Shown in pieces: positions 1 to 64,000 of a stretch of DNA of 64,000 nucleotides. Positions within the stretch are counted from its first letter, which is position 1; the number at the start of each line of letters is the position of its first letter. The position numbers and the translations under genes are program-made. The notes beneath the pieces were generated by a model that did no database searches, had not been told where the DNA came from, and was given only the letters and a program-made list of their open reading frames with translations. Origin of the DNA: Chitinivibrionia bacterium (lineage in GTDB: Bacteria > Fibrobacterota > Chitinivibrionia > Chitinivibrionales > Chitinivibrionaceae); assembly GCA_009779925.1 (NCBI GenBank), contig WRAZ01000002.1, positions 62,001-126,000 on the forward strand. Reading direction: 5' to 3'.

Positions 1-827
1 TTTCCCCTGCCCTGCCCGACGGTTCTCTATTGGACGAAAAAACTTGGCTTGCCGTTCAGGATTTGCTTCCCGAAAGATTTGGGGATTTCTTGTTTTTGGC
101 GACAGTATCTGACGGCGACTACCAAAAAATCGCAGAAAGCATTGGACTAACATCCGAAATTTTTGAGAAATGGAGCCGCGAAAGAGGCGAAAAACTTCTT
201 GTGCAAAATTATAAAAGAGCTTTGACATTTGGCATAAATTCTTGCCCGAGCTTCGTTGTGGATAATGAAAAGATATCGATTTCGCCAAAAAATCTTATCA
301 GAAAATTGTGCCGTCAAACGGACAATATGGATTGTTTCGGCATTTTTGAGGCGGCAAATGTAAAACTTATCCTTCCTCCGCGCAAAACACCGAATTTGTC
401 GGTAGGCTCTGTCCTCGAAAACACTTTGACGGATTTTTTGAAAGTAGAAATCGATACGCTCGATATTTCCTCTCCCCGCGCCCAAGAACTTTTGCAAAGA
501 TTTGAAATTCGCCGCCTCCCTGCGATTATTCTTGACAATCGCTTTGATTGGAATTGGGGCGATATTCCCGACGGTTTTTATTACATGCGAGAGCGACAAA
601 TTGACGAATTTGTTATTTTGGCGGATAGTAAAACGGCAGAAAAATTAAGGCGTTTTGTTGACAGAAACATAGAAAATCTGCATTTGCTTACAGACAATGA
701 AGCTTTAGGTTGGCGTATTTGGCACGAAAACCAAAATTTGATAAGCGGACGAAATATTACCGAAGCAAAAAAGCATATTTTAGAGATACTGAGAGAAAAA
801 ATGACAAATTATCGAGAGCAAAGGTAA
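1..827 (+). CDS. Tandem thioredoxin-fold (DsbA-like) protein, 5' end cut by window
   Basis: The reading frame is open to the first base of the window (codons begin at 3), so the start lies outside; the TTG at 30 is probably internal. The visible ~274 residues look like the end of a DsbA-type thioredoxin fold (GINSCPSFVVDNEKI, with the usual cis-proline before a strand) followed by a second thioredoxin-like unit (RRLPAIILDN near residue 170). No CxxC is visible; if present it would lie upstream. It ends 3 nt before folK, so the two are probably co-transcribed. The fold assignment is moderately secure; the substrate is unknown. Confidence 0.55.
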   Translation, partial: SPALPDGSLLDEKTWLAVQDLLPERFGDFLFLATVSDGDYQKIAESIGLTSEIFEKWSRERGEKLLVQNYKRALTFGINSCPSFVVDNEKISISPKNLIRKLCRQTDNMDCFGIFEAANVKLILPPRKTPNLSVGSVLENTLTDFLKVEIDTLDISSPRAQELLQRFEIRRLPAIILDNRFDWNWGDIPDGFYYMRERQIDEFVILADSKTAEKLRRFVDRNIENLHLLTDNEALGWRIWHENQNLISGRNITEAKKHILEILREKMTNYREQR

Positions 828-830
828 ATT

Positions 831-1319
831 ATGAGCGTTGCAGTTTTAAGTTTGGGAACAAACGTCGGCGACAGAGCGGCGAATATAAAATTGATGGAAG
901 AAGAATTGCAAAAAATAAGCACAAAGCCAATTATTTGCTCGCCGCTTTACGAAAGTGCGCCCGTCGATGTAAAAGACGTGCAACAAAACTACTACAACAA
1001 AACCGTACGTATCGAAACCGAATTTTCGCCGACCGCGCTTTTGGAAGAAACGCAGAAAATCGAGAAAAAACTTGGACGAAAATCAAAAAACGACAAAGCG
1101 CCGCGCACTGCCGACATCGACATTTTACTGTTCGACGAAATTACGCTCGATTTGCCCGAACTTTCCATTCCGCACCCAAGAATGTTTTTCAGAAAGTTTG
1201 CGATTGAAGGCGTAAAATCCGTTGCCGCCGACTTAAAAAATCCGCTTACAGGCGAAAAATTCGGCAATTATTGCGTATGCAAAGAAGTTTTGCGGCAAAA
1301 AACTATGATTATTGAATAA
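831..1319 (+). CDS. folK: 6-hydroxymethyl-7,8-dihydropterin pyrophosphokinase
   Basis: Transfers pyrophosphate from ATP to 6-hydroxymethyl-dihydropterin in folate synthesis (cytosol). The 162-aa length is normal for the family. It shows the amino-terminal SLGTNVGDR strand and loop, the signature RTADIDILLFD (about residues 92-102, with the two Mg-binding Asp) and IPHPRMFFRKF. The ATG at 831 follows GCAAAGGTAAATT, a modest ribosome site, 3 nt after the previous stop. No folP or folB lies nearby. Confidence 0.93.
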   Translation: MSVAVLSLGTNVGDRAANIKLMEEELQKISTKPIICSPLYESAPVDVKDVQQNYYNKTVRIETEFSPTALLEETQKIEKKLGRKSKNDKAPRTADIDILLFDEITLDLPELSIPHPRMFFRKFAIEGVKSVAADLKNPLTGEKFGNYCVCKEVLRQKTMIIE

Positions 1320-1416
1320 TTTCGCAGAAAAAACAATTTTTTTATTGCTTTTAGCGTTGGTTTTTTTTTATATTTAATATAGATTAAAATTAAAAAGGGT
1401 TATCTAAGGAGGGGTT

Positions 1417-4017
1417 ATCAATATTTCAATATCTCAAACAGGCGTATTTCAGGTGCTTCTTCCCGAACTTGTCGGCGATGAACTGCTTGATTCTGTCGCG
1501 TTGGAAGTAAAAGTTAAAGCGCTTTCTTCATCAGGCAAACATTTCGTTGCGATCGACTTATCGCCGCTCGACTATATTTACTCGGATTCCATAAATAAGT
1601 TTATCGGAATGAATCGCTTACTTCTATCAAGCAACGGGCGGCTTGTTCTTGTTGCGCCTCACGATAAAGTTTTTGAAATTTTAACACGGGCAGGCGTTGC
1701 CAAACAAATAAAAATAGTTCGTTCTCCCGACGAATTGCACGCGCTTTCGGATTACCTTTTGGAAGCAAATCCCGGACTGAGAGCAGGAACACAGCAAAAA
1801 ACCGAGCCGCAAAAGGAAGAAATCGCGCCATCCGTTGTCGAAAAAGAAATAGACGACTTCTCGGATTTGAGGCAAATTCTTTCGGACACGCTGACAATAG
1901 GCGAAGATTTACCCAAGCAAAGCAACACTTTACAAACTCCAAGCCCCAAGCCGACATCTGATATTGTGCCGGAAAGCGAGGCTTTTGATACCGAATTTGA
2001 AACAGAGCCCGATACAGAGGTTGCACCAATTCCAAGTTTTGAGACAGGACTTGAATTAGAACTCGAACAAGCTATCGACGAAGAACCAACAGCAAAAACC
2101 ACCCCTGAACCGACTGCAAGCGCGATTTTTGAAGAAACTTTCGATGATTTATTTATTGAAGAACCGACCGCCCCCAAACCAAGCGAAACAGATTTTGAAC
2201 TCGCAGACGAAATGGTTGCGGAAAAAATCGAACAAGATATAGAGCCAATAGATGAAATTTCCATAGAAATGCCCGACATAGACATAGAAATACCTGTAGA
2301 AGCGCCGAAAGCCGCCCCTGTCGTCGAGCAGGAAATCGTGATTGAAGAACCTAAAACAACACCTGCACCAATACCGACGTCGGAGCCAATACAAGAAATA
2401 GACTTAGACTTAGGCTTGGACATTGAAATTCCGCAACCCGAACCGAAAAAACAGCCAAGCAACGTCGCACCGACACCGCCTCCACCACCGCCGCCTGCGC
2501 CGAAACCACAGCTGACAACGTCGCCGCTACCTGCAGAAATAGCATTGAAAGCTGTTCCCGCACCAAAACCGAGCGCATTTGACGATGACGACGATTTTGA
2601 ATACGAGGAAAAACGTAAAAAAGGAAGCGGTCTTAAAGTTGTTCTTGTGCTTATTTTGTTGCTGATAATTGTTGCATTGGGCATTTTGGGCGGAGTGCTT
2701 ACAGGACGCATAAATTTATCCGACGAGTTGCTGAATAAAATAGGTTTGCAAAGATACGACGCACAAGTACAGCAAGTTTTACCGAATGAAAATATCGAAA
2801 TAATAACCGAAACAGAAATTGTACCTACAGAAATTCCCGTTGCGCCTGCTCCTGAACCTGAGCCAACACCTGACCCCGTTCCTGTCTTTGCACCGACACC
2901 GCCGCCCGCACCTGCACCCGCGGCAAGACCTGCAACGCCTGCGGCTCCCGCAAGACAGCAAGCACAACCGCAAAGACAACAAGCGCAAAACTCAATACGA
3001 ATTACCACACAACCTGCAGGCGCGCAAATTTTCATAAACGACAACTTTTCAGGCAGGACGCCTCATACAGTTGCTGTAAGAGACTTTCCTCGCGGCAACG
3101 TTGTTATTCGCGCAAGATTAGACGGCTACAGAGAACACGAATGGCGTATTAACAATAACGGCGGCGCCCTGCAAGATTTAACCGTGAGCTTGCAAAGACG
3201 AGCGGGACAGCAAACACAACAACAGCCGACGCCGCAACCACAGCAACAAGCTACTCCGCAAGCACAGCAAAATCAACAACAACAGCGACAAGCGGAACAA
3301 GAACGTTTGGCAAGAGAAGTAGCGGAACGCGACAGATTAGCGCGTGAACAAATGGCAAGAGACCAAGCCGTACGCGACCAAGCGGAAAGAGATCGTCTTG
3401 CACGCGAGCAAACCGCGAGAGACCAACAGGAGCGAGACAGATTGGCTCGGGAGCAAGCAGAACGCGATAGATTAGCTCGGGAACAACAAGCAAGAGAACA
3501 GGCAGCCCGCGACCAAGCAGAGAGAGACAGATTAACGCGTGAACAAGCGGCAAGAGACCAAGCTGAGCGCGACAGACTGGCTCGCGAACAAGCGGCGAGA
3601 GACCAAGCGGAAAGAGAACGTTTGGCACGTGAGCAAGCCGTAAGAGACCAACAGGCAAGAGAAGAAGCCGCACGCCTTCAAGCAGAACGCGACAGAGTAG
3701 CTCGGGAACAGGCGGAACGCGACAGATTGGCGCGCGAGCAAGCGGAACGTGAGCGTTTAGCGCGTGAACAGGCAGAGCGCGAACGTTTGGAGGCAGAACG
3801 CTTGGCGGCGCAAGAAGCAACGATTTTCTTCAATTCTCAGCCGTCCAACGCCGAAATTTTCCATAACGGAGTTTCTGTCGGCAGAACAGGCGTCGCTCCC
3901 ATAACTGTCAGACCGGGCGAGCATACTTTTGAGTTCAGAAGAGACGATTTAACGGGAACTTGGACAGGTCGATTGCGCGAAGGCAGAAACCCTGCGCAAA
4001 TGATACGTCTTCAATAA
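1417..4017 (+). CDS. STAS - transmembrane - PEGA - coiled coil - PEGA-like protein; probable non-ATG start
   Basis: A protein of about 866 residues. Order: an amino-terminal STAS-like (anti-anti-sigma) domain of about 110 residues; a long acidic, Pro/Glu-rich linker; one membrane segment (VVLVLILLLIIVALGILGG, about residue 410); a Pro/Ala-rich stretch; a PEGA domain (ITTQPAGAQIFINDNFSGRT, about 530-600); a Gln-rich linker; about 160 residues of Arg/Glu/Gln-rich repeats (ERDRLAREQ) that should form a long coiled coil; and a second PEGA-like unit at the end. The first ATG/GTG/TTG in frame is GTG 1453, which has no ribosome site and would cut off the first STAS strand. A strong AAGGAGG (1406-1412) instead precedes ATC at 1417, so I place the start there; ATT 1423 is the alternative. 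PEGA domains are usually extracytoplasmic. Function unknown; a cytoplasm-to-envelope scaffold is a guess. Confidence 0.75.
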   Translation: MNISISQTGVFQVLLPELVGDELLDSVALEVKVKALSSSGKHFVAIDLSPLDYIYSDSINKFIGMNRLLLSSNGRLVLVAPHDKVFEILTRAGVAKQIKIVRSPDELHALSDYLLEANPGLRAGTQQKTEPQKEEIAPSVVEKEIDDFSDLRQILSDTLTIGEDLPKQSNTLQTPSPKPTSDIVPESEAFDTEFETEPDTEVAPIPSFETGLELELEQAIDEEPTAKTTPEPTASAIFEETFDDLFIEEPTAPKPSETDFELADEMVAEKIEQDIEPIDEISIEMPDIDIEIPVEAPKAAPVVEQEIVIEEPKTTPAPIPTSEPIQEIDLDLGLDIEIPQPEPKKQPSNVAPTPPPPPPPAPKPQLTTSPLPAEIALKAVPAPKPSAFDDDDDFEYEEKRKKGSGLKVVLVLILLLIIVALGILGGVLTGRINLSDELLNKIGLQRYDAQVQQVLPNENIEIITETEIVPTEIPVAPAPEPEPTPDPVPVFAPTPPPAPAPAARPATPAAPARQQAQPQRQQAQNSIRITTQPAGAQIFINDNFSGRTPHTVAVRDFPRGNVVIRARLDGYREHEWRINNNGGALQDLTVSLQRRAGQQTQQQPTPQPQQQATPQAQQNQQQQRQAEQERLAREVAERDRLAREQMARDQAVRDQAERDRLAREQTARDQQERDRLAREQAERDRLAREQQAREQAARDQAERDRLTREQAARDQAERDRLAREQAARDQAERERLAREQAVRDQQAREEAARLQAERDRVAREQAERDRLAREQAERERLAREQAERERLEAERLAAQEATIFFNSQPSNAEIFHNGVSVGRTGVAPITVRPGEHTFEFRRDDLTGTWTGRLREGRNPAQMIRLQ

Positions 4018-4034
4018 AAAGGAGTTATTGCACC

Positions 4035-4460
4035 GTGGAAAACGCAGGAATGGATGACTATTGCAAAGGGCTTATCTCGGCTCGCTTGATTGATACAAAG
4101 CGAGACACGAGATACACCCTTAAAGCATACGAATTTGTCTATATGATATTCAGTATCCTTGAAAAAATCAATATTAAGCAGGAAGGCGACTTCTCGGCGC
4201 GGCAAATAGTAGAAATAGCGACAACAACAGCCGCTACAATCTACGGTTCCCTCGCCGAATTTGTTTTGTCGGATATGGGAATTAAGTCAGCAAGCGACAT
4301 TGAAGCGATTATTTCTAACTTTTCCGACCTCAATATTTTCTCAAGAATTGACATCTGCGAAAGCGCCGTATTTGCAAAATTATCCGAAAAACCGCTTTTC
4401 GCAAATATAAAACCAAAACCTATAAATATGGAAAATCTAAAAATTTTTGAAGATACTTGA
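4035..4460 (+). CDS. Minf_1886-like protein of unknown function
   Basis: A 141-aa protein starting at GTG 4035, about 10 nt after AAAGGAG (4018-4024); ATG 4050 is a possible alternative. The pattern RYTLKAYEFVYMIFSILEK, then FSARQIVEIATTTAATIYG, then VLSDMGIKSASDIEAIISNF resembles the Minf_1886 family (AYxFVxxAL ... SGQELLxGIRxxA ... VLxxWGI), a widespread uncharacterised family. The match is by remembered pattern only. It follows the STAS/PEGA gene by 17 nt and probably shares its transcript. Confidence 0.6.
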   Translation: MENAGMDDYCKGLISARLIDTKRDTRYTLKAYEFVYMIFSILEKINIKQEGDFSARQIVEIATTTAATIYGSLAEFVLSDMGIKSASDIEAIISNFSDLNIFSRIDICESAVFAKLSEKPLFANIKPKPINMENLKIFEDT

Positions 4461-4486
4461 CTTTTGTCGTTGCGAAAAATTATATT
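4457..4486 (+). promoter_or_regulatory. Promoter of tRNA-Phe
   Basis: TTGACT (4457-4462), an 18-bp spacer and TATATT (4481-4486), about 28 nt upstream of the tRNA. The same layout (TTGACA, 18 bp, TATATT) precedes the CAT tRNA at 58100, which supports both. The -35 overlaps the stop codon of the gene before it. Confidence 0.6.
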
Positions 4487-4514
4487 CCTCTCGCATTTAG
4501 TTAAAAAAATGTTT

Positions 4515-4587
4515 GCCACCTTAGCTCAGTTGGTAGAGCAAAGGACTGAAAATCCTTGTGTCTACGGTTCGATCCCGTGAGGTGGCA
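4515..4587 (+). tRNA. tRNA-Phe (GAA)
   Basis: A full cloverleaf: acceptor GCCACCT pairs with AGGTGGC (4580-4586), D arm TAGCTCAGTTGGTAGAGCA, anticodon stem AAGGA/TCCTT around loop CTGAAAA (anticodon GAA), T arm with GGTTCGATCC, discriminator A. CCA is not encoded (ACCT follows). Confidence 0.95.
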
Positions 4588-4602
4588 CCTCCTTTCTAAA
4601 AT

Positions 4603-4639
4603 AAAAAAATCGGGGCATAAAACTGTCCCGATTTTTTTA
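4603..4639. terminator. Bidirectional intrinsic terminator
   Basis: Stem ATCGGG/CCCGAT with an A-run before and a T-run after, so it can stop the tRNA transcript on + and the NYN gene transcript on -. Confidence 0.85.
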
Positions 4640-4664
4640 TTTGAAACAGATTTTAATCCGAAAA

Positions 4665-5699
4665 TTACGCGATATTTCCGTTTGGTTCAACCGGTTTAAC
4701 GTCTTTGGCTACGTATTTACCGTCGTTGAACGTTTCCAAGAACTCTATAGTATCGCCTACCTGCAACTGCGAAAAATCGCAACCTATAACGCTTGAGCAA
4801 TGGAAAAACGCGTCCTGCGGCTCATTGTTAATAAAGCCGAAACTATCCTTAACCGCTTTAATTGTGCTCACTTTTAAGGACGGCTCAAATGTTGCAGACG
4901 TAAGCGGTTCCGCAATACTCGGGCGCGATGCGCTTGCATTTTCCTGTCCGCCGACAAAACTTGTCGGAGTTTGCGGCTTTGCGTCAGCAAAAGCGCCCTT
5001 TATATGCTCGGCATTTTCGCGGGTTGCCGTGAAAAGTCCGTTTATTATAGGGTCGTTTCTTTTTATGCGGTTGTCGATTATTTCGTGCATTGCGACAGGG
5101 TATGCCGCTTCTTCCAAAAGCGCTTGCGAAGTCCGCGTTATGCTGTTTTTGCCTGCAGAGTTAACGTATTCAAAATCCCACGACAAAACCATTACCCGAA
5201 TGCCCAAAGCGTTTAATTTGCGTACAAGCGGCACATAATCGCCGTCTGATGCAATGATTACCAATATGTCAAATCTCTTGTAAAACGCCAATTCAAACGC
5301 CTCCAGAGCGAGCAAAACGTCTATGCCTTTTTCGTGCTTACTGCCGTCCTGCTCAATTCTTACGGGAAGATAATGCGTCGTAATCCCTTCGGCGTGCAAC
5401 ATATCGTCGAAAAGTCGCTCATAATAGAGAATTTCACTGCCATTTTCGGCGTTTCTGCTTTCAAAAGCGTTCACTCTGCCTCTGAAATAATGCGCATCCA
5501 CAATATGACACAAATGGTCATCCGTATCGCACAAAAATGCCGCGTGGCTGCGAAGAAATCTGTGAAGTCCCGCAACACTCAAACGTGATTTTCTTTCGTG
5601 CGAATATTTATAATAATTACTTACGTGCAAAAAGTAGTTTCCGTCATAAAATACGCCGATCTTTGTAAGTCCGCGTCCGCCCATTGTTTTTACCATCAT
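4665..5699 (-). CDS. NYN/LabA-type nuclease domain with C-terminal cold-shock-like domain
   Basis: A 344-aa protein. The amino-terminal NYN (PIN-like) domain has the acidic residues expected of a metal-dependent RNase: GVFYDGNYF, KGIDVLLALEAF and IASDGDYVPLV (about residues 15, 130 and 155). After a low-complexity linker the last ~65 residues look like a cold-shock/S1-type RNA-binding barrel (VKDSFGFINNEPQDAFFHCS). This suggests an RNA-processing enzyme with its own RNA-binding module. Start is ATG 5699, 9 nt after AGGAGG. It lies 15 nt downstream of pgi and is probably co-transcribed with it. RNA target unknown. Confidence 0.75.
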   Translation of the reverse strand: MMVKTMGGRGLTKIGVFYDGNYFLHVSNYYKYSHERKSRLSVAGLHRFLRSHAAFLCDTDDHLCHIVDAHYFRGRVNAFESRNAENGSEILYYERLFDDMLHAEGITTHYLPVRIEQDGSKHEKGIDVLLALEAFELAFYKRFDILVIIASDGDYVPLVRKLNALGIRVMVLSWDFEYVNSAGKNSITRTSQALLEEAAYPVAMHEIIDNRIKRNDPIINGLFTATRENAEHIKGAFADAKPQTPTSFVGGQENASASRPSIAEPLTSATFEPSLKVSTIKAVKDSFGFINNEPQDAFFHCSSVIGCDFSQLQVGDTIEFLETFNDGKYVAKDVKPVEPNGNIA

Positions 5700-5714
5700 T
5701 TTTAACAACCTCCT

Positions 5715-7367
5715 TTATTTCCAAGTTTTCCACAAGTTAATCAGCCCATTAGTAGAACCATCGTGTGTATTAATTTTTTCGCTACCGTTTAATTCGGGCA
5801 ATATTTTATTTGCCAATTGTTTACCGAGTTCCACGCCCCATTGGTCAAAACTGAAAATATTGAAAACTATTCCCTGAACAAAGATTTTATGCTCGTAAAT
5901 CGCTATCAGTTTTCCGAGGGTTTTCGGCGTTATTTTTTTGAGCAGAATTGAATTTGTCGGAATATCGCCGTCGAAAACCTTGAAAGGCACTAATTTTTCA
6001 TATTCGGCTGGTGTTTTGCCCGCTTTTTCAAATTCTTCGATAACCTGTTCTTTTGTTTTTCCGAATGCCATTGCCTCTGTTTGTGCAAAAAAGTTCGACA
6101 AAAGTTTTACGTGATGGTCGCCTGTGGGATTTTGGCTTATTGCCGGCGCTATAAAATCGCTCGGAATAAGTTTTGTTCCTTGGTGAATTAACTGATAAAA
6201 CGCGTGCTGACCGTTTGTTCCCGGCTCGCCCCAAATAATCGGACCTGTTTCGTAATCGACTTTTTTGCCGTCTCTATCACACTTTTTGCCGTTGCTTTCC
6301 ATATTTCCTTGCTGAAAATACGCCGCAAATCTGTGCAAATATTGATCGTAGGGCAAAATCGCTTCGCTTTGCGCGTTCAGGAAATTGTTGTACCAAATTC
6401 CTATCATTGCCAAAATTACGGGGATATTGTCTTTTAAGTCCGCCGATAAAAAGTGTTGGTCGGTTTCGTATGCTCCTTCAAGCAATTTTTCAAAGTTTTC
6501 ATAGCCTATTGTAAGCGCTATCGAAAGTCCTATTGCAGACCAAAGCGAGTAGCGTCCTCCCACCCAATCCCAAAATTCAAACATATTTTTTGTGTCTATT
6601 CCGAAAGCTGAAACCGCTTTTTCGTTAGTGGAGAGCGCGGCAAAATGTTTTGCTATCTGAGCTTCGTCTTTTGAATTTTTCAAAAACCAGTCGCGCGCGG
6701 TGTTGGCGTTTGTCATTGTTTCTTGGGTTGTAAATGTTTTGGAAGCAATCAAAAAGAGTGTTGTTTCGGCATTGCACTTTTTCAGCGTTTCTACGATGTG
6801 CGTTCCGTCCACGTTCGACACAAAATACGAGTTTATCCCATCCACCCAATACGGTTTCAGCGCTTCGCTAACCATTACGGGACCCAAATCACTGCCGCCG
6901 ATACCGATATTTACAATAGTGTCAATCGGTTTTCCTGTGTAGCCGAGCCATTTTTTGCTGTGTATTTCGCCGCAAAACGCTTTCATTTGCGCGAGAACTT
7001 TTCTCACATCGGGCATTACGTCTTTTCCGTCGGTAAACACTGCGTTTTGCCCTCTGTTTCGCAGGGCTGTGTGCAAAACCGCGCGATTTTCGGTAATGTT
7101 GATTTTTTCGCCGCAAAACATTGCTTTTGCCGCCCCGTGAACATCGCACGTTCCGGCAAGCGAAATAAGGTCATTAAAGATTTCGTCTGTAATAAGATTT
7201 TTCGAAAAATCGACAAATAAATCGTCGCCAAACATTCGAGAAAACTTTTCAAATCGATTTTTGTCGTCAGCAAACAATTTTTTTAGATTTTTGCCTTCGC
7301 CACTTAATGCTCTTTTGCCCAAAGAGCTCCATTCACTTGTTGTACTAGGGTTTACATTTTTTAACAT
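5715..7367 (-). CDS. pgi: Glucose-6-phosphate isomerase
   Basis: Interconverts glucose-6-P and fructose-6-P. 550 aa, the usual length of the long bacterial form. Both family signatures are present: [16 protein letters not shown] (about 275) and [17 protein letters not shown] (about 505, with the catalytic Lys). [11 protein letters not shown] (about 155), [11 protein letters not shown] (catalytic Glu) and [14 protein letters not shown] (His) are also seen. The ATG at 7367 follows AGGATAGGTGAATTT. An AT-rich promoter core (TATATTATTTTAC on the minus strand, about 7424-7437) lies upstream. With glgB elsewhere in the window it fits sugar and glycogen metabolism. Confidence 0.97.
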
Positions 7368-7459
7368 AAATTCACCTATCCTAATCCATTAAAGTTAATA
7401 TAATTAGTGCGTATCCGCCAGTAAAATAATATATATCAACACAAAATGGTATAATTTTT

Positions 7460-9553
7460 TTACTTAGGTCGGTTTTCTTTGACGATTTCTTTTAATTGTT
7501 CCAAAAACAGCGGCGTTTGCTCGTTTATTTTTTTGATATTGTTTTCATAGCCTGCTTCTTCAAGTTCGGCGGCAACAGCAGAAAGATCGCTACGCTCTAT
7601 ATTGTTAAAGGCGCTTTTCATTGAATGAGTGTGTACAATAAAGTTTTTCATCGCTTTATCGTCTATTTCGGATGAGTCGCAAAACAATTCCAATGCCGAA
7701 ATAGACCTTTGAGCGTCCCTTAAAAAGGCGTTCATTATTTTATCTTTTATATTGGAATTTTCTTCGGTTTTTTCGACATCGCCGTCATTTTCCAGCGACA
7801 TTTGCAGATTTGCTTTTTCGAGAACGTCTTTGGGTTGTTTGTCTCGTATAAACTTGTTCAAAAACGCATCAAGCCTTAATAAGTCGATCGGCTTTGACAA
7901 GTATTCCGTAAAACCGTTGCTTAAAAGCATTTCTACGACCCCCGCAAAAACGTTTGCCGTCAAAGCTATTATCGGTTGTTCGTAGCCAAGTTCACGTATT
8001 ATTTTTGTGGCTTCAATTCCGTCCATTTCGGGCATTTTGTGGTCCATAAATATAATGTCGTAAACATTGCCGTCTTTGACTTTCCGGACAGCCGCTTCTC
8101 CGCAATTTACGGTATCCGTGTCTATTCTGTAAGGCATTAAAAAATCTTTTATTACTTCAATGTTCGATTCTACGTCATCGACTACCAAAACTCGTCCATA
8201 CGGCATAAATTCGCGTTTAATTTTATTAACCATTCTTAAAGAGTTTTGCAAATTTTCAAGATTTTGCAGGTTTTCTATGTTTTTCTTGCCAAAAACATCC
8301 GTTCCTTGAGGGATTTGCGGTATATAAACAGAAAACGTACTGCCGACGCCGAGCTCGCTTTTTACTTCTATGCGACCGCCCACAATATTAACCAACTGCC
8401 AAACGATGTTCATTCCCAAGCCCGTGCCTTTAATGCTTTTTGCTTCGTCTGTTTTATATCTGTTATACTCTTCAAATAAAGCCTCCACCTCTTCTTCCGT
8501 CATACCTTGACCTGTATCCTGCACGGTAAAAATCAACATAATATCGTCGAAAGAAAAGTCGTCATAATCTTTTTGCTCAATACCTACAGACAACCGAATT
8601 TCACCGCTATCCGTATATTTAATCGCATTAGAAAGCAGGTTATTCAAAATTTGCTTAATGCTGACTTCGTCGCCAAGCAAACGAAGCGGCAGTTGTTCAT
8701 CCAATTCCAACTTGAATTCGATATTTTTGTCGCCGATACATACAAGATGCAACTGCAATGTATCCACTATAATGCTTGTCAATTCGTAGGCATTGAAAGC
8801 TGTAGCCTTTTTTCCCGATTCTATCTTACCCAAATCAAGAATATCGTTAATAATTGCAAGCAACAAGGACGACGAATTATGAATACGCAAAAATGCTTTT
8901 TCGATTTCGGGAGAGTGATTTTTTTGCAGTTGGGTCTCGGTAATACCTAAAACAGAGTTCAGCGGCGTGCGGATTTCGTGGCTCATTCTTTCCAAAAAGC
9001 GGGTTTTTGCGTGGTTTGCGTCCGTTGCAATCTGACTTGACGCTACAGCTTCCTGCTCTTTCTTTTGGGCGGAAAATATATTACGCAAATCTGTTGTTGT
9101 AGCAAGAACTTTTAAACCTTCGCTGTCTTCAAATCTCAACAAAAAAATCTCTGTGGGAATAAGATTTCCGTTAAGGTCTTGGTGCAACCATTCAAATTGG
9201 GCACTACCTGTAGAAAACGCTTTTTTAACGAGAGCAACGGCTTTTTCAATGGAAGACGTTCCACAAGGCTGACATTGAGGCGAAAGTTCGGCAAATCTGT
9301 CCAAATATTCCTGCTGATTTTTAAGCCCGAACATTTTTACCGCCTGTTGGCTTGTTTGCACCAATCTGATGTCGGAAGTCCATACATTTATAATGTAAGG
9401 AGAGTTTTCTATAAAAGATTTTATAAAGCTGTTTTCCATTTGTTCTTTTTTTACTTTTCTTTGCGCGTCTTTCAACAAAAGAAACAACAACGCACCGATA
9501 AGCGCCAAAATTACCACTGAGGCAAAAAGTATATGTGTATATTGTATTAACAT
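7460..9553 (-). CDS. Hybrid histidine kinase: TM - PAS - HisKA - HATPase - receiver - Hpt
   Basis: A 697-aa membrane-anchored phosphorelay kinase. One amino-terminal membrane helix (residues 8-27); a PAS-like sensor (about 45-165); H-box FLERMSHEIRTPLNS (about 195); N-box NNLLSNAIKYT; G-boxes DTGQGM and GTGLGMNIV; a receiver domain with VLVVDDVESN and phospho-Asp in IIFMDHKMPEMDG (about 505); and a C-terminal Hpt with HTHSMKSAF (His about 645). All phosphorelay residues are present. No response-regulator gene is adjacent, so the output is unknown. A short ORF just upstream overlaps its start. Confidence 0.92.
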   Translation of the reverse strand: MLIQYTHILFASVVILALIGALLFLLLKDAQRKVKKEQMENSFIKSFIENSPYIINVWTSDIRLVQTSQQAVKMFGLKNQQEYLDRFAELSPQCQPCGTSSIEKAVALVKKAFSTGSAQFEWLHQDLNGNLIPTEIFLLRFEDSEGLKVLATTTDLRNIFSAQKKEQEAVASSQIATDANHAKTRFLERMSHEIRTPLNSVLGITETQLQKNHSPEIEKAFLRIHNSSSLLLAIINDILDLGKIESGKKATAFNAYELTSIIVDTLQLHLVCIGDKNIEFKLELDEQLPLRLLGDEVSIKQILNNLLSNAIKYTDSGEIRLSVGIEQKDYDDFSFDDIMLIFTVQDTGQGMTEEEVEALFEEYNRYKTDEAKSIKGTGLGMNIVWQLVNIVGGRIEVKSELGVGSTFSVYIPQIPQGTDVFGKKNIENLQNLENLQNSLRMVNKIKREFMPYGRVLVVDDVESNIEVIKDFLMPYRIDTDTVNCGEAAVRKVKDGNVYDIIFMDHKMPEMDGIEATKIIRELGYEQPIIALTANVFAGVVEMLLSNGFTEYLSKPIDLLRLDAFLNKFIRDKQPKDVLEKANLQMSLENDGDVEKTEENSNIKDKIMNAFLRDAQRSISALELFCDSSEIDDKAMKNFIVHTHSMKSAFNNIERSDLSAVAAELEEAGYENNIKKINEQTPLFLEQLKEIVKENRPK

Positions 9554-9627
9554 AAATATTCGTCCACCCCGTTATTATATAGTTGAGGCATCAAGTGTTT
9601 AGAGGTTTTTTGGTGTGTTTCTTGCAT
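9547..9627 (-). CDS. Short ORF (26 aa) overlapping the kinase start; possible coupling peptide
   Basis: ATG 9627 follows AGGAAAGAA and reads 26 codons to a TAA that overlaps the kinase ATG by 7 nt (ATGTTAA). It has its own ribosome site and lies in the roughly 125-nt leader downstream of a TAGTATATT promoter core (about 9678-9690). The layout suggests translational coupling or a regulatory leader peptide. No recognisable family; it could be chance. Confidence 0.4.
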   Translation of the reverse strand: MQETHQKTSKHLMPQLYNNGVDEYLC

Positions 9628-9675
9628 TTCTTTCCTGTCCTTTTCTTTGTTATTTTGTAATAACCCCACAAAAGA

Positions 9676-9690
9676 CAATATACTAAATTT
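9676..9690 (-). promoter_or_regulatory. Promoter core of the hybrid kinase gene
   Basis: On the minus strand this reads TTTAGTATATTGTC, matching the TAGTATWTT core found before many genes here. It implies a leader of about 120 nt. Confidence 0.45.
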
Positions 9691-9741
9691 TTTTTATATT
9701 TGTCAAGTTGTTTTTGTGTATTTTACTTAATTCATCTAATT

Positions 9742-9776
9742 TTTACATTTTTTTATATTTGCAATATAGTATTTTT
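9742..9776 (+). promoter_or_regulatory. murJ promoter with little or no 5' leader
   Basis: TTTACA (9742-9747), a 17-bp spacer and TATAGTATTTTT (9765-9776). The murJ ATG starts at 9782, only 5 nt past the core, and there is no Shine-Dalgarno between. Confidence 0.55.
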
Positions 9777-9781
9777 GCGCT

Positions 9782-11338
9782 ATGAAAACAAAGCAACAAA
9801 CAACTTTTTCGGCGATTTTGACCGTATTTTCATCCAATGCACTGAGCAAATTATTGGGATTTTTGCTTGTCGTTGTTTTTGCGGCGAAAGTCGGAACATC
9901 GAGCGAGGGCGACGCTTATACATTCGCATTTATTCTGCCCGATTTGGTAAATTCGATTTTGGCGGGAAGCGCGCTTTCTATCGCATTTATCCCGATTTTT
10001 CAAGGTTTGGCAAATAATCCCGAAAAGCAAAGTCGGTTTTTCTCTAATGTTTTTACTGTAGGAACACTGATTTTTGCCGTTGTTTTAACTGTCTGCTTTT
10101 TTGCCGCGCCGTTTTTAGTCAGCGTTCTTGCAGGTGATACTATAACTAACAACCCGCACATTTTTGATTTAACCGTTCGGCTCACGCGGATTGTGTTGCC
10201 CGCTCAGCTGTTTTTCTTTTGGGGAACGATTTTTATCGGTATTCAGCAAGCAAACAAAAACTACAAATTCGCCGCGCTCGCACCAATAATTTACAATACG
10301 TCAATCGTCGTTTTCGGGCTTGTATTCTTCCGATTTATTGGAATTGCGGGGTTTTCGTGGGGAGTATTTTTCGGCGCATTTGTCGGACACGCGGTCTTAC
10401 AGTTTTTCGGAGCAAAGCGTTTTTCCGTAAAATATTCACCCGTAATCGACCTGCGCGACAAAGATTTCAGACAATGGTTCTTAAACACTCTTCCGCTGAT
10501 GCTTGGGCTCGGAATAACATTTTCAAACGAATTCACTTTCCGCTTTTTCGGCTCGCGGATAGACGACGGACAAGGCGCAATAGTAGCCCTAAACTACGCC
10601 TACCGAATAATGATGATAGTGGTAGGACTTTTCGCAAGTTCAATAGCCGCGCCGATTTTCCCGTTCTTGTCCGAAAAAGCAAACGAAAAAAAATACGACG
10701 AAATGGAGAAAATACTAATCCCGATTTTCGTGAAAACCGCGGCAATAATAATAATAATCTCAGCGGCAATTTACCCGATTTCGGGCAATATTATCTCTAT
10801 ACTGTTCGGACGCGGCGCATTTGACGAGCAGTCGGTCGCGCTTACTTCAAGGGCGCTTATCGGTTATCTTCCGGGGATATTCTTTTTGTCGGCGGCAATC
10901 ATTTTACAACGGCTTTTCTATGCCGCAAAAGACACCAAAACACCGCTTATAATCTCAACAATTTCGCTTGTTTTGTCCCTGCCGTTCTACAAAATTTTGA
11001 GCGAGATGTGGGGAATTACGGGTATTTCGGCGGCAACAAGCATTTTTTCGATTATTGCCACGTTCTTGATTGTTTGGAGATGGTATGTATTTTATCCGCA
11101 ATCAAAATTGCTTTCTGCGCTTAAGCCTATTCTTCTTGCCGTCGTAATTGGCGGGATTGTTATCGGCACGCAGTTTTTTGTTATGCACCTTATCGGTGGT
11201 TTTTCTTTGCCGAGAATTTTGCAGGTTTTCTTTGTATCAACCCCTGCGGTAATCTTGGCGATGGTATTGCTTAATGCTTTCGGCATTTTGAAAATCACGG
11301 ATTTGGTCGGGAAACTTGCGAAAAAACTAAAACGATAA
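9782..11338 (+). CDS. murJ: Lipid II flippase MurJ (MviN family)
   Basis: Flips lipid II across the inner membrane for peptidoglycan synthesis. 518 aa, typical length, with about 14 hydrophobic segments. Family features: the start (FSSNALSKLLGFLLVVVFA), FKIxxP-like segments, and the charged turn in NEFTFRFFGSRIDDGQGAIV. Start at ATG 9782. No ribosome site precedes it, and a TAGTATTTT core ends 5 nt upstream, so the mRNA may be leaderless. Confidence 0.93.
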   Translation: MKTKQQTTFSAILTVFSSNALSKLLGFLLVVVFAAKVGTSSEGDAYTFAFILPDLVNSILAGSALSIAFIPIFQGLANNPEKQSRFFSNVFTVGTLIFAVVLTVCFFAAPFLVSVLAGDTITNNPHIFDLTVRLTRIVLPAQLFFFWGTIFIGIQQANKNYKFAALAPIIYNTSIVVFGLVFFRFIGIAGFSWGVFFGAFVGHAVLQFFGAKRFSVKYSPVIDLRDKDFRQWFLNTLPLMLGLGITFSNEFTFRFFGSRIDDGQGAIVALNYAYRIMMIVVGLFASSIAAPIFPFLSEKANEKKYDEMEKILIPIFVKTAAIIIIISAAIYPISGNIISILFGRGAFDEQSVALTSRALIGYLPGIFFLSAAIILQRLFYAAKDTKTPLIISTISLVLSLPFYKILSEMWGITGISAATSIFSIIATFLIVWRWYVFYPQSKLLSALKPILLAVVIGGIVIGTQFFVMHLIGGFSLPRILQVFFVSTPAVILAMVLLNAFGILKITDLVGKLAKKLKR

Positions 11339-11380
11339 TATAAAATTTGATTTAACAACTGCTGTATCGATTGGGATTGC

Positions 11381-11698
11381 TTATTTCCGCCGTGCGTTCA
11401 CAAATTCTTTTCGTTGCTCGGCTCGCTGTAGCAGTTCTGACTTCAATTCGTTAAATTCGTTTACCACCTCGTTGAGCGACAAAGGTTTTTTGTCAAACAG
11501 CTCGACAAACCCGTGTTCATAACCGAGAGCAAAGGCAATTTTCAATAACGATTTCAGCGATATTTCGCCTTTCCTTTCAAATCTTTTTAGCGACCCCAAA
11601 GATACGCGTGATATTTCGGCAAGTTTTTGTTGCGACAGTTTTTGTTCCTTACGACGCTGTCTTACACGCTGAGCTATTCCCATTTTAACAGCTAACAT
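11381..11698 (-). CDS. XRE-family helix-turn-helix regulator
   Basis: About 105 aa. Helix-turn-helix near residues 10-60 (RQRRKEQKLSQQKLAEISRV, then SLGSLKRFERKGEISLKSLL), as in Cro/CI-type repressors and in orphan antitoxin-type regulators. Start ATG 11698; GTG 11704 is equally close to AAAGGA. No HipA-like or RelE-like partner is adjacent. Palindromic repeats around 11731-11883 may be its operators. Confidence 0.8.
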   Translation of the reverse strand: MLAVKMGIAQRVRQRRKEQKLSQQKLAEISRVSLGSLKRFERKGEISLKSLLKIAFALGYEHGFVELFDKKPLSLNEVVNEFNELKSELLQRAEQRKEFVNARRK

Positions 11699-11730
11699 AT
11701 TCACTATTTCCTTTATTTTTAAGATTTTTC

Positions 11731-11883
11731 AGCTAATATATTATCTGCACCTCGAATTTGTCAAGAGGAGAAAAGAGAAAGATAATTTTTGTGGTTTTTC
11801 TGTACATAACTGTTTATATTTTAATAGCCAATATATTATCTGTTTTGCTTTTTTACGATATTTTTAAGATAATATATTGGCTA
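11731..11883. promoter_or_regulatory. Three operator-like AATATATTATCT repeats between XRE gene and leuD
   Basis: Copy 1, AGCTAATATATTATCTG, is at 11731-11747. Copy 2 (11825-11841) and copy 3 (11867-11883, inverted) form a perfect 17-bp inverted repeat, TAGCCAATATATTATCT and its complement. The shared core is or nearly is the self-complementary TAATATATTA. The sequence just after copies 1 and 3 is also alike (CGAATTTGT). The gap otherwise holds only a weak ORF. Confidence 0.5.
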
Positions 11884-11981
11884 TACGCCGAATTTGTTGA
11901 GAAAAAGAAGAAATATATGACCGATTACCGTCGCCCATATAGTATTTTACCCGCAAAATTAACAATTTGAAAGGATTTTAT

Positions 11982-12497
11982 ATGAAAAACTTCGGCGGAC
12001 AAGTTTTGTTTTTGGACAGAAGCGACATTAACACGGACGAAATAATTCCCGCAAAATACCTGACGGAAGTGGCAAAAGAAGCACTTAAACCGTATTTGCT
12101 CGAAGATTTAAAACTCGCGGGCTTCGACCCAAAAGGCGAGCCGCTTAAACTTGCAAAGGTTGTAGTTTCAAGAGCAAATTTCGGTTGCGGAAGTTCTCGC
12201 GAACACGCTCCTTGGGCATTTGAAGTAAACGATATTTATGTAGTAATCGCCGAAAACTTTGCACGTATTTTCCGTCAAAATATGTTCAACGGCGGAATGC
12301 TCGCCATAGAATTGCCGAAAACCGAAATCGACAAAATTTTTGCATTGTCGAATGAAACGGTTGAATGCGTCGTCGATATGGAAAATCACAAACTAACATT
12401 CAACGGAAAACTTGTTATTCCATTCGGTTTGAGCAAATTCGACGAAGCATTGGTAAAAGCAGGCGGTTGGGTTGAGTTCGCAGACGAGAAATATTGA
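11982..12497 (+). CDS. leuD: 3-isopropylmalate dehydratase small subunit (or related aconitase-family swivel subunit)
   Basis: Swivel domain of the isopropylmalate isomerase in leucine synthesis. 171 aa. Key features are DINTDEIIPAKYL near the start and FGCGSSREHAPWAF (about 65-80), the substrate-binding loop. Start ATG 11982 after GAAAGGATTTTAT. The large subunit LeuC is not in the window. The sequence alone does not exclude a homoaconitase small subunit. Confidence 0.88.
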   Translation: MKNFGGQVLFLDRSDINTDEIIPAKYLTEVAKEALKPYLLEDLKLAGFDPKGEPLKLAKVVVSRANFGCGSSREHAPWAFEVNDIYVVIAENFARIFRQNMFNGGMLAIELPKTEIDKIFALSNETVECVVDMENHKLTFNGKLVIPFGLSKFDEALVKAGGWVEFADEKY

Positions 12498-13194
12498 GAA
12501 AAACAAAACCGTCCTCATCACAGGAGCAAGCGGAAAAATCGGTCTGAAATTAGTAAAAATCTTTTCGGATTTGGGCTTTGATGTTATTGCGCATTATAAT
12601 ACGAACGAGGACATTTCTGTAAGGGCAGGTTTAAAACCTGTCCCTACGTTTACAAACCGCATTACCGCAATCAAAGCAAACTTCCCTGCACAACTGCCTG
12701 AAATATACGAAATTATAGACAAACACAAAGAAAATCTTTGCTGTTTGGTTAATTGCGCGGCGATTTTTGAAAAAGGAAATCTTAAAGATACCGACAACTT
12801 ACAAAAAACAATGCAAATAAATGGTTTTACCCCGTTAATTTTAAGTCAAAAATATGCTGAAATTGTAAAAAAGGGAAATATAATAAACATTCTCGACGGC
12901 AATATTTACAGGTTTAATGAAAACTATCAAAATTATCGCGTTTCAAAGCGTTTTTTAGAAGAAACGACCAAAGAGTCGGCTTTGATTTTTGCGCCCCAAA
13001 TTCGCGTAAATGCGGTCGCTTTCGGAATGCTTGAAGAAAAAGCAAATCCGTCTAACACGGTTGCAAAAAACAAAGAAGTACTGAAAAACGAAATTTCGGA
13101 TAAAAATATTTCGCGGTCAATAGAATTTTTACTCTTCTGCGAAAACCTAACGGGGCAAATAATTTATCTCGACAACGGAGTGCATTTGGTATGA
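12472..13194 (+). CDS. Short-chain dehydrogenase/reductase, with in-frame repeat insert
   Basis: NAD(P)-binding Rossmann protein of about 240 aa: TVLITGASGKIG (glycine-rich loop), LVNCAAIF (NNAG-like), YxxxK-like NYRVSKRFLEE, and a C-terminal GQIIYLDNGVHLV typical of the family. It is like the pteridine reductase/FolM branch; the substrate is unknown. The start is unclear: TTG 12472 overlaps leuD by 26 nt, and no ATG or GTG lies before the Rossmann strand. Residues VRAGLKPVPTF are encoded by a palindromic repeat (12619-12647). It overlaps the next gene by ATGA. Confidence 0.8.
   Translation: MSSQTRNIEKNKTVLITGASGKIGLKLVKIFSDLGFDVIAHYNTNEDISVRAGLKPVPTFTNRITAIKANFPAQLPEIYEIIDKHKENLCCLVNCAAIFEKGNLKDTDNLQKTMQINGFTPLILSQKYAEIVKKGNIINILDGNIYRFNENYQNYRVSKRFLEETTKESALIFAPQIRVNAVAFGMLEEKANPSNTVAKNKEVLKNEISDKNISRSIEFLLFCENLTGQIIYLDNGVHLV
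12619..12647. repeat. GTAGGGGC-type palindromic repeat (GGCAGGTTT family) inside the SDR gene
   Basis: A near-perfect palindrome of 29 bp built on GGGCAGGTTTAAAACCTG. It reads through in frame. The same family lies at 22916 and 31478. Confidence 0.8.
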
Positions 13195-14000
13195 AAGATG
13201 AACTTCCGATAAAATACTATCAAGACCTTTTAACAAGCAAAGGACGAAAAGAACATTCGGTGTTTATTGTTGAGGGCGTTCGACAAGTTGAACAATTTGT
13301 AAATTCAAACAAAATGAAAATTCTGGAAATTTTAACCGTAGGGGCAGACCCCTGTGTCTGCCCATTGAATGCCGCCGATTTTGGGCAGACACAGGGGTCT
13401 GCCCCTACGAGAACAACGAAAATTCCTGTAAGATATATAAATTCCAATACCTTAGGCAAAATCACCGATAGTAAAACTCCAAATGGGGTTATTGCAGTTG
13501 TCGAAATTCCGAAAGCACAAAAAATCGACCTAACTACCATTTTCGGCAAGGTCTTAATGCTGGAAAACATTCAAGATCCGGGGAATGTCGGCACGCTTAT
13601 TCGAAGTGCGGCGGCTTTCGGGTTTTCAACAGTAATATTAAGTCAAGGTTGCGCAGATGTTTATTCGCCGAAAGTTGTTCGTTCCACGGGCGGCGCGCTT
13701 TGCAATTTGGATATAATTTCTTCGGCGGATATTTTTGACAGCATAAATGTCCTCAAAAAGCAAAAATATCGGTTGGTAGTTGCGGATTTGGACGGAACAA
13801 ACGAAAATTTGCCCGAAAGGGAAGATGAAAAAATCATCTTCGCGCTCGGAAATGAAGGAAACGGTGTTTCCGATAAATTAAAATCACTGGCTGACTTTGT
13901 TTTTACAGTTCCGTTTGACAACTCGGCAATAGAATCGCTTAACGTTTCTACTGCCGCGGCTGTCGGAATGTATCTCTTGCGAAAAAAAGATTTGAACTAA
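13191..14000 (+). CDS. SpoU/TrmH-family RNA 2'-O-methyltransferase, with repeat-encoded insert
   Basis: SAM-dependent rRNA or tRNA ribose methyltransferase (trefoil-knot SPOUT fold), 269 aa. The amino-terminal substrate-binding part starts IKYYQDLLTSKGRKEHSVFIVEG. The catalytic part shows NIQDPGNVGTLIRSAAAFG (motif 1), FALGNEGNGVS (motif 2) and IESLNVSTAAAVGMYLL (motif 3). Residues about 49-75 (with ADPCVCP and GQTQGSAPT) are encoded by a 71-bp palindromic repeat (13338-13408) that falls between the two domains. RlmB or TsnR-like; the exact target is unknown. Confidence 0.88.
   Translation: MKDELPIKYYQDLLTSKGRKEHSVFIVEGVRQVEQFVNSNKMKILEILTVGADPCVCPLNAADFGQTQGSAPTRTTKIPVRYINSNTLGKITDSKTPNGVIAVVEIPKAQKIDLTTIFGKVLMLENIQDPGNVGTLIRSAAAFGFSTVILSQGCADVYSPKVVRSTGGALCNLDIISSADIFDSINVLKKQKYRLVVADLDGTNENLPEREDEKIIFALGNEGNGVSDKLKSLADFVFTVPFDNSAIESLNVSTAAAVGMYLLRKKDLN
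13338..13408. repeat. Inverted repeat (GGGGCAGACCCC family) inside the methyltransferase gene
   Basis: Two perfectly complementary 26-bp arms (13338-13363 and 13383-13408, beginning GTAGGGGCAGACCCCTGTG) around a 19-bp centre. Translated through in frame. Confidence 0.9.
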
Positions 14001-14010
14001 ATAAAATATC

Positions 14011-14421
14011 TTATTTTTTGTCCGAATTTTCGCCGGGCGGCGGCAATTGATTTGCACCTGCCTGTTGCCCTTGTGTACCCTGTTGTCCCTGCACCATAGA
14101 CGATTGCCCGTGGAATACAGCGCCTTTTTTAATAACCAATTCTTTTGCAGTAATGTTTCCGCGAACTTCCGAGTGTTCTTCCAATTCTATCTGGTCTTTG
14201 CAAGTGATATTCCCGTGAACTTTGCCGCCAACCTGTGCGGATTTTGCAATAATATCCGCAACCACAACCCCATCACGACCAATTGTAATTGAATCGTTCG
14301 TTTGAATTTCGCCGTTAAACTTTCCGTAAATTTGGACTGTATGCGGCGTTTTGATTTTTCCCTCGAAAGACGCTCCCGCCCCAAGCAGAGTGATGCTTCC
14401 GCTACCCTTTTCCATACCCAT
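14011..14421 (-). CDS. Bactofilin
   Basis: Cytoskeletal beta-helix protein that polymerises near the membrane. 136 aa; the central bactofilin core has regularly spaced G-x-I/V turns (FEGKIKTPHTVQIYGKFNGE, then AQVGGKVHGNI, then SEVRGNITAKELVI). The tail is Gln/Gly-rich. Start ATG 14421 after AAAGGAG; ATG 14415 is possible. It lies 27 nt downstream of an M23 peptidase gene, a common pairing in which bactofilin positions a cell-wall hydrolase. Confidence 0.93.
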   Translation of the reverse strand: MGMEKGSGSITLLGAGASFEGKIKTPHTVQIYGKFNGEIQTNDSITIGRDGVVVADIIAKSAQVGGKVHGNITCKDQIELEEHSEVRGNITAKELVIKKGAVFHGQSSMVQGQQGTQGQQAGANQLPPPGENSDKK

Positions 14422-14448
14422 AATAAATTATCTCCTTTCCGATTTTTT

Positions 14449-15225
14449 TCATAAAAATAATGTTTTCGGGTCTATTTGTTGCCCATTTCTTAATACTTCG
14501 TAATGCAAATGGTATCCTCTTGTTGCTCTTCCTGTGTTTCCGACAAGAGCTATAGTTTGCCCTTGAACAACTGTTTGCCCTACCGAAACCAATATTTTTT
14601 CGCAGTGAGCATAGAGCGTTTCATAGCCATAACTATGCGTTATCATAACGACGTGCCCCATATCAAGGTCAAAAAACACCTGACTTACCACACCGTCCGC
14701 AGTTGCTCGAACAGGTGTTCCGCGCGGCGCGGCAAAGTCAATAGCCTTGTGCGGAATGGTGGGGTCAAACCCTCTGCTTATTATCCCCGTAACAGGGCGG
14801 ATTTTCGGAATGCTTCTGAATTGCTGTTGTGCATCGATAAATTCTTGCGACACAACAAGCGCCGTATCTCTCAAAAAGTCGTCTATTGTAGGAGGCGTTC
14901 CGTTTCTGCCTTCAATATTCGAAACCATTCTGAAGTATTCCAAATAGCGATTTATCCGCACAATATTGAGTTTAAGCGAATCTATTTGTTGCGAATGCAA
15001 AATAAGCGAATCGGTTTTAACTCGCATATCGTGATAATCTGTTAAACGTTGAAAAACAAACGACCAGCTAGCCGCCAATATTGCCGCCGAAATAAGTATA
15101 AAAATAACAGCCGTCTTAATAAGAAAAACCAAAAAGCCGTTTATTTTAATCATTTTAGGAGCATCTGTCGTTCTTTCTCGAACTATAATTATTCCCTTAA
15201 CTCTGTTTTTATTTTCTATACCCAT
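14449..15225 (-). CDS. M23 (LytM) zinc metallopeptidase, membrane anchored
   Basis: Murein endopeptidase, 258 aa. One amino-terminal membrane helix (about residues 30-52, VFLIKTAVIFILISAAILAA region), a coiled linker, then a C-terminal LytM domain. The Zn ligands are visible: HKAIDFA (H..D), with YAHCEK and YHLHYEV (HxH) near the end. Located outside the inner membrane. The ATG lies 3 nt after the parB stop, and bactofilin follows, so parA-parB-M23-bactofilin read as one operon. Confidence 0.92.
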   Translation of the reverse strand: MGIENKNRVKGIIIVRERTTDAPKMIKINGFLVFLIKTAVIFILISAAILAASWSFVFQRLTDYHDMRVKTDSLILHSQQIDSLKLNIVRINRYLEYFRMVSNIEGRNGTPPTIDDFLRDTALVVSQEFIDAQQQFRSIPKIRPVTGIISRGFDPTIPHKAIDFAAPRGTPVRATADGVVSQVFFDLDMGHVVMITHSYGYETLYAHCEKILVSVGQTVVQGQTIALVGNTGRATRGYHLHYEVLRNGQQIDPKTLFL

Positions 15226-15228
15226 ATA

Positions 15229-16140
15229 CTATTCTCCGTTCTCTTTGCTCAAAAAAGCAATTATTTTTTCAAACTCTTCAACATTTTTAAATTCTATCTC
15301 AAGTTTTCCTTTTTCGGTATCTTTTTCTATAACTTTTAAGTCAAATCCGCCACGCTTTTTAATATCCGACAAAATTGACGAGTATCGATTAGTCAAAGCG
15401 TTTTCTGTTTTTGCTGAGCTTTGTGATGAATTTTCAGCAAGTTTTTCGGCGGAATTTCCTTTTTCAAGCATTTGCGACACTTTTTTTTCTATTTCTCTGA
15501 CCGAAAGCGTCTTTTTTATGACTTCTTGCGCAAGTTCAAGCTGTAAAATCGGGTTTTCAACTGTTATAAGCGCCTTCGCGTGTCCTGTTGAAATTTGCTG
15601 ATTGCGAAGCATTTGCTGAATTACTTCCGGAAGCTTAAGAAGACGCAAGGTGTTTGTTATCGACGCCCTGCTTTTTCCAAGCCGCTCAGACAACTCCTGA
15701 TGAGAATAGTTGCAATCATCAATCAATTTTTGGTAAGAAAGCGCGGTTTCAATTTCGTTAAGGTTTTCGCGCTGGATATTTTCTACCAAGGCGAGCTCAA
15801 GCATTTGTTTGTCGTCAATATCATCTCTGATTATTACGGGCGCATCAACTTCTCCAAGCGATTTTAATGCTCTGAAGCGCCTCTCCCCCGAAACAATCTG
15901 GTATTTTTGTTCCGAAATTTTTCGCACAACTATCGGCTGTAAAAGTCCCTGTTCTTTTATGCTTTTTGCAAGTTCTTCTATTTGCTCAACATTAAAATCT
16001 ATTCTGGGCTGAAACGGGTTTGGCGAAATTGCCGAAATAGAAACCGTGCTTTGCGCACTACTGCCACTGTCGGCAAGTTGTCCTTCTATTTCGCCGTATA
16101 ATTGACTTAAACCTTTTCCAAGCGCTTTTCTGCCACTCAT
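15229..16140 (-). CDS. parB: Chromosome partitioning protein ParB
   Basis: CTPase/DNA-binding protein that loads at parS and slides along DNA. 303 aa. The amino-terminal ParB/Srx domain has NPFQPRIDF and GERRFRALKSLG (the CTP-binding C-motif region); then ENIQRENLNEIETA, the HTH (SHQELSERLGKSRASITNTLRLL) and a C-terminal dimerisation part. It overlaps parA by ATGA. Two matching parS sites lie at 16967 and 18940. Confidence 0.96.
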   Translation of the reverse strand: MSGRKALGKGLSQLYGEIEGQLADSGSSAQSTVSISAISPNPFQPRIDFNVEQIEELAKSIKEQGLLQPIVVRKISEQKYQIVSGERRFRALKSLGEVDAPVIIRDDIDDKQMLELALVENIQRENLNEIETALSYQKLIDDCNYSHQELSERLGKSRASITNTLRLLKLPEVIQQMLRNQQISTGHAKALITVENPILQLELAQEVIKKTLSVREIEKKVSQMLEKGNSAEKLAENSSQSSAKTENALTNRYSSILSDIKKRGGFDLKVIEKDTEKGKLEIEFKNVEEFEKIIAFLSKENGE

Positions 16141-16946
16141 TTTTTACCGCCTTTTCCACCATTATTTTTAATGATTTCTTTTGCCAATTCCATATATGCA
16201 GTAGAACCAGTGGACATAATATCGTATTTTATAATAGGTTTTCCGTGCGACGGCGCTTCCGAAAGCTTTACGTTTCTCGGCACAACGCACTCGTAAACCT
16301 TGTCGCCGAAAAAGGTCTTTACTTCGTCGGCAACTTGCTTTGACAAATTAAGACGATTGTCGTACATTGTGAGCAAAACGCCTTCTACTTCAAGATTTTT
16401 GTTAAGATTTTTCTGCACTTTTCTTATAGTATTAAGCAATTCCGTAAGCCCTTCCAAAGCATAATATTCGCATTGAATGGGAATTAAAATCGAATCGGAA
16501 GCCGTCAAAATATTCACCACGATTGTACTGAGCGCAGGAGGAGAGTCTATAATAACGTAGTCGTATTGTTCCGTTGGCGGAAGTTTTCTCAACTCGTCCA
16601 AATGTGTACTCAAAATTCTTTCACGAGCTATTTTTGAAGCCCACTCCAAATCTATTCCCGCCAAGTCGATACTCGCTGGAAGAACGTCAAGATACTCAAA
16701 GTGTTCCGATGAAATTATTGCATCTGTGATTTTCAGGTCATCATTTTCGCTTGCTGAAAGCACATCATAAATCGAAACTTCCACGCCGTCTTTGTCAATG
16801 CCAATTCCACTGGTTGCGTTTCTTTGAGCGTCCATATCCAAAAGAAGCGTTCTTTTTTCGGCGCCCGCAAGACAAGCCGCCAAATTGACCGCTGTTGTTG
16901 TTTTTCCGACACCACCTTTTTGATTAAGTACGCAAATAACTTTCAC
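16137..16946 (-). CDS. parA: Chromosome partitioning ATPase ParA (Soj)
   Basis: Deviant-Walker ATPase that moves ParB-parS complexes. 269 aa from GTG 16946, which is 6 nt after TTGGAG; the upstream TTG would overlap that ribosome site. Walker A KGGVGKTT (about residues 10-17), DMDAQRNATSG, and Walker B YVIIDSPPALS. First gene of the par operon, directly downstream of mnmG and a parS site. Confidence 0.96.
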   Translation of the reverse strand: MKVICVLNQKGGVGKTTTAVNLAACLAGAEKRTLLLDMDAQRNATSGIGIDKDGVEVSIYDVLSASENDDLKITDAIISSEHFEYLDVLPASIDLAGIDLEWASKIARERILSTHLDELRKLPPTEQYDYVIIDSPPALSTIVVNILTASDSILIPIQCEYYALEGLTELLNTIRKVQKNLNKNLEVEGVLLTMYDNRLNLSKQVADEVKTFFGDKVYECVVPRNVKLSEAPSHGKPIIKYDIMSTGSTAYMELAKEIIKNNGGKGGKK

Positions 16947-16966
16947 TTTTTTCTCCAAACTAAAAT

Positions 16967-16982
16967 TGTTCCACGTGGAACA
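16967..16982. promoter_or_regulatory. parS centromere site 1
   Basis: A perfect 16-bp palindrome, TGTTCCACGTGGAACA, identical to the parS form known from Pseudomonas. It lies between the mnmG stop and the parA start. Confidence 0.95.
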
Positions 16983-18917
16983 TTATTCTTCAAGATTTTC
17001 GTTTTTCTTAGATAAATATACTATTATTACAAACACATCTGCGGGAGTTATACCCGAAATTCTTAAACTTTGTCCGATTGTTTGCGGTCTGTGTCTGTTC
17101 AGCTTTTCACGCGACTCAGCGGAAAGTCCTGCTATCTCGTTAAAATTCAGCGTGTTAGGGATTTTTGTGTCTTCATAACGCAAAGTTTTTTCAATTGCTT
17201 CTTTTTGTTTTAGGACAAAGCCTTCGTATAAAATGTCGGATTGCGCCGCTAAGCATACCTCTTCGTCGTAATCCGAAACGTCAAGATTGCTGTTAGACAC
17301 GATGTCCGAGAGCTCGATGTTCGGACGTTTTAACAGTTTGTCAGCGCGGGTATTTTCTTTAATTGGAAGAAATTTGTTGGTCGTTTCGGCTTCGCTCAAC
17401 GACCGAGTTTCCGTCTCACTCCGGTGGCTGAGCGGAGCCGAAGCCCCCGCCGCATTCCACTTATCCGCCGAAACGAGTGTGTTGCGGATTTTTTCTTTTA
17501 GCTCTTCTTTTTTCTCCCACGATTTTTGGCGCCCTTCAAATGTTTCGCGTGAAACAAGTCCAAGCTCAAATGCTATCGGCATTATGCGTTCGTCGCAGTT
17601 GTCTTGTCGCAAAATCAGTCGATACTCCGCGCGCGCGGTAAACATTCGGTATGGCTCGTGCGTTCCTTTGGAAACCAAGTCGTCAATCAAAACGCCGATA
17701 TATGCTTCGTCTCGTCGCAAAACGAAAGGCGATTTTTCGGACGTTTTTAGGGCGGCGTTTATTCCTGCGATAATTCCTTGCCCCGCCGCTTCTTCGTATC
17801 CCGACGTTCCGTTTATCTGTCCTGCAAAATATAAATTCGGGATTATTTTTGATTCGAGCGACAATGTCAGTTGCGTTGGGTCGAAATAATCGTACTCTAT
17901 TTCGTACGCGGGCTTAATTATTTTTGCCGCCGAAAAGCCCTGCAAACTTTGCAGCATTTTTATTTGAACATCGACGGGAAGCGAAGTCGAAAATCCGTTT
18001 ATGTAAATTTCGCGCCTGTTTAATCCTTCGGGCTCCACAAAAAGCAAATGTCCGTCCCGCTCTCCGAAGCGCATAATTTTATCGTCGATTGACGGGCAAT
18101 ATCTCGGACCTGCCCCCGTTATCGCTTTCGTTGTTCCGTAAATTGGGGATTGGTCTATGTTGTCCAAAATTATTTTGTGCGTTTCGTGATTGGTTTTTAT
18201 CGTGTAGCAAACCGCCGAATTGTTGAGCGGAAAATCTGTGCTGAACGAAAAAGGCTTCGGATTTTCGTCGCCCTTTTGAATTTCGAGCTGTGAAAAATCT
18301 ATGGTATCTTTGTCAATTCTTGCGGACGTTCCTGTTTTTAGCCGCGCCGATTTTACGCCTAATTTTTTTATGCTTGCGCTCAATTTTGTAGAAGCCAATT
18401 CGCCGAGACGTCCGCAAGAAATTTTGTTTTCTGCGATGTGCGCGACACCGTTTAAAAAAGTTCCCGCCGTAATAATTACCGCCTTGGATTTTATTTTAAT
18501 TCCGCATTCGGTTATGACCCCGCAAGCGCCGTTTTCGTTTGTTAAAATTTCGCCGACCATATCTTGCAGAATTGTAATGTTCGATGTGTGTTCCAAATGT
18601 TCGCGAATAAATTGTCTGTATAAAAATCTGTCCGTTTGACAACGCGGTCCCCAAACTGCCGCGCCTTTGCTTTTGTTGAGCATTCTGAATTGTATTCCTG
18701 CGTGGTCTGCGGCGCGCGCCATAACTCCGCCGAGCGCGTCAATTTCGCGAACGATGTTTCCTTTCGCCACTCCCCCGATTGCAGGGTTGCAAGACATTTC
18801 TCCGATAAATTCGATGTTGCCCGTGATGAGTAAAACACGGCTGTTTAATCTTGCCGCCGCTGACGCCGCTTCCGCTCCCGCGTGTCCCGCGCCGATAACT
18901 ATGATGTCAAATTCCAT
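16983..18917 (-). CDS. mnmG: tRNA uridine 5-carboxymethylaminomethyl modification enzyme MnmG
   Basis: FAD-dependent enzyme that with MnmE modifies wobble U34. 644 aa. FAD loop IVIGAGHAGAEAASAAARL at the start, NPAIGGVAKG, and the C-terminal GidA-associated helical domain. About 25 residues (ASAPLSHRSETETRSLSEAE, about 495-520) are encoded by a palindromic repeat (17383-17445) and explain the excess over the usual ~620 aa. Start ATG 18917 after AAGGAAC. The mnmG-parA-parB order is typical of origin-proximal DNA; no rsmG lies between. Confidence 0.96.
   Translation of the reverse strand: MEFDIIVIGAGHAGAEAASAAARLNSRVLLITGNIEFIGEMSCNPAIGGVAKGNIVREIDALGGVMARAADHAGIQFRMLNKSKGAAVWGPRCQTDRFLYRQFIREHLEHTSNITILQDMVGEILTNENGACGVITECGIKIKSKAVIITAGTFLNGVAHIAENKISCGRLGELASTKLSASIKKLGVKSARLKTGTSARIDKDTIDFSQLEIQKGDENPKPFSFSTDFPLNNSAVCYTIKTNHETHKIILDNIDQSPIYGTTKAITGAGPRYCPSIDDKIMRFGERDGHLLFVEPEGLNRREIYINGFSTSLPVDVQIKMLQSLQGFSAAKIIKPAYEIEYDYFDPTQLTLSLESKIIPNLYFAGQINGTSGYEEAAGQGIIAGINAALKTSEKSPFVLRRDEAYIGVLIDDLVSKGTHEPYRMFTARAEYRLILRQDNCDERIMPIAFELGLVSRETFEGRQKSWEKKEELKEKIRNTLVSADKWNAAGASAPLSHRSETETRSLSEAETTNKFLPIKENTRADKLLKRPNIELSDIVSNSNLDVSDYDEEVCLAAQSDILYEGFVLKQKEAIEKTLRYEDTKIPNTLNFNEIAGLSAESREKLNRHRPQTIGQSLRISGITPADVFVIIVYLSKKNENLEE
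17383..17445. repeat. Inverted repeat (TTCGGC..TGAGC family) inside mnmG
   Basis: Arms TTTCGGCTTCGCTCA (17384-17398) and TGAGCGGAGCCGAAG (17429-17443) are nearly complementary. The core GGTGGCTGAGC links it to the family at 40767, 41492, 42164-42246 and 46236. Confidence 0.75.
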
Positions 18918-18939
18918 TGTTTGTTCCTTATATTATAAT

Positions 18940-18955
18940 TGTTCCACGTGGAACA
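18940..18955. promoter_or_regulatory. parS centromere site 2
   Basis: A second perfect TGTTCCACGTGGAACA, here within a 20-bp palindrome (18938-18957) in the leader of mnmG. Confidence 0.95.
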
Positions 18956-18977
18956 ATTTTATTGCCGTTGTTTTTTT

Positions 18978-18990
18978 ATGTAAAGAAAAT
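18978..18990 (-). promoter_or_regulatory. mnmG promoter core
   Basis: Minus strand reads CAAATAGTATTTTCT, the recurrent TAGTATTTT core. The resulting leader would contain parS site 2. Confidence 0.5.
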
Positions 18991-19087
18991 ACTATTTGTA
19001 CGCGCTATGGTGGGTATCTACGGTTTTAATAAATTGAACTTTTGTAGGGGTAGTCCCCTTAAGACGGGGAAGAAGAATATGGCAGTT

Positions 19088-19183
19088 TTATGCGAGTGGA
19101 TTTTTTTCGTAATCTTCAAGCAATTTCAACATTTCTTCCGTAGTTTTGAATTTATCATAGTTTGTGTCAATTACAATTTTCAT
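19088..19183 (-). pseudogene. Remnant of a PIN-type toxin
   Basis: A 31-codon ORF starting MKIVIDTN, the usual first strand of VapC/PIN toxins including the first acidic residue, but then diverging and stopping at once. It starts inside the end of the antitoxin-like gene (17-nt overlap), exactly where a toxin gene would begin. Probably a deletion remnant; an unrelated short protein is possible. Confidence 0.4.
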
Positions 19184-19367
19184 ACTTGTTGCGCCAATTT
19201 CTGTTAATTTCTTTTGCAAAAACATCTACTTCATTTTGCGGCACACTGTATCCCGAAGTTAATTCTATATAACGAAAATAATCAACTAATTCCTGCACTC
19301 GTTCTATATTTCTGGAAATTACAGGCATACGAATAATAAATTCGGTCGCATTTCTTTCTATTACCAT
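19167..19367 (-). CDS. Antitoxin-like small protein
   Basis: A 66-aa protein with good ribosome site AAAGGAG before ATG 19367. The layout (a strand with EFIIRMP, a helix VQELVDYFRYIEL, then EVDVFAKEINRNWRNK) resembles short antitoxins encoded just before PIN toxins (VapB-like, with a terminal W-x-K). The following toxin ORF is only 31 codons, so the pair appears broken. Confidence 0.55.
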   Translation of the reverse strand: MVIERNATEFIIRMPVISRNIERVQELVDYFRYIELTSGYSVPQNEVDVFAKEINRNWRNKYENCN

Positions 19368-19592
19368 AACAGAAACTCCTTTTTTATATAATCATAAGAA
19401 AATACCTTTTTGCCAATGGAAAATGCAAGTTTTTATTGTTTTTTTCGTTGGTTTTTTGCAAACCATAATAATCCCGCAATTTGGAAAAACAATAAATTTT
19501 ATACGGAATAACAAAACTTAACACCCTTAACACCCGCGGCGAAACGTATTTTTATCTGTAAAAATTTAATAATTATTCCAAAAGGAGTTATT

Positions 19593-21950
19593 TTGAGAAA
19601 CAAAATTATTGTCGCTTTGTTTTTTGTAATCTTGTTGACTGCGCAGCAGTTGACTGCGCAGCAGTTGACTGCGCAGCAGTTGGACAGTTTAAGATTATTG
19701 GCTACTGCCAACCAAGCCACTGTGCTCGACGACGATACCCACAGATTTGACCAAATGCTCAGAGAACAGCGACGAGAAGAAAGATTGCTGGATAGTTTGA
19801 CGATGAGACATTTAGGTTTTGACACGGACAGTCTTGAGACTTTAGGTCTTGAGATTATTTCTGCTACACTTGATACCTTGTTGCTTCTTTATGACGAATC
19901 TGAAATAGAGTTTTTGACAAGAGAAAGATTAGACCAAACAACTTTGAATAATTCTTCGCTCAGACCTTTCGGACGTGATTTTTTCCGTATTGCCAATGAA
20001 CGTTTTCTTACTCTGAATATGGGACCCGTAAATGCCGATTATATTTTGGGAGTAGGCGATGAAATTGTTATTCAAATTTGGGGCGAAGTTCAATCGACAG
20101 AAAGACATACCATCGACAGAAACGGAACAATAAACGCAACAGGTATCGGACAGGTAGTTTTGGCTGGACGAAATCTCAGAGAAGCAAGACAAATGCTTCT
20201 GCAAAGATATTCGAGAATTTATTCGGGTGTGCGAAACGGCGCTCCTAACGCAACAACTTTTATTGAAATAACCACGGGAACACTTCGTCAAAAAAGTGTT
20301 ATTGTTGTGGGTGAAGTAGGAAGACCGGGAAATCATCTTATCCCATCGACCGCAGGAGTAATACACGCCATAGCTCGAGCGGGCGGACCTACCAATAACG
20401 CTTCTCTCAGAAACGTTGTTATTCGCAGACGCGGCGCGGCGGGTGAAGATGCCGTCGATACTGTGGATTTGTATAATTTTTTCCTGAACGGAATAATTAC
20501 CGATACCATAACGCTTGCCGACTTCGACGTAATTTTGCTTAATCCCATCGAAAAATATGTACACATAACAGGCGCAGTTCGTCGTCCCGGTCGCTATGAA
20601 CTTCGGGAAGGTGAAACTTTTGCAGACCTCGTAAGATTTGCGGGCGGATTTTTGCCTGAAGCACACACGCAAAATATATCGATAGAACGAACAACCGTCG
20701 GACAGCAAAGACAAAATTATGTCTTAAGCGAAGAAGAGCTGAGCAGGTCTATCCCGAAAAGCAATGATTTTCTCACCATTGACTTTGTTGACAGGGTCAA
20801 TAATACGGTAAGCATTGAAGGTGCGGTAGAAAGACCCGGCGTTTGGGGATTTTCCGAGGGTATGAGAATTAGCGATTTATTGAATTTATCAGGTGGAGTG
20901 CTTGAAGATTTTTTCGGCGAAAGAATAATTTTAATCAGAACCGATGAAAATTTTGAAAAGCAAATTTTAGCGGTCAATATGGAAAACGTCTTAAACGGAA
21001 GAAGTGATATACCTCTGCAAAAATGGGATGTTGTACGTGTATTCTCTATTTGGGATTTACAATTTCATCAATACGTAGATATTTTTGGTATGGTTGAAAG
21101 ACCGGGCAGATACTTTTTACGGGCAGGTATGACTATTCAGGATATTTTGCTTTTGGCAGGCGGATTTACAAAAGGTGCATTTCGCGAAAACGTAGAGATT
21201 TCGCGAATAATATCGCAAAACCAACACGAAGGAAACAGAACTTCGCCCACTCGAGTAAATATTTCTGCAGGATTTTTTACACACAACACGCACGAACTGC
21301 AACATCAGGACGTTATTTTTGTTCGTCAGGATGTCAGAGTGCAGGACCAGGAGATAATTTATTTAGGCGGTGAATTTCTTTTCCCGGGGCATTATGCAAA
21401 AATTTCCAGAGACGAAACTTTGGTACAGTTAATAAGAAGAGCAGGCGGTTTCAGAGAAAGCGCGTATCTCGAAGGAACAACTTTCACAAGGTCAAAAAAC
21501 AATATAGGACAAGTCGCCGTTGACTTTGAAAGGTGGTTTGGAAACAACCGAAGAGTAAGACAAGATGTTAGTATTGTTCTTGAACACGGCGACAGTATTA
21601 TTGCCGTAACAAATCCCAAAACCGTTGTTATCGGCGGAAGTGTAAACAGTCCAACGGCAGTCCGATTTGTAGAAGGACAGTCGGTAAGACATTACATTAA
21701 CCGAGCGGGAGGCTTAACACTTGCAGGTCAAAGAGGGAGTATTTACGCCATAAGAGCAAACGGAGAAGTGCGCGAAGTGCGAAGAATGAGAGACAGAAAC
21801 ATTATAAATTCGGGAACACACCTTTTTGCGGTTGACGGACCTCCTCCGCGCGAAAGACAACCGCAGTTGGTTATAGCGGCTCTTTCGACATTGACAACAA
21901 CTTTGCTGACGGCAACAACAATATTTATTATGCTTGATAACAGAGATTAA
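19593..21950 (+). CDS. SLBB-domain polysaccharide export protein (Wza-like)
   Basis: A 785-aa secreted outer-membrane-type exporter. Start TTG 19593, about 7 nt after AAAGGAG. Signal peptide (IIVALFFVILLTA), then a three-fold TAQQL repeat at the mature end. A Poly_export domain (NADYILGVGDEIVIQIWGE, about 155) is followed by about five or six SLBB units, each recognisable by phrases such as VVGEVGRPGNHLI, ITGAVRRPGRYELR, IEGAVERPGVWGF and IFGMVERPGRYFLR. A membrane segment lies at the very C-terminus (LSTLTTTLLTATTIFIML). Role: channel for capsule or exopolysaccharide. No Wzc/Wzy genes are next to it, but a WecA-type transferase lies 3 kb away. Confidence 0.9.
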   Translation: MRNKIIVALFFVILLTAQQLTAQQLTAQQLDSLRLLATANQATVLDDDTHRFDQMLREQRREERLLDSLTMRHLGFDTDSLETLGLEIISATLDTLLLLYDESEIEFLTRERLDQTTLNNSSLRPFGRDFFRIANERFLTLNMGPVNADYILGVGDEIVIQIWGEVQSTERHTIDRNGTINATGIGQVVLAGRNLREARQMLLQRYSRIYSGVRNGAPNATTFIEITTGTLRQKSVIVVGEVGRPGNHLIPSTAGVIHAIARAGGPTNNASLRNVVIRRRGAAGEDAVDTVDLYNFFLNGIITDTITLADFDVILLNPIEKYVHITGAVRRPGRYELREGETFADLVRFAGGFLPEAHTQNISIERTTVGQQRQNYVLSEEELSRSIPKSNDFLTIDFVDRVNNTVSIEGAVERPGVWGFSEGMRISDLLNLSGGVLEDFFGERIILIRTDENFEKQILAVNMENVLNGRSDIPLQKWDVVRVFSIWDLQFHQYVDIFGMVERPGRYFLRAGMTIQDILLLAGGFTKGAFRENVEISRIISQNQHEGNRTSPTRVNISAGFFTHNTHELQHQDVIFVRQDVRVQDQEIIYLGGEFLFPGHYAKISRDETLVQLIRRAGGFRESAYLEGTTFTRSKNNIGQVAVDFERWFGNNRRVRQDVSIVLEHGDSIIAVTNPKTVVIGGSVNSPTAVRFVEGQSVRHYINRAGGLTLAGQRGSIYAIRANGEVREVRRMRDRNIINSGTHLFAVDGPPPRERQPQLVIAALSTLTTTLLTATTIFIMLDNRD
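19635..19682 (+). repeat. 15-bp tandem repeat, three copies
   Basis: TTGACTGCGCAGCAG at 19635, 19650 and 19665 with a partial fourth, encoding TAQQL units just after the signal peptide. The unit is a multiple of 3, so copy changes keep the frame. Confidence 0.95.
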
Positions 21951-21971
21951 AAAAGCAGGAAAGCAAAACTA

Positions 21972-22904
21972 ATGACAGGAAGAAACGACCCTTGCCCTTG
22001 CGGAAGCCAAAGAAAATTTAAGCATTGCTGCATAAACAAGCCGCAAGCGCCGACAAATGCAAATGCAGGGCAGGGAAAGCAAAAAAAAGGCAGAAATATA
22101 ATTTTAAAAACTGCCGAACAAATCGAAGGAATGCGCATTGCCGGCAAGTTTAACGGTGAGCTTATGGACTATATCCGTACTTTTATAAGGGCTGGAATTT
22201 CCACAGGCGAAATAGACCGTCTTGTTTACAAATATACTGTAGAACACGGGCACATTCCCGCAACGCTGAATTACAACAAATATCCGAAATCCTGCTGTAT
22301 TTCTCGAAACAGCATTGTCTGCCACGGTATTCCCAACGACAAAGAATATCTGCTCGACGGCGACATTGTAAATTTAGACATTACAACAAACGTCGGCGGC
22401 TATTTCGGCGACCAAAACGAAACCTTTCTTATAGGAAACGTAAGTGATAAGGCAAAAAACCTCGTAATGGCGTCATACGAAGGAGCAATCGCGGCAATGA
22501 AAGGTATCGCTCCCGGACTTCCCTTGTCGATTATAGGCGACATTATAGAGCCCATAGTAAACAAGCGCGGATGTTCGGTAGTTCGCGATTACACAGGGCA
22601 CGGAATAGGTATGGACTTTCACGAAGACCCCGTAGTTATGCACAACAGAAACACGGAAAGCAGCGACATAATCTTGCAACCGGGAATGACTTTTACCATC
22701 GAACCGATGATAAACGCAGGCAACAGCAAAATCTTCACCGACAAAAAAGACGGCTGGACAGTTCGCACCGCCGACGGCTCACTTTCCGCGCAATTTGAGC
22801 ATACTGTTCTGATAACGGATTTCGGCGCGGATATTTTAACGCTAACCCCAAGTCAAAAAGAATTGGGCGTAATTTTTGATTTGCCTAAGGAGATAATGGG
22901 GTAA
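21972..22904 (+). CDS. map: Type I methionine aminopeptidase with N-terminal SEC-C zinc motif
   Basis: Removes the initiator Met from new proteins. 310 aa. The first ~25 residues form a SEC-C motif (GRNDPCPCGSQRKFKHCC), a zinc knuckle like that of SecA, known in some MetAPs and linked to ribosome binding. The pita-bread catalytic domain has the metal ligands: CHGIPND (His), NLDITTNVGGYFGDQNETF (Asp, Asp), GHGIGMDFHEDP (His), FTIEPM (Glu), QFEHTVLIT (Glu). Start ATG 21972, 21 nt after the exporter gene. Confidence 0.95.
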   Translation: MTGRNDPCPCGSQRKFKHCCINKPQAPTNANAGQGKQKKGRNIILKTAEQIEGMRIAGKFNGELMDYIRTFIRAGISTGEIDRLVYKYTVEHGHIPATLNYNKYPKSCCISRNSIVCHGIPNDKEYLLDGDIVNLDITTNVGGYFGDQNETFLIGNVSDKAKNLVMASYEGAIAAMKGIAPGLPLSIIGDIIEPIVNKRGCSVVRDYTGHGIGMDFHEDPVVMHNRNTESSDIILQPGMTFTIEPMINAGNSKIFTDKKDGWTVRTADGSLSAQFEHTVLITDFGADILTLTPSQKELGVIFDLPKEIMG

Positions 22905-22915
22905 AAAACGAATGG

Positions 22916-22944
22916 GTAGGGGCAGGTTTCAAACCTGCCCGTAC
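22916..22944. repeat. GTAGGGGC-type palindromic repeat between map and gcvH
   Basis: GTAGGGGCAGGTTT, one centre base, then AAACCTGCCC. Intergenic member of the family seen inside the SDR gene. Confidence 0.85.
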
Positions 22945-22998
22945 AAATACGCCTGCGCACATTTAATAAGACATAAAAACAAAAAAGGAGATAAAAAA

Positions 22999-23301
22999 AT
23001 GAGTGGAATTAACGAAAATTTTTGGACAAAAATCGACGGAAACACAGCAACCGTAGGAATTACCAACCAAGCGCAAAGCATACTCGGAGAAATAACTTAC
23101 GTTCAACTCCCCGAAATCGGCAAATCGGTAAAAAAAGAAGAAGAAGTCGGTGTAGTCGAGTCGCTTAAAGCAATTTCTCCGCTTATTTCTCCGATAGACG
23201 GCGAAATCTGCGAAGTAAACGCTGTTTTGGAGAAAAAGCCCGAACTCATAAATGAAAGTCCGCTCGACTTGGGTTGGATTTGGAAAATGAAAATCGCTTG
23301 A
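22999..23301 (+). CDS. gcvH: Glycine cleavage H-like lipoyl carrier, short form
   Basis: A 100-aa lipoyl-domain protein. Start ATG 22999 after AAAGGAG. Family pattern: ATVGITNQAQSILGEITYV, LPEIGKSV, and the lipoyl-lysine hairpin VGVVESLKAISPLISPIDGE. The C-terminal helical tail of about 25 residues found in normal GcvH is missing; the protein ends at GWIWKMKIA. No gcvT or gcvP is in the window. It could be a lipoate carrier rather than a glycine-cleavage subunit. Confidence 0.85.
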   Translation: MSGINENFWTKIDGNTATVGITNQAQSILGEITYVQLPEIGKSVKKEEEVGVVESLKAISPLISPIDGEICEVNAVLEKKPELINESPLDLGWIWKMKIA

Positions 23302-23305
23302 TATT

Positions 23306-24442
23306 ATGATTTACCTTGATTTTGCCGCCACAACCAAACCAAGTCCGGAAGCGCTGAATATTTTCAACGAAGTAAATGAAAAATTCTGGGCAAATCCCGA
23401 TTCAATGCACGATTTCGGAATAAAAGCCGAAGCGGTTTTAACACACGCAAGAAAAAATATTCTCGAAAGTTTTAATGCAGAAGACGAATACAATTTAATT
23501 TTTACGTCTTCGGCAACCGAAAGCAATAATTTGGTGCTCAAAAATTTTGCAAACTTACAAAAACAAATTATCTCGTCAAATATAGAGCACGCATCTGTTC
23601 TTGAGCCCTTACTTTTTCTGCAACAAAAACAGAAACTTAATGTAGAATTTTTACCTGTAAATCAATACGGTGTCATTTCTCTTGAAGATTTTGAAAAAAA
23701 AATAGGGCAGACGACCGTCGCCTCAATTATGCACGTAAACAACGAAATCGGCTCAGTTAACGATGTTTTTGAGATGGCGAAAATCATCAAACGAAAAAAT
23801 AAACAAACTCTCTTTCACAGCGATTTTTCACAAAGCGTCGGAAAACTTCCCGTTTCATTAAAAAACAGCAATATTGATTTTGTTTCGTTTTCGGGACATA
23901 AAATAGAATGCGTCAAGGGTATCGGCGCGCTGATTTTCAAAAAAAACATTACAATAAACCCGCAACTCCACGGCGGAAATCAAGAATTCGGTTTTCGTGC
24001 TTCAACATCGAATACCGCGGCGGCGGCGGCACTTGCAAAATCAGTAAAAATCGCCGTAAAACTGCAAAAAGAACGATATGAAAAAGTGCAAAAACTGCAA
24101 AAAATTCTACTCGATAATCTTTCGCAAATCCCTGCAATTCAAATAAATACGCCTGCAAACGAGGAAAAACCGTTCGCGTCATCGCCGTTTATAGTAAATT
24201 TCAGTGTGCCCAAGCAAAAATCCGAAACTATCCTTCGCGCGCTATCTCTTAAGGAAATTTATATATCAACGGTTTCTGCCTGCTCGGCAAAAAAAGCAAA
24301 AGAAAGTTATGTGGTAAAAGCGCTGTTCAACGACAAACATCGCGCCGCTTCAAGTATGCGGGTAAGTTTATCGGCAGAGACAACAGAAACCGAAATTTTG
24401 ACTTTTATTGAAGAATTAAAAAAAATTCTTGATAATTTGTAA
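23306..24442 (+). CDS. Cysteine desulfurase (NifS/IscS family)
   Basis: PLP enzyme that takes sulfur from Cys for Fe-S clusters or thio-modifications. 378 aa. Starts IYLDFAATTKPS; TSSATESNN; HVNNEIGSVND; HSDFSQSVGKLPV; PLP lysine in SFSGHKIECVKGIGAL (about 200); GGNQEFGFRASTSN; active-site Cys in STVSACSAKKA (about 330). It follows gcvH by 4 nt. No iscU is next to it. It ends 3 bp from the convergent receiver gene. Confidence 0.92.
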   Translation: MIYLDFAATTKPSPEALNIFNEVNEKFWANPDSMHDFGIKAEAVLTHARKNILESFNAEDEYNLIFTSSATESNNLVLKNFANLQKQIISSNIEHASVLEPLLFLQQKQKLNVEFLPVNQYGVISLEDFEKKIGQTTVASIMHVNNEIGSVNDVFEMAKIIKRKNKQTLFHSDFSQSVGKLPVSLKNSNIDFVSFSGHKIECVKGIGALIFKKNITINPQLHGGNQEFGFRASTSNTAAAAALAKSVKIAVKLQKERYEKVQKLQKILLDNLSQIPAIQINTPANEEKPFASSPFIVNFSVPKQKSETILRALSLKEIYISTVSACSAKKAKESYVVKALFNDKHRAASSMRVSLSAETTETEILTFIEELKKILDNL

Positions 24443-24445
24443 TCT

Positions 24446-24931
24446 TTACAGCGCACCCGCAGTAATAATCAAAACTATCAAAAGCAAAACCGGAGAAATT
24501 AGTTTCAACATTAAAAGCATACCTAAATAATACTGATTGTCTTGCGCAATTTCGTTGTGAAGTACAGCTTTTTTTATTTTGTAGTAAATACTGTCTTCGG
24601 CAAAAGGAACGCGCAGAATATCGTCGGTAAATTCAACGTATCTGTTTAGTTTTTCCACGTGCTTTGAGTTGTCTATAATCAAAAATGCGGGTGTTTTGCG
24701 CGCTTTTTGAAAGAGTTTCATAATCTGATTGGGAAATTCGGGCAACAGCTCTATATCCGCTATAAAAAGCGGCGGTTTGTAGTAAATAATCTTCTCTGCC
24801 GCGTCTTCAAAAGTCGAAACAAGGTCAGGCGCATATCCGTGCGAACTTAAAATCATACAAAGGTCGTTTTCTATTTCTTTTGTTTTTGAAAGAATTACGG
24901 TTTTTCTTCGGTCTTTAACTTTTTGAAGCAT
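24446..24931 (-). CDS. Receiver-like domain with C-terminal membrane helix
   Basis: 161 aa from ATG 24931 (GAGGAGG ribosome site 9-10 nt upstream), overlapping the preceding transferase gene by 17 nt. A CheY-like alternation with one acidic residue where phospho-Asp would sit (LFIADIELLP, about 65), but the usual DD pair and Lys are not clear, so it may be degenerate. The last ~22 residues are a membrane segment (LMLKLISPVLLLIVLIITAG), unusual for a receiver. Function unknown, probably tied to the upstream transferase. Confidence 0.65.
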   Translation of the reverse strand: MLQKVKDRRKTVILSKTKEIENDLCMILSSHGYAPDLVSTFEDAAEKIIYYKPPLFIADIELLPEFPNQIMKLFQKARKTPAFLIIDNSKHVEKLNRYVEFTDDILRVPFAEDSIYYKIKKAVLHNEIAQDNQYYLGMLLMLKLISPVLLLIVLIITAGAL

Positions 24932-26477
24932 TATTTTCGCCCTCCTCATCTATTACGGAACTGCTTTCTCTGCTTGCACTTGTTGTATTTTCACTTATGT
25001 TCCCGAAATACGAAATTTTCTCAATATTATGAACCAACATCGTAATGTCGCAGGGATGTTCAACAGAATAAACATTTTTCTCGTTTTGGAGAATGTGAAT
25101 ATATTTTTCAAGATTTTCGCGAGTGGATATAAAAAATACCGCCGTATTAAAAAATTCGCGAATTTCGTAAATTTTACTTATATCACGCTCAATAAAGTCA
25201 TCGCATTCGTTGTAAATAACGAAACTTTCGATATTTTTCTTCTTATATTCTTCCCCTATTGTGTCAAATTTTTCAACAAAGTAATTTTCGCCAACAGCCG
25301 AAATAATCGACCCTTCAAAATATCTGTTATTTGTGAAAATCATTATATATTTTTCGGAAACAAAGCCCTTTTTCAGATGAAATATTTTCTTTCCGTAGTT
25401 AAGATAATCTATTATTTTCAGAACTACAAAAACCGAATAAAACAAAACTATAATTTTAAGGATTTTGCTTTCCAAAAGCGTTAAAGCCACACTGCACAAG
25501 GCAAATAAAATCGCGAGCGTAGTAAGGAAAAACAGCACTCTTTCGTGGCTGTATCCCTTATTTACAAGGCGATGGTGCATGTGGCGATTATCGGGCATCA
25601 TTGTCATTTTAATTTTGTCTATAATCCGCTTGTTTTCAGCCTGTCCGGAAGCGTATCTTCTTATTATTGAAATAAAAACTTCGACTACGGGAATTGCAAC
25701 TATATAAAACAACGATAATGTCTCGACGCCCTCATTTGCGAGCATTCCCACTTTTACCGACAAAATTGCGGCGATAGAGCCAAAAAAGAGCGAACCCGTA
25801 TCCCCCGCAAAAATCGTAGCAGGCGAATAATTGTATTTAAGAAACGCTAAAATCATAGCCATTATGGGGATTGTAATTATCATATATTTAATACTGTCGC
25901 CTCCCACAAGGAGAAAAATCACGGTCGCAAATATTAAACTTATAAGCGTTAAACTGCCCATAAGTCCGTCTATTCCGTCTATAATATTAAACGCATTCAT
26001 TACGCCGACTATCCAAAAAACAGTCAAAATAGGTCCGAAAATTCCTAAATTATGTATTTGTCCCAAGAAGTTAAAATCGCTTATATAAAGATTAAAACCA
26101 AAGACCACAACAAGCGCAATAACAAACTGAACAGCCAATTTTTGCAAGGCGCTTACTTCAAAAAATGTTGTATCATCCAAAAATCCTATGACAAAAATTC
26201 CGACCGCCGCAATAATTATGGAAAGTCCGACAGGGTCGCTAAACCAAAACGAAACAACCGAGCTTTTAGCAATTAAAAGCATTATTATAGTCATAAAAAA
26301 CCCGATTAAAATGCAAAATCCGCCAATTCTTGGAATATTTATGCTGTGAACTTTTCTTTTATCGGGACGGTCAATAAAAAAACGCGTTAATCCCGAACTG
26401 CTTATAAGATAAACAGAAACAAAAGAAAAGAAGAAAAACAAAATTGCCGACGGAAGTACGCCCATAAAAACATCCAT
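24915..26477 (-). CDS. WecA/MraY-type polyprenyl-phosphate sugar-1-P transferase fused to a receiver-like domain
   Basis: 520 aa. Residues 1-340 are a multi-pass Glycosyltransferase 4 (WecA) domain: RKVHSINIPRIGG (about 41-53), FLDD (about 98), NAFNIIDGIDGL (about 160), IFAGDTGSLFFG (about 218), HMHHRLVNKGYSH (about 300). These loops carry the catalytic acids and UDP-sugar site, so it should make undecaprenyl-PP-sugar, the first step of a surface glycan. An extra C-terminal ~170-residue soluble part has alternating strands and helices like a degenerate receiver. The next gene encodes another receiver-like domain. Confidence 0.85.
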   Translation of the reverse strand: MDVFMGVLPSAILFFFFSFVSVYLISSSGLTRFFIDRPDKRKVHSINIPRIGGFCILIGFFMTIIMLLIAKSSVVSFWFSDPVGLSIIIAAVGIFVIGFLDDTTFFEVSALQKLAVQFVIALVVVFGFNLYISDFNFLGQIHNLGIFGPILTVFWIVGVMNAFNIIDGIDGLMGSLTLISLIFATVIFLLVGGDSIKYMIITIPIMAMILAFLKYNYSPATIFAGDTGSLFFGSIAAILSVKVGMLANEGVETLSLFYIVAIPVVEVFISIIRRYASGQAENKRIIDKIKMTMMPDNRHMHHRLVNKGYSHERVLFFLTTLAILFALCSVALTLLESKILKIIVLFYSVFVVLKIIDYLNYGKKIFHLKKGFVSEKYIMIFTNNRYFEGSIISAVGENYFVEKFDTIGEEYKKKNIESFVIYNECDDFIERDISKIYEIREFFNTAVFFISTRENLEKYIHILQNEKNVYSVEHPCDITMLVHNIEKISYFGNISENTTSASRESSSVIDEEGENNASKS

Positions 26478-26500
26478 TGTATCGTTCCTTTTCTAAAATT

Positions 26501-26818
26501 TTATTTGAAAATAATTTTTTCCACGAGTACTTTTGTGTTTTTTCTTGAATTTATCGATTTTTTGATTTCTTCCTCCATAAATTTGAATTCTACTTTTAAT
26601 ATCGGATCGGAAATTTTCACCGTTAATTTACCATCTCTAAACTTAACAACAGACGTCTTTGCGCTAATTTCCGCACCAACCGCATCGGCATAAATTTCAG
26701 AAATATCGACAGTTCTTTCAGAAGCACCTTTTTCATATTTTTTAAGGAGCGCGGGAATGAACTTGTCAATTCTTTTATTTTCAAGATTTTCTTTTCGTTT
26801 AATTTCTATTTTTTGCAA
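26501..26818 (-). CDS. DUF721 / DciA-like protein
   Basis: 105 aa, starting at TTG 26818 with GGAGG 9 nt upstream and overlapping recF by 13 nt. The DUF721 (KH-like) pattern is present: DAVGAEISAKTSVVKFRDGK, then LTVKISDPILKVEFKFMEEE. DciA proteins help load the replicative helicase, and a gene next to recF/dnaN fits that role. Confidence 0.75.
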   Translation of the reverse strand: MQKIEIKRKENLENKRIDKFIPALLKKYEKGASERTVDISEIYADAVGAEISAKTSVVKFRDGKLTVKISDPILKVEFKFMEEEIKKSINSRKNTKVLVEKIIFK

Positions 26819-27906
26819 GATTTCATACCTCCGTGTTTTACTTCAAAATAATTCTCCAACGGATAATAATCTAATTCTTTCCAACTGTGAATTGCTATGA
26901 AAATTTGTCCGTTTTTGTTAAGTATTTCAAAAAATTTCTGTTTTCGCGAAATATCCAAGTCCGAAAAAGCGTCGTCTATTACAATTATAATTTTTTTGTT
27001 TTCTTTTGATAAATATTCTACAGCCGCAACTTTTAGTGCAATCGCCGCGGATTTACATTGTCCCTGCGAGCCGAAATTCATTAACTTTGTATGAGAGGCG
27101 ACCGTCGCCAGAGGCAGACGAAATTCAAAATTATCTCTGTGAATTCCTGCGCTTGTATATTTCAATTCTCTGTCTTTTGCAAGATTTTGCTTTTGGATTG
27201 CATAATATTCGTCTTCTGTTTCACAATTTACACAAGGTAAATATTGCAAATCTATCTCCAAATCTCCACTTGAAATATTATTATAAACTTCTCTTACATA
27301 AGGACTTATCTGTGTAAAAAATTGTTTTCGCTCATTTATAATTTTTATTGCGACATTACTAATCTGCTCATCGTAAATATCTATTAAATTATTGTCAAAA
27401 TTCGTGCTTATTACAAAATTTCTTTGCCGAACAAGATTTCTGTATTCTATTATATTGTGCAAATATTCGCTGTTTGTTTGACTTATTGTCATATCTATGA
27501 ATTGTCGTTTTTCTTGCGGAATACCCCTTACTGTTTTAACGTCGTCAACGCCAAAATACACAAAACCGTTTCTTCCGTAAAGCGAAGAAAACGTCTTATG
27601 TTTTACACCGTTTTTTGAAATACACGTATCGTTATTCTTTGAAAATCCGACTGATTGGATGATTTTTTCGCTGTTAAAATCCGTAAAATTTGCCGAAACG
27701 CTTGCTTCGCGTTCTTCTATAAAAACCATTTCTCTTAATGTTGCACTTCTGACGGATTTTCCTGTTATACAAACGCCGATTGCTTCAAAAAAATTGGTTT
27801 TTCCACTGCCGTTTTCACCTAAAAAAAGACAGCCTTCTTTAGGCAATTCAACCGATAAATCTCTGTAAGAACGGAAATTTATCAGTTGAATATTATCTAA
27901 AAGCAT
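26806..27906 (-). CDS. recF: DNA replication and repair protein RecF
   Basis: SMC-like ATPase that helps load RecA at gaps. 366 aa. Walker A GENGSGKTNFFEAI (about 32-45), signature region GSQGQCKSAAIALK (about 275) and Walker B IIVIDDAFSDLD (about 305). It lies 26 nt downstream of dnaN, the classic order. No clear ribosome site precedes ATG 27906. Confidence 0.95.
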   Translation of the reverse strand: MLLDNIQLINFRSYRDLSVELPKEGCLFLGENGSGKTNFFEAIGVCITGKSVRSATLREMVFIEEREASVSANFTDFNSEKIIQSVGFSKNNDTCISKNGVKHKTFSSLYGRNGFVYFGVDDVKTVRGIPQEKRQFIDMTISQTNSEYLHNIIEYRNLVRQRNFVISTNFDNNLIDIYDEQISNVAIKIINERKQFFTQISPYVREVYNNISSGDLEIDLQYLPCVNCETEDEYYAIQKQNLAKDRELKYTSAGIHRDNFEFRLPLATVASHTKLMNFGSQGQCKSAAIALKVAAVEYLSKENKKIIIVIDDAFSDLDISRKQKFFEILNKNGQIFIAIHSWKELDYYPLENYFEVKHGGMKSCKK

Positions 27907-27932
27907 ATAGCGATTGTCGCCTGTTTGATTTT

Positions 27933-29081
27933 TTATTCGCTAATTCTGAGAGGCATTAACAAAAACAGAATATTTTTTGCTTCTTCGTCTTCGGCATAAA
28001 TCGGTCTTACTACAGCGCCGATATTTCTCTCAACAAACTCAAATTTAACATTTTGAGTATCCATTGCCGAGAGAACATCAATTAAAAACAGCGAATTAAA
28101 GCCGATTATAAACGGCTCATCATTGTAATCTATGCTTAAAAATTCGTCGCTCTTAGTGTTTGTGTTTATGTCTTCGGAATGAAGTCGCAATTCACCGTTT
28201 TCGAGGTAAAACTTCGTTAAATTATTTGTTTTATCGGCAACACTTGCAGTAATTTTAAGAAGGTTAATGATTTTTTGTCTGTCAACCGAAAAATGCTTTT
28301 TATATTCCGCAGGAATTACTCTTTTGTAATCAGGATAAGGTCCTTCGAGTAATTTCGTTATCAATTCAAAATCATCGGCAAAAAACGAAACACTGTTTTC
28401 AAAAAATGAGAACTGAATATTTTCGTATCCGAAACTTTCCACTATTTTTGCAACGCATTCCAACGGCTTAGGAGGAATAATAACGGAAACATCACCGTCA
28501 AATCCGAGCGCTGAATTAAAAGACACAACACTTAATCTGTTTGCGTCGGTAGCAACACAAGTAAATCTGTCTCTTGTGCAATCAAAGTTAATACCTTCTA
28601 AAGCGCCACGATTTCGCGATGGGTCTTTTGTCGCCGCAAACGGAGCGACTTTCGATGACAAATATTTAAGTTTATCCGCAGGAAGCGTATAACTTTTGTT
28701 TTTATCAAAACTTACAAATTCCGGATAATCGTTTACATCAACGCAGGCAAAAGCGGACTTGGATTTTCCGCGGATTAAAATTATATTGCTGTCGCTGACC
28801 TCAATTACTACGTCTTGGTCGTCATCACTTGCCGAAACCGCGCTGTTAGTCCAACTGCATATTTTACTTGCATTTATAACAAATTTTGCTTCATCCTGAC
28901 TATCTATTGCAATACTTGCCATAACCGACGTATCCATATCTGTAGCATAAACTCTAAGCATTCCGCCCTGAGTTGTAAATTTAAGGTTGCATAAAACAGG
29001 GTATGGTGTTCTTGTAGGAACGATAGGGGACACTTTTTGCAGTAAGTCCTTAAATGCCTTAAAATTTACCGAAAATGACAT
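27933..29081 (-). CDS. dnaN: DNA polymerase III beta sliding clamp
   Basis: 382 aa, three clamp domains of about 125 residues. Start ATG 29081 after AAGGAGAATTT; the longer frame upstream lacks a start with ribosome site. Recognisable: LQKVSPIVPTRTPYPVLCNL (domain 1), YPDYKRVIPAEYKKHFSVD (domain 2-3) and the C-terminal ILFLLMPLRIS, the partner-binding end. Followed by recF and a dciA-like gene; dnaA is not adjacent. Confidence 0.96.
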   Translation of the reverse strand: MSFSVNFKAFKDLLQKVSPIVPTRTPYPVLCNLKFTTQGGMLRVYATDMDTSVMASIAIDSQDEAKFVINASKICSWTNSAVSASDDDQDVVIEVSDSNIILIRGKSKSAFACVDVNDYPEFVSFDKNKSYTLPADKLKYLSSKVAPFAATKDPSRNRGALEGINFDCTRDRFTCVATDANRLSVVSFNSALGFDGDVSVIIPPKPLECVAKIVESFGYENIQFSFFENSVSFFADDFELITKLLEGPYPDYKRVIPAEYKKHFSVDRQKIINLLKITASVADKTNNLTKFYLENGELRLHSEDINTNTKSDEFLSIDYNDEPFIIGFNSLFLIDVLSAMDTQNVKFEFVERNIGAVVRPIYAEDEEAKNILFLLMPLRISE

Positions 29082-29112
29082 AAATTCTCCTTTTTTTCTT
29101 TTTTTCCGCACT

Positions 29113-29124
29113 AAAATACTATTT
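29113..29124 (-). promoter_or_regulatory. dnaN promoter core
   Basis: Minus strand AAATAGTATTTT, about 30 nt before the ATG. This is the exact recurrent core. Confidence 0.5.
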
Positions 29125-29133
29125 GGGCAACCG

Positions 29134-29979
29134 TCAAATACTCATAACGGCTTCATAAATCTGTTTTTCCGTAAGTTGATTACCTTTTGCATCAAAAACA
29201 CGACTTGTTCCGGTCGAAATCTCATCGCCAAGCACTAAATTTCCATCTTTCGTATATCCGAATTCCATTTTTGTGTCTTTAAATTTAAGTCCTTGCTTTT
29301 CAAATTTCTCAGTCAAAAATTTCGCTCCGATTGCAGTCATACCCATTGCTTTTTGTAAATCGCAAGCATTAACGCCTTGTTGTACAAAATACTGCCACAA
29401 GAAAATCGGGTCGTTTGCGTTGTCGTGCTTAACACTTGTTTCAATCATTGGCAAACCATCGCAATTTCGCAAATCCGAGCCTTCTTCAAAATATGGAAAA
29501 CGAGTTAAAACGCTTCCAACAGCAATATTACGCGCAATTATTTCTATTCCGCCGCTTGTGTATGTTTCACCTTTTTTTACAAATTCGGTATCAGAACCAA
29601 GATATTTGAATTTCATACCGCTACCCAAAAGCGTCAATGTTTTTGCAGTAAGCACATTTTTTTCAAAATCAACGTCAATATTTTGTGTAGGAATGCCGCA
29701 TTCTTTGCTTAACATCTCAAAAACTTTCCAAGTCATAGCTAAATTCATATGTCCAAGTCCGTCCTGATGTCCTGCAATTTCGTTTCCGCCGCCGTCTTTA
29801 ACGCCTGCAGTTCCCGTAAAACTATCCAAAAAGCGCATTACTACCTGATTTTTATCATCAATAATTCCGACAGCTTTTGTTTTGCCGCTTTTAATGTATC
29901 TCGCACCTTTTGCCTTAAAAATCTCCTTTGAGATTTCTTCCTGTTCAGCCATATACTGATTAATTTCTTTTTCCGTCAT
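29134..29979 (-). CDS. purC: Phosphoribosylaminoimidazole-succinocarboxamide synthase
   Basis: SAICAR synthase of purine synthesis, about 281 aa. Visible: KSGKTKAV, MRFLDSFTGTAGVKDGGGNE, GIPTQNIDVD, IARNIAVGSVLTRFP, ETSVKHDNANDP and LGDEISTGTSRVFDAKG, all in family order. Two ATGs (29982, 29979) follow AAGGAGG; 29979 has the better spacing. Divergent from floA across a 337-bp AT-rich gap. Confidence 0.92.
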   Translation of the reverse strand: MTEKEINQYMAEQEEISKEIFKAKGARYIKSGKTKAVGIIDDKNQVVMRFLDSFTGTAGVKDGGGNEIAGHQDGLGHMNLAMTWKVFEMLSKECGIPTQNIDVDFEKNVLTAKTLTLLGSGMKFKYLGSDTEFVKKGETYTSGGIEIIARNIAVGSVLTRFPYFEEGSDLRNCDGLPMIETSVKHDNANDPIFLWQYFVQQGVNACDLQKAMGMTAIGAKFLTEKFEKQGLKFKDTKMEFGYTKDGNLVLGDEISTGTSRVFDAKGNQLTEKQIYEAVMSI

Positions 29980-29982
29980 CAT

Positions 29983-30319
29983 TCTCCTCCTTATTTTTAG
30001 TGGGAAAATACTATTTTTTATAATAGAAAAACGAAAAAAATTTAAGTAATATAAAAAAATAAATAATATTAATATTTTTAATATTTTCTCTTTCTTTATA
30101 CTTGTTGATAACTGTTAGAAATTGCGGCGAACATAATAAACAGTGAATTTATATTGTTGAAACAAATGTAAAATATTGTTAAAATCAAGAGATTTTTTTA
30201 ATTTAATATAGTTTTCAAAATGTTTTCAACTAAATATTTAACAATTATTGTTAATTTACTTTGGCAAATACTAATTTTATCGTGGAAAATTAAAAAATTA
30301 TTTTTAGAGGAGTTTTATT
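29983..30319. other. AT-rich 337-bp gap between purC and floA; weak oriC candidate
   Basis: Very AT-rich with runs of A and T, AATATTAATATTTTTAATATT blocks, one DnaA-box-like TGTTGATAA (about 30107, reverse of TTATCAACA) and looser relatives (TTGTTGAAACA, TTTTCAACT). It holds the purC promoter core (minus strand AAATAGTATTTTC, 30004-30016) and a floA promoter. dnaN-recF-dciA next door and parS at 17-19 kb fit an origin-proximal location, but a single good box is weak evidence. No ORF. Confidence 0.25.
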
Positions 30320-31306
30320 ATGGAAGGATTTGAACAACTGACATTAGTCGTCGGTATTTTTCTGTTTATAATGTTTATCGTTTTTGTGGGCTCGCCTTTT
30401 GCTTTGTGGTTTCAGGCAATTGTCAGCAGTGCGAACGTCGGACTTTTGAACATTGTATTTATGCGATTTCGTAAAGTTCCCGCAAAACTTATCGTTGACG
30501 CGATGATTACTGCGACAAAAGCGAATTTGCAGATAACGAGCGACCAATTGGAAGCGCACTATTTGGCTGGCGGAAACGTAATTCGCGTAATTCAGGCGTT
30601 GGTTGCGGCAAGTAAAGCGGGCATTCCCCTTACTTTTGAAAGAGCAACCGCTATTGACCTCGCGGGAAGAAACGTTCTTGAAGCAGTTCAGATGAGCGTA
30701 AATCCGAAAGTTATCGAAACGCCGAAAGTCAGCGCCGTGGCAAAAGACGGTATTCAGCTTATGGCTTTAACTCGCGTAACTGTTCGCGCAAATATCGACA
30801 GACTTGTCGGCGGCGCGGGCGAAGAAACGATTTTGGCGCGCGTGGGAGAGGGAATTGTAAGCACTATCGGCTCTGCGGATTCGCACAAACAAGTTCTCGA
30901 AAACCCCGATTCAATATCAAAACGCGTTCTTCAAAAGGGACTTGACAGCGGAACTGCTTACGAAATTTTGTCAATAGACATTGCAGACGTGGACGTCGGT
31001 AAAAACATCGGCGCAATTCTGGAAACCGACAGAGCGGAGGCAGACAAAAAAATCGCACAGGCAAAAGCTGAAGAACGTCGCGCAATGGCTTACGCAAAAG
31101 AGCAGGAAATGTTGGCGAAAGTCCAAGAAATGCGCGCTTTGGTTGTTGAAAAAGAAGCGGAAATTCCGTCGGCAATAGCGAACGCTTTCAGAACGGGTAA
31201 TCTTGGAATTATGGATTATCAAAAGATTAAAAACATTGAAGCAGACACAGGTATGCGCGCGTCAATCGCTAAAGAAAGCACTGCCGAAAAGAAAGAAATT
31301 AAGTAA
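30320..31306 (+). CDS. floA: Flotillin-like protein FloA
   Basis: Membrane-microdomain scaffold, 328 aa. One amino-terminal hydrophobic hairpin ([20 protein letters not shown]), an SPFH/PHB domain ([20 protein letters not shown]), then an Ala/Glu-rich coiled coil ([20 protein letters not shown]). ATG 30320 follows AGAGGAG. Its usual partner NfeD is not adjacent here but is encoded at 43951. Confidence 0.95.
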
Positions 31307-31308
31307 AA

Positions 31309-31476
31309 ATGGGCAAGAAAAGACCATTAAACCCCATTTTTGAAGCGCAACCGGAGCCGCAAGAACAAAAACCTGCGGCTAATGCGCAGAATTTTATCGC
31401 TTCTCTCAACAAAGAAAAGCTGAGGGAAGCGATAATTTTAAAGGAAATTTTGGATTTACCTGTATCGTTGAGGTGA
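31309..31476 (+). CDS. Conserved-looking 55-aa protein after floA
   Basis: Starts 2 nt after the floA stop and is probably translationally coupled. 55 aa, Pro/Gln-rich at first (KKRPLNPIFEAQPEPQEQ) and ending LREAIILKEILDLPVSLR. That ending resembles the tails of small hypothetical proteins in other bacteria, as far as I recall. The lack of stops, the coupling and the charged amphipathic end make it a likely real gene. Function unknown. Confidence 0.6.
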   Translation: MGKKRPLNPIFEAQPEPQEQKPAANAQNFIASLNKEKLREAIILKEILDLPVSLR

Positions 31477-31477
31477 T

Positions 31478-31523
31478 GTAGGGGCAGGTTTAAAAACGAA
31501 GTTTCGTGTAATCAAACCTGCCC
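31478..31523. repeat. GTAGGGGC-type repeat with interrupted centre
   Basis: GTAGGGGCAGGTTT and AAACCTGCCC arms with a 22-bp centre that itself holds a small palindrome (ACGAAGTTTCGT). Lies just after the 55-aa gene. Confidence 0.8.
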
Positions 31524-31581
31524 TTCTGTTATGTGCTGGGCTTGCAGAAGTTTTTGGCTGTTTCAAATTAAACCGTCGTTT

Positions 31582-32727
31582 TCATTTCTTTATTTCGGCT
31601 AAAAATTGACGAATTCCGCTAATGAAAACATTGTCTTTATACGGATAAATATCCTCTATCGGACAAATAACAAAAGATCTTGTCGGTGATAAATCCTCTA
31701 TACTGCTCCAAAAACCCTTGGATACCTTAGGAGAAGTGCTTGATTTTAATTCTATCGCAATAATTTTCCCCGATTTTTCGAGAAGCAAATCTATTTCCGC
31801 TCCTGCGCTTGTCCTATAAAAACACGGATTCCAATCGCTTAAAACCGAACAAATTTGCTCTATCGCAAACCCTTCCCACGAATTTCCAATCATAGTGTGC
31901 CCGAGCAAATCGTTGAAAGAATTGATTTTTTGCAGAGAATGAAATAATCCCGAATCGCGAAGATAAACTTTCGGCGTTTTTACAAGTCGTTTCTTTGTAT
32001 TTGCAGAAAATGGTTGCAATGTTCTTATTAAAAACGCACCTTCTAAAAAATCAATATAACCTCGAAATGCAGTATGCGAAACTCCAAATATTTCGCCAAG
32101 TTTGCTGAAATTAAGTATTTCGGCGTGCGAATGCGAAATCAAAGAAAACAAACGGTTAATTTGCATAGATGCAAGGTTTATTCCAAGTTGCGGCAAGTCT
32201 CGTTCTATAAAAGTTTTTATGTAAAAAGTTCTCCAATCGTTGCTCAAATTTATGTTTGGCGCGGTAATGCTCCCCGGAAAACCACCTTTTAACCATATAT
32301 CTTGGATAGGGATATTGCTCATTTCAACGCAATTCAACGGCGAAAGTTCGCAAAAAGCAATTCTGCCCGCAAGCGTTTGTGAACTTTGTTTTATAAGCCG
32401 CGGCGACGCCGATCCCAAAATGAGTATTGGCGTTTTGGTCTGCGCGCTATCGACAAAAGAGCGAATTTCGCCAAATAAATTTTCGCGAATTTGAATTTCA
32501 TCAATTATTATCAATTTGCCGAGATTATTATTAAAAAACAGTTCGGGGTCGGATAATTTGAGATAATCGCTTTCTTTTTCCATATCGAGATATATGGAAT
32601 CGCCGCTTTCTTTCGCAATTATTTTTGCAAGCGTTGTTTTGCCGCATTGCCGCGGTCCAAGTATCGCAACTACAGGAAAATACGAGAGATACTCTGCTAT
32701 TTTTTTCTTTTCTTCACGTTCAAACAT
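31582..32727 (-). CDS. AAA_14 / DUF4143 ATPase
   Basis: 381 aa. Walker A ILGPRQCGKTTLAKI (about 22-36), Walker B LIIIDEIQI (about 84), sensor LILGSASPRL, then a winged-helix part and a C-terminal DUF4143 nuclease-like domain (SAGAEIDLLLEKSGKIIAIELKSS). This widespread family has no settled role. Start ATG 32727 with AAGGATGG upstream; that ribosome site lies in a strong hairpin (32736-32776). A lone gene, probably mobile by descent. Confidence 0.88.
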   Translation of the reverse strand: MFEREEKKKIAEYLSYFPVVAILGPRQCGKTTLAKIIAKESGDSIYLDMEKESDYLKLSDPELFFNNNLGKLIIIDEIQIRENLFGEIRSFVDSAQTKTPILILGSASPRLIKQSSQTLAGRIAFCELSPLNCVEMSNIPIQDIWLKGGFPGSITAPNINLSNDWRTFYIKTFIERDLPQLGINLASMQINRLFSLISHSHAEILNFSKLGEIFGVSHTAFRGYIDFLEGAFLIRTLQPFSANTKKRLVKTPKVYLRDSGLFHSLQKINSFNDLLGHTMIGNSWEGFAIEQICSVLSDWNPCFYRTSAGAEIDLLLEKSGKIIAIELKSSTSPKVSKGFWSSIEDLSPTRSFVICPIEDIYPYKDNVFISGIRQFLAEIKK

Positions 32728-32735
32728 ATAAAACC

Positions 32736-32776
32736 ATCCTTGCAATTTGAAAGTTAAAGTTTCAATTTACAAGGAT
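32736..32776 (-). promoter_or_regulatory. Hairpin that can mask the ribosome site of the DUF4143 gene
   Basis: ATCCTTGCAATTTGAAA (32736-32752) and TTTCAATTTACAAGGAT (32760-32776) pair with two mismatches over 17 positions. In the minus-strand mRNA, AAGGAT of the ribosome site pairs with ATCCTT. Confidence 0.5.
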
Positions 32777-32944
32777 AAAATAGTTTTTGCGCGATATTGA
32801 AAGGGTGGTTTTTTCACAAAAAAATTTTTTTCCCATTTTAGTATTCATATTAAAAATATTTGCTATCAATAAATCAAAAATTTCCCGCAATTCTTCCCCG
32901 TTTCTTCAAAGCCTAAACCTATATTAAAAACAAATTTAATCAGC

Positions 32945-32965
32945 GATTTAATCACTGATTAAATC
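32945..32965. promoter_or_regulatory. 21-bp palindrome, operator-like
   Basis: GATTTAATCA, one base, TGATTAAATC, with a further TTTAATCAG just upstream (32935-32943). It lies alone in the long gap before the leader RNA. The rest of 32777-33064 shows no gene. Confidence 0.35.
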
Positions 32966-33064
32966 AATGGTTGAAATAATAAAATGTTGGTGTTGGTGTC
33001 AAGAGCGAAGAAAAATTGTGGGAAAAATGTCGAAATGCAAGATTTTTCTGCTGTTTGGTAGGGG

Positions 33065-33302
33065 GATAATGTATTTTGTGGGCGCGACGAATTGAATAAT
33101 GAGATTTTTGTTCTCATTATTTGTTGTTTATTTTTGATAGTATTGAATCGATTGACGAATAGTCCTTAGTGGCTGTTCTGTCTGTCGGTCGATTCGGTAT
33201 TAAACCAAGAACGAACATTATTCAATTTGTCGCAAAATTGTGAATTTTTCGGCAGAACAGCCTTTTGCTGTTTCTGTTTTAACTTTTATAAGAGGTTGTT
33301 TT
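33065..33302 (+). ncRNA. Structured 5' leader RNA, copy A (novel candidate cis-regulator)
   Basis: A promoter-like TAATGTATTTTGTG (33068-33080) is followed at once by stem P1: GCGACGAATTGAATAATG (33084-33101) with 33216-33233, 18 bp. Inside is P2 (33138-33156 with 33184-33202, 19 pairs including G-U), then P3 (ATAGTC 33159-33164 with GGCTGT 33171-33176), a 6-nt loop and a 7-nt bulge TCTGTCT. Downstream, CAGAACAGCC (33253-33262) can form hairpin P4 with 33267-33276, followed by U-rich sequence, or pair instead with GGCTGTTCTG (33171-33180). The element matches copy B at 49455 in structure, lengths and downstream sequence. It runs to the ribosome site of the GLUG gene. Confidence 0.75.
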
Positions 33303-35672
33303 ATGGGCAGATTTATTAAGATTTTAGCGGCGGTAATGTTTGTTGCGAGTGTGGTATGCGGACAGATTGATTGGTCTGCAAATAGAATAACAATATCGAC
33401 AGCCGAAGAATTACACGAATTTCGAGACACGGTAAACGCAGGAAGAAATTTTGCAGGACAGACGGTTTTGTTGCTAAATGACATTGACCTTAACGGAAAT
33501 CAGGGAAATCAATGGTTGCCGATTGGACCGGGCAATTGGCATAGCACAGGATTTCAAGGCGTGTTTAATGGCAATGGCTATTCTGTAGAAGGAGTGTTTA
33601 TAAACCAACCGGGAAAAGAATTTCAGGGATTCTTCGGAGTAATTGGGCAAAACGCAACAGTAATGAATATAGGTGTTTGTGTTAATATTACGGCAAGCCG
33701 ATGGGTTGGTGGATTGGCAGCGATAAATTCCGGCACAATTGAGAATAGTTATGTTGTAGGTAATGTATCAGGAATACCAACATCTGAAACTACTGCATTG
33801 GCAGTCGGTGGATTAGTAGGCGATAATTATTTTGGAATAATTAAAAACAGTTGGGTAGGGGCAAACATTAAAGGTTTCCGTTCTGTAGGCGGAATAGTAG
33901 GCGGAAACCTAGGTAATGCTACAATTATTAATTCATACGCTATTGGAAATGTAGAAGGCGAGGAACTCGTTGGTGGATTAGTAGGCGATTTTAACACAAT
34001 AGGCACTATCACCAATTCGTTCTCTCTTTCAGGAGAAGCGCCACATTGGATTGGAAGGATTGCTTCAAATGATGGTTTCAGGTCAATGAACCAACTTCGC
34101 CAACAATCCACGTTCACCGATTGGTGCTTTTACACCATCTGGAACATCGATGAAAACATAAACAACGGTTTTCCGTTTTTGCATCGGAGGACTAAACTCC
34201 CTGAAAATGCAATACAAAAAATTGAAACTCAAATTTTCACAAATTCTCCGATTACTCCCGGTATTGTAGTAAAAGACGGTGAAACTGTTTTGCGACCTGA
34301 TATAGATTATGAAATCATTGGGCACAGAGGCAACACTAACATTGGAAAAGCATTTATAATTGTGAGAGGCAAAGGCGATTTTTCAGGAACGATAGAAGCA
34401 CCATTCGGGATTGCTCCGGAGGGTGCTATATTATTAGATGTTCAGTGGTGCAATGAAGTTGAATTTGTATTTAATGGTGCTCCGCAATCTCCTACAGCAA
34501 GTATTGCCGTTAACCCAAATAACAACGATGTTTTTGTCGTTCATATAAGCGGAGCGCGAACAAATGTCGGACAAGGGCAAGCAAGAGCAAGTTTGGCAGA
34601 TGGGTACAGCGCGCTTTATAGGTTGCGATATTATACAAGAAATTTTGATATACTTCCAAAAGTGCTTACTGTCGATTGGGATACAAACACTGCAATAATT
34701 TTCAATAGACAGGCACAAGTTCCGAATGCAACCGCAAGAGACGAAGAGCTCGATATTTATATTCAACTTGATATTTTTCACAACCTCAACCGTATTATGG
34801 CAAACAATATTAACGTAGGAGAATATTCTGTCGTGGCAATGATACGCCAAGACAACCGAGATTTTCACATAAATTACAGATTAAAGAAAGAAGATGTCGA
34901 ACGCACTTATGAAATTGAGCACCGTCCGATTACCATTTTACTTGAAGCCGACCAAAACGCAGGTGTAAATTCAATATCAGGAGGCGCAGAAAAAGATACC
35001 ATCGTTGTTATTCCCAGCTTATTTGCCGATTCGAACAACCTTAAAAATATAATTCTCGGCTTGGTTGATTTTGACAATTTTGTGGGCGACGACGACATAA
35101 GCGTTTTCGGCTCCGCGCGCCCCACGGTAAAAATTATAGACCCCGAAGCCGAAATAGAGGAATCGTCTCGCTTCGGACGTTCGGACGACCTTGTAAGATA
35201 TCGATTATATCTGCTGAGAATAGAAACTGAGGGTATGTTTGCAGAAAACTACCAAATCGGAGCAACGGAGTTTTTTATAAGAACGGAAGAGTTTCTTCCA
35301 AACTTTATTCGCCAAAATACCTCGCGCGATAGCAGATACGGCATTCTCCTTGAAAACACAATCGTATCGGATTTTGCGAGGATTTCGGTAATCACCCCCG
35401 AACAGGCAACGGTGAATTTGGCGATTTTCGATAATTTGGGCAATGTTGTGTTTTCGGCGGACGGTGTAGGGGCGGGGTTTGCCCGCCCTGAAAACAGAAC
35501 GAACGGCGATTTGGGCGGGCAGACCCCGCCCCTACAAAACGCCATCGTCTGGAATTTAACCAACCAATCAGGCAGATTTGTCGGCAATGGTACGTATTTA
35601 ATTATCGTCGAAGCAACCGGTATCAGCGGGCGAAGATTCACCTATTCCGCGCGACTTGGAGTGAGTAGATAA
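33303..35672 (+). CDS. Secreted GLUG-repeat protein with C-terminal sorting-like domain
   Basis: 789 aa from ATG 33303 (AGAGGTTGTTTT upstream). Signal peptide (IKILAAVMFVASVVCGQ). Residues about 20-300 are GLUG-type repeats (VGGLVGDNYFGIIKNSWV, then VGGIVGGNLGNATIINSYA), as in beta-helical adhesins. A middle region of beta-rich units follows, with a C-terminal ~90-residue domain (VIWNLTNQ..GTYLIIVEA..YSARLGVSR) like the FlgD/sorting-type ends of Fibrobacter secreted proteins. A palindromic repeat (35466-35535) encodes GVGAGFARP..GGQTPPLQN in that domain. Paralogue of the gene at 59635. Surface adhesion is an inference. Confidence 0.8.
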   Translation: MGRFIKILAAVMFVASVVCGQIDWSANRITISTAEELHEFRDTVNAGRNFAGQTVLLLNDIDLNGNQGNQWLPIGPGNWHSTGFQGVFNGNGYSVEGVFINQPGKEFQGFFGVIGQNATVMNIGVCVNITASRWVGGLAAINSGTIENSYVVGNVSGIPTSETTALAVGGLVGDNYFGIIKNSWVGANIKGFRSVGGIVGGNLGNATIINSYAIGNVEGEELVGGLVGDFNTIGTITNSFSLSGEAPHWIGRIASNDGFRSMNQLRQQSTFTDWCFYTIWNIDENINNGFPFLHRRTKLPENAIQKIETQIFTNSPITPGIVVKDGETVLRPDIDYEIIGHRGNTNIGKAFIIVRGKGDFSGTIEAPFGIAPEGAILLDVQWCNEVEFVFNGAPQSPTASIAVNPNNNDVFVVHISGARTNVGQGQARASLADGYSALYRLRYYTRNFDILPKVLTVDWDTNTAIIFNRQAQVPNATARDEELDIYIQLDIFHNLNRIMANNINVGEYSVVAMIRQDNRDFHINYRLKKEDVERTYEIEHRPITILLEADQNAGVNSISGGAEKDTIVVIPSLFADSNNLKNIILGLVDFDNFVGDDDISVFGSARPTVKIIDPEAEIEESSRFGRSDDLVRYRLYLLRIETEGMFAENYQIGATEFFIRTEEFLPNFIRQNTSRDSRYGILLENTIVSDFARISVITPEQATVNLAIFDNLGNVVFSADGVGAGFARPENRTNGDLGGQTPPLQNAIVWNLTNQSGRFVGNGTYLIIVEATGISGRRFTYSARLGVSR
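35466..35535. repeat. Inverted repeat (GGGGCGGGGTTT family) inside the GLUG gene
   Basis: Arms begin GTAGGGGCGGGGTTTGCCCG and end CGGGCAGACCCCGCCCCTAC around a 24-bp centre; translated in frame. Confidence 0.9.
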
Positions 35673-35729
35673 TTTAACCATAAAGAAATGGCAGACTTTT
35701 GCCTCTTTTAGGAATTAGAAAAAAAAGAA

Positions 35730-35762
35730 CGTCCCGCTTGGATTTGCGGGGCGCTTTTTTTT
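35730..35762. terminator. Intrinsic terminator
   Basis: CGTCCCGC/GCGGGGCG stem followed by an eight-T run, with an A-run before it, between convergent genes. Confidence 0.85.
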
Positions 35763-35769
35763 GCTCCGC

Positions 35770-36309
35770 TTATTCCAACACTTCCGCTAAAAACCCGTCC
35801 CTATTCCTTCTCAATCTGAAACTTTCGTCAAATCTCGGAATATAAACGTTTCTTGCTCCGAATTCGCTTTCTTCTTCATCGGCGTACCAAATGGTAATTT
35901 TCGGGCGAAAAATATGCCTTTTTTCAGCAACGTTTGCGGAATCTCCCGAAACCACTAAAATGTCGCTTACAATATTTTGCGCCCGCCTAAAATCTTCTGT
36001 TTCTTCAAAGGGAATAACTATGAGAATATTATTTGCCTGCGCCGAAATTCCCCAGCTTTTGTTTTGTATTTTCCAACCGTGCACAAAAAAAGTGTCTATT
36101 ATTCTCATACTCGGGTCGAGCGGAATTGAAATTCTGTAGTCCTCTGTTCGAGTGTTATGATTTTCCTGAAAAAAAATGATTGCGCCGTCGTCAAAATAAA
36201 AAGAGCTTCGCATTCTCCACGGATTATTAGCCGCTTGCTTCGAATACCATCCGAAAAAAAGGGCAAATCCTATAAAAAGCACGGTTTTTATTTTCTGAGC
36301 AACAGGCAT
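35770..36309 (-). CDS. Membrane-anchored protein of unknown function
   Basis: 179 aa. Start ATG 36309 after TTGGAGAAAAT; the longer frame upstream has no ribosome site. One membrane helix (KTVLFIGFALFFGWYS, about residues 8-23), then a polar extracytoplasmic domain with many strands, WRMRSSFYFDDGAIIFF, and a C-terminal IPRFDESFRLRRNRDGF. No family recognised. Divergent from the flippase-like gene at 36442. Confidence 0.7.
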   Translation of the reverse strand: MPVAQKIKTVLFIGFALFFGWYSKQAANNPWRMRSSFYFDDGAIIFFQENHNTRTEDYRISIPLDPSMRIIDTFFVHGWKIQNKSWGISAQANNILIVIPFEETEDFRRAQNIVSDILVVSGDSANVAEKRHIFRPKITIWYADEEESEFGARNVYIPRFDESFRLRRNRDGFLAEVLE

Positions 36310-36342
36310 ATTTTCTCCAAGAATATAATTTTTTTTAACAAA

Positions 36343-36375
36343 AATAGTATTTTGCGCCGACAATATAGTATATTT
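36343..36375 (+). promoter_or_regulatory. Double promoter core before the YbhN-like gene
   Basis: AATAGTATTTT (36343-36353) and ATATAGTATATTT (36363-36375), both in + orientation, 20 bp apart. Confidence 0.45.
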
Positions 36376-36441
36376 AATTGCTTAAAGTAAATATAAATCG
36401 GCGCTGCGCGCCATCTAAAAGAGGAGTTGTCGCCGCCGAAA

Positions 36442-37398
36442 ATGTCAAAAAATAAGATAATACTCAACATTGTCCGCATAATGTTTATAATAGCGCCTAT
36501 TTTATGGCTGTTTTTTGCAGTCGATTACAAGTCGGTGATAGCGGAACTCGGCTCTGTTCATTTGGTATGGATTTTTGTCCTTTTTGCGATAATTTTCGCA
36601 CATTTTATTTTACAATCGCTCAGATGGTGGATTTTAATTAGACCTTTTTGCGACAAAATTAAAGCCGGAGAATTCATTATTCTAAACTGGAAAGCGCGCT
36701 ATTATTCCGCAATGCTCCCAACTTCCGCGGGCTTGGATGTAAGCCGCGCCGTGCTTCTTAAAGACCGCCTTTCGATGTCTCAAATAGTCGCAATTTCCTT
36801 ATTTTTTCGGATAACGGGAATAATTATGCTTGTTTTGCTCTCGGTTTTCGGATTTTTTCAGTTTTCTTCGCACGACGGCGTATCGACCGCGGCTATAATT
36901 GTTGCGCTTATGTTTTTAGCTTTATGCGCGATAATGGCTCTTTCGCTTCACCAAAAAGCGAGCGACAAAGTATTGTCGATGCTGCCGCAAAAACTGCCCC
37001 AAAAACTTAGAAATTTCATAATAAAAGGCATTTCGTCAATCTTGCTTTACCAAAAATTTCCAAAACTTATTATTGCGAATATGTTTTTTTCGCTTTTAAC
37101 GCACATTGTATTTTTATTTTTCCCGATTGCCGCAATTTTTGCGCTCAGCGGCGAATTAAAGATTTTGGAATGTCTTAGTTTTATCCCGCTTATAGAAATA
37201 ATTTCCGCCTCAATTCCGATTTCGCCCAACGGCGCGGGCGTTCGCGAGGGCTTATCCATACTGTTTTTCGATTTTATAGGACTATCGCCCGAACAAGCGT
37301 TTTCGTATATCGCCCTATCAATGATTTTATATCTATGGATGTTTTCCGGCTTTTTTGTAATTTTGTGGGAAAAGATGAGGAAGGCGAGAAACGCATAA
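36442..37398 (+). CDS. YbhN / lysylphosphatidylglycerol synthase-type integral membrane protein
   Basis: 318 aa with about 8 membrane segments. The family pattern is clear: AHFILQSLRWWILIRPF, FIILNWKARYYSAMLPTSAG (about 80-100), DRLSMSQIVAISLFFRI and IPISPNGAGVREGLSILFF (about 265-283). Such proteins are often lipid- or glycan-related flippase-like membrane proteins. No MprF synthase domain is present. The TTG 36427 abuts AGAGGAG, so ATG 36442 is chosen although its spacing is long (15 nt). Confidence 0.8.
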   Translation: MSKNKIILNIVRIMFIIAPILWLFFAVDYKSVIAELGSVHLVWIFVLFAIIFAHFILQSLRWWILIRPFCDKIKAGEFIILNWKARYYSAMLPTSAGLDVSRAVLLKDRLSMSQIVAISLFFRITGIIMLVLLSVFGFFQFSSHDGVSTAAIIVALMFLALCAIMALSLHQKASDKVLSMLPQKLPQKLRNFIIKGISSILLYQKFPKLIIANMFFSLLTHIVFLFFPIAAIFALSGELKILECLSFIPLIEIISASIPISPNGAGVREGLSILFFDFIGLSPEQAFSYIALSMILYLWMFSGFFVILWEKMRKARNA

Positions 37399-37421
37399 GT
37401 TTTATTTTTTTCGCCGAAAAA

Positions 37422-38705
37422 TCACAACTTCCTCACAAACTTCGCAATCAAATCATAATCGTCGCACTCAATAACTTCCACTTCTAAAAAATCGCCCGCG
37501 TCGGCGTCGCCGTCGATTAAAAACACCCGCCCGTCAACTTCGGGGGCGTCGGAAATGCTTCGGCATTCAAAGTTGTATTCTTCAAAATCGCTTATTCTGT
37601 CAACGATGACTTCTATGATTTGTCCGACCTTGTTTTCTTGCGACTGCGCGCTGATTTCTCGTTGGATTTCCATAATTGTATTCACGCGCTTTTGCACGGT
37701 TTTTGTTCCCACTTGTTTGGGAAAATTCGCCGCTTTTGTGCCCTCTTCCGCCGAATACGGGAAAACGCCCATTTTGTCGAATTTCGCCCATTCTACAAAC
37801 TCGCATAGTTCGTTAAAATCTTTGGGCTTTTCGTTGGGATAGCCGATGATAAACGAAGTTCTTAACGTGGCGCCTTCAACTTTTTCGCGGATTTTTTCCA
37901 CAAGTTTGTATAAGCCCGCCGACAAAGGTCTTCTTCCCATCGATTTAAGAATATCGTCGCTTATATGTTGCAAAGGAATGTCGAAATAAGGTAAAATTCG
38001 CGGGTTTTGAGCGATAAAATCCAAAAATTCGTCGCTCACAAAACTCGGATATAAATACATAAGTCGTATCCAACGAAAATTCGTCTTATCTATAAGCATT
38101 TTCAGTAAGTTAACTATGTTTGTGCCTATGTCTCTGCCGTAAAAAGAACTGTCTTGAGCAACCAAAATAAGCTCTTTTACGCCTTTTTCCTGAAGCCAGA
38201 GCGCCTCTTTCAATATTTTATCCGTCGGCTCGCTCCTAAAATCGCCTTTAATGCTCGGAATTACGCAAAAAGAACATTTGTGCGAGCAACCGTCGGCAAT
38301 TTTTAAGTATTGGCTGTGGATAGGCTCGGACAAAATTCGCGAAAAATCGACGTTTATTTTTTGCAAATCGTAAAAATTTTGCAGTTCTTCCTGCCAATTA
38401 TCGGTGGAAAGCCATAAATCGACCTCGGGAAAATCCGCGGCGACTTTTTCTTTGTATCTTTGCGAAAAACAGCCCGAAACTATGAGTTTTGCGTTCTCGC
38501 TTTTTTGTCCGATATGCTCCAAAATAGCGTCGATAGCTTCTTTGGTCGCTTGTTCTATGAATGAGCAAGTGTTCACGATTATCGCGTTTGCTTCCGCCGA
38601 ATTTTCAGTGAGTTCGAAACCGTTTTTTACCAGAAATCCCGCAATGGTATCGCCGTCAACAAAGTTTTTGGAACAGCCCAAGTTGCATAAGTGTAGTTTT
38701 TTCAT
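37422..38705 (-). CDS. rimO: Ribosomal protein S12 methylthiotransferase RimO
   Basis: Radical-SAM enzyme adding a methylthio group to Asp of S12. 427 aa. Amino-terminal UPF0004 domain with three cluster Cys (LCNLGCSKNFVDG, VNTCSFIEQA, VSGCFSQRY), the radical-SAM CxxxCxxC in IADGCSHKCSFCVIPSIKG (about 140-158), and a C-terminal TRAM. The GDFRS after the cluster loop is RimO-like rather than MiaB-like. The TAGTATTTT core (38739-38751) lies about 35 nt upstream. Confidence 0.95.
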   Translation of the reverse strand: MKKLHLCNLGCSKNFVDGDTIAGFLVKNGFELTENSAEANAIIVNTCSFIEQATKEAIDAILEHIGQKSENAKLIVSGCFSQRYKEKVAADFPEVDLWLSTDNWQEELQNFYDLQKINVDFSRILSEPIHSQYLKIADGCSHKCSFCVIPSIKGDFRSEPTDKILKEALWLQEKGVKELILVAQDSSFYGRDIGTNIVNLLKMLIDKTNFRWIRLMYLYPSFVSDEFLDFIAQNPRILPYFDIPLQHISDDILKSMGRRPLSAGLYKLVEKIREKVEGATLRTSFIIGYPNEKPKDFNELCEFVEWAKFDKMGVFPYSAEEGTKAANFPKQVGTKTVQKRVNTIMEIQREISAQSQENKVGQIIEVIVDRISDFEEYNFECRSISDAPEVDGRVFLIDGDADAGDFLEVEVIECDDYDLIAKFVRKL

Positions 38706-38738
38706 TTTTTATATTTTTCCCTTCTTTTGATGGGTAAA

Positions 38739-38751
38739 ATACTATTTGCCA
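38739..38751 (-). promoter_or_regulatory. rimO promoter core
   Basis: Minus strand GCAAATAGTATTTTA, the recurrent core. Confidence 0.45.
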
Positions 38752-38753
38752 AC

Positions 38754-39983
38754 TTACTTAATCAAAACCCGTTTTGACAAATTGAAATCGTTTGTTTTTA
38801 CCTGTAAAATTGCCGTTTGATTTTTTGCAATCGACCTTGGAAATGCTATGCTTGCCGAATTTTCGTTTACTTTTACGGCGCGTTCAAAAAGCAATCTTCC
38901 GCGCAGGTCAAAAATGGAAATGGTTGCGGTTTGCGCGGTTGTCGGAAGCGATAAATTTAGTTGTCTGTTGCGAATTGTCGCGTTAAATGTTTTGTTTGCG
39001 CGCGGAGAATTATTAAGATTTTGCGGCGTTTTCGACGATGGTATATCGTTTAGAGTTTCGTATTTTATCCAATCGAATTCCGCGGAAAATGTTCGGCTTG
39101 GCGCTTCTGTGGAGTTGGGTTTACCCTCTGCCGCCCAATCGTTTGTGTGCCAAAAATTGAACATAAAAGAAGCGGGTTTTTGCGTAATTCGAGAATCTTG
39201 GAGCGTTCTTCCGTGCGGCTCTCTGTAATCCCACATAACTATGGTGTCGCTTTCGTCGGCGGGGTTTAGCATCCACCAGCGAATGTTGTCGGTTTTCCAA
39301 TCAAATCCATAAGTGTAAAAATTTTGGGAAGCGTCGAAATTCGGGATTGCGCGAATTGTTTCGGGATAATTTTCGACCCCCGTAAGCGGAATTCCCGCCG
39401 AGGCAAAACTTGTGCCGAACGTTGTAGAAAGAATTTCTCCCGTCGCCATATTTACAATTCTGCCTATTTTTCTGAAGTTTTCGCCGTCCTGAAAGTCTGT
39501 CCAAGCGGTCAAATAAACTAATTGCGGGTGGGCGACAAGCCATTCGATGTCGATTTCGCTGTTGTCGAAAAGTCCGTTTTGGTTCCAATCGGGCGCTTGT
39601 CCGCTGCTCCATTCATCGCTGTAATACGTGAAAAATCCGACAACGCCACCGACGTTCGGCTGGTCTTGAACGCACGGAATTCTTACTCTTGTCGAATATC
39701 TGCCGAAAAGCGTTAGTCTCGGCGTGTTAAAATTAGGTCCTTGCCACGCGCCTGCCGCATTATCGGGGTGCATATCCAATCTCATCACTCTCGTTTGCGG
39801 TTCTGTTTCGGAAAAAACCCCGTTTTCCCAAACATTTCGGTTTGAAGCGGCGCTCATATCGAATTGAAAATTAGTCGGCAAGCCCGCATTATTAAAGTTT
39901 TCGGTAAAACTTCCCATAAAACTTTGCGCAAAAATTTGCGCCGCAACTGCAAAAACCACTAAAAAAACGATTTTTTGTTTCAT
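38754..39983 (-). CDS. Secreted glycoside hydrolase family 16 (beta-glucanase-like)
   Basis: 409 aa. Signal peptide (KIVFLVVFAVAAQIFAQ), then a GH16 jelly-roll with the catalytic motif EIDIEW (nucleophile and acid Glu, about residues 144-149), FYTYGFDWKTDNIRWW (about 225) and NFWHTNDWAAEG. The GH16 domain should cut beta-1,3/1,4-glucans such as lichenan. The last ~70 residues (TATISIFDLRGRLLFERAV and SLSK-type end VLIK) form a C-terminal sorting-like domain. The ribosome site is GTGGAG. It lies 12 nt from mutL and may be a late gene of that operon. Confidence 0.92.
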   Translation of the reverse strand: MKQKIVFLVVFAVAAQIFAQSFMGSFTENFNNAGLPTNFQFDMSAASNRNVWENGVFSETEPQTRVMRLDMHPDNAAGAWQGPNFNTPRLTLFGRYSTRVRIPCVQDQPNVGGVVGFFTYYSDEWSSGQAPDWNQNGLFDNSEIDIEWLVAHPQLVYLTAWTDFQDGENFRKIGRIVNMATGEILSTTFGTSFASAGIPLTGVENYPETIRAIPNFDASQNFYTYGFDWKTDNIRWWMLNPADESDTIVMWDYREPHGRTLQDSRITQKPASFMFNFWHTNDWAAEGKPNSTEAPSRTFSAEFDWIKYETLNDIPSSKTPQNLNNSPRANKTFNATIRNRQLNLSLPTTAQTATISIFDLRGRLLFERAVKVNENSASIAFPRSIAKNQTAILQVKTNDFNLSKRVLIK

Positions 39984-39995
39984 AAAATCTCCACA

Positions 39996-41909
39996 TTACC
40001 TCAAAAACCGCTTGCCGATTTCTGCTAGTCCAAGCTTTGAAAAAGTTGGTCTTCCGTGGGGGCAGATGTGGGGGTTTTTGGTTGAAAAAAGGGCGGTTAA
40101 TAAGGCGTTCATTTCTTCGGTTGTCAGGGATTTGCCGAATTTTATTGCCGCGCCGCAGGCGTAGGAGGCGGCGAAATGGCGGTGAACGGAGGAAAGGATT
40201 GCGGAGTTGTTTTCTTTTAAAAATTGCTCTATCATATCTTCTATCGCGTCTTTCAGTTGGCTTTCGTATTTAAAATCCGAGGGCATTGAATATACGGCGA
40301 CCGTGTTTTGTCCGAAGTCTTTGATGTCGAAACCTGCTTTGGAGAAAAACTCGTTTACGGACAAAAGCGCCTCTTTTTCGTATGGTTTCAGTTCCATTGT
40401 TATTGGGAAAAGGAGCGATTGGCTTTCTATGCCGACGTCCATTGCGTCGAGAATTTTTTCGTATAAAATTCGTTCGTGGGCGGCGTGTTGGTCAATGAAA
40501 AGAAGCCCGTCCGAAACCGAAACTGCGATGTATCTGCTGTGAACCTGAAAACAACTTACCGAGTCTAAAGCGTTTTTGTCTATGCCCATTCCGAGCAATG
40601 GCGTTTCTTTTTCCTCCGCCGAAATTTTATCTAAAAAAGATATGGACATTTGCGTTGGTTTTTCGGGCGTTTCGCTGAATTTTGTGTTTGTAAATAACTC
40701 GTATTTTCCGTTTTTTTCTTCGACGGCAAATCTTTGCGGGATGTTTTGGGTGTAAGAGTAATTTGTGGTGGCTGAACCTGTCGAAACCGTCGGCATTGTT
40801 GAACGTAGGGGCGTATTGCATACGCCCGGATTACCGTCGTCAATGTTTTTTTCAGGGCGTATGCAATACGCCCCTACAGCGGCATTTTGGCAAGTCTCCA
40901 ATTCCGTTAAAACAGTACGGAAAATGAACGAAAAAAGCGCTCGTTCGTCGTCGAATTTTATCATTTGTTTGGTGGGGTGGACGTTTACGTCGATTTTGGA
41001 CGGCTCTATATCCAAAAAACAGAACCACGAGGGCTTGTTTCCGTAGGCGGACACGAAGCGCGAAAAGCTTTCGCGAATAGCCATTGAAACCGAGTTATTG
41101 TCGATTTTTCGCAGGTTTACATATAAATTTTGGTATTTTGGCTTGGGTTTTGCCTGCGACGGCGAGCAAATGTAGATTTCGGCGGACATTTCGGCTGTTT
41201 CGTTGCGGCAATAAATTAAATCTTGGGCGAATTCCGTGCCTGCGAGTTGCGAAATTCTTACTCTGTGGTCTTTTGCCGCGGGAATGTCGTAGATTTTTTT
41301 TCCGTCGGCGATACAGGTAAAATGAATTGTCGGAAACGCTATAAAAACTTGCTCGACGGTTGTTAAAATCGATAATCTTTCGCTTTTTTCACTCTTTAAG
41401 AATTTTTTTCGCGCGGGAAGGTTAAAAAATAAGTCCAAACACTCTACCGTTGTGCCTTTTACGTGAGCAATCGGCTCTATCTCGGCGGTTGCGGTGGTTG
41501 AGCCTGTCGAAACCGCCGAAGCCCCGCCATTAACCGATATTTTGTAGCCCGCGCCGTCTTCGGTTGTGGAGGACGAAAGCGAAAATTTGCTTGCGCTCGC
41601 GATACTTGCCAACGCCTCGCCGCGAAATCCCATTGTGGAGACGGAATACAGGTCTTCGGCGGCGGTTATTTTGCTTGTTGCGTGAGGGGTTATCGCTAAG
41701 GTCAGCTGGTCTTTTTCGATACCGCAACCGTTGTCCGTAATTTTTATCCGCGAAATTCCGCCGTTGTCGAAAATTACCGTTATTTTGTCGGCGCCGCTGT
41801 CTATGGAGTTTTCCAAGAGCTCTTTAACGATAGACGACGGGCGATCGATCACCTCGCCCGCCGCTATTTGTTCTACGACATTTTTTGCCAGAAGTTTTAT
41901 TTGGGGCAT
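39996..41909 (-). CDS. mutL: DNA mismatch repair protein MutL, with repeat-encoded inserts
   Basis: 637 aa from ATG 41909, which overlaps the upstream stop (TAATG). GHKL ATPase motifs: ELLENSIDSGAD (about 33), DNGCGI, GFRGEALASIASAS (about 93). The C-terminal endonuclease motif DQHAAHERILYE and CPHGRPTFSK are intact, so it should be a nicking MutL. The flexible linker holds GAYCIRPEKN and PGVCNTPLRST from a 73-bp palindrome (40805-40877) and VSTGSATT from another family (40767-40788). A third insert, VSTGSTTA, sits in the ATPase domain (41492-41515). Confidence 0.96.
   Translation of the reverse strand: MPQIKLLAKNVVEQIAAGEVIDRPSSIVKELLENSIDSGADKITVIFDNGGISRIKITDNGCGIEKDQLTLAITPHATSKITAAEDLYSVSTMGFRGEALASIASASKFSLSSSTTEDGAGYKISVNGGASAVSTGSTTATAEIEPIAHVKGTTVECLDLFFNLPARKKFLKSEKSERLSILTTVEQVFIAFPTIHFTCIADGKKIYDIPAAKDHRVRISQLAGTEFAQDLIYCRNETAEMSAEIYICSPSQAKPKPKYQNLYVNLRKIDNNSVSMAIRESFSRFVSAYGNKPSWFCFLDIEPSKIDVNVHPTKQMIKFDDERALFSFIFRTVLTELETCQNAAVGAYCIRPEKNIDDGNPGVCNTPLRSTMPTVSTGSATTNYSYTQNIPQRFAVEEKNGKYELFTNTKFSETPEKPTQMSISFLDKISAEEKETPLLGMGIDKNALDSVSCFQVHSRYIAVSVSDGLLFIDQHAAHERILYEKILDAMDVGIESQSLLFPITMELKPYEKEALLSVNEFFSKAGFDIKDFGQNTVAVYSMPSDFKYESQLKDAIEDMIEQFLKENNSAILSSVHRHFAASYACGAAIKFGKSLTTEEMNALLTALFSTKNPHICPHGRPTFSKLGLAEIGKRFLR
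40767..40788. repeat. GGTGGCTGAGCCTGTCGAA-family repeat in mutL linker
   Basis: GGTGGCTGAACCTGTCGAAA; the family recurs at 41492, 42164, 42230 and 46236. Confidence 0.8.
40805..40877. repeat. Inverted repeat (GGGGCGTATTGC family) in mutL linker
   Basis: Arms GTAGGGGCGTATTGCATACG.. and ..GCAATACGCCCCTAC around a 27-bp centre. The same family lies after tilS at 59534. Confidence 0.92.
41492..41515. repeat. GGTGGCTGAGCCTGTCGAA-family repeat in mutL ATPase domain
   Basis: CGGTGGTTGAGCCTGTCGAA, read in frame as VSTGSTT on the minus strand. Confidence 0.75.
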
Positions 41910-43849
41910 TATTTTAACCCGATTAACGCCTGTCCTTTTTGCACAACTTCGCCGTCTTTTGCCAAAATCGCCGCGACTACGCCGTCTTTTGTCGATTTTA
42001 TTTCGTTGTAAAGCTTCATCGCTTCGACCGTGCAAACTATGTCGCCGGCTTTAATGCTTTTTCCGATTTCTACAAATTTCGGCGCGTTTGGCGAGGAAGC
42101 AGAATAAAACGTTCCCGTAATCGGCGAATTTATTGTGTGCGAATATTCGCTCGCCGCCGCTTTGGCTTCGGCAGGCTCAGCCACCGCTGTTCCTTCCGTA
42201 TTAGAAGCTTTTTGGGCTGGCGCGGCTACGGTGGCTGAGCCGGTCGTTGCCCCGCCTGTCTTAAGGCACACCGAAAAATCGCCTTTTTTGATAACAAATT
42301 CGTCAAATACAACGCCGCCGCTTTGGCTTAAAATATGGGCAATTCCGCTGTAATCGTCGTTGTGTATCATCGGCGCAACTTTTTCTTTTGCTGTTTTTGT
42401 CGCCGCTTTTGCCTCTTCGGCGCAACTTTGCGCCATTTCTACGTCGGCGGGAATAACGTCGCGCTCGTCTTCGGGTTTTTCGCGCCATTTAAAGAATTCT
42501 ATTGCCACGTCGGGAAACACTGCGTAAGACAAAATATCCTCGTCTTGAGTTATGTGTTTTGGGTCTAATTCGTCGGTCGCTTTGTCCAAAAACGGCTTTA
42601 AATCGTCTGCGGGGCGGTGGTCGATTTGCTTTTCGTCGCCCAATATTTTTTTAACGAACGCCGCGTCCATTTTAACGGGAGAGCGACCGTACATTCCTTT
42701 AACGTAATCTCTTGCTTCTTTGGGCACCATTTTGTATCTTTCGCCCGAAATTATGTTGAGCGCCGCCTGATTTCCAACAATTTGCGAGGTGGGCGTAACC
42801 AAAGGCGGATAGCCGAAATCCTTGCGAACTGCGCTTACCTCTTTGAGAACGTCGTCCAATTTGCCCAAAGCTCCCTGCATTTCGAGTTGCGAACGGAAAT
42901 TGGAAATCATTCCGCCGGGGATTTGGTGAATAAGGATGTCGGGGTCTATGGTGTTTACAAAATTTGCGGTTTTCGGCACGCGGCGCGGGAACAAATTCTT
43001 AAAGAAAGTCGCGCATTTTGACACGGCTTCCAAGTCGATTTCGGCGGCGTAATCCGTGTCCTTAAATATTGCGACAAGCGTTTCCACAGGCGGCTGAGAA
43101 GTGGTAAGAGCCATACTCGACACCGTGCAGTCAATCGCGCCCGCGCCCGCCTGAACGCCTTCCACATAAGTCGGCACGCCCATTCCGCTTGTTCCGTGAG
43201 TGTGCAGTTGAATAGGCACGTTTATTTCCTTGCAATTTACGAGCGCCGTCACCAAGTTTCGCGCGGCGATGGGCGATAAAATTCCCGCCATATCCTTAAT
43301 GCAGAGCGAGTCTATTCCCATTTGCACCTGTTCTTTTGCGTCCGACACGTATTTTTCTACGGTATGGACGGGCGAAATCGTGTAGGCAAGCGTTCCTTGA
43401 GCGTGTCCGCCGTATTTTTTCACGAATTTAATCGCTTTTTCGAGATTTCGGGAGTCGTTGAGCGCGTCGAAAACTCTGAAAATATCCACGCCGTTTTTGA
43501 TTGCCAACTGAATAAAGCGCTCCACTACGTCGTCGGGATAGTTGCGGTAGCCGACCAAATTTTGTCCGCGCAAAAGCATTTGAAGCGGGGTTTTGTGCGC
43601 CGCTTTTTTTATAAGCCGCAATCTTTCCCACGGGTCTTCGCGCAAAAATCTCATACATACGTCGAATGTAGCGCCTCCCCAGCACTCCAAAGAGTAGTAG
43701 CCGCAGTTGTCTATGGCGTCAATAATTTCCATAATGTCGGCGGTTCTCATCCGCGTCGCCCAAATCGATTGGTGCGCGTCTCTCAGCGTTGTATCAGTAA
43801 TTCTCAACGGAATTGTTTGTGTTTTACTCTCTTTTAACTTCGCGAACAT
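41909..43849 (-). CDS. Oxaloacetate decarboxylase alpha / pyruvate carboxylase B-type subunit fused to biotin carrier
   Basis: 646 aa. Carboxyltransferase TIM barrel from TDTTLRDAHQSIWATRM (about 18-34), with metal site QLHTHGTSGMG (about 215), followed by the PYC_OADA domain. About residues 480-540 look like the amino-terminal part of AccB (DYSGIAHILSQSG...EFVIKKGDFSVCLK), and the end is a biotinyl domain with VEAMKLYNE (biotin Lys about 612). It moves CO2 between biotin and pyruvate/oxaloacetate. The biotin carboxylase and membrane beta subunit are not in the window, so PycB and OadA cannot be told apart. The linker holds repeat-encoded Ala-rich inserts (42164-42246). Confidence 0.9.
   Translation of the reverse strand: MFAKLKESKTQTIPLRITDTTLRDAHQSIWATRMRTADIMEIIDAIDNCGYYSLECWGGATFDVCMRFLREDPWERLRLIKKAAHKTPLQMLLRGQNLVGYRNYPDDVVERFIQLAIKNGVDIFRVFDALNDSRNLEKAIKFVKKYGGHAQGTLAYTISPVHTVEKYVSDAKEQVQMGIDSLCIKDMAGILSPIAARNLVTALVNCKEINVPIQLHTHGTSGMGVPTYVEGVQAGAGAIDCTVSSMALTTSQPPVETLVAIFKDTDYAAEIDLEAVSKCATFFKNLFPRRVPKTANFVNTIDPDILIHQIPGGMISNFRSQLEMQGALGKLDDVLKEVSAVRKDFGYPPLVTPTSQIVGNQAALNIISGERYKMVPKEARDYVKGMYGRSPVKMDAAFVKKILGDEKQIDHRPADDLKPFLDKATDELDPKHITQDEDILSYAVFPDVAIEFFKWREKPEDERDVIPADVEMAQSCAEEAKAATKTAKEKVAPMIHNDDYSGIAHILSQSGGVVFDEFVIKKGDFSVCLKTGGATTGSATVAAPAQKASNTEGTAVAEPAEAKAAASEYSHTINSPITGTFYSASSPNAPKFVEIGKSIKAGDIVCTVEAMKLYNEIKSTKDGVVAAILAKDGEVVQKGQALIGLK
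42164..42246. repeat. Paired inverted copies of the GGTGGCTGAGCC family
   Basis: GGCTTCGGCAGGCTCAGCCA (from 42164) and GGTGGCTGAGCCGGTCG (42230-42246) face each other, forming an inverted repeat in the linker of the biotin enzyme. Confidence 0.8.
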
Positions 43850-43895
43850 AAAAATTACCTCTTAAATTTGTAGGTTTTTCGTTTTTCCGATACAA

Positions 43896-43908
43896 AAAAT
43901 ACTATTTT
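43896..43908 (-). promoter_or_regulatory. Promoter core of the oadA-mutL-GH16 operon
   Basis: Minus strand AAAATAGTATTTTTTG about 50 nt before the ATG. Confidence 0.45.
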
Positions 43909-43950
43909 TAACAGGGGCAAAGGTGTAAATTGGAAAAAAAGGAGGAATTT

Positions 43951-44436
43951 ATGGATATTATTATAATCACAATAATTTTGCAGATTGTCGGAACGCTTGC
44001 TATTTTGGCGGAAATACTTCTTCCGTCGTTCGGGCTTTTGTCTCTTGCGGCAATCGGATTTTTCGCGTATTCTTACTGGTTGGTATGGCAACATTCGCCC
44101 GCCGCAATTATCTTTTTGGTGGCGATAAACCTTATTTCGATACCCGCCACGCTTATTTTTGTGGTGCGCCGTCTGAAAAAATCAAAAGCCGCCGCGCTCG
44201 CCGACACAATTAACTCGGAAGCGTTTGTTCCAAGCGTTAATATCGGCGATACGGGAGTAGCGATAACCGATCTTCGTCCTGCGGGAACAGCCCAAATTAA
44301 CGGCAAGCATACCGATGTGTACAGCGAAGGCGGTTTTATAGAAAAAGGCGCGGAAATTAAGGTGATTTCAGCGGAAAATGCAGGAGTAAAAGTAGCGCAA
44401 GTAGCGCCTAAATCCGATTATTTGCCCAAAGAGTAA
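43951..44436 (+). CDS. NfeD-family membrane protein
   Basis: 161 aa; ATG 43951 after AAGGAGGAATTT. Three membrane segments in the first ~75 residues (IIIITIILQIVGTLAILAEI, and LISIPATLIFVV), then an OB-fold C-terminal domain with NIGDTGVAITDLRPAGTAQI (about 95-115) typical of NfeD. It partners flotillins in microdomains; the FloA gene lies at 30320, so the usual operon is split. Confidence 0.88.
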   Translation: MDIIIITIILQIVGTLAILAEILLPSFGLLSLAAIGFFAYSYWLVWQHSPAAIIFLVAINLISIPATLIFVVRRLKKSKAAALADTINSEAFVPSVNIGDTGVAITDLRPAGTAQINGKHTDVYSEGGFIEKGAEIKVISAENAGVKVAQVAPKSDYLPKE

Positions 44437-44450
44437 AGAAGTAGCGGCGA

Positions 44451-45188
44451 ATGAAAAATGTTTTTTTGTCGCTTTTTTTGCTTGTATTTTTGATGAATGG
44501 GCAGGTGCAGGGGCAAACGCAAGGGCAGACACGGGGGTCTGCCCCTACGGGGTTTTCGGCGGCGTATCTTTTTGTTCCGCTTTCGTTGATTGGTGCGGGA
44601 GCGATAATGACTGCAGGCGGAAATCTAAACCAATCGGTCGAAGATAAATTCGCAGAACACCGCGGTCGTCCTTACAAATTCGATGATGTTTTAATGTACG
44701 TTCCGTCCGCAATGGTTTACGGTTTTTCGCTTTTCGCCGAGCCAAAACACGATTGGTGGGACAGGTCAATGATTTTGGGAACTTCGGCGACTTTCGTGCT
44801 TTCCACGCTTATAGTTAAGCAGGTCATAGACCATCAAAGACCCGACGGCAGCAAAAACACGTCTTTTCCGTCGGGGCATACCGCAGTCGCTTTTGTCGGC
44901 GCAGAAATAGTTCGCCGCGAATATCCCGCGTGGTGCGGAGCGATAGCTTATTCAATGGCTGGCACGGTGGCTTTTATGCGGCTGTATAATAAAAGACATT
45001 GGGTCGGCGATGTTGTTGCGGGAGCGGGTTTCGGCATTTTGAGCGTTAGCGCGGCGTACTGGTTGCTTCCTGTGCAACAGAGGATAATGTCGCGGTCGAG
45101 ATTTAGGTCGAGAGAGACGGCGGTTGCGGTAAATCCGTATTTTGATAATGAAAAAATTGGGTTGTTTTTGACTTTTTCACCGAGATAA
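44451..45188 (+). CDS. PAP2-family membrane phosphatase
   Basis: 245 aa. Signal-like start, then several membrane segments. The three phosphatase motifs are intact: KQVIDHQRP (about 124), SFPSGHTA (about 140) and RLYNKRHWVGDV (about 183, with catalytic His and Asp). It likely dephosphorylates lipid phosphates such as undecaprenyl-PP. The mature amino end GQTQGQTRGSAPTG is encoded by a palindromic repeat. It follows nfeD by 14 nt. Confidence 0.88.
   Translation: MKNVFLSLFLLVFLMNGQVQGQTQGQTRGSAPTGFSAAYLFVPLSLIGAGAIMTAGGNLNQSVEDKFAEHRGRPYKFDDVLMYVPSAMVYGFSLFAEPKHDWWDRSMILGTSATFVLSTLIVKQVIDHQRPDGSKNTSFPSGHTAVAFVGAEIVRREYPAWCGAIAYSMAGTVAFMRLYNKRHWVGDVVAGAGFGILSVSAAYWLLPVQQRIMSRSRFRSRETAVAVNPYFDNEKIGLFLTFSPR
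44499..44548. repeat. GGGGCAGACCCC-family repeat, degenerate left arm
   Basis: The right arm GGGCAGACACGGGGGTCTGC.. ending CCCCTAC (44523-44548) matches the family at 13338. The left arm (GTGCAGGGGCAAACGC) is decayed. It lies inside the PAP2 gene. Confidence 0.7.
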
Positions 45189-45198
45189 ATAGTATTTT
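45188..45198 (+). promoter_or_regulatory. mlaE promoter core abutting the start codon
   Basis: AATAGTATTTT directly followed by ATG (45199); a second ATG is at 45205. No ribosome site. Confidence 0.5.
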
Positions 45199-46233
45199 AT
45201 GCCTATGAAAACACTAACCCTCCCCAAAACCATCGACAGAGCTTGGGTCGAGCAGGAAGGACAGAGCATTCTTTCCGAGAAGTCGGCGAGCGTTGTTTTT
45301 TGCGGCGATGTGCGGAGTTTTGACTCTGCGGGACGGGCGTTTTTTAGGTTGCTTGCGAAAAGAAAAAACTTGAAAATCTCTGATCTTTCCGATGAAATTA
45401 CGCGCGCAATGCAACCAAGCCGCAATGTGCAAAACGAAAGTCCGCGCAAAAAAAAGAACTTTTTTGAAGACGTCGGCGACAAAACCGTAAATGCGTATAA
45501 CGAATTTTGTTCGGCGCTTGTTATTTTGGTGGAAATGGTCTATTGGGGGACTTTCGGGCTTCTTCAAAAACGGGATTTTCGCAAAGGGGTTTTGGGCGAG
45601 CAGATGTACAATTTGGGCTACGGCGCGCTCGGAATAACGTTTCTGCTCACGTTCTTAATAGGAATAGCGATTTCGGTGCAATCGGCAATTCAACTGCGGC
45701 AATTCGGCGCGGACATTTTCCTCATAATGCTTGTGGTTATAGGAATGATACGCGAAATCGGTCCTCTTATGGCGGCAATAATTTTAGCGGGACGAACAGG
45801 CTCGGCGACCACCGCAGAAATCGCCACAATGAAAGTCCAAGAAGAAATAGACGCACTGAAAACTATGGGACTTAACCCGATACAGTTTGTTGTTGTGCCG
45901 AAGTTTTGGGCGATTTCCATAACAATGCCGCTTTTGAGTATTATGGCGACCATCGCGGGAATTTTGGGCGGTTTTGCCGTGGCGTATATCTATTTAGGGC
46001 TTTCGATAGACATAATTATGACAGAATTTGCTAAAAATATTATAGTTCGCGACGTAGTTATTTCGCTGATAAAATCGCTTGTGTTCTCGTGGTTAATTTT
46101 GTGGATAGGAGCGTATTACGGCTTAAGCGTTCGCGGCGGCGCGGAAGAAGTCGGCAAAGCGACAACAAAATCGGTCGTGACGGCAATTTTTGTGATAGTC
46201 ATAACGGCGGCTTTGTTCTCGTTTGTTTATTAA
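45199..46233 (+). CDS. mlaE: MlaE-type ABC transporter permease with N-terminal STAS-like domain
   Basis: 344 aa. About 85 amino-terminal residues resemble a STAS/MlaB domain (SVVFCGDVRSFDSAGRAFFR), followed by the MlaE permease with five or six membrane helices and the family stretches GREIGPLMAAIILAGRTGSA-like (IREIGPLMAAIILAGRTGS, about 185), EIDALKTMGLNPIQF and the C-terminal GAEEVGKATTKSVV. Moves phospholipids across the envelope with MlaF and MlaD, which are not adjacent. The start is ATG 45199 or 45205; both sit just after a promoter core. Confidence 0.92.
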   Translation: MPMKTLTLPKTIDRAWVEQEGQSILSEKSASVVFCGDVRSFDSAGRAFFRLLAKRKNLKISDLSDEITRAMQPSRNVQNESPRKKKNFFEDVGDKTVNAYNEFCSALVILVEMVYWGTFGLLQKRDFRKGVLGEQMYNLGYGALGITFLLTFLIGIAISVQSAIQLRQFGADIFLIMLVVIGMIREIGPLMAAIILAGRTGSATTAEIATMKVQEEIDALKTMGLNPIQFVVVPKFWAISITMPLLSIMATIAGILGGFAVAYIYLGLSIDIIMTEFAKNIIVRDVVISLIKSLVFSWLILWIGAYYGLSVRGGAEEVGKATTKSVVTAIFVIVITAALFSFVY

Positions 46234-46235
46234 AT

Positions 46236-46257
46236 GGTGGCTGAGCCTGTCGAAGCC
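46236..46257. repeat. GGTGGCTGAGCCTGTCGAA-family repeat, intergenic single copy
   Basis: GGTGGCTGAGCCTGTCGAAG between the convergent mlaE and antiporter genes. Confidence 0.8.
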
Positions 46258-47229
46258 TTAACCGTTATACAAAACAATCATATAAGCCGCAAAAACGCCC
46301 AGAAGCAAAACGCCTTCCCAGCGATTTATTCTGCCTTTTGAAAGCGGAAGCATAACTAAAAGCAACGCAAGCGAAACGCCTAAAACCCATATCATATCGG
46401 AAAAAAACATAGATTGGTTGCTGATATTCAGCGGGCGAATAATTGCAGTTATCCCCAAAACTCCCGCGATATTGAAAAAATTTGAGCCGATAATATTGCC
46501 GATGGAAAGGTCTGTTTCTTTGCGGAATGCCGCTATTAACGACGATATTAGTTCGGGCATACTTGTGCCGACCGCGACAATGGACGTGGCGATAATGCGC
46601 TCGCTTACTCCCCATTGCACCGCGATTTGCTTAGCGCCTTCGACAAACCATCCCGAACTGAAATACAGCCCGCCGACAGCCGCCAAAATCATTAAAACCG
46701 CTATGTAGGGCTTCATTGTGGGGGGCTCGATTTCTTTTGCGGCGGCGCTTCTGCGCGATTTTATTACGGAAAAAGTAGTATAACTTATCAAAATAAGCAC
46801 AAAACAAAGTCCCGCCCAAAAACTTATAACGCCGTTTAGTCCAAAAATAAGCATTAAAATTGTCGCCAAAGCCATTATCGAATAATCAAAAGCGATTGAC
46901 CTGTTATTTATGGAAATCGGGCAAATTATTACAACCAAAGCCAAAATACACGCAATATTTGCAATGTTTGAGCCGATAACGTTTCCGAGCACTATGTCGT
47001 GGGCGTTGTTAAGAGCCGCGCCGATACTTATGAACATTTCGGGGGCGCTCGTTCCGTAGGCGACAATGGTAAGTCCAACCACAAGCGTGCTTATTTTAAG
47101 GTGGCGAGCGATTTGAACACTGCCCGATACCAGCAAATTTCCGCTGAAAATCAATAATCCAAGCCCTGCCGCGAGGTAAATGTATGGAAAAAAAACAACA
47201 AATTCGCGCGGGAAAAATTGCTCGAGCAT
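46258..47229 (-). CDS. CaCA-family Na+/Ca2+ antiporter (YrbG-like)
   Basis: 323 aa, about 10 membrane segments in two inverted halves. Both alpha-repeat motifs are present: VAYGTSAPEMFISIGAAL (about 57) and VAVGTSMPELISSLIAAF (about 213), each followed by GNVIGSNIANI / GNIIGSNFFNI. Exports cations at the inner membrane. Start 2 nt after the htpX stop. Last gene of a lemA-htpX-antiporter operon. Confidence 0.92.
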   Translation of the reverse strand: MLEQFFPREFVVFFPYIYLAAGLGLLIFSGNLLVSGSVQIARHLKISTLVVGLTIVAYGTSAPEMFISIGAALNNAHDIVLGNVIGSNIANIACILALVVIICPISINNRSIAFDYSIMALATILMLIFGLNGVISFWAGLCFVLILISYTTFSVIKSRRSAAAKEIEPPTMKPYIAVLMILAAVGGLYFSSGWFVEGAKQIAVQWGVSERIIATSIVAVGTSMPELISSLIAAFRKETDLSIGNIIGSNFFNIAGVLGITAIIRPLNISNQSMFFSDMIWVLGVSLALLLVMLPLSKGRINRWEGVLLLGVFAAYMIVLYNG

Positions 47230-47231
47230 TA

Positions 47232-48227
47232 TTAAAACTGCTCCAACACCGAAATGCGCTTGGCAATCGGCGGGTGAGTTGCAAATACTCCCGCAAACGC
47301 CGCTCTGAAGCCCTCTTTTGGCGCTCTGTGTTCAATAAACATTTGGGCAATGTCTTCGTCCTGTTTTTGCAAGACGGGATTTCCCGAAATTTTGCGTAAA
47401 GCGTTCGCCAAAGCCAAGGGGTTTTTGGTTAGTTCCGCCGCTCCTGCGTCCGCCATATATTCCCTTTTTCGACTGATTGCAAAACGCATTAAAATGGAAA
47501 TTCCGTATCCGACCGAAGCAAGCACAACCGCGAGCAAAATAAGTATTGCGCCGCCGCCGTTGTCTTTGCTGTTTCCTCTTCTGCCACCGCGCATACTTGA
47601 ATAAAAAAGCGAGCGCATCGAAATCTCCGCAATCATTGCAAAAATTCCGACAAAAACAATGGAAATTATGAGAACGCGGACGTCGTTGTTGCGAATGTGC
47701 ATAAGTTCGTGGGCTATAACTCCCTCTAATTCTTTGTCGTCAAGAGTATCTATAATGCCGCGAGTAAGGGTGACTGTGTAGGATTTTTTGCTTACGCCGC
47801 TTGCAAACGCGTTTAGGGCGCGGTCTTCTATGACGTGCAATTTCGGCATTTGCATTCCGCACGAAATACACAAGTTTTCCACAAGATTATACACCCGTTT
47901 GTTTTCTTTGCGCTCCAAAGTGTGCGCGCCCGTCGCTTTATCGATTATATAAACATTGGTAAAATATGCGATTATAAACCACAAAAATATGCCTACCCCG
48001 ACAAACGGAAAAGAGCCGAAAAACAGTTCGTTCGCAATAATTGCAGGCTCGCCGTGCCCTTCCCCAAACGCCACAAGCGCATAACATCCTGCATAAAGCA
48101 AGGCAAATACGAGTATCGGAAAAGCCGCCAAAAGCGCGACCGACCTTAAATTATTGCGCCACTGCTGTGTGGCAATTCCCACGTATTCCTGTTTTTTCGA
48201 CGTAAAAGACATCGATTTCGTCGCCAT
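47232..48227 (-). CDS. htpX: M48 membrane metalloprotease (HtpX-like)
   Basis: 331 aa. Two amino-terminal membrane helices, zinc motif VIAHELMHIRNNDV (HExxH, about 168) and downstream Glu in RKREYMADAGAAEL (about 255), with further hydrophobic segments between. Degrades damaged membrane proteins. Its neighbour lemA is the usual partner of this subgroup. Confidence 0.93.
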   Translation of the reverse strand: MATKSMSFTSKKQEYVGIATQQWRNNLRSVALLAAFPILVFALLYAGCYALVAFGEGHGEPAIIANELFFGSFPFVGVGIFLWFIIAYFTNVYIIDKATGAHTLERKENKRVYNLVENLCISCGMQMPKLHVIEDRALNAFASGVSKKSYTVTLTRGIIDTLDDKELEGVIAHELMHIRNNDVRVLIISIVFVGIFAMIAEISMRSLFYSSMRGGRRGNSKDNGGGAILILLAVVLASVGYGISILMRFAISRKREYMADAGAAELTKNPLALANALRKISGNPVLQKQDEDIAQMFIEHRAPKEGFRAAFAGVFATHPPIAKRISVLEQF

Positions 48228-48247
48228 AAATTATTCTCCCGTCAAAA

Positions 48248-48811
48248 TTAAAACTGAATTTTAGGCGCCGCGCCGACCGTTGCTCTGTCCGTTCCCAAAT
48301 CGAAAGATATTTCTTTACGGAAATTAAACATTCCTGCGATAATATTTGCGGGGAATGTTTCAACGCTGTTATTGTATTCTTTGGTTGCCGAGTTGAAGAA
48401 ACGACGACTTGCCGCGAGTTTGTTTTCGACGTCCGAAATTTCTTCCTGCAACTGCTTAAAATTCGCGCTTGCTTTGAGGTCGGGATATTGCTCAAACGTG
48501 ATTTTCAGCCCCTGCATTGCGGAAGTAAGTTTGCCCTCCGCGACGATTTTTTCGTCGATAGTACGCGCCTGCACAGCTCCGTTTCGCGCCTCGACAACCG
48601 CCTGCAAAGTGCTGCTTTCGTGCTTCATATAGCCGCGCACCGTCTCCACCAACTGCGGGATAAGGTCGTGCCGTTGCTGTAATTGAACATCAATATCGGC
48701 AAACGCATTTTCGCGATTATTGCGCAATTTTATCATCGAGTTATACATACCGATAACAATAAACACCAAAATAACCACTACGACTATCGCTATAATACCT
48801 GCTACAGACAT
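48248..48811 (-). CDS. lemA: LemA family protein
   Basis: 187 aa. Amino-terminal membrane helix (GIIAIVVVVILVFIVIGMYN), then the LemA coiled coil: NAFADIDVQLQQRHDLIPQL (about 38), YPDLKASANFKQLQEEISDV (about 115) and SRRFFNSATKEYNN. Inner-membrane protein, role uncertain; next to an M48 protease as in many genomes. The TAGTATTTT core lies at 48845-48856. Confidence 0.94.
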   Translation of the reverse strand: MSVAGIIAIVVVVILVFIVIGMYNSMIKLRNNRENAFADIDVQLQQRHDLIPQLVETVRGYMKHESSTLQAVVEARNGAVQARTIDEKIVAEGKLTSAMQGLKITFEQYPDLKASANFKQLQEEISDVENKLAASRRFFNSATKEYNNSVETFPANIIAGMFNFRKEISFDLGTDRATVGAAPKIQF

Positions 48812-48844
48812 ACCAAAACTCCTTTTTATTTGTTAATTTTCCCC

Positions 48845-48856
48845 AAGAAAATACTA
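48845..48856 (-). promoter_or_regulatory. lemA operon promoter core
   Basis: Minus strand GCATATAGTATTTTC, 35 nt before the lemA ATG. Confidence 0.45.
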
Positions 48857-48875
48857 TATGCTTTGAATGTAATAC

Positions 48876-48945
48876 GAAAAAACAGCAAAAGTCCACTGTT
48901 TTCAGAAAAATACCCCATCACGCCACAAACAAATATTATTTTCTC
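48876..48945. repeat. Direct repeat, copy 1, left of the nucleotidyltransferase gene
   Basis: About 70 bp, similar to 49398-49466 (shared blocks AAAAAACAGCAAAAG and CCACAAACAAATATTATTTT). It ends in a promoter-like AATATTATTTT. Confidence 0.75.
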
Positions 48946-49061
48946 TATGAAGCGCAGATAATCTAAAAAAAAGGGAAAATATGACGCAAGAAGAAAATAG
49001 CAAAAGACCTTACAAGCAATGTAGCGCAAAACATTTTAACCAAAACCGAGGAGTTGCAAAA

Positions 49062-49376
49062 ATGGACAAAAGAGAAGATATTATTTCCATAGCCCAAAAA
49101 TATTTGGAATTAGTAAAGGCGAGTTCTTTTCCTATGCAAATAGAACGGGCGTATCTTTTTGGCTCGTTCGCTAAAGGTTGTCCTCACAAAGACAGCGATA
49201 TTGATATTGCTTTAGTGGTAAATGAATGGAAAGGAAACTATTTTGAAGTAGTTCCGCCGATTTGGGGATTATGCAGAAATGTTGATTTCAGAATAGAGCC
49301 GCATATAATAGTTCCCGAAGAAGATTACGCCGATTTTTTGCCTGAAATACAACGGACAGGCGTTGAATTAGTGTAG
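49062..49376 (+). CDS. MNT-type minimal nucleotidyltransferase domain protein
   Basis: 104 aa from ATG 49062, 8 nt after GAGGAG; the longer frame from 48981 has a weak ribosome site. The pol-beta-type core YLFGSFAKGCPHKDSDIDIALV carries the G-S and D-x-D residues. Such proteins often form the antitoxin half of HEPN-MNT toxin systems, but no HEPN gene is adjacent. Flanked by direct repeats, so it may be a transferred cassette. Confidence 0.82.
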   Translation: MDKREDIISIAQKYLELVKASSFPMQIERAYLFGSFAKGCPHKDSDIDIALVVNEWKGNYFEVVPPIWGLCRNVDFRIEPHIIVPEEDYADFLPEIQRTGVELV

Positions 49377-49397
49377 CGCAGAGCCATTCAACTCAAA

Positions 49398-49466
49398 CAA
49401 AAAACAGCAAAAGCCCGCTATTTTTCAAAAACTTTCCCCACTCCACCACAAACAAATATTATTTTA
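49398..49466. repeat. Direct repeat, copy 2, right of the nucleotidyltransferase gene
   Basis: Partner of 48876-48945, roughly three quarters identical by eye. Its end supplies the promoter core of leader RNA copy B. Confidence 0.75.
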
Positions 49467-49699
49467 CCCTCGCAACAAATAGTGAAATGTGGGATTTTAT
49501 TCTTGCATTTCATTGTAGGTATTTTTTCTATTATGTCAATCGACAAACAACCTTTATTGGTTGTTCTGTTAGTCGGTTGATATTGTTTAATATATCTATT
49601 ATGACACATTTCACTATTTGTTGCAAAATATGAATTATTTGGCAGAACAGCCTTTCGAGCCGTTTTGTCTTAACTTTTAATTTTGCAGGAGGTTGCTTT
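49455..49699 (+). ncRNA. Structured 5' leader RNA, copy B (novel candidate cis-regulator)
   Basis: Promoter-like AATATTATTTTACC (49455-49468), then stem P1, a perfect 20-bp pairing of 49472-49491 (GCAACAAATAGTGAAATGTG) with 49605-49624. Inside is P2 (TCAATCGAC 49536-49544 with GTCGGTTGA 49572-49580), P3 (ACAACC 49547-49552 with GGTTGT 49559-49564), a 6-nt loop TTTATT and a 7-nt bulge TCTGTTA. The downstream CAGAACAGCC (49643-49652) can pair with GGTTGTTCTG (49559-49568) or form P4 with GCCGTTTTG. P2 and P3 differ from copy A at several pairs, yet pairing is kept. Ends at AGGAGG before ATG 49700. Confidence 0.75.
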
Positions 49700-50662
49700 A
49701 TGGGCAAGGTTATTCGAGTGTTGGCGGTAATATTAATTGTCGCTTGTGGAGTGTGGGCGCAACAGCAACATAGACCTTTGGTCGCCGTGTTGCCGTTTGA
49801 GGTAAGAACAGGGGTTAGCCAGCAAGATGCAGCAACCATAACCGAAATATTTATCAACGAATTGCAAGTGCAAGCAACGGGAAGAATTAGAATTCTCACT
49901 CGTGCAAGTGCTGATTTCGCTAGAATTTTGGAGGAAATGCAATTTCAAAGGACTGATATGGCAAGTGAAGAAAATGCCGCCCAAATTGGAAGACGGGCAG
50001 GCGCTCAATTTGTTATCAGCGGGCAATTCAGTAGATTAGGGCAAAATATTGTTTGGATAGCGAGAATGGTAAATGTTGAAACAGGAGAGGTGGCTTCAAG
50101 CGCTCGTGAAACAATAAAAAATATAGACGAAGTTTTAGGAAAAATGCCGAGTTTTAGTAAGCAAATTGTAAGCAATCTTGGAACAGCGCCGACAACGCGA
50201 CCCACGTCATCTCATCAAATTATTGGAAAATGGAGGGCAGTATCGGGAAGTAGCGTGTTAGTAATAGAATTTCAAGAAGGAGGCAGAATTCGCGTTGAGC
50301 GATTTGGATATCTAAGACAAACTGGATGGCGGAGTAAAAGAGGACGACTTAAAAATTCTGATTTAAAACGTTGGCAATACGATGCAGATGCTATAGTAGG
50401 AAGCTATATGCTTAATGAACCTAATCGCATAAGCATTTTTTTAGATTTAACAGGAGTGGATTGGAGAAATGAGGCGCGTCCGTCGCCGTTAGAAATTCGA
50501 TTTAATGGAACATATATTTTTGATTCAAGGTCTGAGTTCCGCCTCATTTCCAGTAATAATATCAGAGGTATTCCTTGTATGAATGATTTAAGTCAAACGA
50601 ATATTTCAAATAGATGGCGTAGTTTCAGCTGTAATTACATTAGTTTTGTAAGAGTTCAATAA
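49700..50662 (+). CDS. CsgG-like periplasmic/secreted protein (paralogue 1)
   Basis: 320 aa; ATG 49700, 8 nt after AGGAGG. Signal peptide (IRVLAVILIVACGVWAQ). Residues about 28-150 follow the CsgG/LpoB-type fold: VAVLPFEV, ATITEIFINELQ, RIRILTRASADFARILEEMQ, AGAQFVISGQFSRLGQNI and ARMVNVETGEVASSAR. A further ~160-residue beta-rich C-terminal domain (IIGKWRAVSGSSVLVIEFQE) resembles lipocalin-like units. Function unknown; related to the next gene. It is preceded by leader RNA copy B. Confidence 0.75.
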   Translation: MGKVIRVLAVILIVACGVWAQQQHRPLVAVLPFEVRTGVSQQDAATITEIFINELQVQATGRIRILTRASADFARILEEMQFQRTDMASEENAAQIGRRAGAQFVISGQFSRLGQNIVWIARMVNVETGEVASSARETIKNIDEVLGKMPSFSKQIVSNLGTAPTTRPTSSHQIIGKWRAVSGSSVLVIEFQEGGRIRVERFGYLRQTGWRSKRGRLKNSDLKRWQYDADAIVGSYMLNEPNRISIFLDLTGVDWRNEARPSPLEIRFNGTYIFDSRSEFRLISSNNIRGIPCMNDLSQTNISNRWRSFSCNYISFVRVQ

Positions 50663-50682
50663 ATTTTTTGGAGGGTTAAATT

Positions 50683-51477
50683 ATGGGTATTAAAGCGTTT
50701 TTGGTTTCGGTCTTGGCAACAACGTACTTGTTCGCTAATCTCTCAATCGCAGTAATCGACTTTGACGCGGGCGGTCATTGCACAAACGAACAAGCGGTGG
50801 TTATCACTAACTTGTTCCGCAACGAACTAATCCGCTCGGGTAGAGCGAACGTTGCCGACCGCGGGAATATGGAAAGAATTCTCGCCGAAATGCAGTTTCA
50901 GATGAGCGACTGGGCAGACCCGTCGAGGATTAAGGCTGTAGGAAGAATGATTGGCGCGGATTATCTTATCACGGGGCAATTCAGCAAACTTGGCGACAAC
51001 CTGCATTTGATTGTGCAAATGCTTGACATTGAAACAGCGAGAGCGGTAAACTCTTCGCGGATAACTTTGGCAAACGTTGAAGAATTTAACGAAAGAGTAA
51101 AAGCGTTTGCCGCTGATTTTATTCAAAAATTACCCGCGGGAAACATATTTACGGGAACTTGGTCGGCAGATGTAATGCACGGCGACGTTATCGACAATTA
51201 TGTAATAATTTTTGGTACCAATAATCGTTGCCGAATTGAAATAACGTCTCTCGTAAACGGACGAGAATTCGCCGAAGACGTTGACGGAACTTATTCTTAC
51301 GACGGCGAAATTCTAAGAATAAACGCCGTGTTGAGAGAGAGCGGTATTCCGCACCTCAGAATGATACAGTGGCGAAGCGTTGTTTCTATGAGCGCCGACA
51401 ATACATCGTTTAATATGAGTATTATTCCAAGCCGCGCAAGCAACAATCAAATGAGGACTACGTTTATCAGACACTAA
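50683..51477 (+). CDS. CsgG-like periplasmic/secreted protein (paralogue 2)
   Basis: 264 aa; ATG 50683 after TTGGAGGG. Signal-like start (AFLVSVLATTYLFANLS). Same CsgG-type core as the gene before (IAVIDFDAGG, VITNLFRNELIRSG, NMERILAEMQFQMSDW, IGADYLITGQFSKLGDN, QMLDIETARAVNSSR) and a beta-rich C-terminal domain with FTGTWSADV. Tandem duplicates, co-transcribed (20-nt gap). Confidence 0.75.
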   Translation: MGIKAFLVSVLATTYLFANLSIAVIDFDAGGHCTNEQAVVITNLFRNELIRSGRANVADRGNMERILAEMQFQMSDWADPSRIKAVGRMIGADYLITGQFSKLGDNLHLIVQMLDIETARAVNSSRITLANVEEFNERVKAFAADFIQKLPAGNIFTGTWSADVMHGDVIDNYVIIFGTNNRCRIEITSLVNGREFAEDVDGTYSYDGEILRINAVLRESGIPHLRMIQWRSVVSMSADNTSFNMSIIPSRASNNQMRTTFIRH

Positions 51478-51502
51478 AATGTATTTGAGTCGGTAGTTTT
51501 CA

Positions 51503-51534
51503 AAAGGGCAGGCTTACGAGGTTGCCCTTTTTTT
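51503..51534 (+). terminator. Intrinsic terminator
   Basis: AAAGGGCA / TGCCCTTT stem followed by T-run, after the second CsgG-like gene. Confidence 0.85.
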
Positions 51535-51550
51535 GACAAAACTTCAAAAA

Positions 51551-51904
51551 TTATTCTTTTATTTGAGAATTCTTACCGATAAATGCAGAAGCCAAACCTG
51601 AAAGCGCGACTATTGCGGGCGGTATTGTCGCCAAAGGAACATTTAATATTATTCCGACAGACATAACCGCAAGCGACAACAATATAAGAAAGAATGCAAA
51701 AATTTGTCCTCTCGCAACAGATTTCATAAATTTGTTTTCAATAATATGTCTATGCTCCGCCTCTTTTTCTGCAAGAATTAATATTCTTTGCGCCGCGCCC
51801 ACTAAAATTTGCTCATATTTTCCAAGCTCGGTTGCAGGCGGAAGAGGTCCCGAATATGCTATTTCGTGTTGTTGGCTAATTACGACTTCTTCTTTATTTT
51901 TCAT
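51551..51904 (-). CDS. DUF2335 membrane protein
   Basis: 117 aa from ATG 51904. The family phrase YSGPLPPATELGKYEQILVG (about 19-38) is followed by AAQRILILAEKEAEHRH and two C-terminal membrane helices (IFAFFLILLSLAVMSVGIIL, and ATIPPAIVALSGLASAFIG). DUF2335 is a predicted membrane family of unknown role, often in mobile or accessory regions. It overlaps the small ORF before it by 11 nt. Confidence 0.85.
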   Translation of the reverse strand: MKNKEEVVISQQHEIAYSGPLPPATELGKYEQILVGAAQRILILAEKEAEHRHIIENKFMKSVARGQIFAFFLILLSLAVMSVGIILNVPLATIPPAIVALSGLASAFIGKNSQIKE

Positions 51905-52085
51905 TATTAAAAACACCTATCGCTTTGTAAATATCGCCGCCTATTTTATTCCAATCATTGCGCAACGAGAAAGCGTCGCGCGAAAAACCGTTGCCGCTAT
52001 ATTTATAGCCGCTCAAAAGTTTTTGTCCCGATATGTCAAACACAGAAAATACGCCGCTTGCAAAAGCATTTTCTAAAGCTATCAT
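51894..52085 (-). CDS. Small protein of 63 aa upstream of DUF2335
   Basis: ATG 52085 follows AAAGGAAATTAT and a TAGTATATT promoter core (52122-52134). 63 aa, no membrane segment; SGVFSVFDISGQKLLSGYKY resembles a short C-terminal sorting-type strand pair. Overlap with the DUF2335 gene suggests coupling. No family recognised. Confidence 0.55.
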   Translation of the reverse strand: MIALENAFASGVFSVFDISGQKLLSGYKYSGNGFSRDAFSLRNDWNKIGGDIYKAIGVFNNEK

Positions 52086-52121
52086 ATAATTTCCTTTCTC
52101 TTGTTTAACATTATATTGAAC

Positions 52122-52134
52122 TATAATATACTAT
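52122..52134 (-). promoter_or_regulatory. Promoter core of the 63-aa ORF / DUF2335 operon
   Basis: Minus strand AAATAGTATATTAT, 37 nt before the ATG. Confidence 0.45.
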
Positions 52135-52179
52135 TTATTTTGTGTAAAGTGGGAGAAAAATGTATTTTGGACAAAAAAA

Positions 52180-52217
52180 TAAAAAACAGGAGCATTGCGA
52201 AATACTCCTGTTTTATT
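52180..52217 (-). terminator. Intrinsic terminator of the aldo/keto reductase operon
   Basis: AACAGGAG / CTCCTGTT stem; on the minus strand it is followed by TTTTTTATTTTTTT, and T-rich sequence also lies on the other side. Confidence 0.8.
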
Positions 52218-52236
52218 ATGTTGCTAAAATCGCAGT

Positions 52237-53145
52237 TTACGGCAAATAATTCCCCGCGGAAATCCAAATTGCGTACCATTCTTCGCGGGTTAGCGTGATG
52301 TTTTGCGCCGCTATACATTCTTTTAGGCGGGCAGGACTTGTTGTTCCTATTACTACCTGAATTTTTGCAGGGTGGCGAAGTATCCACGCCGTGGCGATGG
52401 TGGTAGAAGATACGCCGTATTTTTTGGCGATTTCGTCTAATTTTTTGTTCAGTTCGGGATATTTTTCGCTTCCGATAAATACGCCCTCAAAAAATCCGTA
52501 TTGAAACGGCGACCACGCTTGAACGGTTATGTCGTTCAGACGGCAATAATCCAAAATGCTTTCGTCGCGAGCAACCGCTTGTTCGGTTTCCATATTCACA
52601 AAAAAGCCGTGCGTTATCATATTCGAGTTTGTTATGGAAAGTTGCAGTTGATTTGCTACGATTTTTTGCTTTACGCTCTTCTTGAGAAGTTCGATTTGCA
52701 TCGGCTTCTGATTTGAAACGCCGAAATGTCGCACTTTGCCTTGTTTTTCGAGAATATCGAACGCTTCGGCAACCTCTTCGGGCTCAAAAAGCGCGTCGGG
52801 GCGGTGAAGCAAAAGTATGTCTAAATATTCGGTATTCAAGCGTTTCAGTATTCCGTCGGTTGACTCGAGAATGTACTCTTTAGAAAAATCGAAAGAATTG
52901 TCGCGAATGCCGCATTTGCTTTGAATTATTATATCCTCGCGAATTTTGCCGCTTAAATCTATCGCCTCGCCAAAAGCGCTTTCTGTTTCGTAAATGTCGG
53001 CGTGGTCAAAAAAGTTTGCGCCGTGCGCGATTGCCGTATCAAAGAAATTGCGAATTTCCGATTTTGACATTTCGCCAATCCGCATACAACCAACCGCTAT
53101 AGGCGAAACCTCCAAGCCTGTTTTACCAAGGTTTATTTTTGCCAT
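52237..53145 (-). CDS. Aldo/keto reductase (YdhF-like)
   Basis: NAD(P)H-dependent reductase, 302 aa, (beta/alpha)8 barrel. The catalytic tetrad is visible: Asp and Tyr in FFDHADIYE (about 45-53), Lys in IIQSKCG (about 76), His in LLLHRPD (about 112). The C-terminal coenzyme site is VVIGTTSPARLKE. Start overlaps the pspC-like stop (TAATG). Substrate unknown. Confidence 0.92.
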   Translation of the reverse strand: MAKINLGKTGLEVSPIAVGCMRIGEMSKSEIRNFFDTAIAHGANFFDHADIYETESAFGEAIDLSGKIREDIIIQSKCGIRDNSFDFSKEYILESTDGILKRLNTEYLDILLLHRPDALFEPEEVAEAFDILEKQGKVRHFGVSNQKPMQIELLKKSVKQKIVANQLQLSITNSNMITHGFFVNMETEQAVARDESILDYCRLNDITVQAWSPFQYGFFEGVFIGSEKYPELNKKLDEIAKKYGVSSTTIATAWILRHPAKIQVVIGTTSPARLKECIAAQNITLTREEWYAIWISAGNYLP

Positions 53146-53354
53146 TATTTCACCTCTTCCGCGGATGACGTATTAACAGGGATTATTAAATACGCAATAA
53201 AATACCCTATTGTAAACGGAACAAATCCGCTTAATACCGCCGCGACAAGAACGGCTATTCTAACGACAGTGGGGTCAATGCCGAAATACTCGGCAACGCC
53301 CCCGCAAATTCCAAAAATTTTTGTATCTTTTTCGCTTCTGTAAAGCCGTTTCAT
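53145..53354 (-). CDS. PspC-domain small membrane protein
   Basis: 69 aa. The PspC phrase KIFGICGGVAEYFGIDPTVV (about 12-31) is followed by two hydrophobic stretches (RIAVLVAAVLSGFVPFTIGY). Envelope stress-type protein at the inner membrane. Ribosome site AAAGGAG. Sits between glgB and the reductase on the same strand. Confidence 0.92.
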   Translation of the reverse strand: MKRLYRSEKDTKIFGICGGVAEYFGIDPTVVRIAVLVAAVLSGFVPFTIGYFIAYLIIPVNTSSAEEVK

Positions 53355-53375
53355 AATTTAGGCTCCTTTTTTTTC

Positions 53376-55610
53376 TCAGTCTTCAAACTCAAAAATGTTA
53401 AACGCAAGCGGCGGCAAATTTATTACCAAGGTGTTTGGTTTGCCTTGCGACGACTCTGCTTTTGCCGCAATCGCCTTGCTTCCGTTGCCTAAACCTTCTC
53501 CGCCGTATTCTTTCGCGTTTGAATTGAAAACTTCCTTGTATTTTGTGTTATACGGAACTCCCAAATGGTAATCGTGGCGAATTACGGGCGTAAAGTTAAG
53601 CACAAAAAGGAACTTTTTCTTTTGCGATTTCGACTTTCTTATAAACGCTATTACGCAGTTGTCGCGGTCGTTGTAATCAACCCATTCCCAACCGTTTTCT
53701 TGCGTGATGTCGTCTTCCCACATCGCAGGATTTGCAAGGTAGAATTTATTTAAATCCTTAACCATTCTGTGCAAACTGCTGTGATACGTGCCGTTGTATC
53801 TTTCGTCAAGCAGGTGCCAGTCGATTTCGCGTTTTTCGTACCACTCGTTTTTCATACCGAATTCCGCGCCCATAAAGCAAAGTTTTTTACCGGGGTGTCC
53901 GTACATAAAGCCGTAAAGAAGTCGCATATTTGCAAATTTTTGCCAATCGTCGCCCGGCATTTTTTCGAGCAAACTGCGCTTTCCGTGAACAACTTCGTCG
54001 TGCGAAAGAACGAGCATAAATTTCTCCGACCACGCATACCAAAGACAATATGTAAGGTCTGCTTGGTGATATTTTCTGTTTATCGGGTCTTGTTGGAAGT
54101 AGTCGAGCGTGTCGTGCATCCAACCCATATTCCATTTGTAGTTAAAGCCTAAGCCGCCCTGTTCAATCGGATATGTTACGCCGGGGAACGCAGTCGATTC
54201 TTCGGCAATGGTAAGCACGCCGGGGAATTTTTCGCGAACAACCCAGTTTGCCTGCTGTAAGAAGCCGATTGCCTCCAAGTTTTCGTTTCCGCCGCGAGAA
54301 TTCGGCACCCATTCGTCCGATTTTCTGCTGTAATCGCGATAAAGCATACTTGCAACCGCGTCCACGCGCAAACCGTCGATATGATATTCTTTTATCCAAT
54401 AAACCGCGTTTGCAACAAGGAAGTTGCGAACTTCGTGGCGACCGTAATTGAAAATTAAAGTTCCCCAATCTTTGTGTTCGCCTTCGCGCGGGTCGGCGTG
54501 TTCGTAAAGGTGCGTGCCGTCAAAATGCGCGAGCGCGTGTTCGTCTTTGGGGAAGTGTCCGGGCACCCAGTCCAAAATTATGCCGATGTCGTGTTGGTGC
54601 AAATAATCCACAAACCACTGGAAATCCTGCGGCGAACCGAAACGGTGATTTACCGCATAAAAGCCGCCGACCTGATAACCCCAGCTCGGCACAAACGGGT
54701 GTTCTTGCACGGGCATAAGTTCGATGTGAGTGTATCCCATTTCTTTAATATACGGAACCAAAAGTTTCGCTATTTCTTTGTAGTTGTGATAGTCGCCTTC
54801 TTCGTTGCAACCGCTTTTTTTCCAAGAACCCAAGTGCAATTCATAAATTGTCATAGGTTGGTTGTTGTGGTTGCCTTTTTCGGTGCGTTTTTTAATCCAC
54901 TCTTCGTCGTTCCAACGGTGTTCTTTTGTCGAGCAAACTATTGAGCCGTGATACGGGAACGGTTGCTGTAAAGTGCCGTAAGGGTCGGATTTTAAAACCA
55001 AATGCCCGCTTCCGGCTTTTCGGATTTCGTATTTATATACGGCGCCGCTTTTTACTCCCGGAAGAAATAGTTCCCAAACGCCCGAACTGCCGACCGGGCG
55101 CATCGGATGCTGTCTGCCGTCCCACATATTAAATTCTCCGACAACCGCAACTCTTTGCGCGCTCGGAGCCCAAACCGAAAAGCAGACGCCCTCAATGCCG
55201 TCGATGGTCATTTGGTGCGCGCCCATTTTTTCGTATATATAAAGATTGTTGCCTTCGTTGAATAAATAGAGGTCGTCGTTTGTCATAACGGGCATAAACG
55301 AATACGGGTCGGCGGTTTTGCGGATAAATCCGTCGCCGTAAAAAACTTCTAATTCATACTTGAAAACGCTTTTTTGGTCTTTGAAAAAAAGCGTGAAAAT
55401 CGGCGTTCCCTCCAAGTGATACATATCGCCTAAAAATTTCCCTTTGTCGTCATAAACTTTAACTTGAGCCGCTCCGTAATGAACGGTTGTAATCGCTATG
55501 CCGCCGTTTTTGGGGTGCATACCCAAAATTGAAAAAGGGTCTCCTACCGCACTGTTGCACAACTGTGAAATGTCGTGATCTGATAAAATTCCGTGAATAT
55601 CCGCACTCAT
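53376..55610 (-). CDS. glgB: 1,4-alpha-glucan branching enzyme
   Basis: 744 aa from ATG 55610, 4 nt after GGAGG. Amino-terminal CBM48-like domains (DPFSILGMHP, about 24), then a GH13 barrel: catalytic Asp in GLRVDAVASMLY (about 395), Glu in TIAEESTAFPGV (about 450), LSHDEVVHGKRSL (about 515), and a C-terminal beta domain. Adds alpha-1,6 branches to glycogen. The promoter core TAGTATATT lies about 30 nt upstream. No other glg gene is adjacent. Confidence 0.96.
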   Translation of the reverse strand: MSADIHGILSDHDISQLCNSAVGDPFSILGMHPKNGGIAITTVHYGAAQVKVYDDKGKFLGDMYHLEGTPIFTLFFKDQKSVFKYELEVFYGDGFIRKTADPYSFMPVMTNDDLYLFNEGNNLYIYEKMGAHQMTIDGIEGVCFSVWAPSAQRVAVVGEFNMWDGRQHPMRPVGSSGVWELFLPGVKSGAVYKYEIRKAGSGHLVLKSDPYGTLQQPFPYHGSIVCSTKEHRWNDEEWIKKRTEKGNHNNQPMTIYELHLGSWKKSGCNEEGDYHNYKEIAKLLVPYIKEMGYTHIELMPVQEHPFVPSWGYQVGGFYAVNHRFGSPQDFQWFVDYLHQHDIGIILDWVPGHFPKDEHALAHFDGTHLYEHADPREGEHKDWGTLIFNYGRHEVRNFLVANAVYWIKEYHIDGLRVDAVASMLYRDYSRKSDEWVPNSRGGNENLEAIGFLQQANWVVREKFPGVLTIAEESTAFPGVTYPIEQGGLGFNYKWNMGWMHDTLDYFQQDPINRKYHQADLTYCLWYAWSEKFMLVLSHDEVVHGKRSLLEKMPGDDWQKFANMRLLYGFMYGHPGKKLCFMGAEFGMKNEWYEKREIDWHLLDERYNGTYHSSLHRMVKDLNKFYLANPAMWEDDITQENGWEWVDYNDRDNCVIAFIRKSKSQKKKFLFVLNFTPVIRHDYHLGVPYNTKYKEVFNSNAKEYGGEGLGNGSKAIAAKAESSQGKPNTLVINLPPLAFNIFEFED

Positions 55611-55638
55611 AAAACCTCCATTATTACAATAACTCAAA

Positions 55639-55650
55639 GGCAAAATATAC
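55639..55650 (-). promoter_or_regulatory. glgB promoter core
   Basis: Minus strand GGTAGTATATTTTG. Confidence 0.45.
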
Positions 55651-55712
55651 TACCTGCCTTGCCTCAAAAGGTGATTTTTTTTATTTTTGATGAAAATTGG
55701 GTGAAAATTTCT

Positions 55713-57995
55713 TCATTCACGCCCTTTTCTGTCCAAAAATACGGGCAAAAACAGAAGCGTAAACAATGCGCCTACTATCATTGAAAGGAAAATGAAAATA
55801 CCCAGAGTTCGCACGGGCGGGAAATTCGACAGGCACAACGTCAAAAATCCTACGCCTACCGCAAGGGTGTTGAACACTATAACCGTGCTTTTATCTTGAA
55901 GCGCGCTCAAAAGCGCCTCGGTTGTATCCGCGCCGTTTCTTCTGAAGCGCAAAAAGGACGAGGTAAAATGTATGGCGTAATCTATTCCTATTCCTATGCA
56001 AGCGGTTACAACTATGACCGTTACAAGGTTAATCGTCGTTCCTGTCGCCGCCATAATTCCTGCAATAAAAATAGCGCCGATAACTATGGGAAGGGTCGAA
56101 ACAAGTCCCAACACAAAACTTCTGAACAAAATCATAAGCGAAATTGCTATAAGCCCAAACGTTATTAATAGCGAATAGGTCTGCGTTTTTATCAGAAGTT
56201 CCATCATTGAGTCAATAATAAGCGCCTCGCCCGAAGTGGTTATCCTGTATTCGGGATGAACGGAAATTATGTGATTTTCGATACGCTCGGCAAGTCTGGT
56301 ATAGTCAAAAAACGGAATATTTTGACAAAACAGCGTAAATCGAACGGACTTTCGGTCGGACGTTAAAAAAGCGTCCAAAACATCGTCGCCGTCGGGATTT
56401 TGGGTTGCCGCGCCGCCAAGCATCATAGACACCGCCATTTCGCTTATGGGAGTGCTTACAAGAATGTCGCTTACTCTGTTAAGAACAGGGAAAACCGACA
56501 TAACAGTGCCGACTTCGGGAATGCTGTCCTGTATCCAATTTACAATATCTTGCAAAATTTGCCAGCTTGCCGAGTCCGAAAAAGGAGTATCGCTCTCTAT
56601 CATTACGTCAAAAAAGCGGGTGCCGCCGAATTGCTCGCCTATGATTTTATCGCTTTTGCGAACGTCGTGATATTCGTCAAAGAAGCTCATAGGATTGCTG
56701 TCGAAAGTGATTTTCGGCACAAAAATTATCGAAAAAACTATTACGCAGACAAGTAAAATCTTAGAAAGCGGCGTTTTGAAAATCATAAAATTAAAAAATG
56801 ACATCGGAACAATCTCTTTCGGCTCTCGGTCGATGGTTTTTTCCTTTTCTTTGGGCGAAAAGCAGGCGGGCAGGAAAAATACCGACAAAAACAGAGCGAT
56901 TACGACCCCAAGTCCCGTAAAAAATCCGAAATATCGCGTCCAGGAGAGCTCCGAAATCGTGAAAGAAGTAAAACCGAAAAAGGTGGTGGTCGCCGCAATA
57001 AAAATAGGGCTGAGCAATTCCTGATAGGTTTTCATAAACGCCTCTTCAAACGGCAGTTCGAGGTCGCGCCTGTTTTGACGATAACACTTTATTATATGAA
57101 GCGAGCCCGCAAGCCCCACGGGAAGCAAAATCAGAGGAATAACAGAAGTTAAAACGTTTAGCGAAACTCCCGCAAGCGACATAATTCCGAAAGTCCAAAC
57201 GGTCGCAATCGCCACAAGTAAAAGGGGAGCCGCAACGCATCGGATTGTGCGGAACATCCAAAACAAAAGCGCGCCCGCAACAAGAATGGAAATCGGCAAA
57301 AGTATTCGCAAGTCCTTGTTCATATCGCGGCTCATATACCAACTTGTCGCCGTTGCACCCGTAATGTAGGTGTCCGTAAATCCCTCGGCGCGAATTTCGT
57401 CCAGAATTTTCATTGCCGCCGAAATTGTTCGCGGTCTGTCGGCGGCGTCGTTTGTGTATAAAATCATTAAAAAAGTTTTTTCGTCGGGCGAAATAAAACT
57501 GCCCGTAAGCTCTCTGTTTTCGTCTATTCTTCGGCGTAAAACATCGTCGTTTGTTTGTCCTGAAAGCCCAACTACCTGAACGCCGCCAAACCTTCCCATC
57601 ATAGGAACTCGCAACGCCCCGATATACGACACGTTGGTAAAGCCTTTTACTCCGCCTATTTCGACCTGCGAAAATCTTTGCTCCCACGACGACAATATTT
57701 CGATTTTTTCGTGAAGCGCCAAATCCTTATTGTCGTCAAATTGCGTCATCAGAAAAATGGAATACGGCGTATCAAATTTTTTGCGGATATGGTCTTGATT
57801 TACGATTTGCGCCATAGTGTCGGGAACAGCGTTCGCCGCGTTGTTGTCCACCGTTATGTATTTTATGTTGTATCCGAAAAACGCCGTTAAAAGCAATATG
57901 ATAATCGCCGAATACGCTCTGTTTTTTATTGTAAACGCAATGAATTTACTCTTAATTGACACGAAGTGCCCCACTTTCTTTTGATATTTTGACAT
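55713..57995 (-). CDS. RND-superfamily exporter (MMPL/SSD type)
   Basis: 760 aa, about 12 membrane segments in two halves, each with a large extracytoplasmic domain and a sterol-sensing-type helix bundle (ILVAGALLFWMFRTIRCVAA, about 240; VVTACIGIGIDYAIHFTSSF, about 665, with the proton-relay-like Asp). This is the hydrophobe/lipid exporter branch. ATG 57995 directly follows a TAGTATTTTT core with no ribosome site. Substrate unknown; hopanoid- or lipid-type cargo is an inference. Confidence 0.9.
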   Translation of the reverse strand: MSKYQKKVGHFVSIKSKFIAFTIKNRAYSAIIILLLTAFFGYNIKYITVDNNAANAVPDTMAQIVNQDHIRKKFDTPYSIFLMTQFDDNKDLALHEKIEILSSWEQRFSQVEIGGVKGFTNVSYIGALRVPMMGRFGGVQVVGLSGQTNDDVLRRRIDENRELTGSFISPDEKTFLMILYTNDAADRPRTISAAMKILDEIRAEGFTDTYITGATATSWYMSRDMNKDLRILLPISILVAGALLFWMFRTIRCVAAPLLLVAIATVWTFGIMSLAGVSLNVLTSVIPLILLPVGLAGSLHIIKCYRQNRRDLELPFEEAFMKTYQELLSPIFIAATTTFFGFTSFTISELSWTRYFGFFTGLGVVIALFLSVFFLPACFSPKEKEKTIDREPKEIVPMSFFNFMIFKTPLSKILLVCVIVFSIIFVPKITFDSNPMSFFDEYHDVRKSDKIIGEQFGGTRFFDVMIESDTPFSDSASWQILQDIVNWIQDSIPEVGTVMSVFPVLNRVSDILVSTPISEMAVSMMLGGAATQNPDGDDVLDAFLTSDRKSVRFTLFCQNIPFFDYTRLAERIENHIISVHPEYRITTSGEALIIDSMMELLIKTQTYSLLITFGLIAISLMILFRSFVLGLVSTLPIVIGAIFIAGIMAATGTTINLVTVIVVTACIGIGIDYAIHFTSSFLRFRRNGADTTEALLSALQDKSTVIVFNTLAVGVGFLTLCLSNFPPVRTLGIFIFLSMIVGALFTLLFLPVFLDRKGRE

Positions 57996-58008
57996 AAAAA
58001 TACTATTT
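57996..58008 (-). promoter_or_regulatory. RND gene promoter core abutting the ATG
   Basis: Minus strand CCAAATAGTATTTTT immediately followed by ATG. Confidence 0.55.
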
Positions 58009-58054
58009 GGGGACGACGGTCGCCACCCTTTTTTTAATAAAATGAAAATTTCAC

Positions 58055-58084
58055 TTGACAAGCGCTCAGAAAATATAGTATATT
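58055..58084 (+). promoter_or_regulatory. Promoter of the CAT tRNA and tilS
   Basis: TTGACA (58055-58060), 18-bp spacer, TATATT (58079-58084), 15 nt before the tRNA. Best -35 in the window. Confidence 0.65.
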
Positions 58085-58099
58085 CGCACTGTTTCTTAT

Positions 58100-58176
58100 G
58101 GCAGATTAGCTCAGCAGGTTAGAGCAACGGAATCATAATCCGTGTGTCCGGGGTTCGAATCCCTGATCTGCCACCA
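58100..58176 (+). tRNA. tRNA with CAT anticodon (Met elongator or Ile2)
   Basis: Acceptor GGCAGAT/ATCTGCC, D arm with GCTCAGCAGGTTAGAGC, anticodon stem ACGGA/TCCGT with loop ATCATAA (CAT), T arm GGTTCGAATCC, A73 and encoded CCA. The 1-72 pair is G-C, so it is not initiator tRNA. Elongator Met and lysidine-modified Ile2 cannot be told apart by eye. The gene 21 nt downstream is tilS, which acts on Ile2. Confidence 0.93.
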
Positions 58177-58197
58177 CCAAATTTCAGGTCTGATTTT

Positions 58198-59511
58198 ATG
58201 GACATTTTATCAAAAACCAAAGATTTTTTCATCAAAAACGAAATAAAGAATTGTAAAATCGGCGTTGCTTTCAGCGGCGGAGCGGACTCGACGGCATTAT
58301 TTTTATTATTATTGGATATTACGCCGATTTTTAATCTTGAACTCTGCGCAATTCACGTAAATTACAATTTAAGAGGACAAGATTCCGCCGCCGACGAAAT
58401 TTTTGTCCGAAAACTAAGCGAAAAACACGGACTGAAAATATTCGTAAAAAGCGCAGACCTGTCTCAAACAAAAAGCAATTTGGAAGAAGTCGCCCGAAAT
58501 GAGCGCTATGATTTTTTCAGGGAACTCCAAAAAGAAGAAAACATTAAATACATCGCCACTGCCCACAACGCCAACGACCAAGCAGAAACTTTGCTTTTCC
58601 GTCTTGCTCGAAAAACAGGAATTGCAGGCGCGGCAGGAATTCCGCCGATCCGCGAAGACGGGATTATTCGCCCGCTTTTACACACCACAAGAAGCGAAAT
58701 TTTAGAATATCTTGCCCAAAAAAACCAAACTTTCCGCGAAGACAAAACAAACGCCGACGTAAAATTCAGCCGAAACAGAATTCGCGCAAATATTATCCCG
58801 GAACTCGAAAAAATAAATCTGAACGCTGTTTTGAACATTGTTCAGTTTTGCGATTTCGTAAGAGGCGACGGTCGTTTCTCGAAAAGCAGTAATATCTCGT
58901 CTTTTTTGATAGACAAGGAAACCTGTATCGACGAAATAAGAGAAACCTGCTACGAAAATGGTTTAATCTTAAATTTTGCTCATTGCACAAGCATAGAAGC
59001 CTGCAAAACAAACACGGGCGCAACCGTCCTTTTGCCAGATTTTACAATGTTCGTTCTGAAAAACGCGCTTTTTTTCACAAAATTCGGCGAAAATTCCATA
59101 AACATAGAAGAAACGCAAATAACAGAAAACGACAAAATCTTGCATATCAGCGATTTGTGGAAAATCGAAATTATGGACAAAATGCCCCCGAAAGGCGAAA
59201 ATTACGCCGTAATTCAAAAAAGCGATTTTCCGTTGCAGGTAAAAAAATTATCCGCATTGTCTTTCGTTGCAACAAAACGAGGGGAACAGCGTCCCCCTCA
59301 GGACTCCCCCTTGCATTGTGTTTGCCTTAAAAACGACACAAAAACCGTCAATGAGCGAATGAAAAAAGCGGGAGTATCAAAATTCGAGCGCGAAAATTCG
59401 CCTGCTGTGTTTTCGGCGAGCGGTGAATTGTTGGCGACAGCGTTCGTTGCGTGGAAATTTGATGGCGGCGGAGAAGGTTTTAGGTGGTTGAGAGTGGAAA
59501 CGACAGAATAG
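58198..59511 (+). CDS. tilS: tRNA(Ile)-lysidine synthase
   Basis: Turns C34 of the CAT Ile2 tRNA into lysidine, giving AUA decoding. 437 aa from ATG 58198. PP-loop IGVAFSGGADSTALFLL (about 21-37), HVNYNLRGQDSAADE, ATAHNANDQAETLLFRLARK (about 120) and RPLLHTTRSEI. A C-terminal TilS domain follows. Residues near 365 (RGEQRPPQDSPLH) come from a GC-rich stretch that may be another repeat insert. No clear ribosome site. It is probably co-transcribed with the tRNA. Confidence 0.94.
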   Translation: MDILSKTKDFFIKNEIKNCKIGVAFSGGADSTALFLLLLDITPIFNLELCAIHVNYNLRGQDSAADEIFVRKLSEKHGLKIFVKSADLSQTKSNLEEVARNERYDFFRELQKEENIKYIATAHNANDQAETLLFRLARKTGIAGAAGIPPIREDGIIRPLLHTTRSEILEYLAQKNQTFREDKTNADVKFSRNRIRANIIPELEKINLNAVLNIVQFCDFVRGDGRFSKSSNISSFLIDKETCIDEIRETCYENGLILNFAHCTSIEACKTNTGATVLLPDFTMFVLKNALFFTKFGENSINIEETQITENDKILHISDLWKIEIMDKMPPKGENYAVIQKSDFPLQVKKLSALSFVATKRGEQRPPQDSPLHCVCLKNDTKTVNERMKKAGVSKFERENSPAVFSASGELLATAFVAWKFDGGGEGFRWLRVETTE

Positions 59512-59533
59512 ATTTCTTGCGAAATCAACGTTT

Positions 59534-59616
59534 GGGCGTATTGCATACGCCCAAATAACCGACAGAAATAAGCCAAATAACCGACAGAAATAAGGGCGTA
59601 TGCAATACGCCCCTAC
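59534..59616. repeat. Inverted repeat (GGGGCGTATTGC family) after tilS
   Basis: Arms GGGCGTATTGCATACGCCC (59534-59552) and GGGCGTATGCAATACGCCCC (from 59594) around a tandem pair of a 22-bp unit (AAATAACCGACAGAAATAAG..). Confidence 0.92.
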
Positions 59617-59634
59617 GAAAATCACATTTTGGCT

Positions 59635-61851
59635 TTACCGCCTCACCCCAATCGTTGCTCTGTATGTATATGTATATCCACTCTCCCCCCTCGCTCGAAC
59701 AACAACCAAATAACCGCCGCTGGCTACTCTTCTGCCGGAGGGGTTGGTTAAATTCCATTGAGTTGTCAACTCTTCTTCGGCGGTGGTGGTTTTTTCGGTG
59801 GGGCGGGTGAAATCGGTGGTTTCAAATACCATATTTCCTACGCTGTTGAAAATTACCATACGAACATCCGTTAGCGCTTCGTGGGCGACTACCGTTATTG
59901 TTGCAGGTCTTGATACTACCGCAGTGTCAAGCAGTATGCCGCCGTATCGAGGGCAGTCGAGGCGAGGAATTATTCGCACTTGCTTTATAGTGGGGTCGTT
60001 TAGGGCAAATCTTGTGCTGTCGCCGTCTTCGTCGCAGGTCGCGGGCGTTATTATCCAATTGCCCCACAGTATTGTGTGCGCACGCTCAAAGCGAATTTCT
60101 GTTATTGGGTTATTTGAAATCATATTAGTCGGAACAACAAATCTGTTGCCCTGCCAATGAACGCCGTTTACTAATGCGATATATCCCGCATTCGGCGTTA
60201 TTTCAAGTTCCCACCAATAACAACTGCTACTGCCCCAAAGGGTAGTGTCGCTCGCCGTTATTTTGCTGAGTTCATACTTTTCCCAGCACCATTCTTCGTG
60301 AGAATAAAGCATAACCGTGCCGTGCTCGCCGTTTTCTATGGTGATTTGCGCCTCCACAATAACAGCCGCGCACAACGGCGGGACGCAATCCGAAATATCC
60401 TGAACAAAGACAATATTTACGGGTTGCTCCAGTCCTCCGAAGAACCCTATATCGGGAACAGGATACATCTCATCTGTAAAACGCACGCCGTTTACGTAGG
60501 CGACATATCCGTTATTTGGAGTTATAAAAAGATTTCTGTGGAAGCAACCCATATATGAAACCAAATATCCGTCCGCAATTTCTTTTCTGACATTCATACA
60601 AAATATCTCGTCAAAATATGCAAGTTCGACTTTGCCGTGTTCGCCGTTTTGTATGTTAATAACAGAATTGTATTTATAAGGTCGATAACACGCTATTAAA
60701 ATACAATCAATAGCGGGCACAAAGCGAATTTCTGTTGGATTACCGGCGCGGATTTTGCCGCCTTCCCAACGCGCGCCGTTTACTATGGCGATATATCCCG
60801 CATTCGGCGTTATTGTAAGTTCCCACCAATGACAACTATTGGGACCCCAAAGGGTCGTGTCGCTCGCTGTAATTTCGTCGACTACATACTTTTCCCAACA
60901 CCAATCAATGTGAGAATAGAGCATAACTTTGCCGTGTTCGCCGTTTTCTATAATGACTCGCGCCTCCACAATAACGTCCATACAAAACGGCGGGTCGCAA
61001 ACTACAATTTGCGGCGAAAAATGCGGAAATCCGTCGTTTATAGCCGGGGATATTGACCAAATAGAGTTAAAATCCCAATCGATGAAAGTGTTTCGCTGTC
61101 TCATTTGCGTGGCATTTCTCAGTCCTGAATTTTGGCAGATTTCTCCCGTGCCTTGCTGAGTCCACAAACCCACAAAAACGCGCGAACATTGTAAAGCATA
61201 ACTGCTTATAATTCTGCCGTCGCTAGTGCCGTGATTAGCGCCGACGAATTTACCGGCTATGTTAGGATTTCCGCCGCTTACATTTCCCTCAAAATAACTG
61301 TTTATTATTTCGCCGTTGTTCCATCCAGCAAATCCTCCGACAACGCTGTTTTGGGCGTGTCCTGCTACGCTTCCTCTTACAAAGGTGTTTTGAATTGTTC
61401 CCCTATTTGTTCCTACTAACCCGCCAACGCCGCTCCAGCCGTCAATATTAACGATAACGCCGAGGTTTTTTATTATGCCGTTATTATTTAATTGGTGAAA
61501 AAAACCTGCGGGACCATCGCCGGCATTGGGACGGTTAATTCTGACTCCTCTGACAATGTGTCCGCCGCCGTCAAATGTGCCGTCGAAGTTGCCGATGAAA
61601 CGGTCATTTTGGCTTCCGATCGGCTCCCATTCGCCTAAGATAAGGTCGATGTCGGCGACGAGCGTAATGGTTTGTCCTGTGAAATTGCTACCGCTGCTAA
61701 CCGTCGTCGCAAATTCCCGTAATTCGCATTCGTTGCTTATTGTTATTGTGGGCGCGCTCCAGTCAATGAAAGAGGGCGCGCACATCGCCGTTGCCGTTGA
61801 GGCGATAATCAAAATTGTTGCAAAAACTTTTAAGAAATTAAGTGGTTTCAT
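59635..61851 (-). CDS. Secreted GLUG protein with three Cys/Trp-rich repeats
   Basis: 738 aa from ATG 61851 after GGGAGGTTGTCT. Signal peptide (FLKVFATILIIASTATAMC). GLUG repeats about 60-230 (VGGLVGTNRGTIQNTFV, VGGFAGWNNGEIINSYF). Then three units of about 115 residues recognised by IENGEHGKVMLYSH / WCWEKY / WWELTITPNAGYIAIVNG, rich in Cys and Trp. The C-terminal ~90 residues (WNLTNPSG..GGYLVVVRA..YRATIGVRR) match the end of the 33303 protein. A probable surface protein; the repeats resemble no family I can name. Confidence 0.8.
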   Translation of the reverse strand: MKPLNFLKVFATILIIASTATAMCAPSFIDWSAPTITISNECELREFATTVSSGSNFTGQTITLVADIDLILGEWEPIGSQNDRFIGNFDGTFDGGGHIVRGVRINRPNAGDGPAGFFHQLNNNGIIKNLGVIVNIDGWSGVGGLVGTNRGTIQNTFVRGSVAGHAQNSVVGGFAGWNNGEIINSYFEGNVSGGNPNIAGKFVGANHGTSDGRIISSYALQCSRVFVGLWTQQGTGEICQNSGLRNATQMRQRNTFIDWDFNSIWSISPAINDGFPHFSPQIVVCDPPFCMDVIVEARVIIENGEHGKVMLYSHIDWCWEKYVVDEITASDTTLWGPNSCHWWELTITPNAGYIAIVNGARWEGGKIRAGNPTEIRFVPAIDCILIACYRPYKYNSVINIQNGEHGKVELAYFDEIFCMNVRKEIADGYLVSYMGCFHRNLFITPNNGYVAYVNGVRFTDEMYPVPDIGFFGGLEQPVNIVFVQDISDCVPPLCAAVIVEAQITIENGEHGTVMLYSHEEWCWEKYELSKITASDTTLWGSSSCYWWELEITPNAGYIALVNGVHWQGNRFVVPTNMISNNPITEIRFERAHTILWGNWIITPATCDEDGDSTRFALNDPTIKQVRIIPRLDCPRYGGILLDTAVVSRPATITVVAHEALTDVRMVIFNSVGNMVFETTDFTRPTEKTTTAEEELTTQWNLTNPSGRRVASGGYLVVVRARGESGYTYTYRATIGVRR

Positions 61852-62022
61852 AGACAACCTCCCGTTTTTTATTAGATTTTCGGAATAAAGATACATTATG
61901 CCGCAATAGGAGAGGGAGTTGTTTTTTAATTTGGGTAGATAAAAAAGCGTTTTAATTGAAGTATTTTATCTTTGATAAAGTTTAATAAAAGTAAGTTCGG
62001 TCTTGCGTGGATAAGCGGAAAA

Positions 62023-62032
62023 AAAGTATTTT
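62023..62032 (+). promoter_or_regulatory. Promoter core of the small membrane protein pair
   Basis: AAAGTATTTT, a variant of the recurrent core, 20 nt before ATG 62053. The rest of 61852-62022 shows no gene. Confidence 0.35.
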
Positions 62033-62052
62033 AATGCAAAAGGGAGAAATTT

Positions 62053-62265
62053 ATGACTAGCTTTTTGTTTTCATTGGTCGGGCTTATCGGTGAATATGTT
62101 CTTAATATGAGTTTGATTATATTTGGTGGCGTTGTAGTTCGCGGTCTATTTGGAGACGGTACAGAGAAAAACGAAATCAGGTGGGCTATTATAGCAATGG
62201 CTGTTTTGTTTTTTGTCGGTGCTTCGTTTATGATAGCGGTGTTTTTGAGAGGAGGTGCGCTATGA
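62053..62265 (+). CDS. Small two-helix membrane protein
   Basis: 70 aa; AAAGGGAGAAATTT before ATG 62053. Two membrane segments (LFSLVGLIGEYVLNMSLIIF and WAIIAMAVLFFVGASFMIAV) joined by a charged loop (FGDGTEKNEIR). No family recognised. It overlaps the next small gene by ATGA. Confidence 0.65.
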   Translation: MTSFLFSLVGLIGEYVLNMSLIIFGGVVVRGLFGDGTEKNEIRWAIIAMAVLFFVGASFMIAVFLRGGAL

Positions 62266-62363
62266 GTGCGAAACAATTCAAAGGTTTTTTAATGTTTTCT
62301 GTTGGTATGGTATTTGTAGCACTAATAGGTGGAGTTATCACAGGTTTGATATTCTTCCACTAA
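62262..62363 (+). CDS. Very small single-helix membrane protein (33 aa)
   Basis: ATG 62262 with GAGGAGG 6 nt upstream, overlapping the previous stop. 33 aa with one helix (FLMFSVGMVFVALIGGVITG). Strong ribosome site and coupling make it likely real. Confidence 0.6.
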   Translation: MSAKQFKGFLMFSVGMVFVALIGGVITGLIFFH

Positions 62364-62379
62364 CAAAACAAACTTCAGT

Positions 62380-62401
62380 AGCAGGGGCATTCGCTCCTGC
62401 T
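62380..62401 (+). promoter_or_regulatory. Hairpin before gltX
   Basis: AGCAGG and CCTGCT arms around GGCATTCGCT, with no T-run after it. It may be an RNA processing or attenuation structure. Confidence 0.3.
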
Positions 62402-62462
62402 GCTCTCGAGCAATAAACACAGAAACAAAAAACAAGAAAAATAAAGGAGGCGACCACCGCCT

Positions 62463-63893
62463 ATGCAAGAAACAAGAGTAAGATTTGCCCCGTCGCCGAC
62501 GGGATATTTACACGTTGGAGGCGCAAGAACCGCGCTTTTTAATTGGCTTTTCGCAAAAAAAACAGGCGGAAAGTTTTTGCTTCGTATAGAAGACACCGAC
62601 CGAAGCCGCTACGACGAAAACGCGCTCGGCGAAATATTCACGTCTCTTCGCTGGCTCGGATTGCAATGGGACGAAGGTCCGGAAGTCGGCGGCAATTGCG
62701 GCTCGTATTTTCAAAGCGAACGGCTCGATTTATACCAAAAATACGCCGACGAACTTATAGAAAAAGGTCTTGCCTACCGCTGTTTTTGCTCGTCCGAACG
62801 TCTCGAAGCGTTAAGAGAAGAGCAAGAAAAATCGGGCGAAAACGTTTTGGGCTACGATAAAAAATGCCGAAATTTAAGCAAAGACGAAAGCGCAACCCGC
62901 GCAAAAAGCGAAAGTTTCGTAATTCGCTTAGCAATCCCCGAAAACAGAACGGTCGGCTTTACGGACAAAATCCGCGGCGAAATTTCGTTTGACGCCAACA
63001 CGCAAGACGATTTTATCCTGCTGAAAACCGACGGATTTCCGACTTATCACCTTGCAAACGTTATTGACGACCACTTTATGCGCATAACCGACGTTTTGCG
63101 CGGCGACGAGTGGATAACAAGCACTCCAAAACACGTTTTGCTTTACGAGGCATTTGGATGGCAGGCGCCGAATTTTGCGCATTTGCCCGTTATTTTAAGC
63201 GAAGACGGCAAAAAACTGTCGAAAAGAAAAGGCGCGGCAAGCGTAATGGACTTCAAAAAAGACGGAATTTTGGCGGAAACGCTCGTAAATTTCCTCGCGC
63301 TTTTAGGCTGGAACCCCGGCGACGACCGCGAAATAATGACAATACAAGAAATGGTTTCAGCATTTGCTTTAGAAAAAGTAAGCGCCAAAGCCTCGGTTTT
63401 CGACAACAAAAAACTATCGTGGATGAACGGCGAATACCTGAAAAAAACGCCAAATGATAAGATTTACGAAGAACTTAAAGATGAGTTTGATAGATTATCG
63501 CAAAACAAAGAAAAAATCCTCTCCGCAATAAATTTTATGAAAGAGCGCACGCAAAAAATCACGGAATTGCCGACTTTATGCGCATTCTTTTTTGCCGCGC
63601 CGAGCGTTTACGACGAACAAACATTGCAAAAAGTCAAAAAAGACGAAAATATGCCGAATATTTTGGCAAAACTGTCTCAAAAACTGCGCGAAACACCCGT
63701 TTGCAACAGCGAAACCTGCGATAAAATATTACAGGATTTAGTCGCCGAATTTGCTGTCGGCTTCGGCAAAGTCGGACTTCCCGCTCGCTTGGCGATAACA
63801 GGACAAGGCGGCGGACCGTCGTTGCACGATATTATTCCCGTTATCGGGAAAGATGAATGTGTGAAGAGGATTGAGGGGTTTTTGAAGAACTAA
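62463..63893 (+). CDS. gltX: Glutamyl-tRNA synthetase
   Basis: Class I synthetase, 476 aa. HIGH-type motif SPTGYLHVGGARTALFNWLF (about 9-28), RIEDTDRSRYDENA, DEGPEVGG, and KMSKS-type KLSKRKGAASVMDF (about 242). The C-terminal anticodon-binding helices end with GQGGGPSLHDIIPVIGKDE. Start ATG 62463, 12 nt after AAAGGAGG. The sequence does not show whether it also charges tRNA-Gln. Confidence 0.97.
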   Translation: MQETRVRFAPSPTGYLHVGGARTALFNWLFAKKTGGKFLLRIEDTDRSRYDENALGEIFTSLRWLGLQWDEGPEVGGNCGSYFQSERLDLYQKYADELIEKGLAYRCFCSSERLEALREEQEKSGENVLGYDKKCRNLSKDESATRAKSESFVIRLAIPENRTVGFTDKIRGEISFDANTQDDFILLKTDGFPTYHLANVIDDHFMRITDVLRGDEWITSTPKHVLLYEAFGWQAPNFAHLPVILSEDGKKLSKRKGAASVMDFKKDGILAETLVNFLALLGWNPGDDREIMTIQEMVSAFALEKVSAKASVFDNKKLSWMNGEYLKKTPNDKIYEELKDEFDRLSQNKEKILSAINFMKERTQKITELPTLCAFFFAAPSVYDEQTLQKVKKDENMPNILAKLSQKLRETPVCNSETCDKILQDLVAEFAVGFGKVGLPARLAITGQGGGPSLHDIIPVIGKDECVKRIEGFLKN

Positions 63894-63913
63894 ATTTATT
63901 AACAATTTAAAAC

Positions 63914-63949
63914 AAAAAAGGGAGCATATTTTTATACGCTCCCTTTTTA
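63914..63949 (+). terminator. Intrinsic terminator of gltX
   Basis: GGGAGC / GCTCCC stem with AAAAAA before and TTTTT after. The remaining 51 bases of the window hold a short palindrome-like GGTCGGGCAACCCGAAAG and no gene. Confidence 0.85.
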
Positions 63950-64000
63950 TTTGTAAGGTCGGGCAACCCGAAAGTCGCCCTTGCCTTAATTGTTAGTTGT

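Follow-up and report, generated by a model that had tools for sequence, protein, structure and literature searches.

In Escherichia coli, the mRNA of the outer-membrane protein gene ompA starts at a 5'-terminal stabilising stem in its leader. The leader RNA that we describe here resembles stems of this type in having a stem at the mRNA start; such stems are not known to have a conserved long-range pairing such as helix A:B of the present leader or to belong to a genome-wide family of copies. Co-transcriptional strand exchange is an established riboswitch mechanism (PMC9756952, PMC7707468), and the Termite-flg (RF01729) and Termite-leu (RF01730) motifs are structured RNAs reported only from termite hindgut metagenomes (PMC2864571). 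With P1-closed riboswitches that contain a long-range pseudoknot, the leader shares its 5' position, closing stem and multi-helix junction, as well as a predicted loop-to-3'-tail pairing and predicted mutually exclusive helices. It differs from them in its abundance (~60 copies in one genome, before genes for diverse surface proteins), in the great length of A:B (12 bp) and in the lack of an Rfam match; in addition, a canonical terminator and a ribosome-site block were looked for in the leader and not found.

The Termite-flg and Termite-leu motifs are structured RNAs like the leader, which matches neither model: both were among the Rfam models scanned, and the leader scored below the gathering cut-off for each. 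At the gathering threshold, Rfam 15 returned only two tRNAs from the whole window (the 64,000-nucleotide stretch of Chitinivibrionia bacterium DNA that was analysed, contig WRAZ01000002.1, positions 62,001 to 126,000), both located elsewhere in it, and no family for 20 leader loci. This agrees with an earlier note on this DNA, which could assign the element to no known riboswitch class. Permissive Rfam scans gave sub-threshold chance matches only, the exception being one contig on which the end of a 16S rRNA was matched. The c-di-GMP-I riboswitch (RF01051) had no match in the genome, and control genomes likewise had none. Within the open-access literature, no leader of such a kind was found in Fibrobacterota.

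The window contains two copies of the leader, copy A and copy B, with a mean column identity of ~77% over leader and flanks (a two-row measure in which unrelated columns count half). When the source genome (G000; a draft assembly of 2.5 Mb in 88 contigs) was queried by BLAST with either window copy, more than 40 matches were obtained. A covariance model, R1, with 181 positions and 30 pairs, was then built from 23 copies, with a structure that was defined manually on the basis of stems located by an independent stem finder. Using R1, for which E-values rest on a short calibration, we identified 61 copies in the source genome at E<=0.01 (best score, 148 bits) and 27 copies in the sole congener compared (G001), a draft Fibrobacterota/Chitinivibrionia metagenome-assembled genome; the two genomes represent one genus. 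The family is therefore much larger than the two copies of the earlier note implied, and the further copies to which that note had looked for support exist, 59 of them in the same genome and 27 in the congener.

Across 166 other Fibrobacterota genomes, no R1 match was found at E<=0.01 under strict filters, and in three other family members permissive filters gave two matches, with chance-level scores only. With zero matches across the phylum (166 genomes) and chance-level matches in the family, a spread of the leader to other genera was rejected. An exact A-N-B pattern of its two most conserved strands gave 24 single matches over GTDB, one of which was real and is the congener itself: WRFX01000015.1, Chitinivibrionia bacterium isolate Mp193P3bin36 (Fibrobacterota, Chitinivibrionia in the NCBI taxonomy), where we take Mp193 to denote a termite gut sample. 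The other GTDB singletons were not recognised by R1, and three matches on viral contigs were not the element. In these data, the leader class thus appears limited to one Chitinivibrionia genus.

Elsewhere in the window, the open reading frame at 1609-4017 contains charged coiled-coil-like repeats (3288-3800; 11 copies of ~58 nt), and short palindromic (GGGCGTATTGCATACGCCC) and GTGGCTGAGCCTGTCGAAACC repeats are present at 40802-40836 and 59527-59561, and at 40763-40792, 41489-41518 and 46232-46261.

Both window copies lie on the forward strand between a promoter-like sequence and a gene. Upstream of copy A, a -10-like hexamer, TATTTT, is located at 33072-33077 (the consensus upstream of the copies is AAATATTATTTT), and the same hexamer precedes copy B at 49460-49465, where it was recognised by sequence and fixed spacing. 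In 75 of 81 copies, such a TATTTT/TATATT sequence precedes model position 1 by a fixed offset of 9 nt. Taking TATTTT as the -10 hexamer would place the predicted transcript start on the first base of the closing stem P1 (33084 in copy A and 49472 in copy B). At the other end, Shine-Dalgarno sequences were found at 33291-33295 (AGAGG, copy A) and 49687-49692 (AGGAGG, copy B). Copy A is followed by the gene for a 789-aa GLUG-motif protein (33303-35672; Pfam PF07581, E=3.7e-7) with a hydrophobic, signal-like N-terminus, MGRFIKILAAVMFVASVVCGQ, and copy B by the gene for a 320-aa LpoB/CsgG-like protein (49700-50662; Pfam PF13036, E=1.4e-5), which also has a signal-like N-terminus.

A same-strand open reading frame of at least 60 aa, with an ATG start and a good ribosome site, begins no more than 150 nt downstream in 60 of the 79 testable copies; a divergent one was found in 16 of the 79. 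The earlier note would take further copies before secreted-protein genes as support, and for most copies the downstream gene indeed encodes a hydrophobic N-terminus: by a simple, crude hydropathy rule for signal peptides, a strongly hydrophobic N-terminus is encoded by 50 of 61 leader genes versus 12 of 34 other genes in the window (p=1e-5). About one-fifth of the downstream open reading frames have no signal-like N-terminus. Among the Pfam domains of the downstream proteins are GLUG, CotH, LRR/BspA, OmpA and fn3, none of them in more than a few members, and exceptions include FRG, GIY-YIG and DUF1643 proteins. A few leaders (at L151, L161, L183 and L199) precede defence- or nuclease-like genes instead of genes for secreted proteins; these were assigned by Pfam in the case of FRG and by eye from DUF1016-like and restriction-like N-termini.

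Two observations concern promoters and genes near leaders. The promoter-like stretch at 49422-49465, which precedes copy B, is duplicated at 48899-48942 with 82% identity; this duplicate stands immediately upstream of the gene for an MntA-like nucleotidyltransferase (48981-49376), whose leader is short and lacks the RNA element. At locus L058 (start of contig C31 of the source genome), the 8-nt repeat CTTCGGGA recurs in a long tract just upstream of a gene without the leader RNA, and the ribosome site and signal peptide of this gene are like those of leader genes.

The predicted fold of the leader is more stable than that of shuffled sequences. The minimum free energies (MFEs) of copies A and B were -79.2 kcal/mol (z = -7.8) and -76.3 kcal/mol (z = -8.3), respectively, and no dinucleotide-shuffled sequence folded as well; in the 81-copy set, the mean z was -8.2 and 80 of 81 copies were below -3. 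In this fold, P1 encloses two elements, the hairpin P1a and the long arm P2, at whose tip lies P3. The P1 arms, placed by the stem finder, are 33084-33101 (the 5' arm, with covariation) and 33216-33233 in copy A (18 bp), and 49472-49491 and 49605-49624 in copy B (20 bp); P1 spans 150 nt in copy A and 153 nt in copy B. P1a, read from the sequence in copy A (33099-33117), where it shares bases with the end of the P1 5' arm, was taken from the alignment in copy B (49489-49506). The P2 sides in the MFE structure of copy A are 33122-33156, of variable sequence, and 33183-33215.

Covariation was assessed in A3, an alignment to R1 of the best 81 copies of the two genomes; A3 leans towards R1, and the P1 arms had been found beforehand without it by the stem finder. 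The 12 pairs of the P1 core were 99.7% paired, with compensatory changes at 12 of 12, and covariation over the 18-pair P1 reached 0.704, compared with 0.175 for shuffled and at most 0.104 for slid controls. In P1a, 91% of positions were paired, each of the six pairs showed double changes, and G-U pairs were numerous. P2 varied in sequence and length, yet 73 of 77 predicted folds retained 10 bp or more of it. These results bear out the closing stem, the common layout with common distances and the compensatory pairing that the earlier note had seen between the two copies, the double changes lying far above the shuffled and slid controls. The stems of its fold are present, with P1a and the long-range A:B pairing having been overlooked; for P3 in copy A (8 bp), its 6-nt loop stands, and the bulge is a 5-nt UGUCU, not 7 nt. 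The element shows covariation in a shared fold and lies between a predicted promoter and a gene on the same strand, as expected of a structured cis-acting leader; judging from sequence, it is close to certain to be a structured leader RNA. The copies, the covariation and the negative Rfam searches all favour the functional RNA leader proposed earlier.

The most conserved sequences of the leader are strand A (GGYTGTTCTGYC), formed by the 3' arm of P3 and the bulge, and strand B (GGCRGRRCARCC), located ~15 nt past P1. They are complementary over 12 bp, and this holds in nearly all copies; in the window, strand A is GGCTGTTCTGTC (33171-33182) in copy A and GGTTGTTCTGTT (49559-49570) in copy B, and strand B is GGCAGAACAGCC in both (33251-33262 and 49641-49652). 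The 81 A/B pairs, two of them from divergent copies that were added manually, were paired at a mean of 11.79 of 12 positions, versus 11.55 (sd 0.03) when partners were shuffled, and none of 2,000 shuffles scored as high; for the 52 distinct combinations, the values were 11.67 and 11.32 (0 of 2,000). Shuffled partners also pair well because most of the remaining variation is wobble. True compensations included UA to AU (at L134), GC to AU in three copies and CG to UA in two; the copy at L198, like that at L134, combines compensatory changes in A and B, and two copies showed a coupled change in which A begins with GTCTGTGC and B ends in GCRCAGAC. The mean A:B energy in the source genome was -18.9 kcal/mol, an approximate value, as for all pseudoknot energies, in which the closing cost of the pseudoknot is left out.

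Two other possibilities were considered and rejected. If A:B complementarity were a by-product of two duplicated hairpins (D-A and B-C, where D is the 5' arm of P3 and C the 3' arm of a downstream hairpin), A and B should not change together where C does not, and they do: C is unchanged in the L134 copy, and several copies of the congener have a different C or none. The other possibility was that B is carried by a dedicated trans-acting RNA; the B motif occurs 81 times in the genome, versus 3 for the reversed control, and all but ~8 occurrences lie inside leader copies. At L183 (G000:C6:57000-62500), two divergent leader copies stand back to back before lipoprotein-like and DUF1016-like genes; strand A is lost in one, and A and B are co-changed in the other (GGGGATTCTGCC with GGCAGAATACCC).

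Each strand of A:B also has another predicted partner. Strand D (33157-33164 in copy A and 49545-49552 in copy B, from the MFE structure) pairs with A in the tip hairpin, for which 22 double-change cells were counted and none of 500 shuffles did as well. Strand C (33267-33276 in copy A, from the nested MFE structure and energies, and 49660-49669 in copy B, from energies) pairs with B, and B:C is part of the nested MFE structure in 52 of 57 copies of the source genome, where its energy was -10.3 kcal/mol versus -5.7 kcal/mol with C scrambled. On paper, D:A, A:B and B:C compete, and the sum of P3 (-6.5 kcal/mol) and B:C, about -16.9 kcal/mol, is close to the predicted energy of A:B before any pseudoknot penalty. 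In the congener, B:C is weak (-6.7 versus -5.2 kcal/mol with C scrambled), so a three-way exchange may not be general. The last four bases of A were about half unpaired in predicted ensembles (0.48-0.60), which would make them a soft toehold.

The region between C and the start codon varies. In a subset of the leaders of the source genome, such as L142, L154, L172 and L165, a second hairpin, GCCG...CGGC, directly precedes a GAAAGG-type ribosome site, and in L159, L170 and several congener copies GGCAA...TTTTTGCAT takes its place. Copies with a poor C (L186, L187, L191, L193, L195, L196 and L201 of the congener and L177 of the source genome) often have AATTCATA in the tail, the reverse complement of the conserved P1-to-B linker TATGAATT; a possible alternative closing stem could form between them.

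Sequence comparison shows a structured element located at the predicted 5' end, in which A:B is a conserved long-range helix and A has conserved alternative partners; that the RNA switches, and by what trigger and to what output, we infer. On balance we lean towards reading the family as cis-acting leader RNAs of a new class, built around a strand-exchange core, with which about 60 mRNAs would begin, most of them encoding secreted or surface proteins. The main rival, which we consider possible though unlikely, is a static protective leader: a stem at the mRNA start and a permanent A:B pseudoknot would shield the 5' end from decay and make surface-protein mRNAs long-lived, with no switching and no ligand. 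The predicted start on the first base of P1, the invariant promoter spacing, the high stability of P1, the retention of A:B even where C is not kept and the diversity of the downstream genes would all suit such a leader. However, A:D, and in the source genome also B:C, are kept, for which a static fold has no need, and a protective stem alone would not require conserved sequences in A, B, P1a and the linker.

It is improbable that the leader is a transcription attenuator, with B:C acting as an intrinsic terminator and A:B as its antiterminator. The B:C hairpin of the source genome, together with a T-rich tail that had been called terminator-like in copy A, would fit this arrangement, but the tail past the downstream hairpin is TTAACTTTT, with a conserved AA and T at only 43% of the first six bases, and B:C is weak in the congener; no U-tract of the canonical terminator kind was found after the hairpin. 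Even less probable is a translational riboswitch or thermometer of the classical form, in which B would sequester the ribosome site and A:B would free it. A GGTTG resembling A adjoins the ribosome site in many copies, but GTTG is present in only 19 of 44, and the pairing of B with its own ribosome site (-6.4 kcal/mol) was no better than chance (-5.9 kcal/mol with B scrambled). Many copies have long inverted repeats, as would a mobile palindrome or single-strand recombination site lying before genes by chance, but such a DNA-level element is the least credible of these readings, given that the arms differ in nearly every copy with pairing kept, that the promoter distance is fixed, that the strand is biased towards the downstream gene and that the frequent G-U pairs in P1a and A:B favour RNA over DNA pairing.

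Under the strand-exchange reading, P1a, P2 and P3 would form first during transcription. Strand B would then emerge with its 5' end first, facing the 3' end of A. As long as P3 (D:A) holds, B would be free to pair with C; if B instead engaged the exposed 3' bases of A, it would displace D, form A:B and free C. A signal read at the P1/P1a/P2 junction, which may be a metabolite, a protein or the folding rate of the RNA, would set the balance between the two arrangements, and this balance would coordinate the regulon through translation or mRNA stability. Because the tail is not that of a canonical terminator and B pairs with the ribosome site no better than a scrambled B, the options that remain for the output are effects on translation or stability exerted via C, the linker or ribosome loading.

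More tentatively, the leader may represent a new class of sensor RNA that has spread, within one genus, to about 60 promoters and through which the surface-protein repertoire would form one RNA-controlled regulon governed by a built-in strand-displacement switch. The 81 natural variants, with their compensatory changes, are a ready-made mutant library for RNA strand exchange, and the leader family offers a concrete entry point to gene regulation in a phylum that has hardly been studied. If the exchange model is true, one class of RNA would coordinate which secreted and surface proteins a Fibrobacterota lineage makes.
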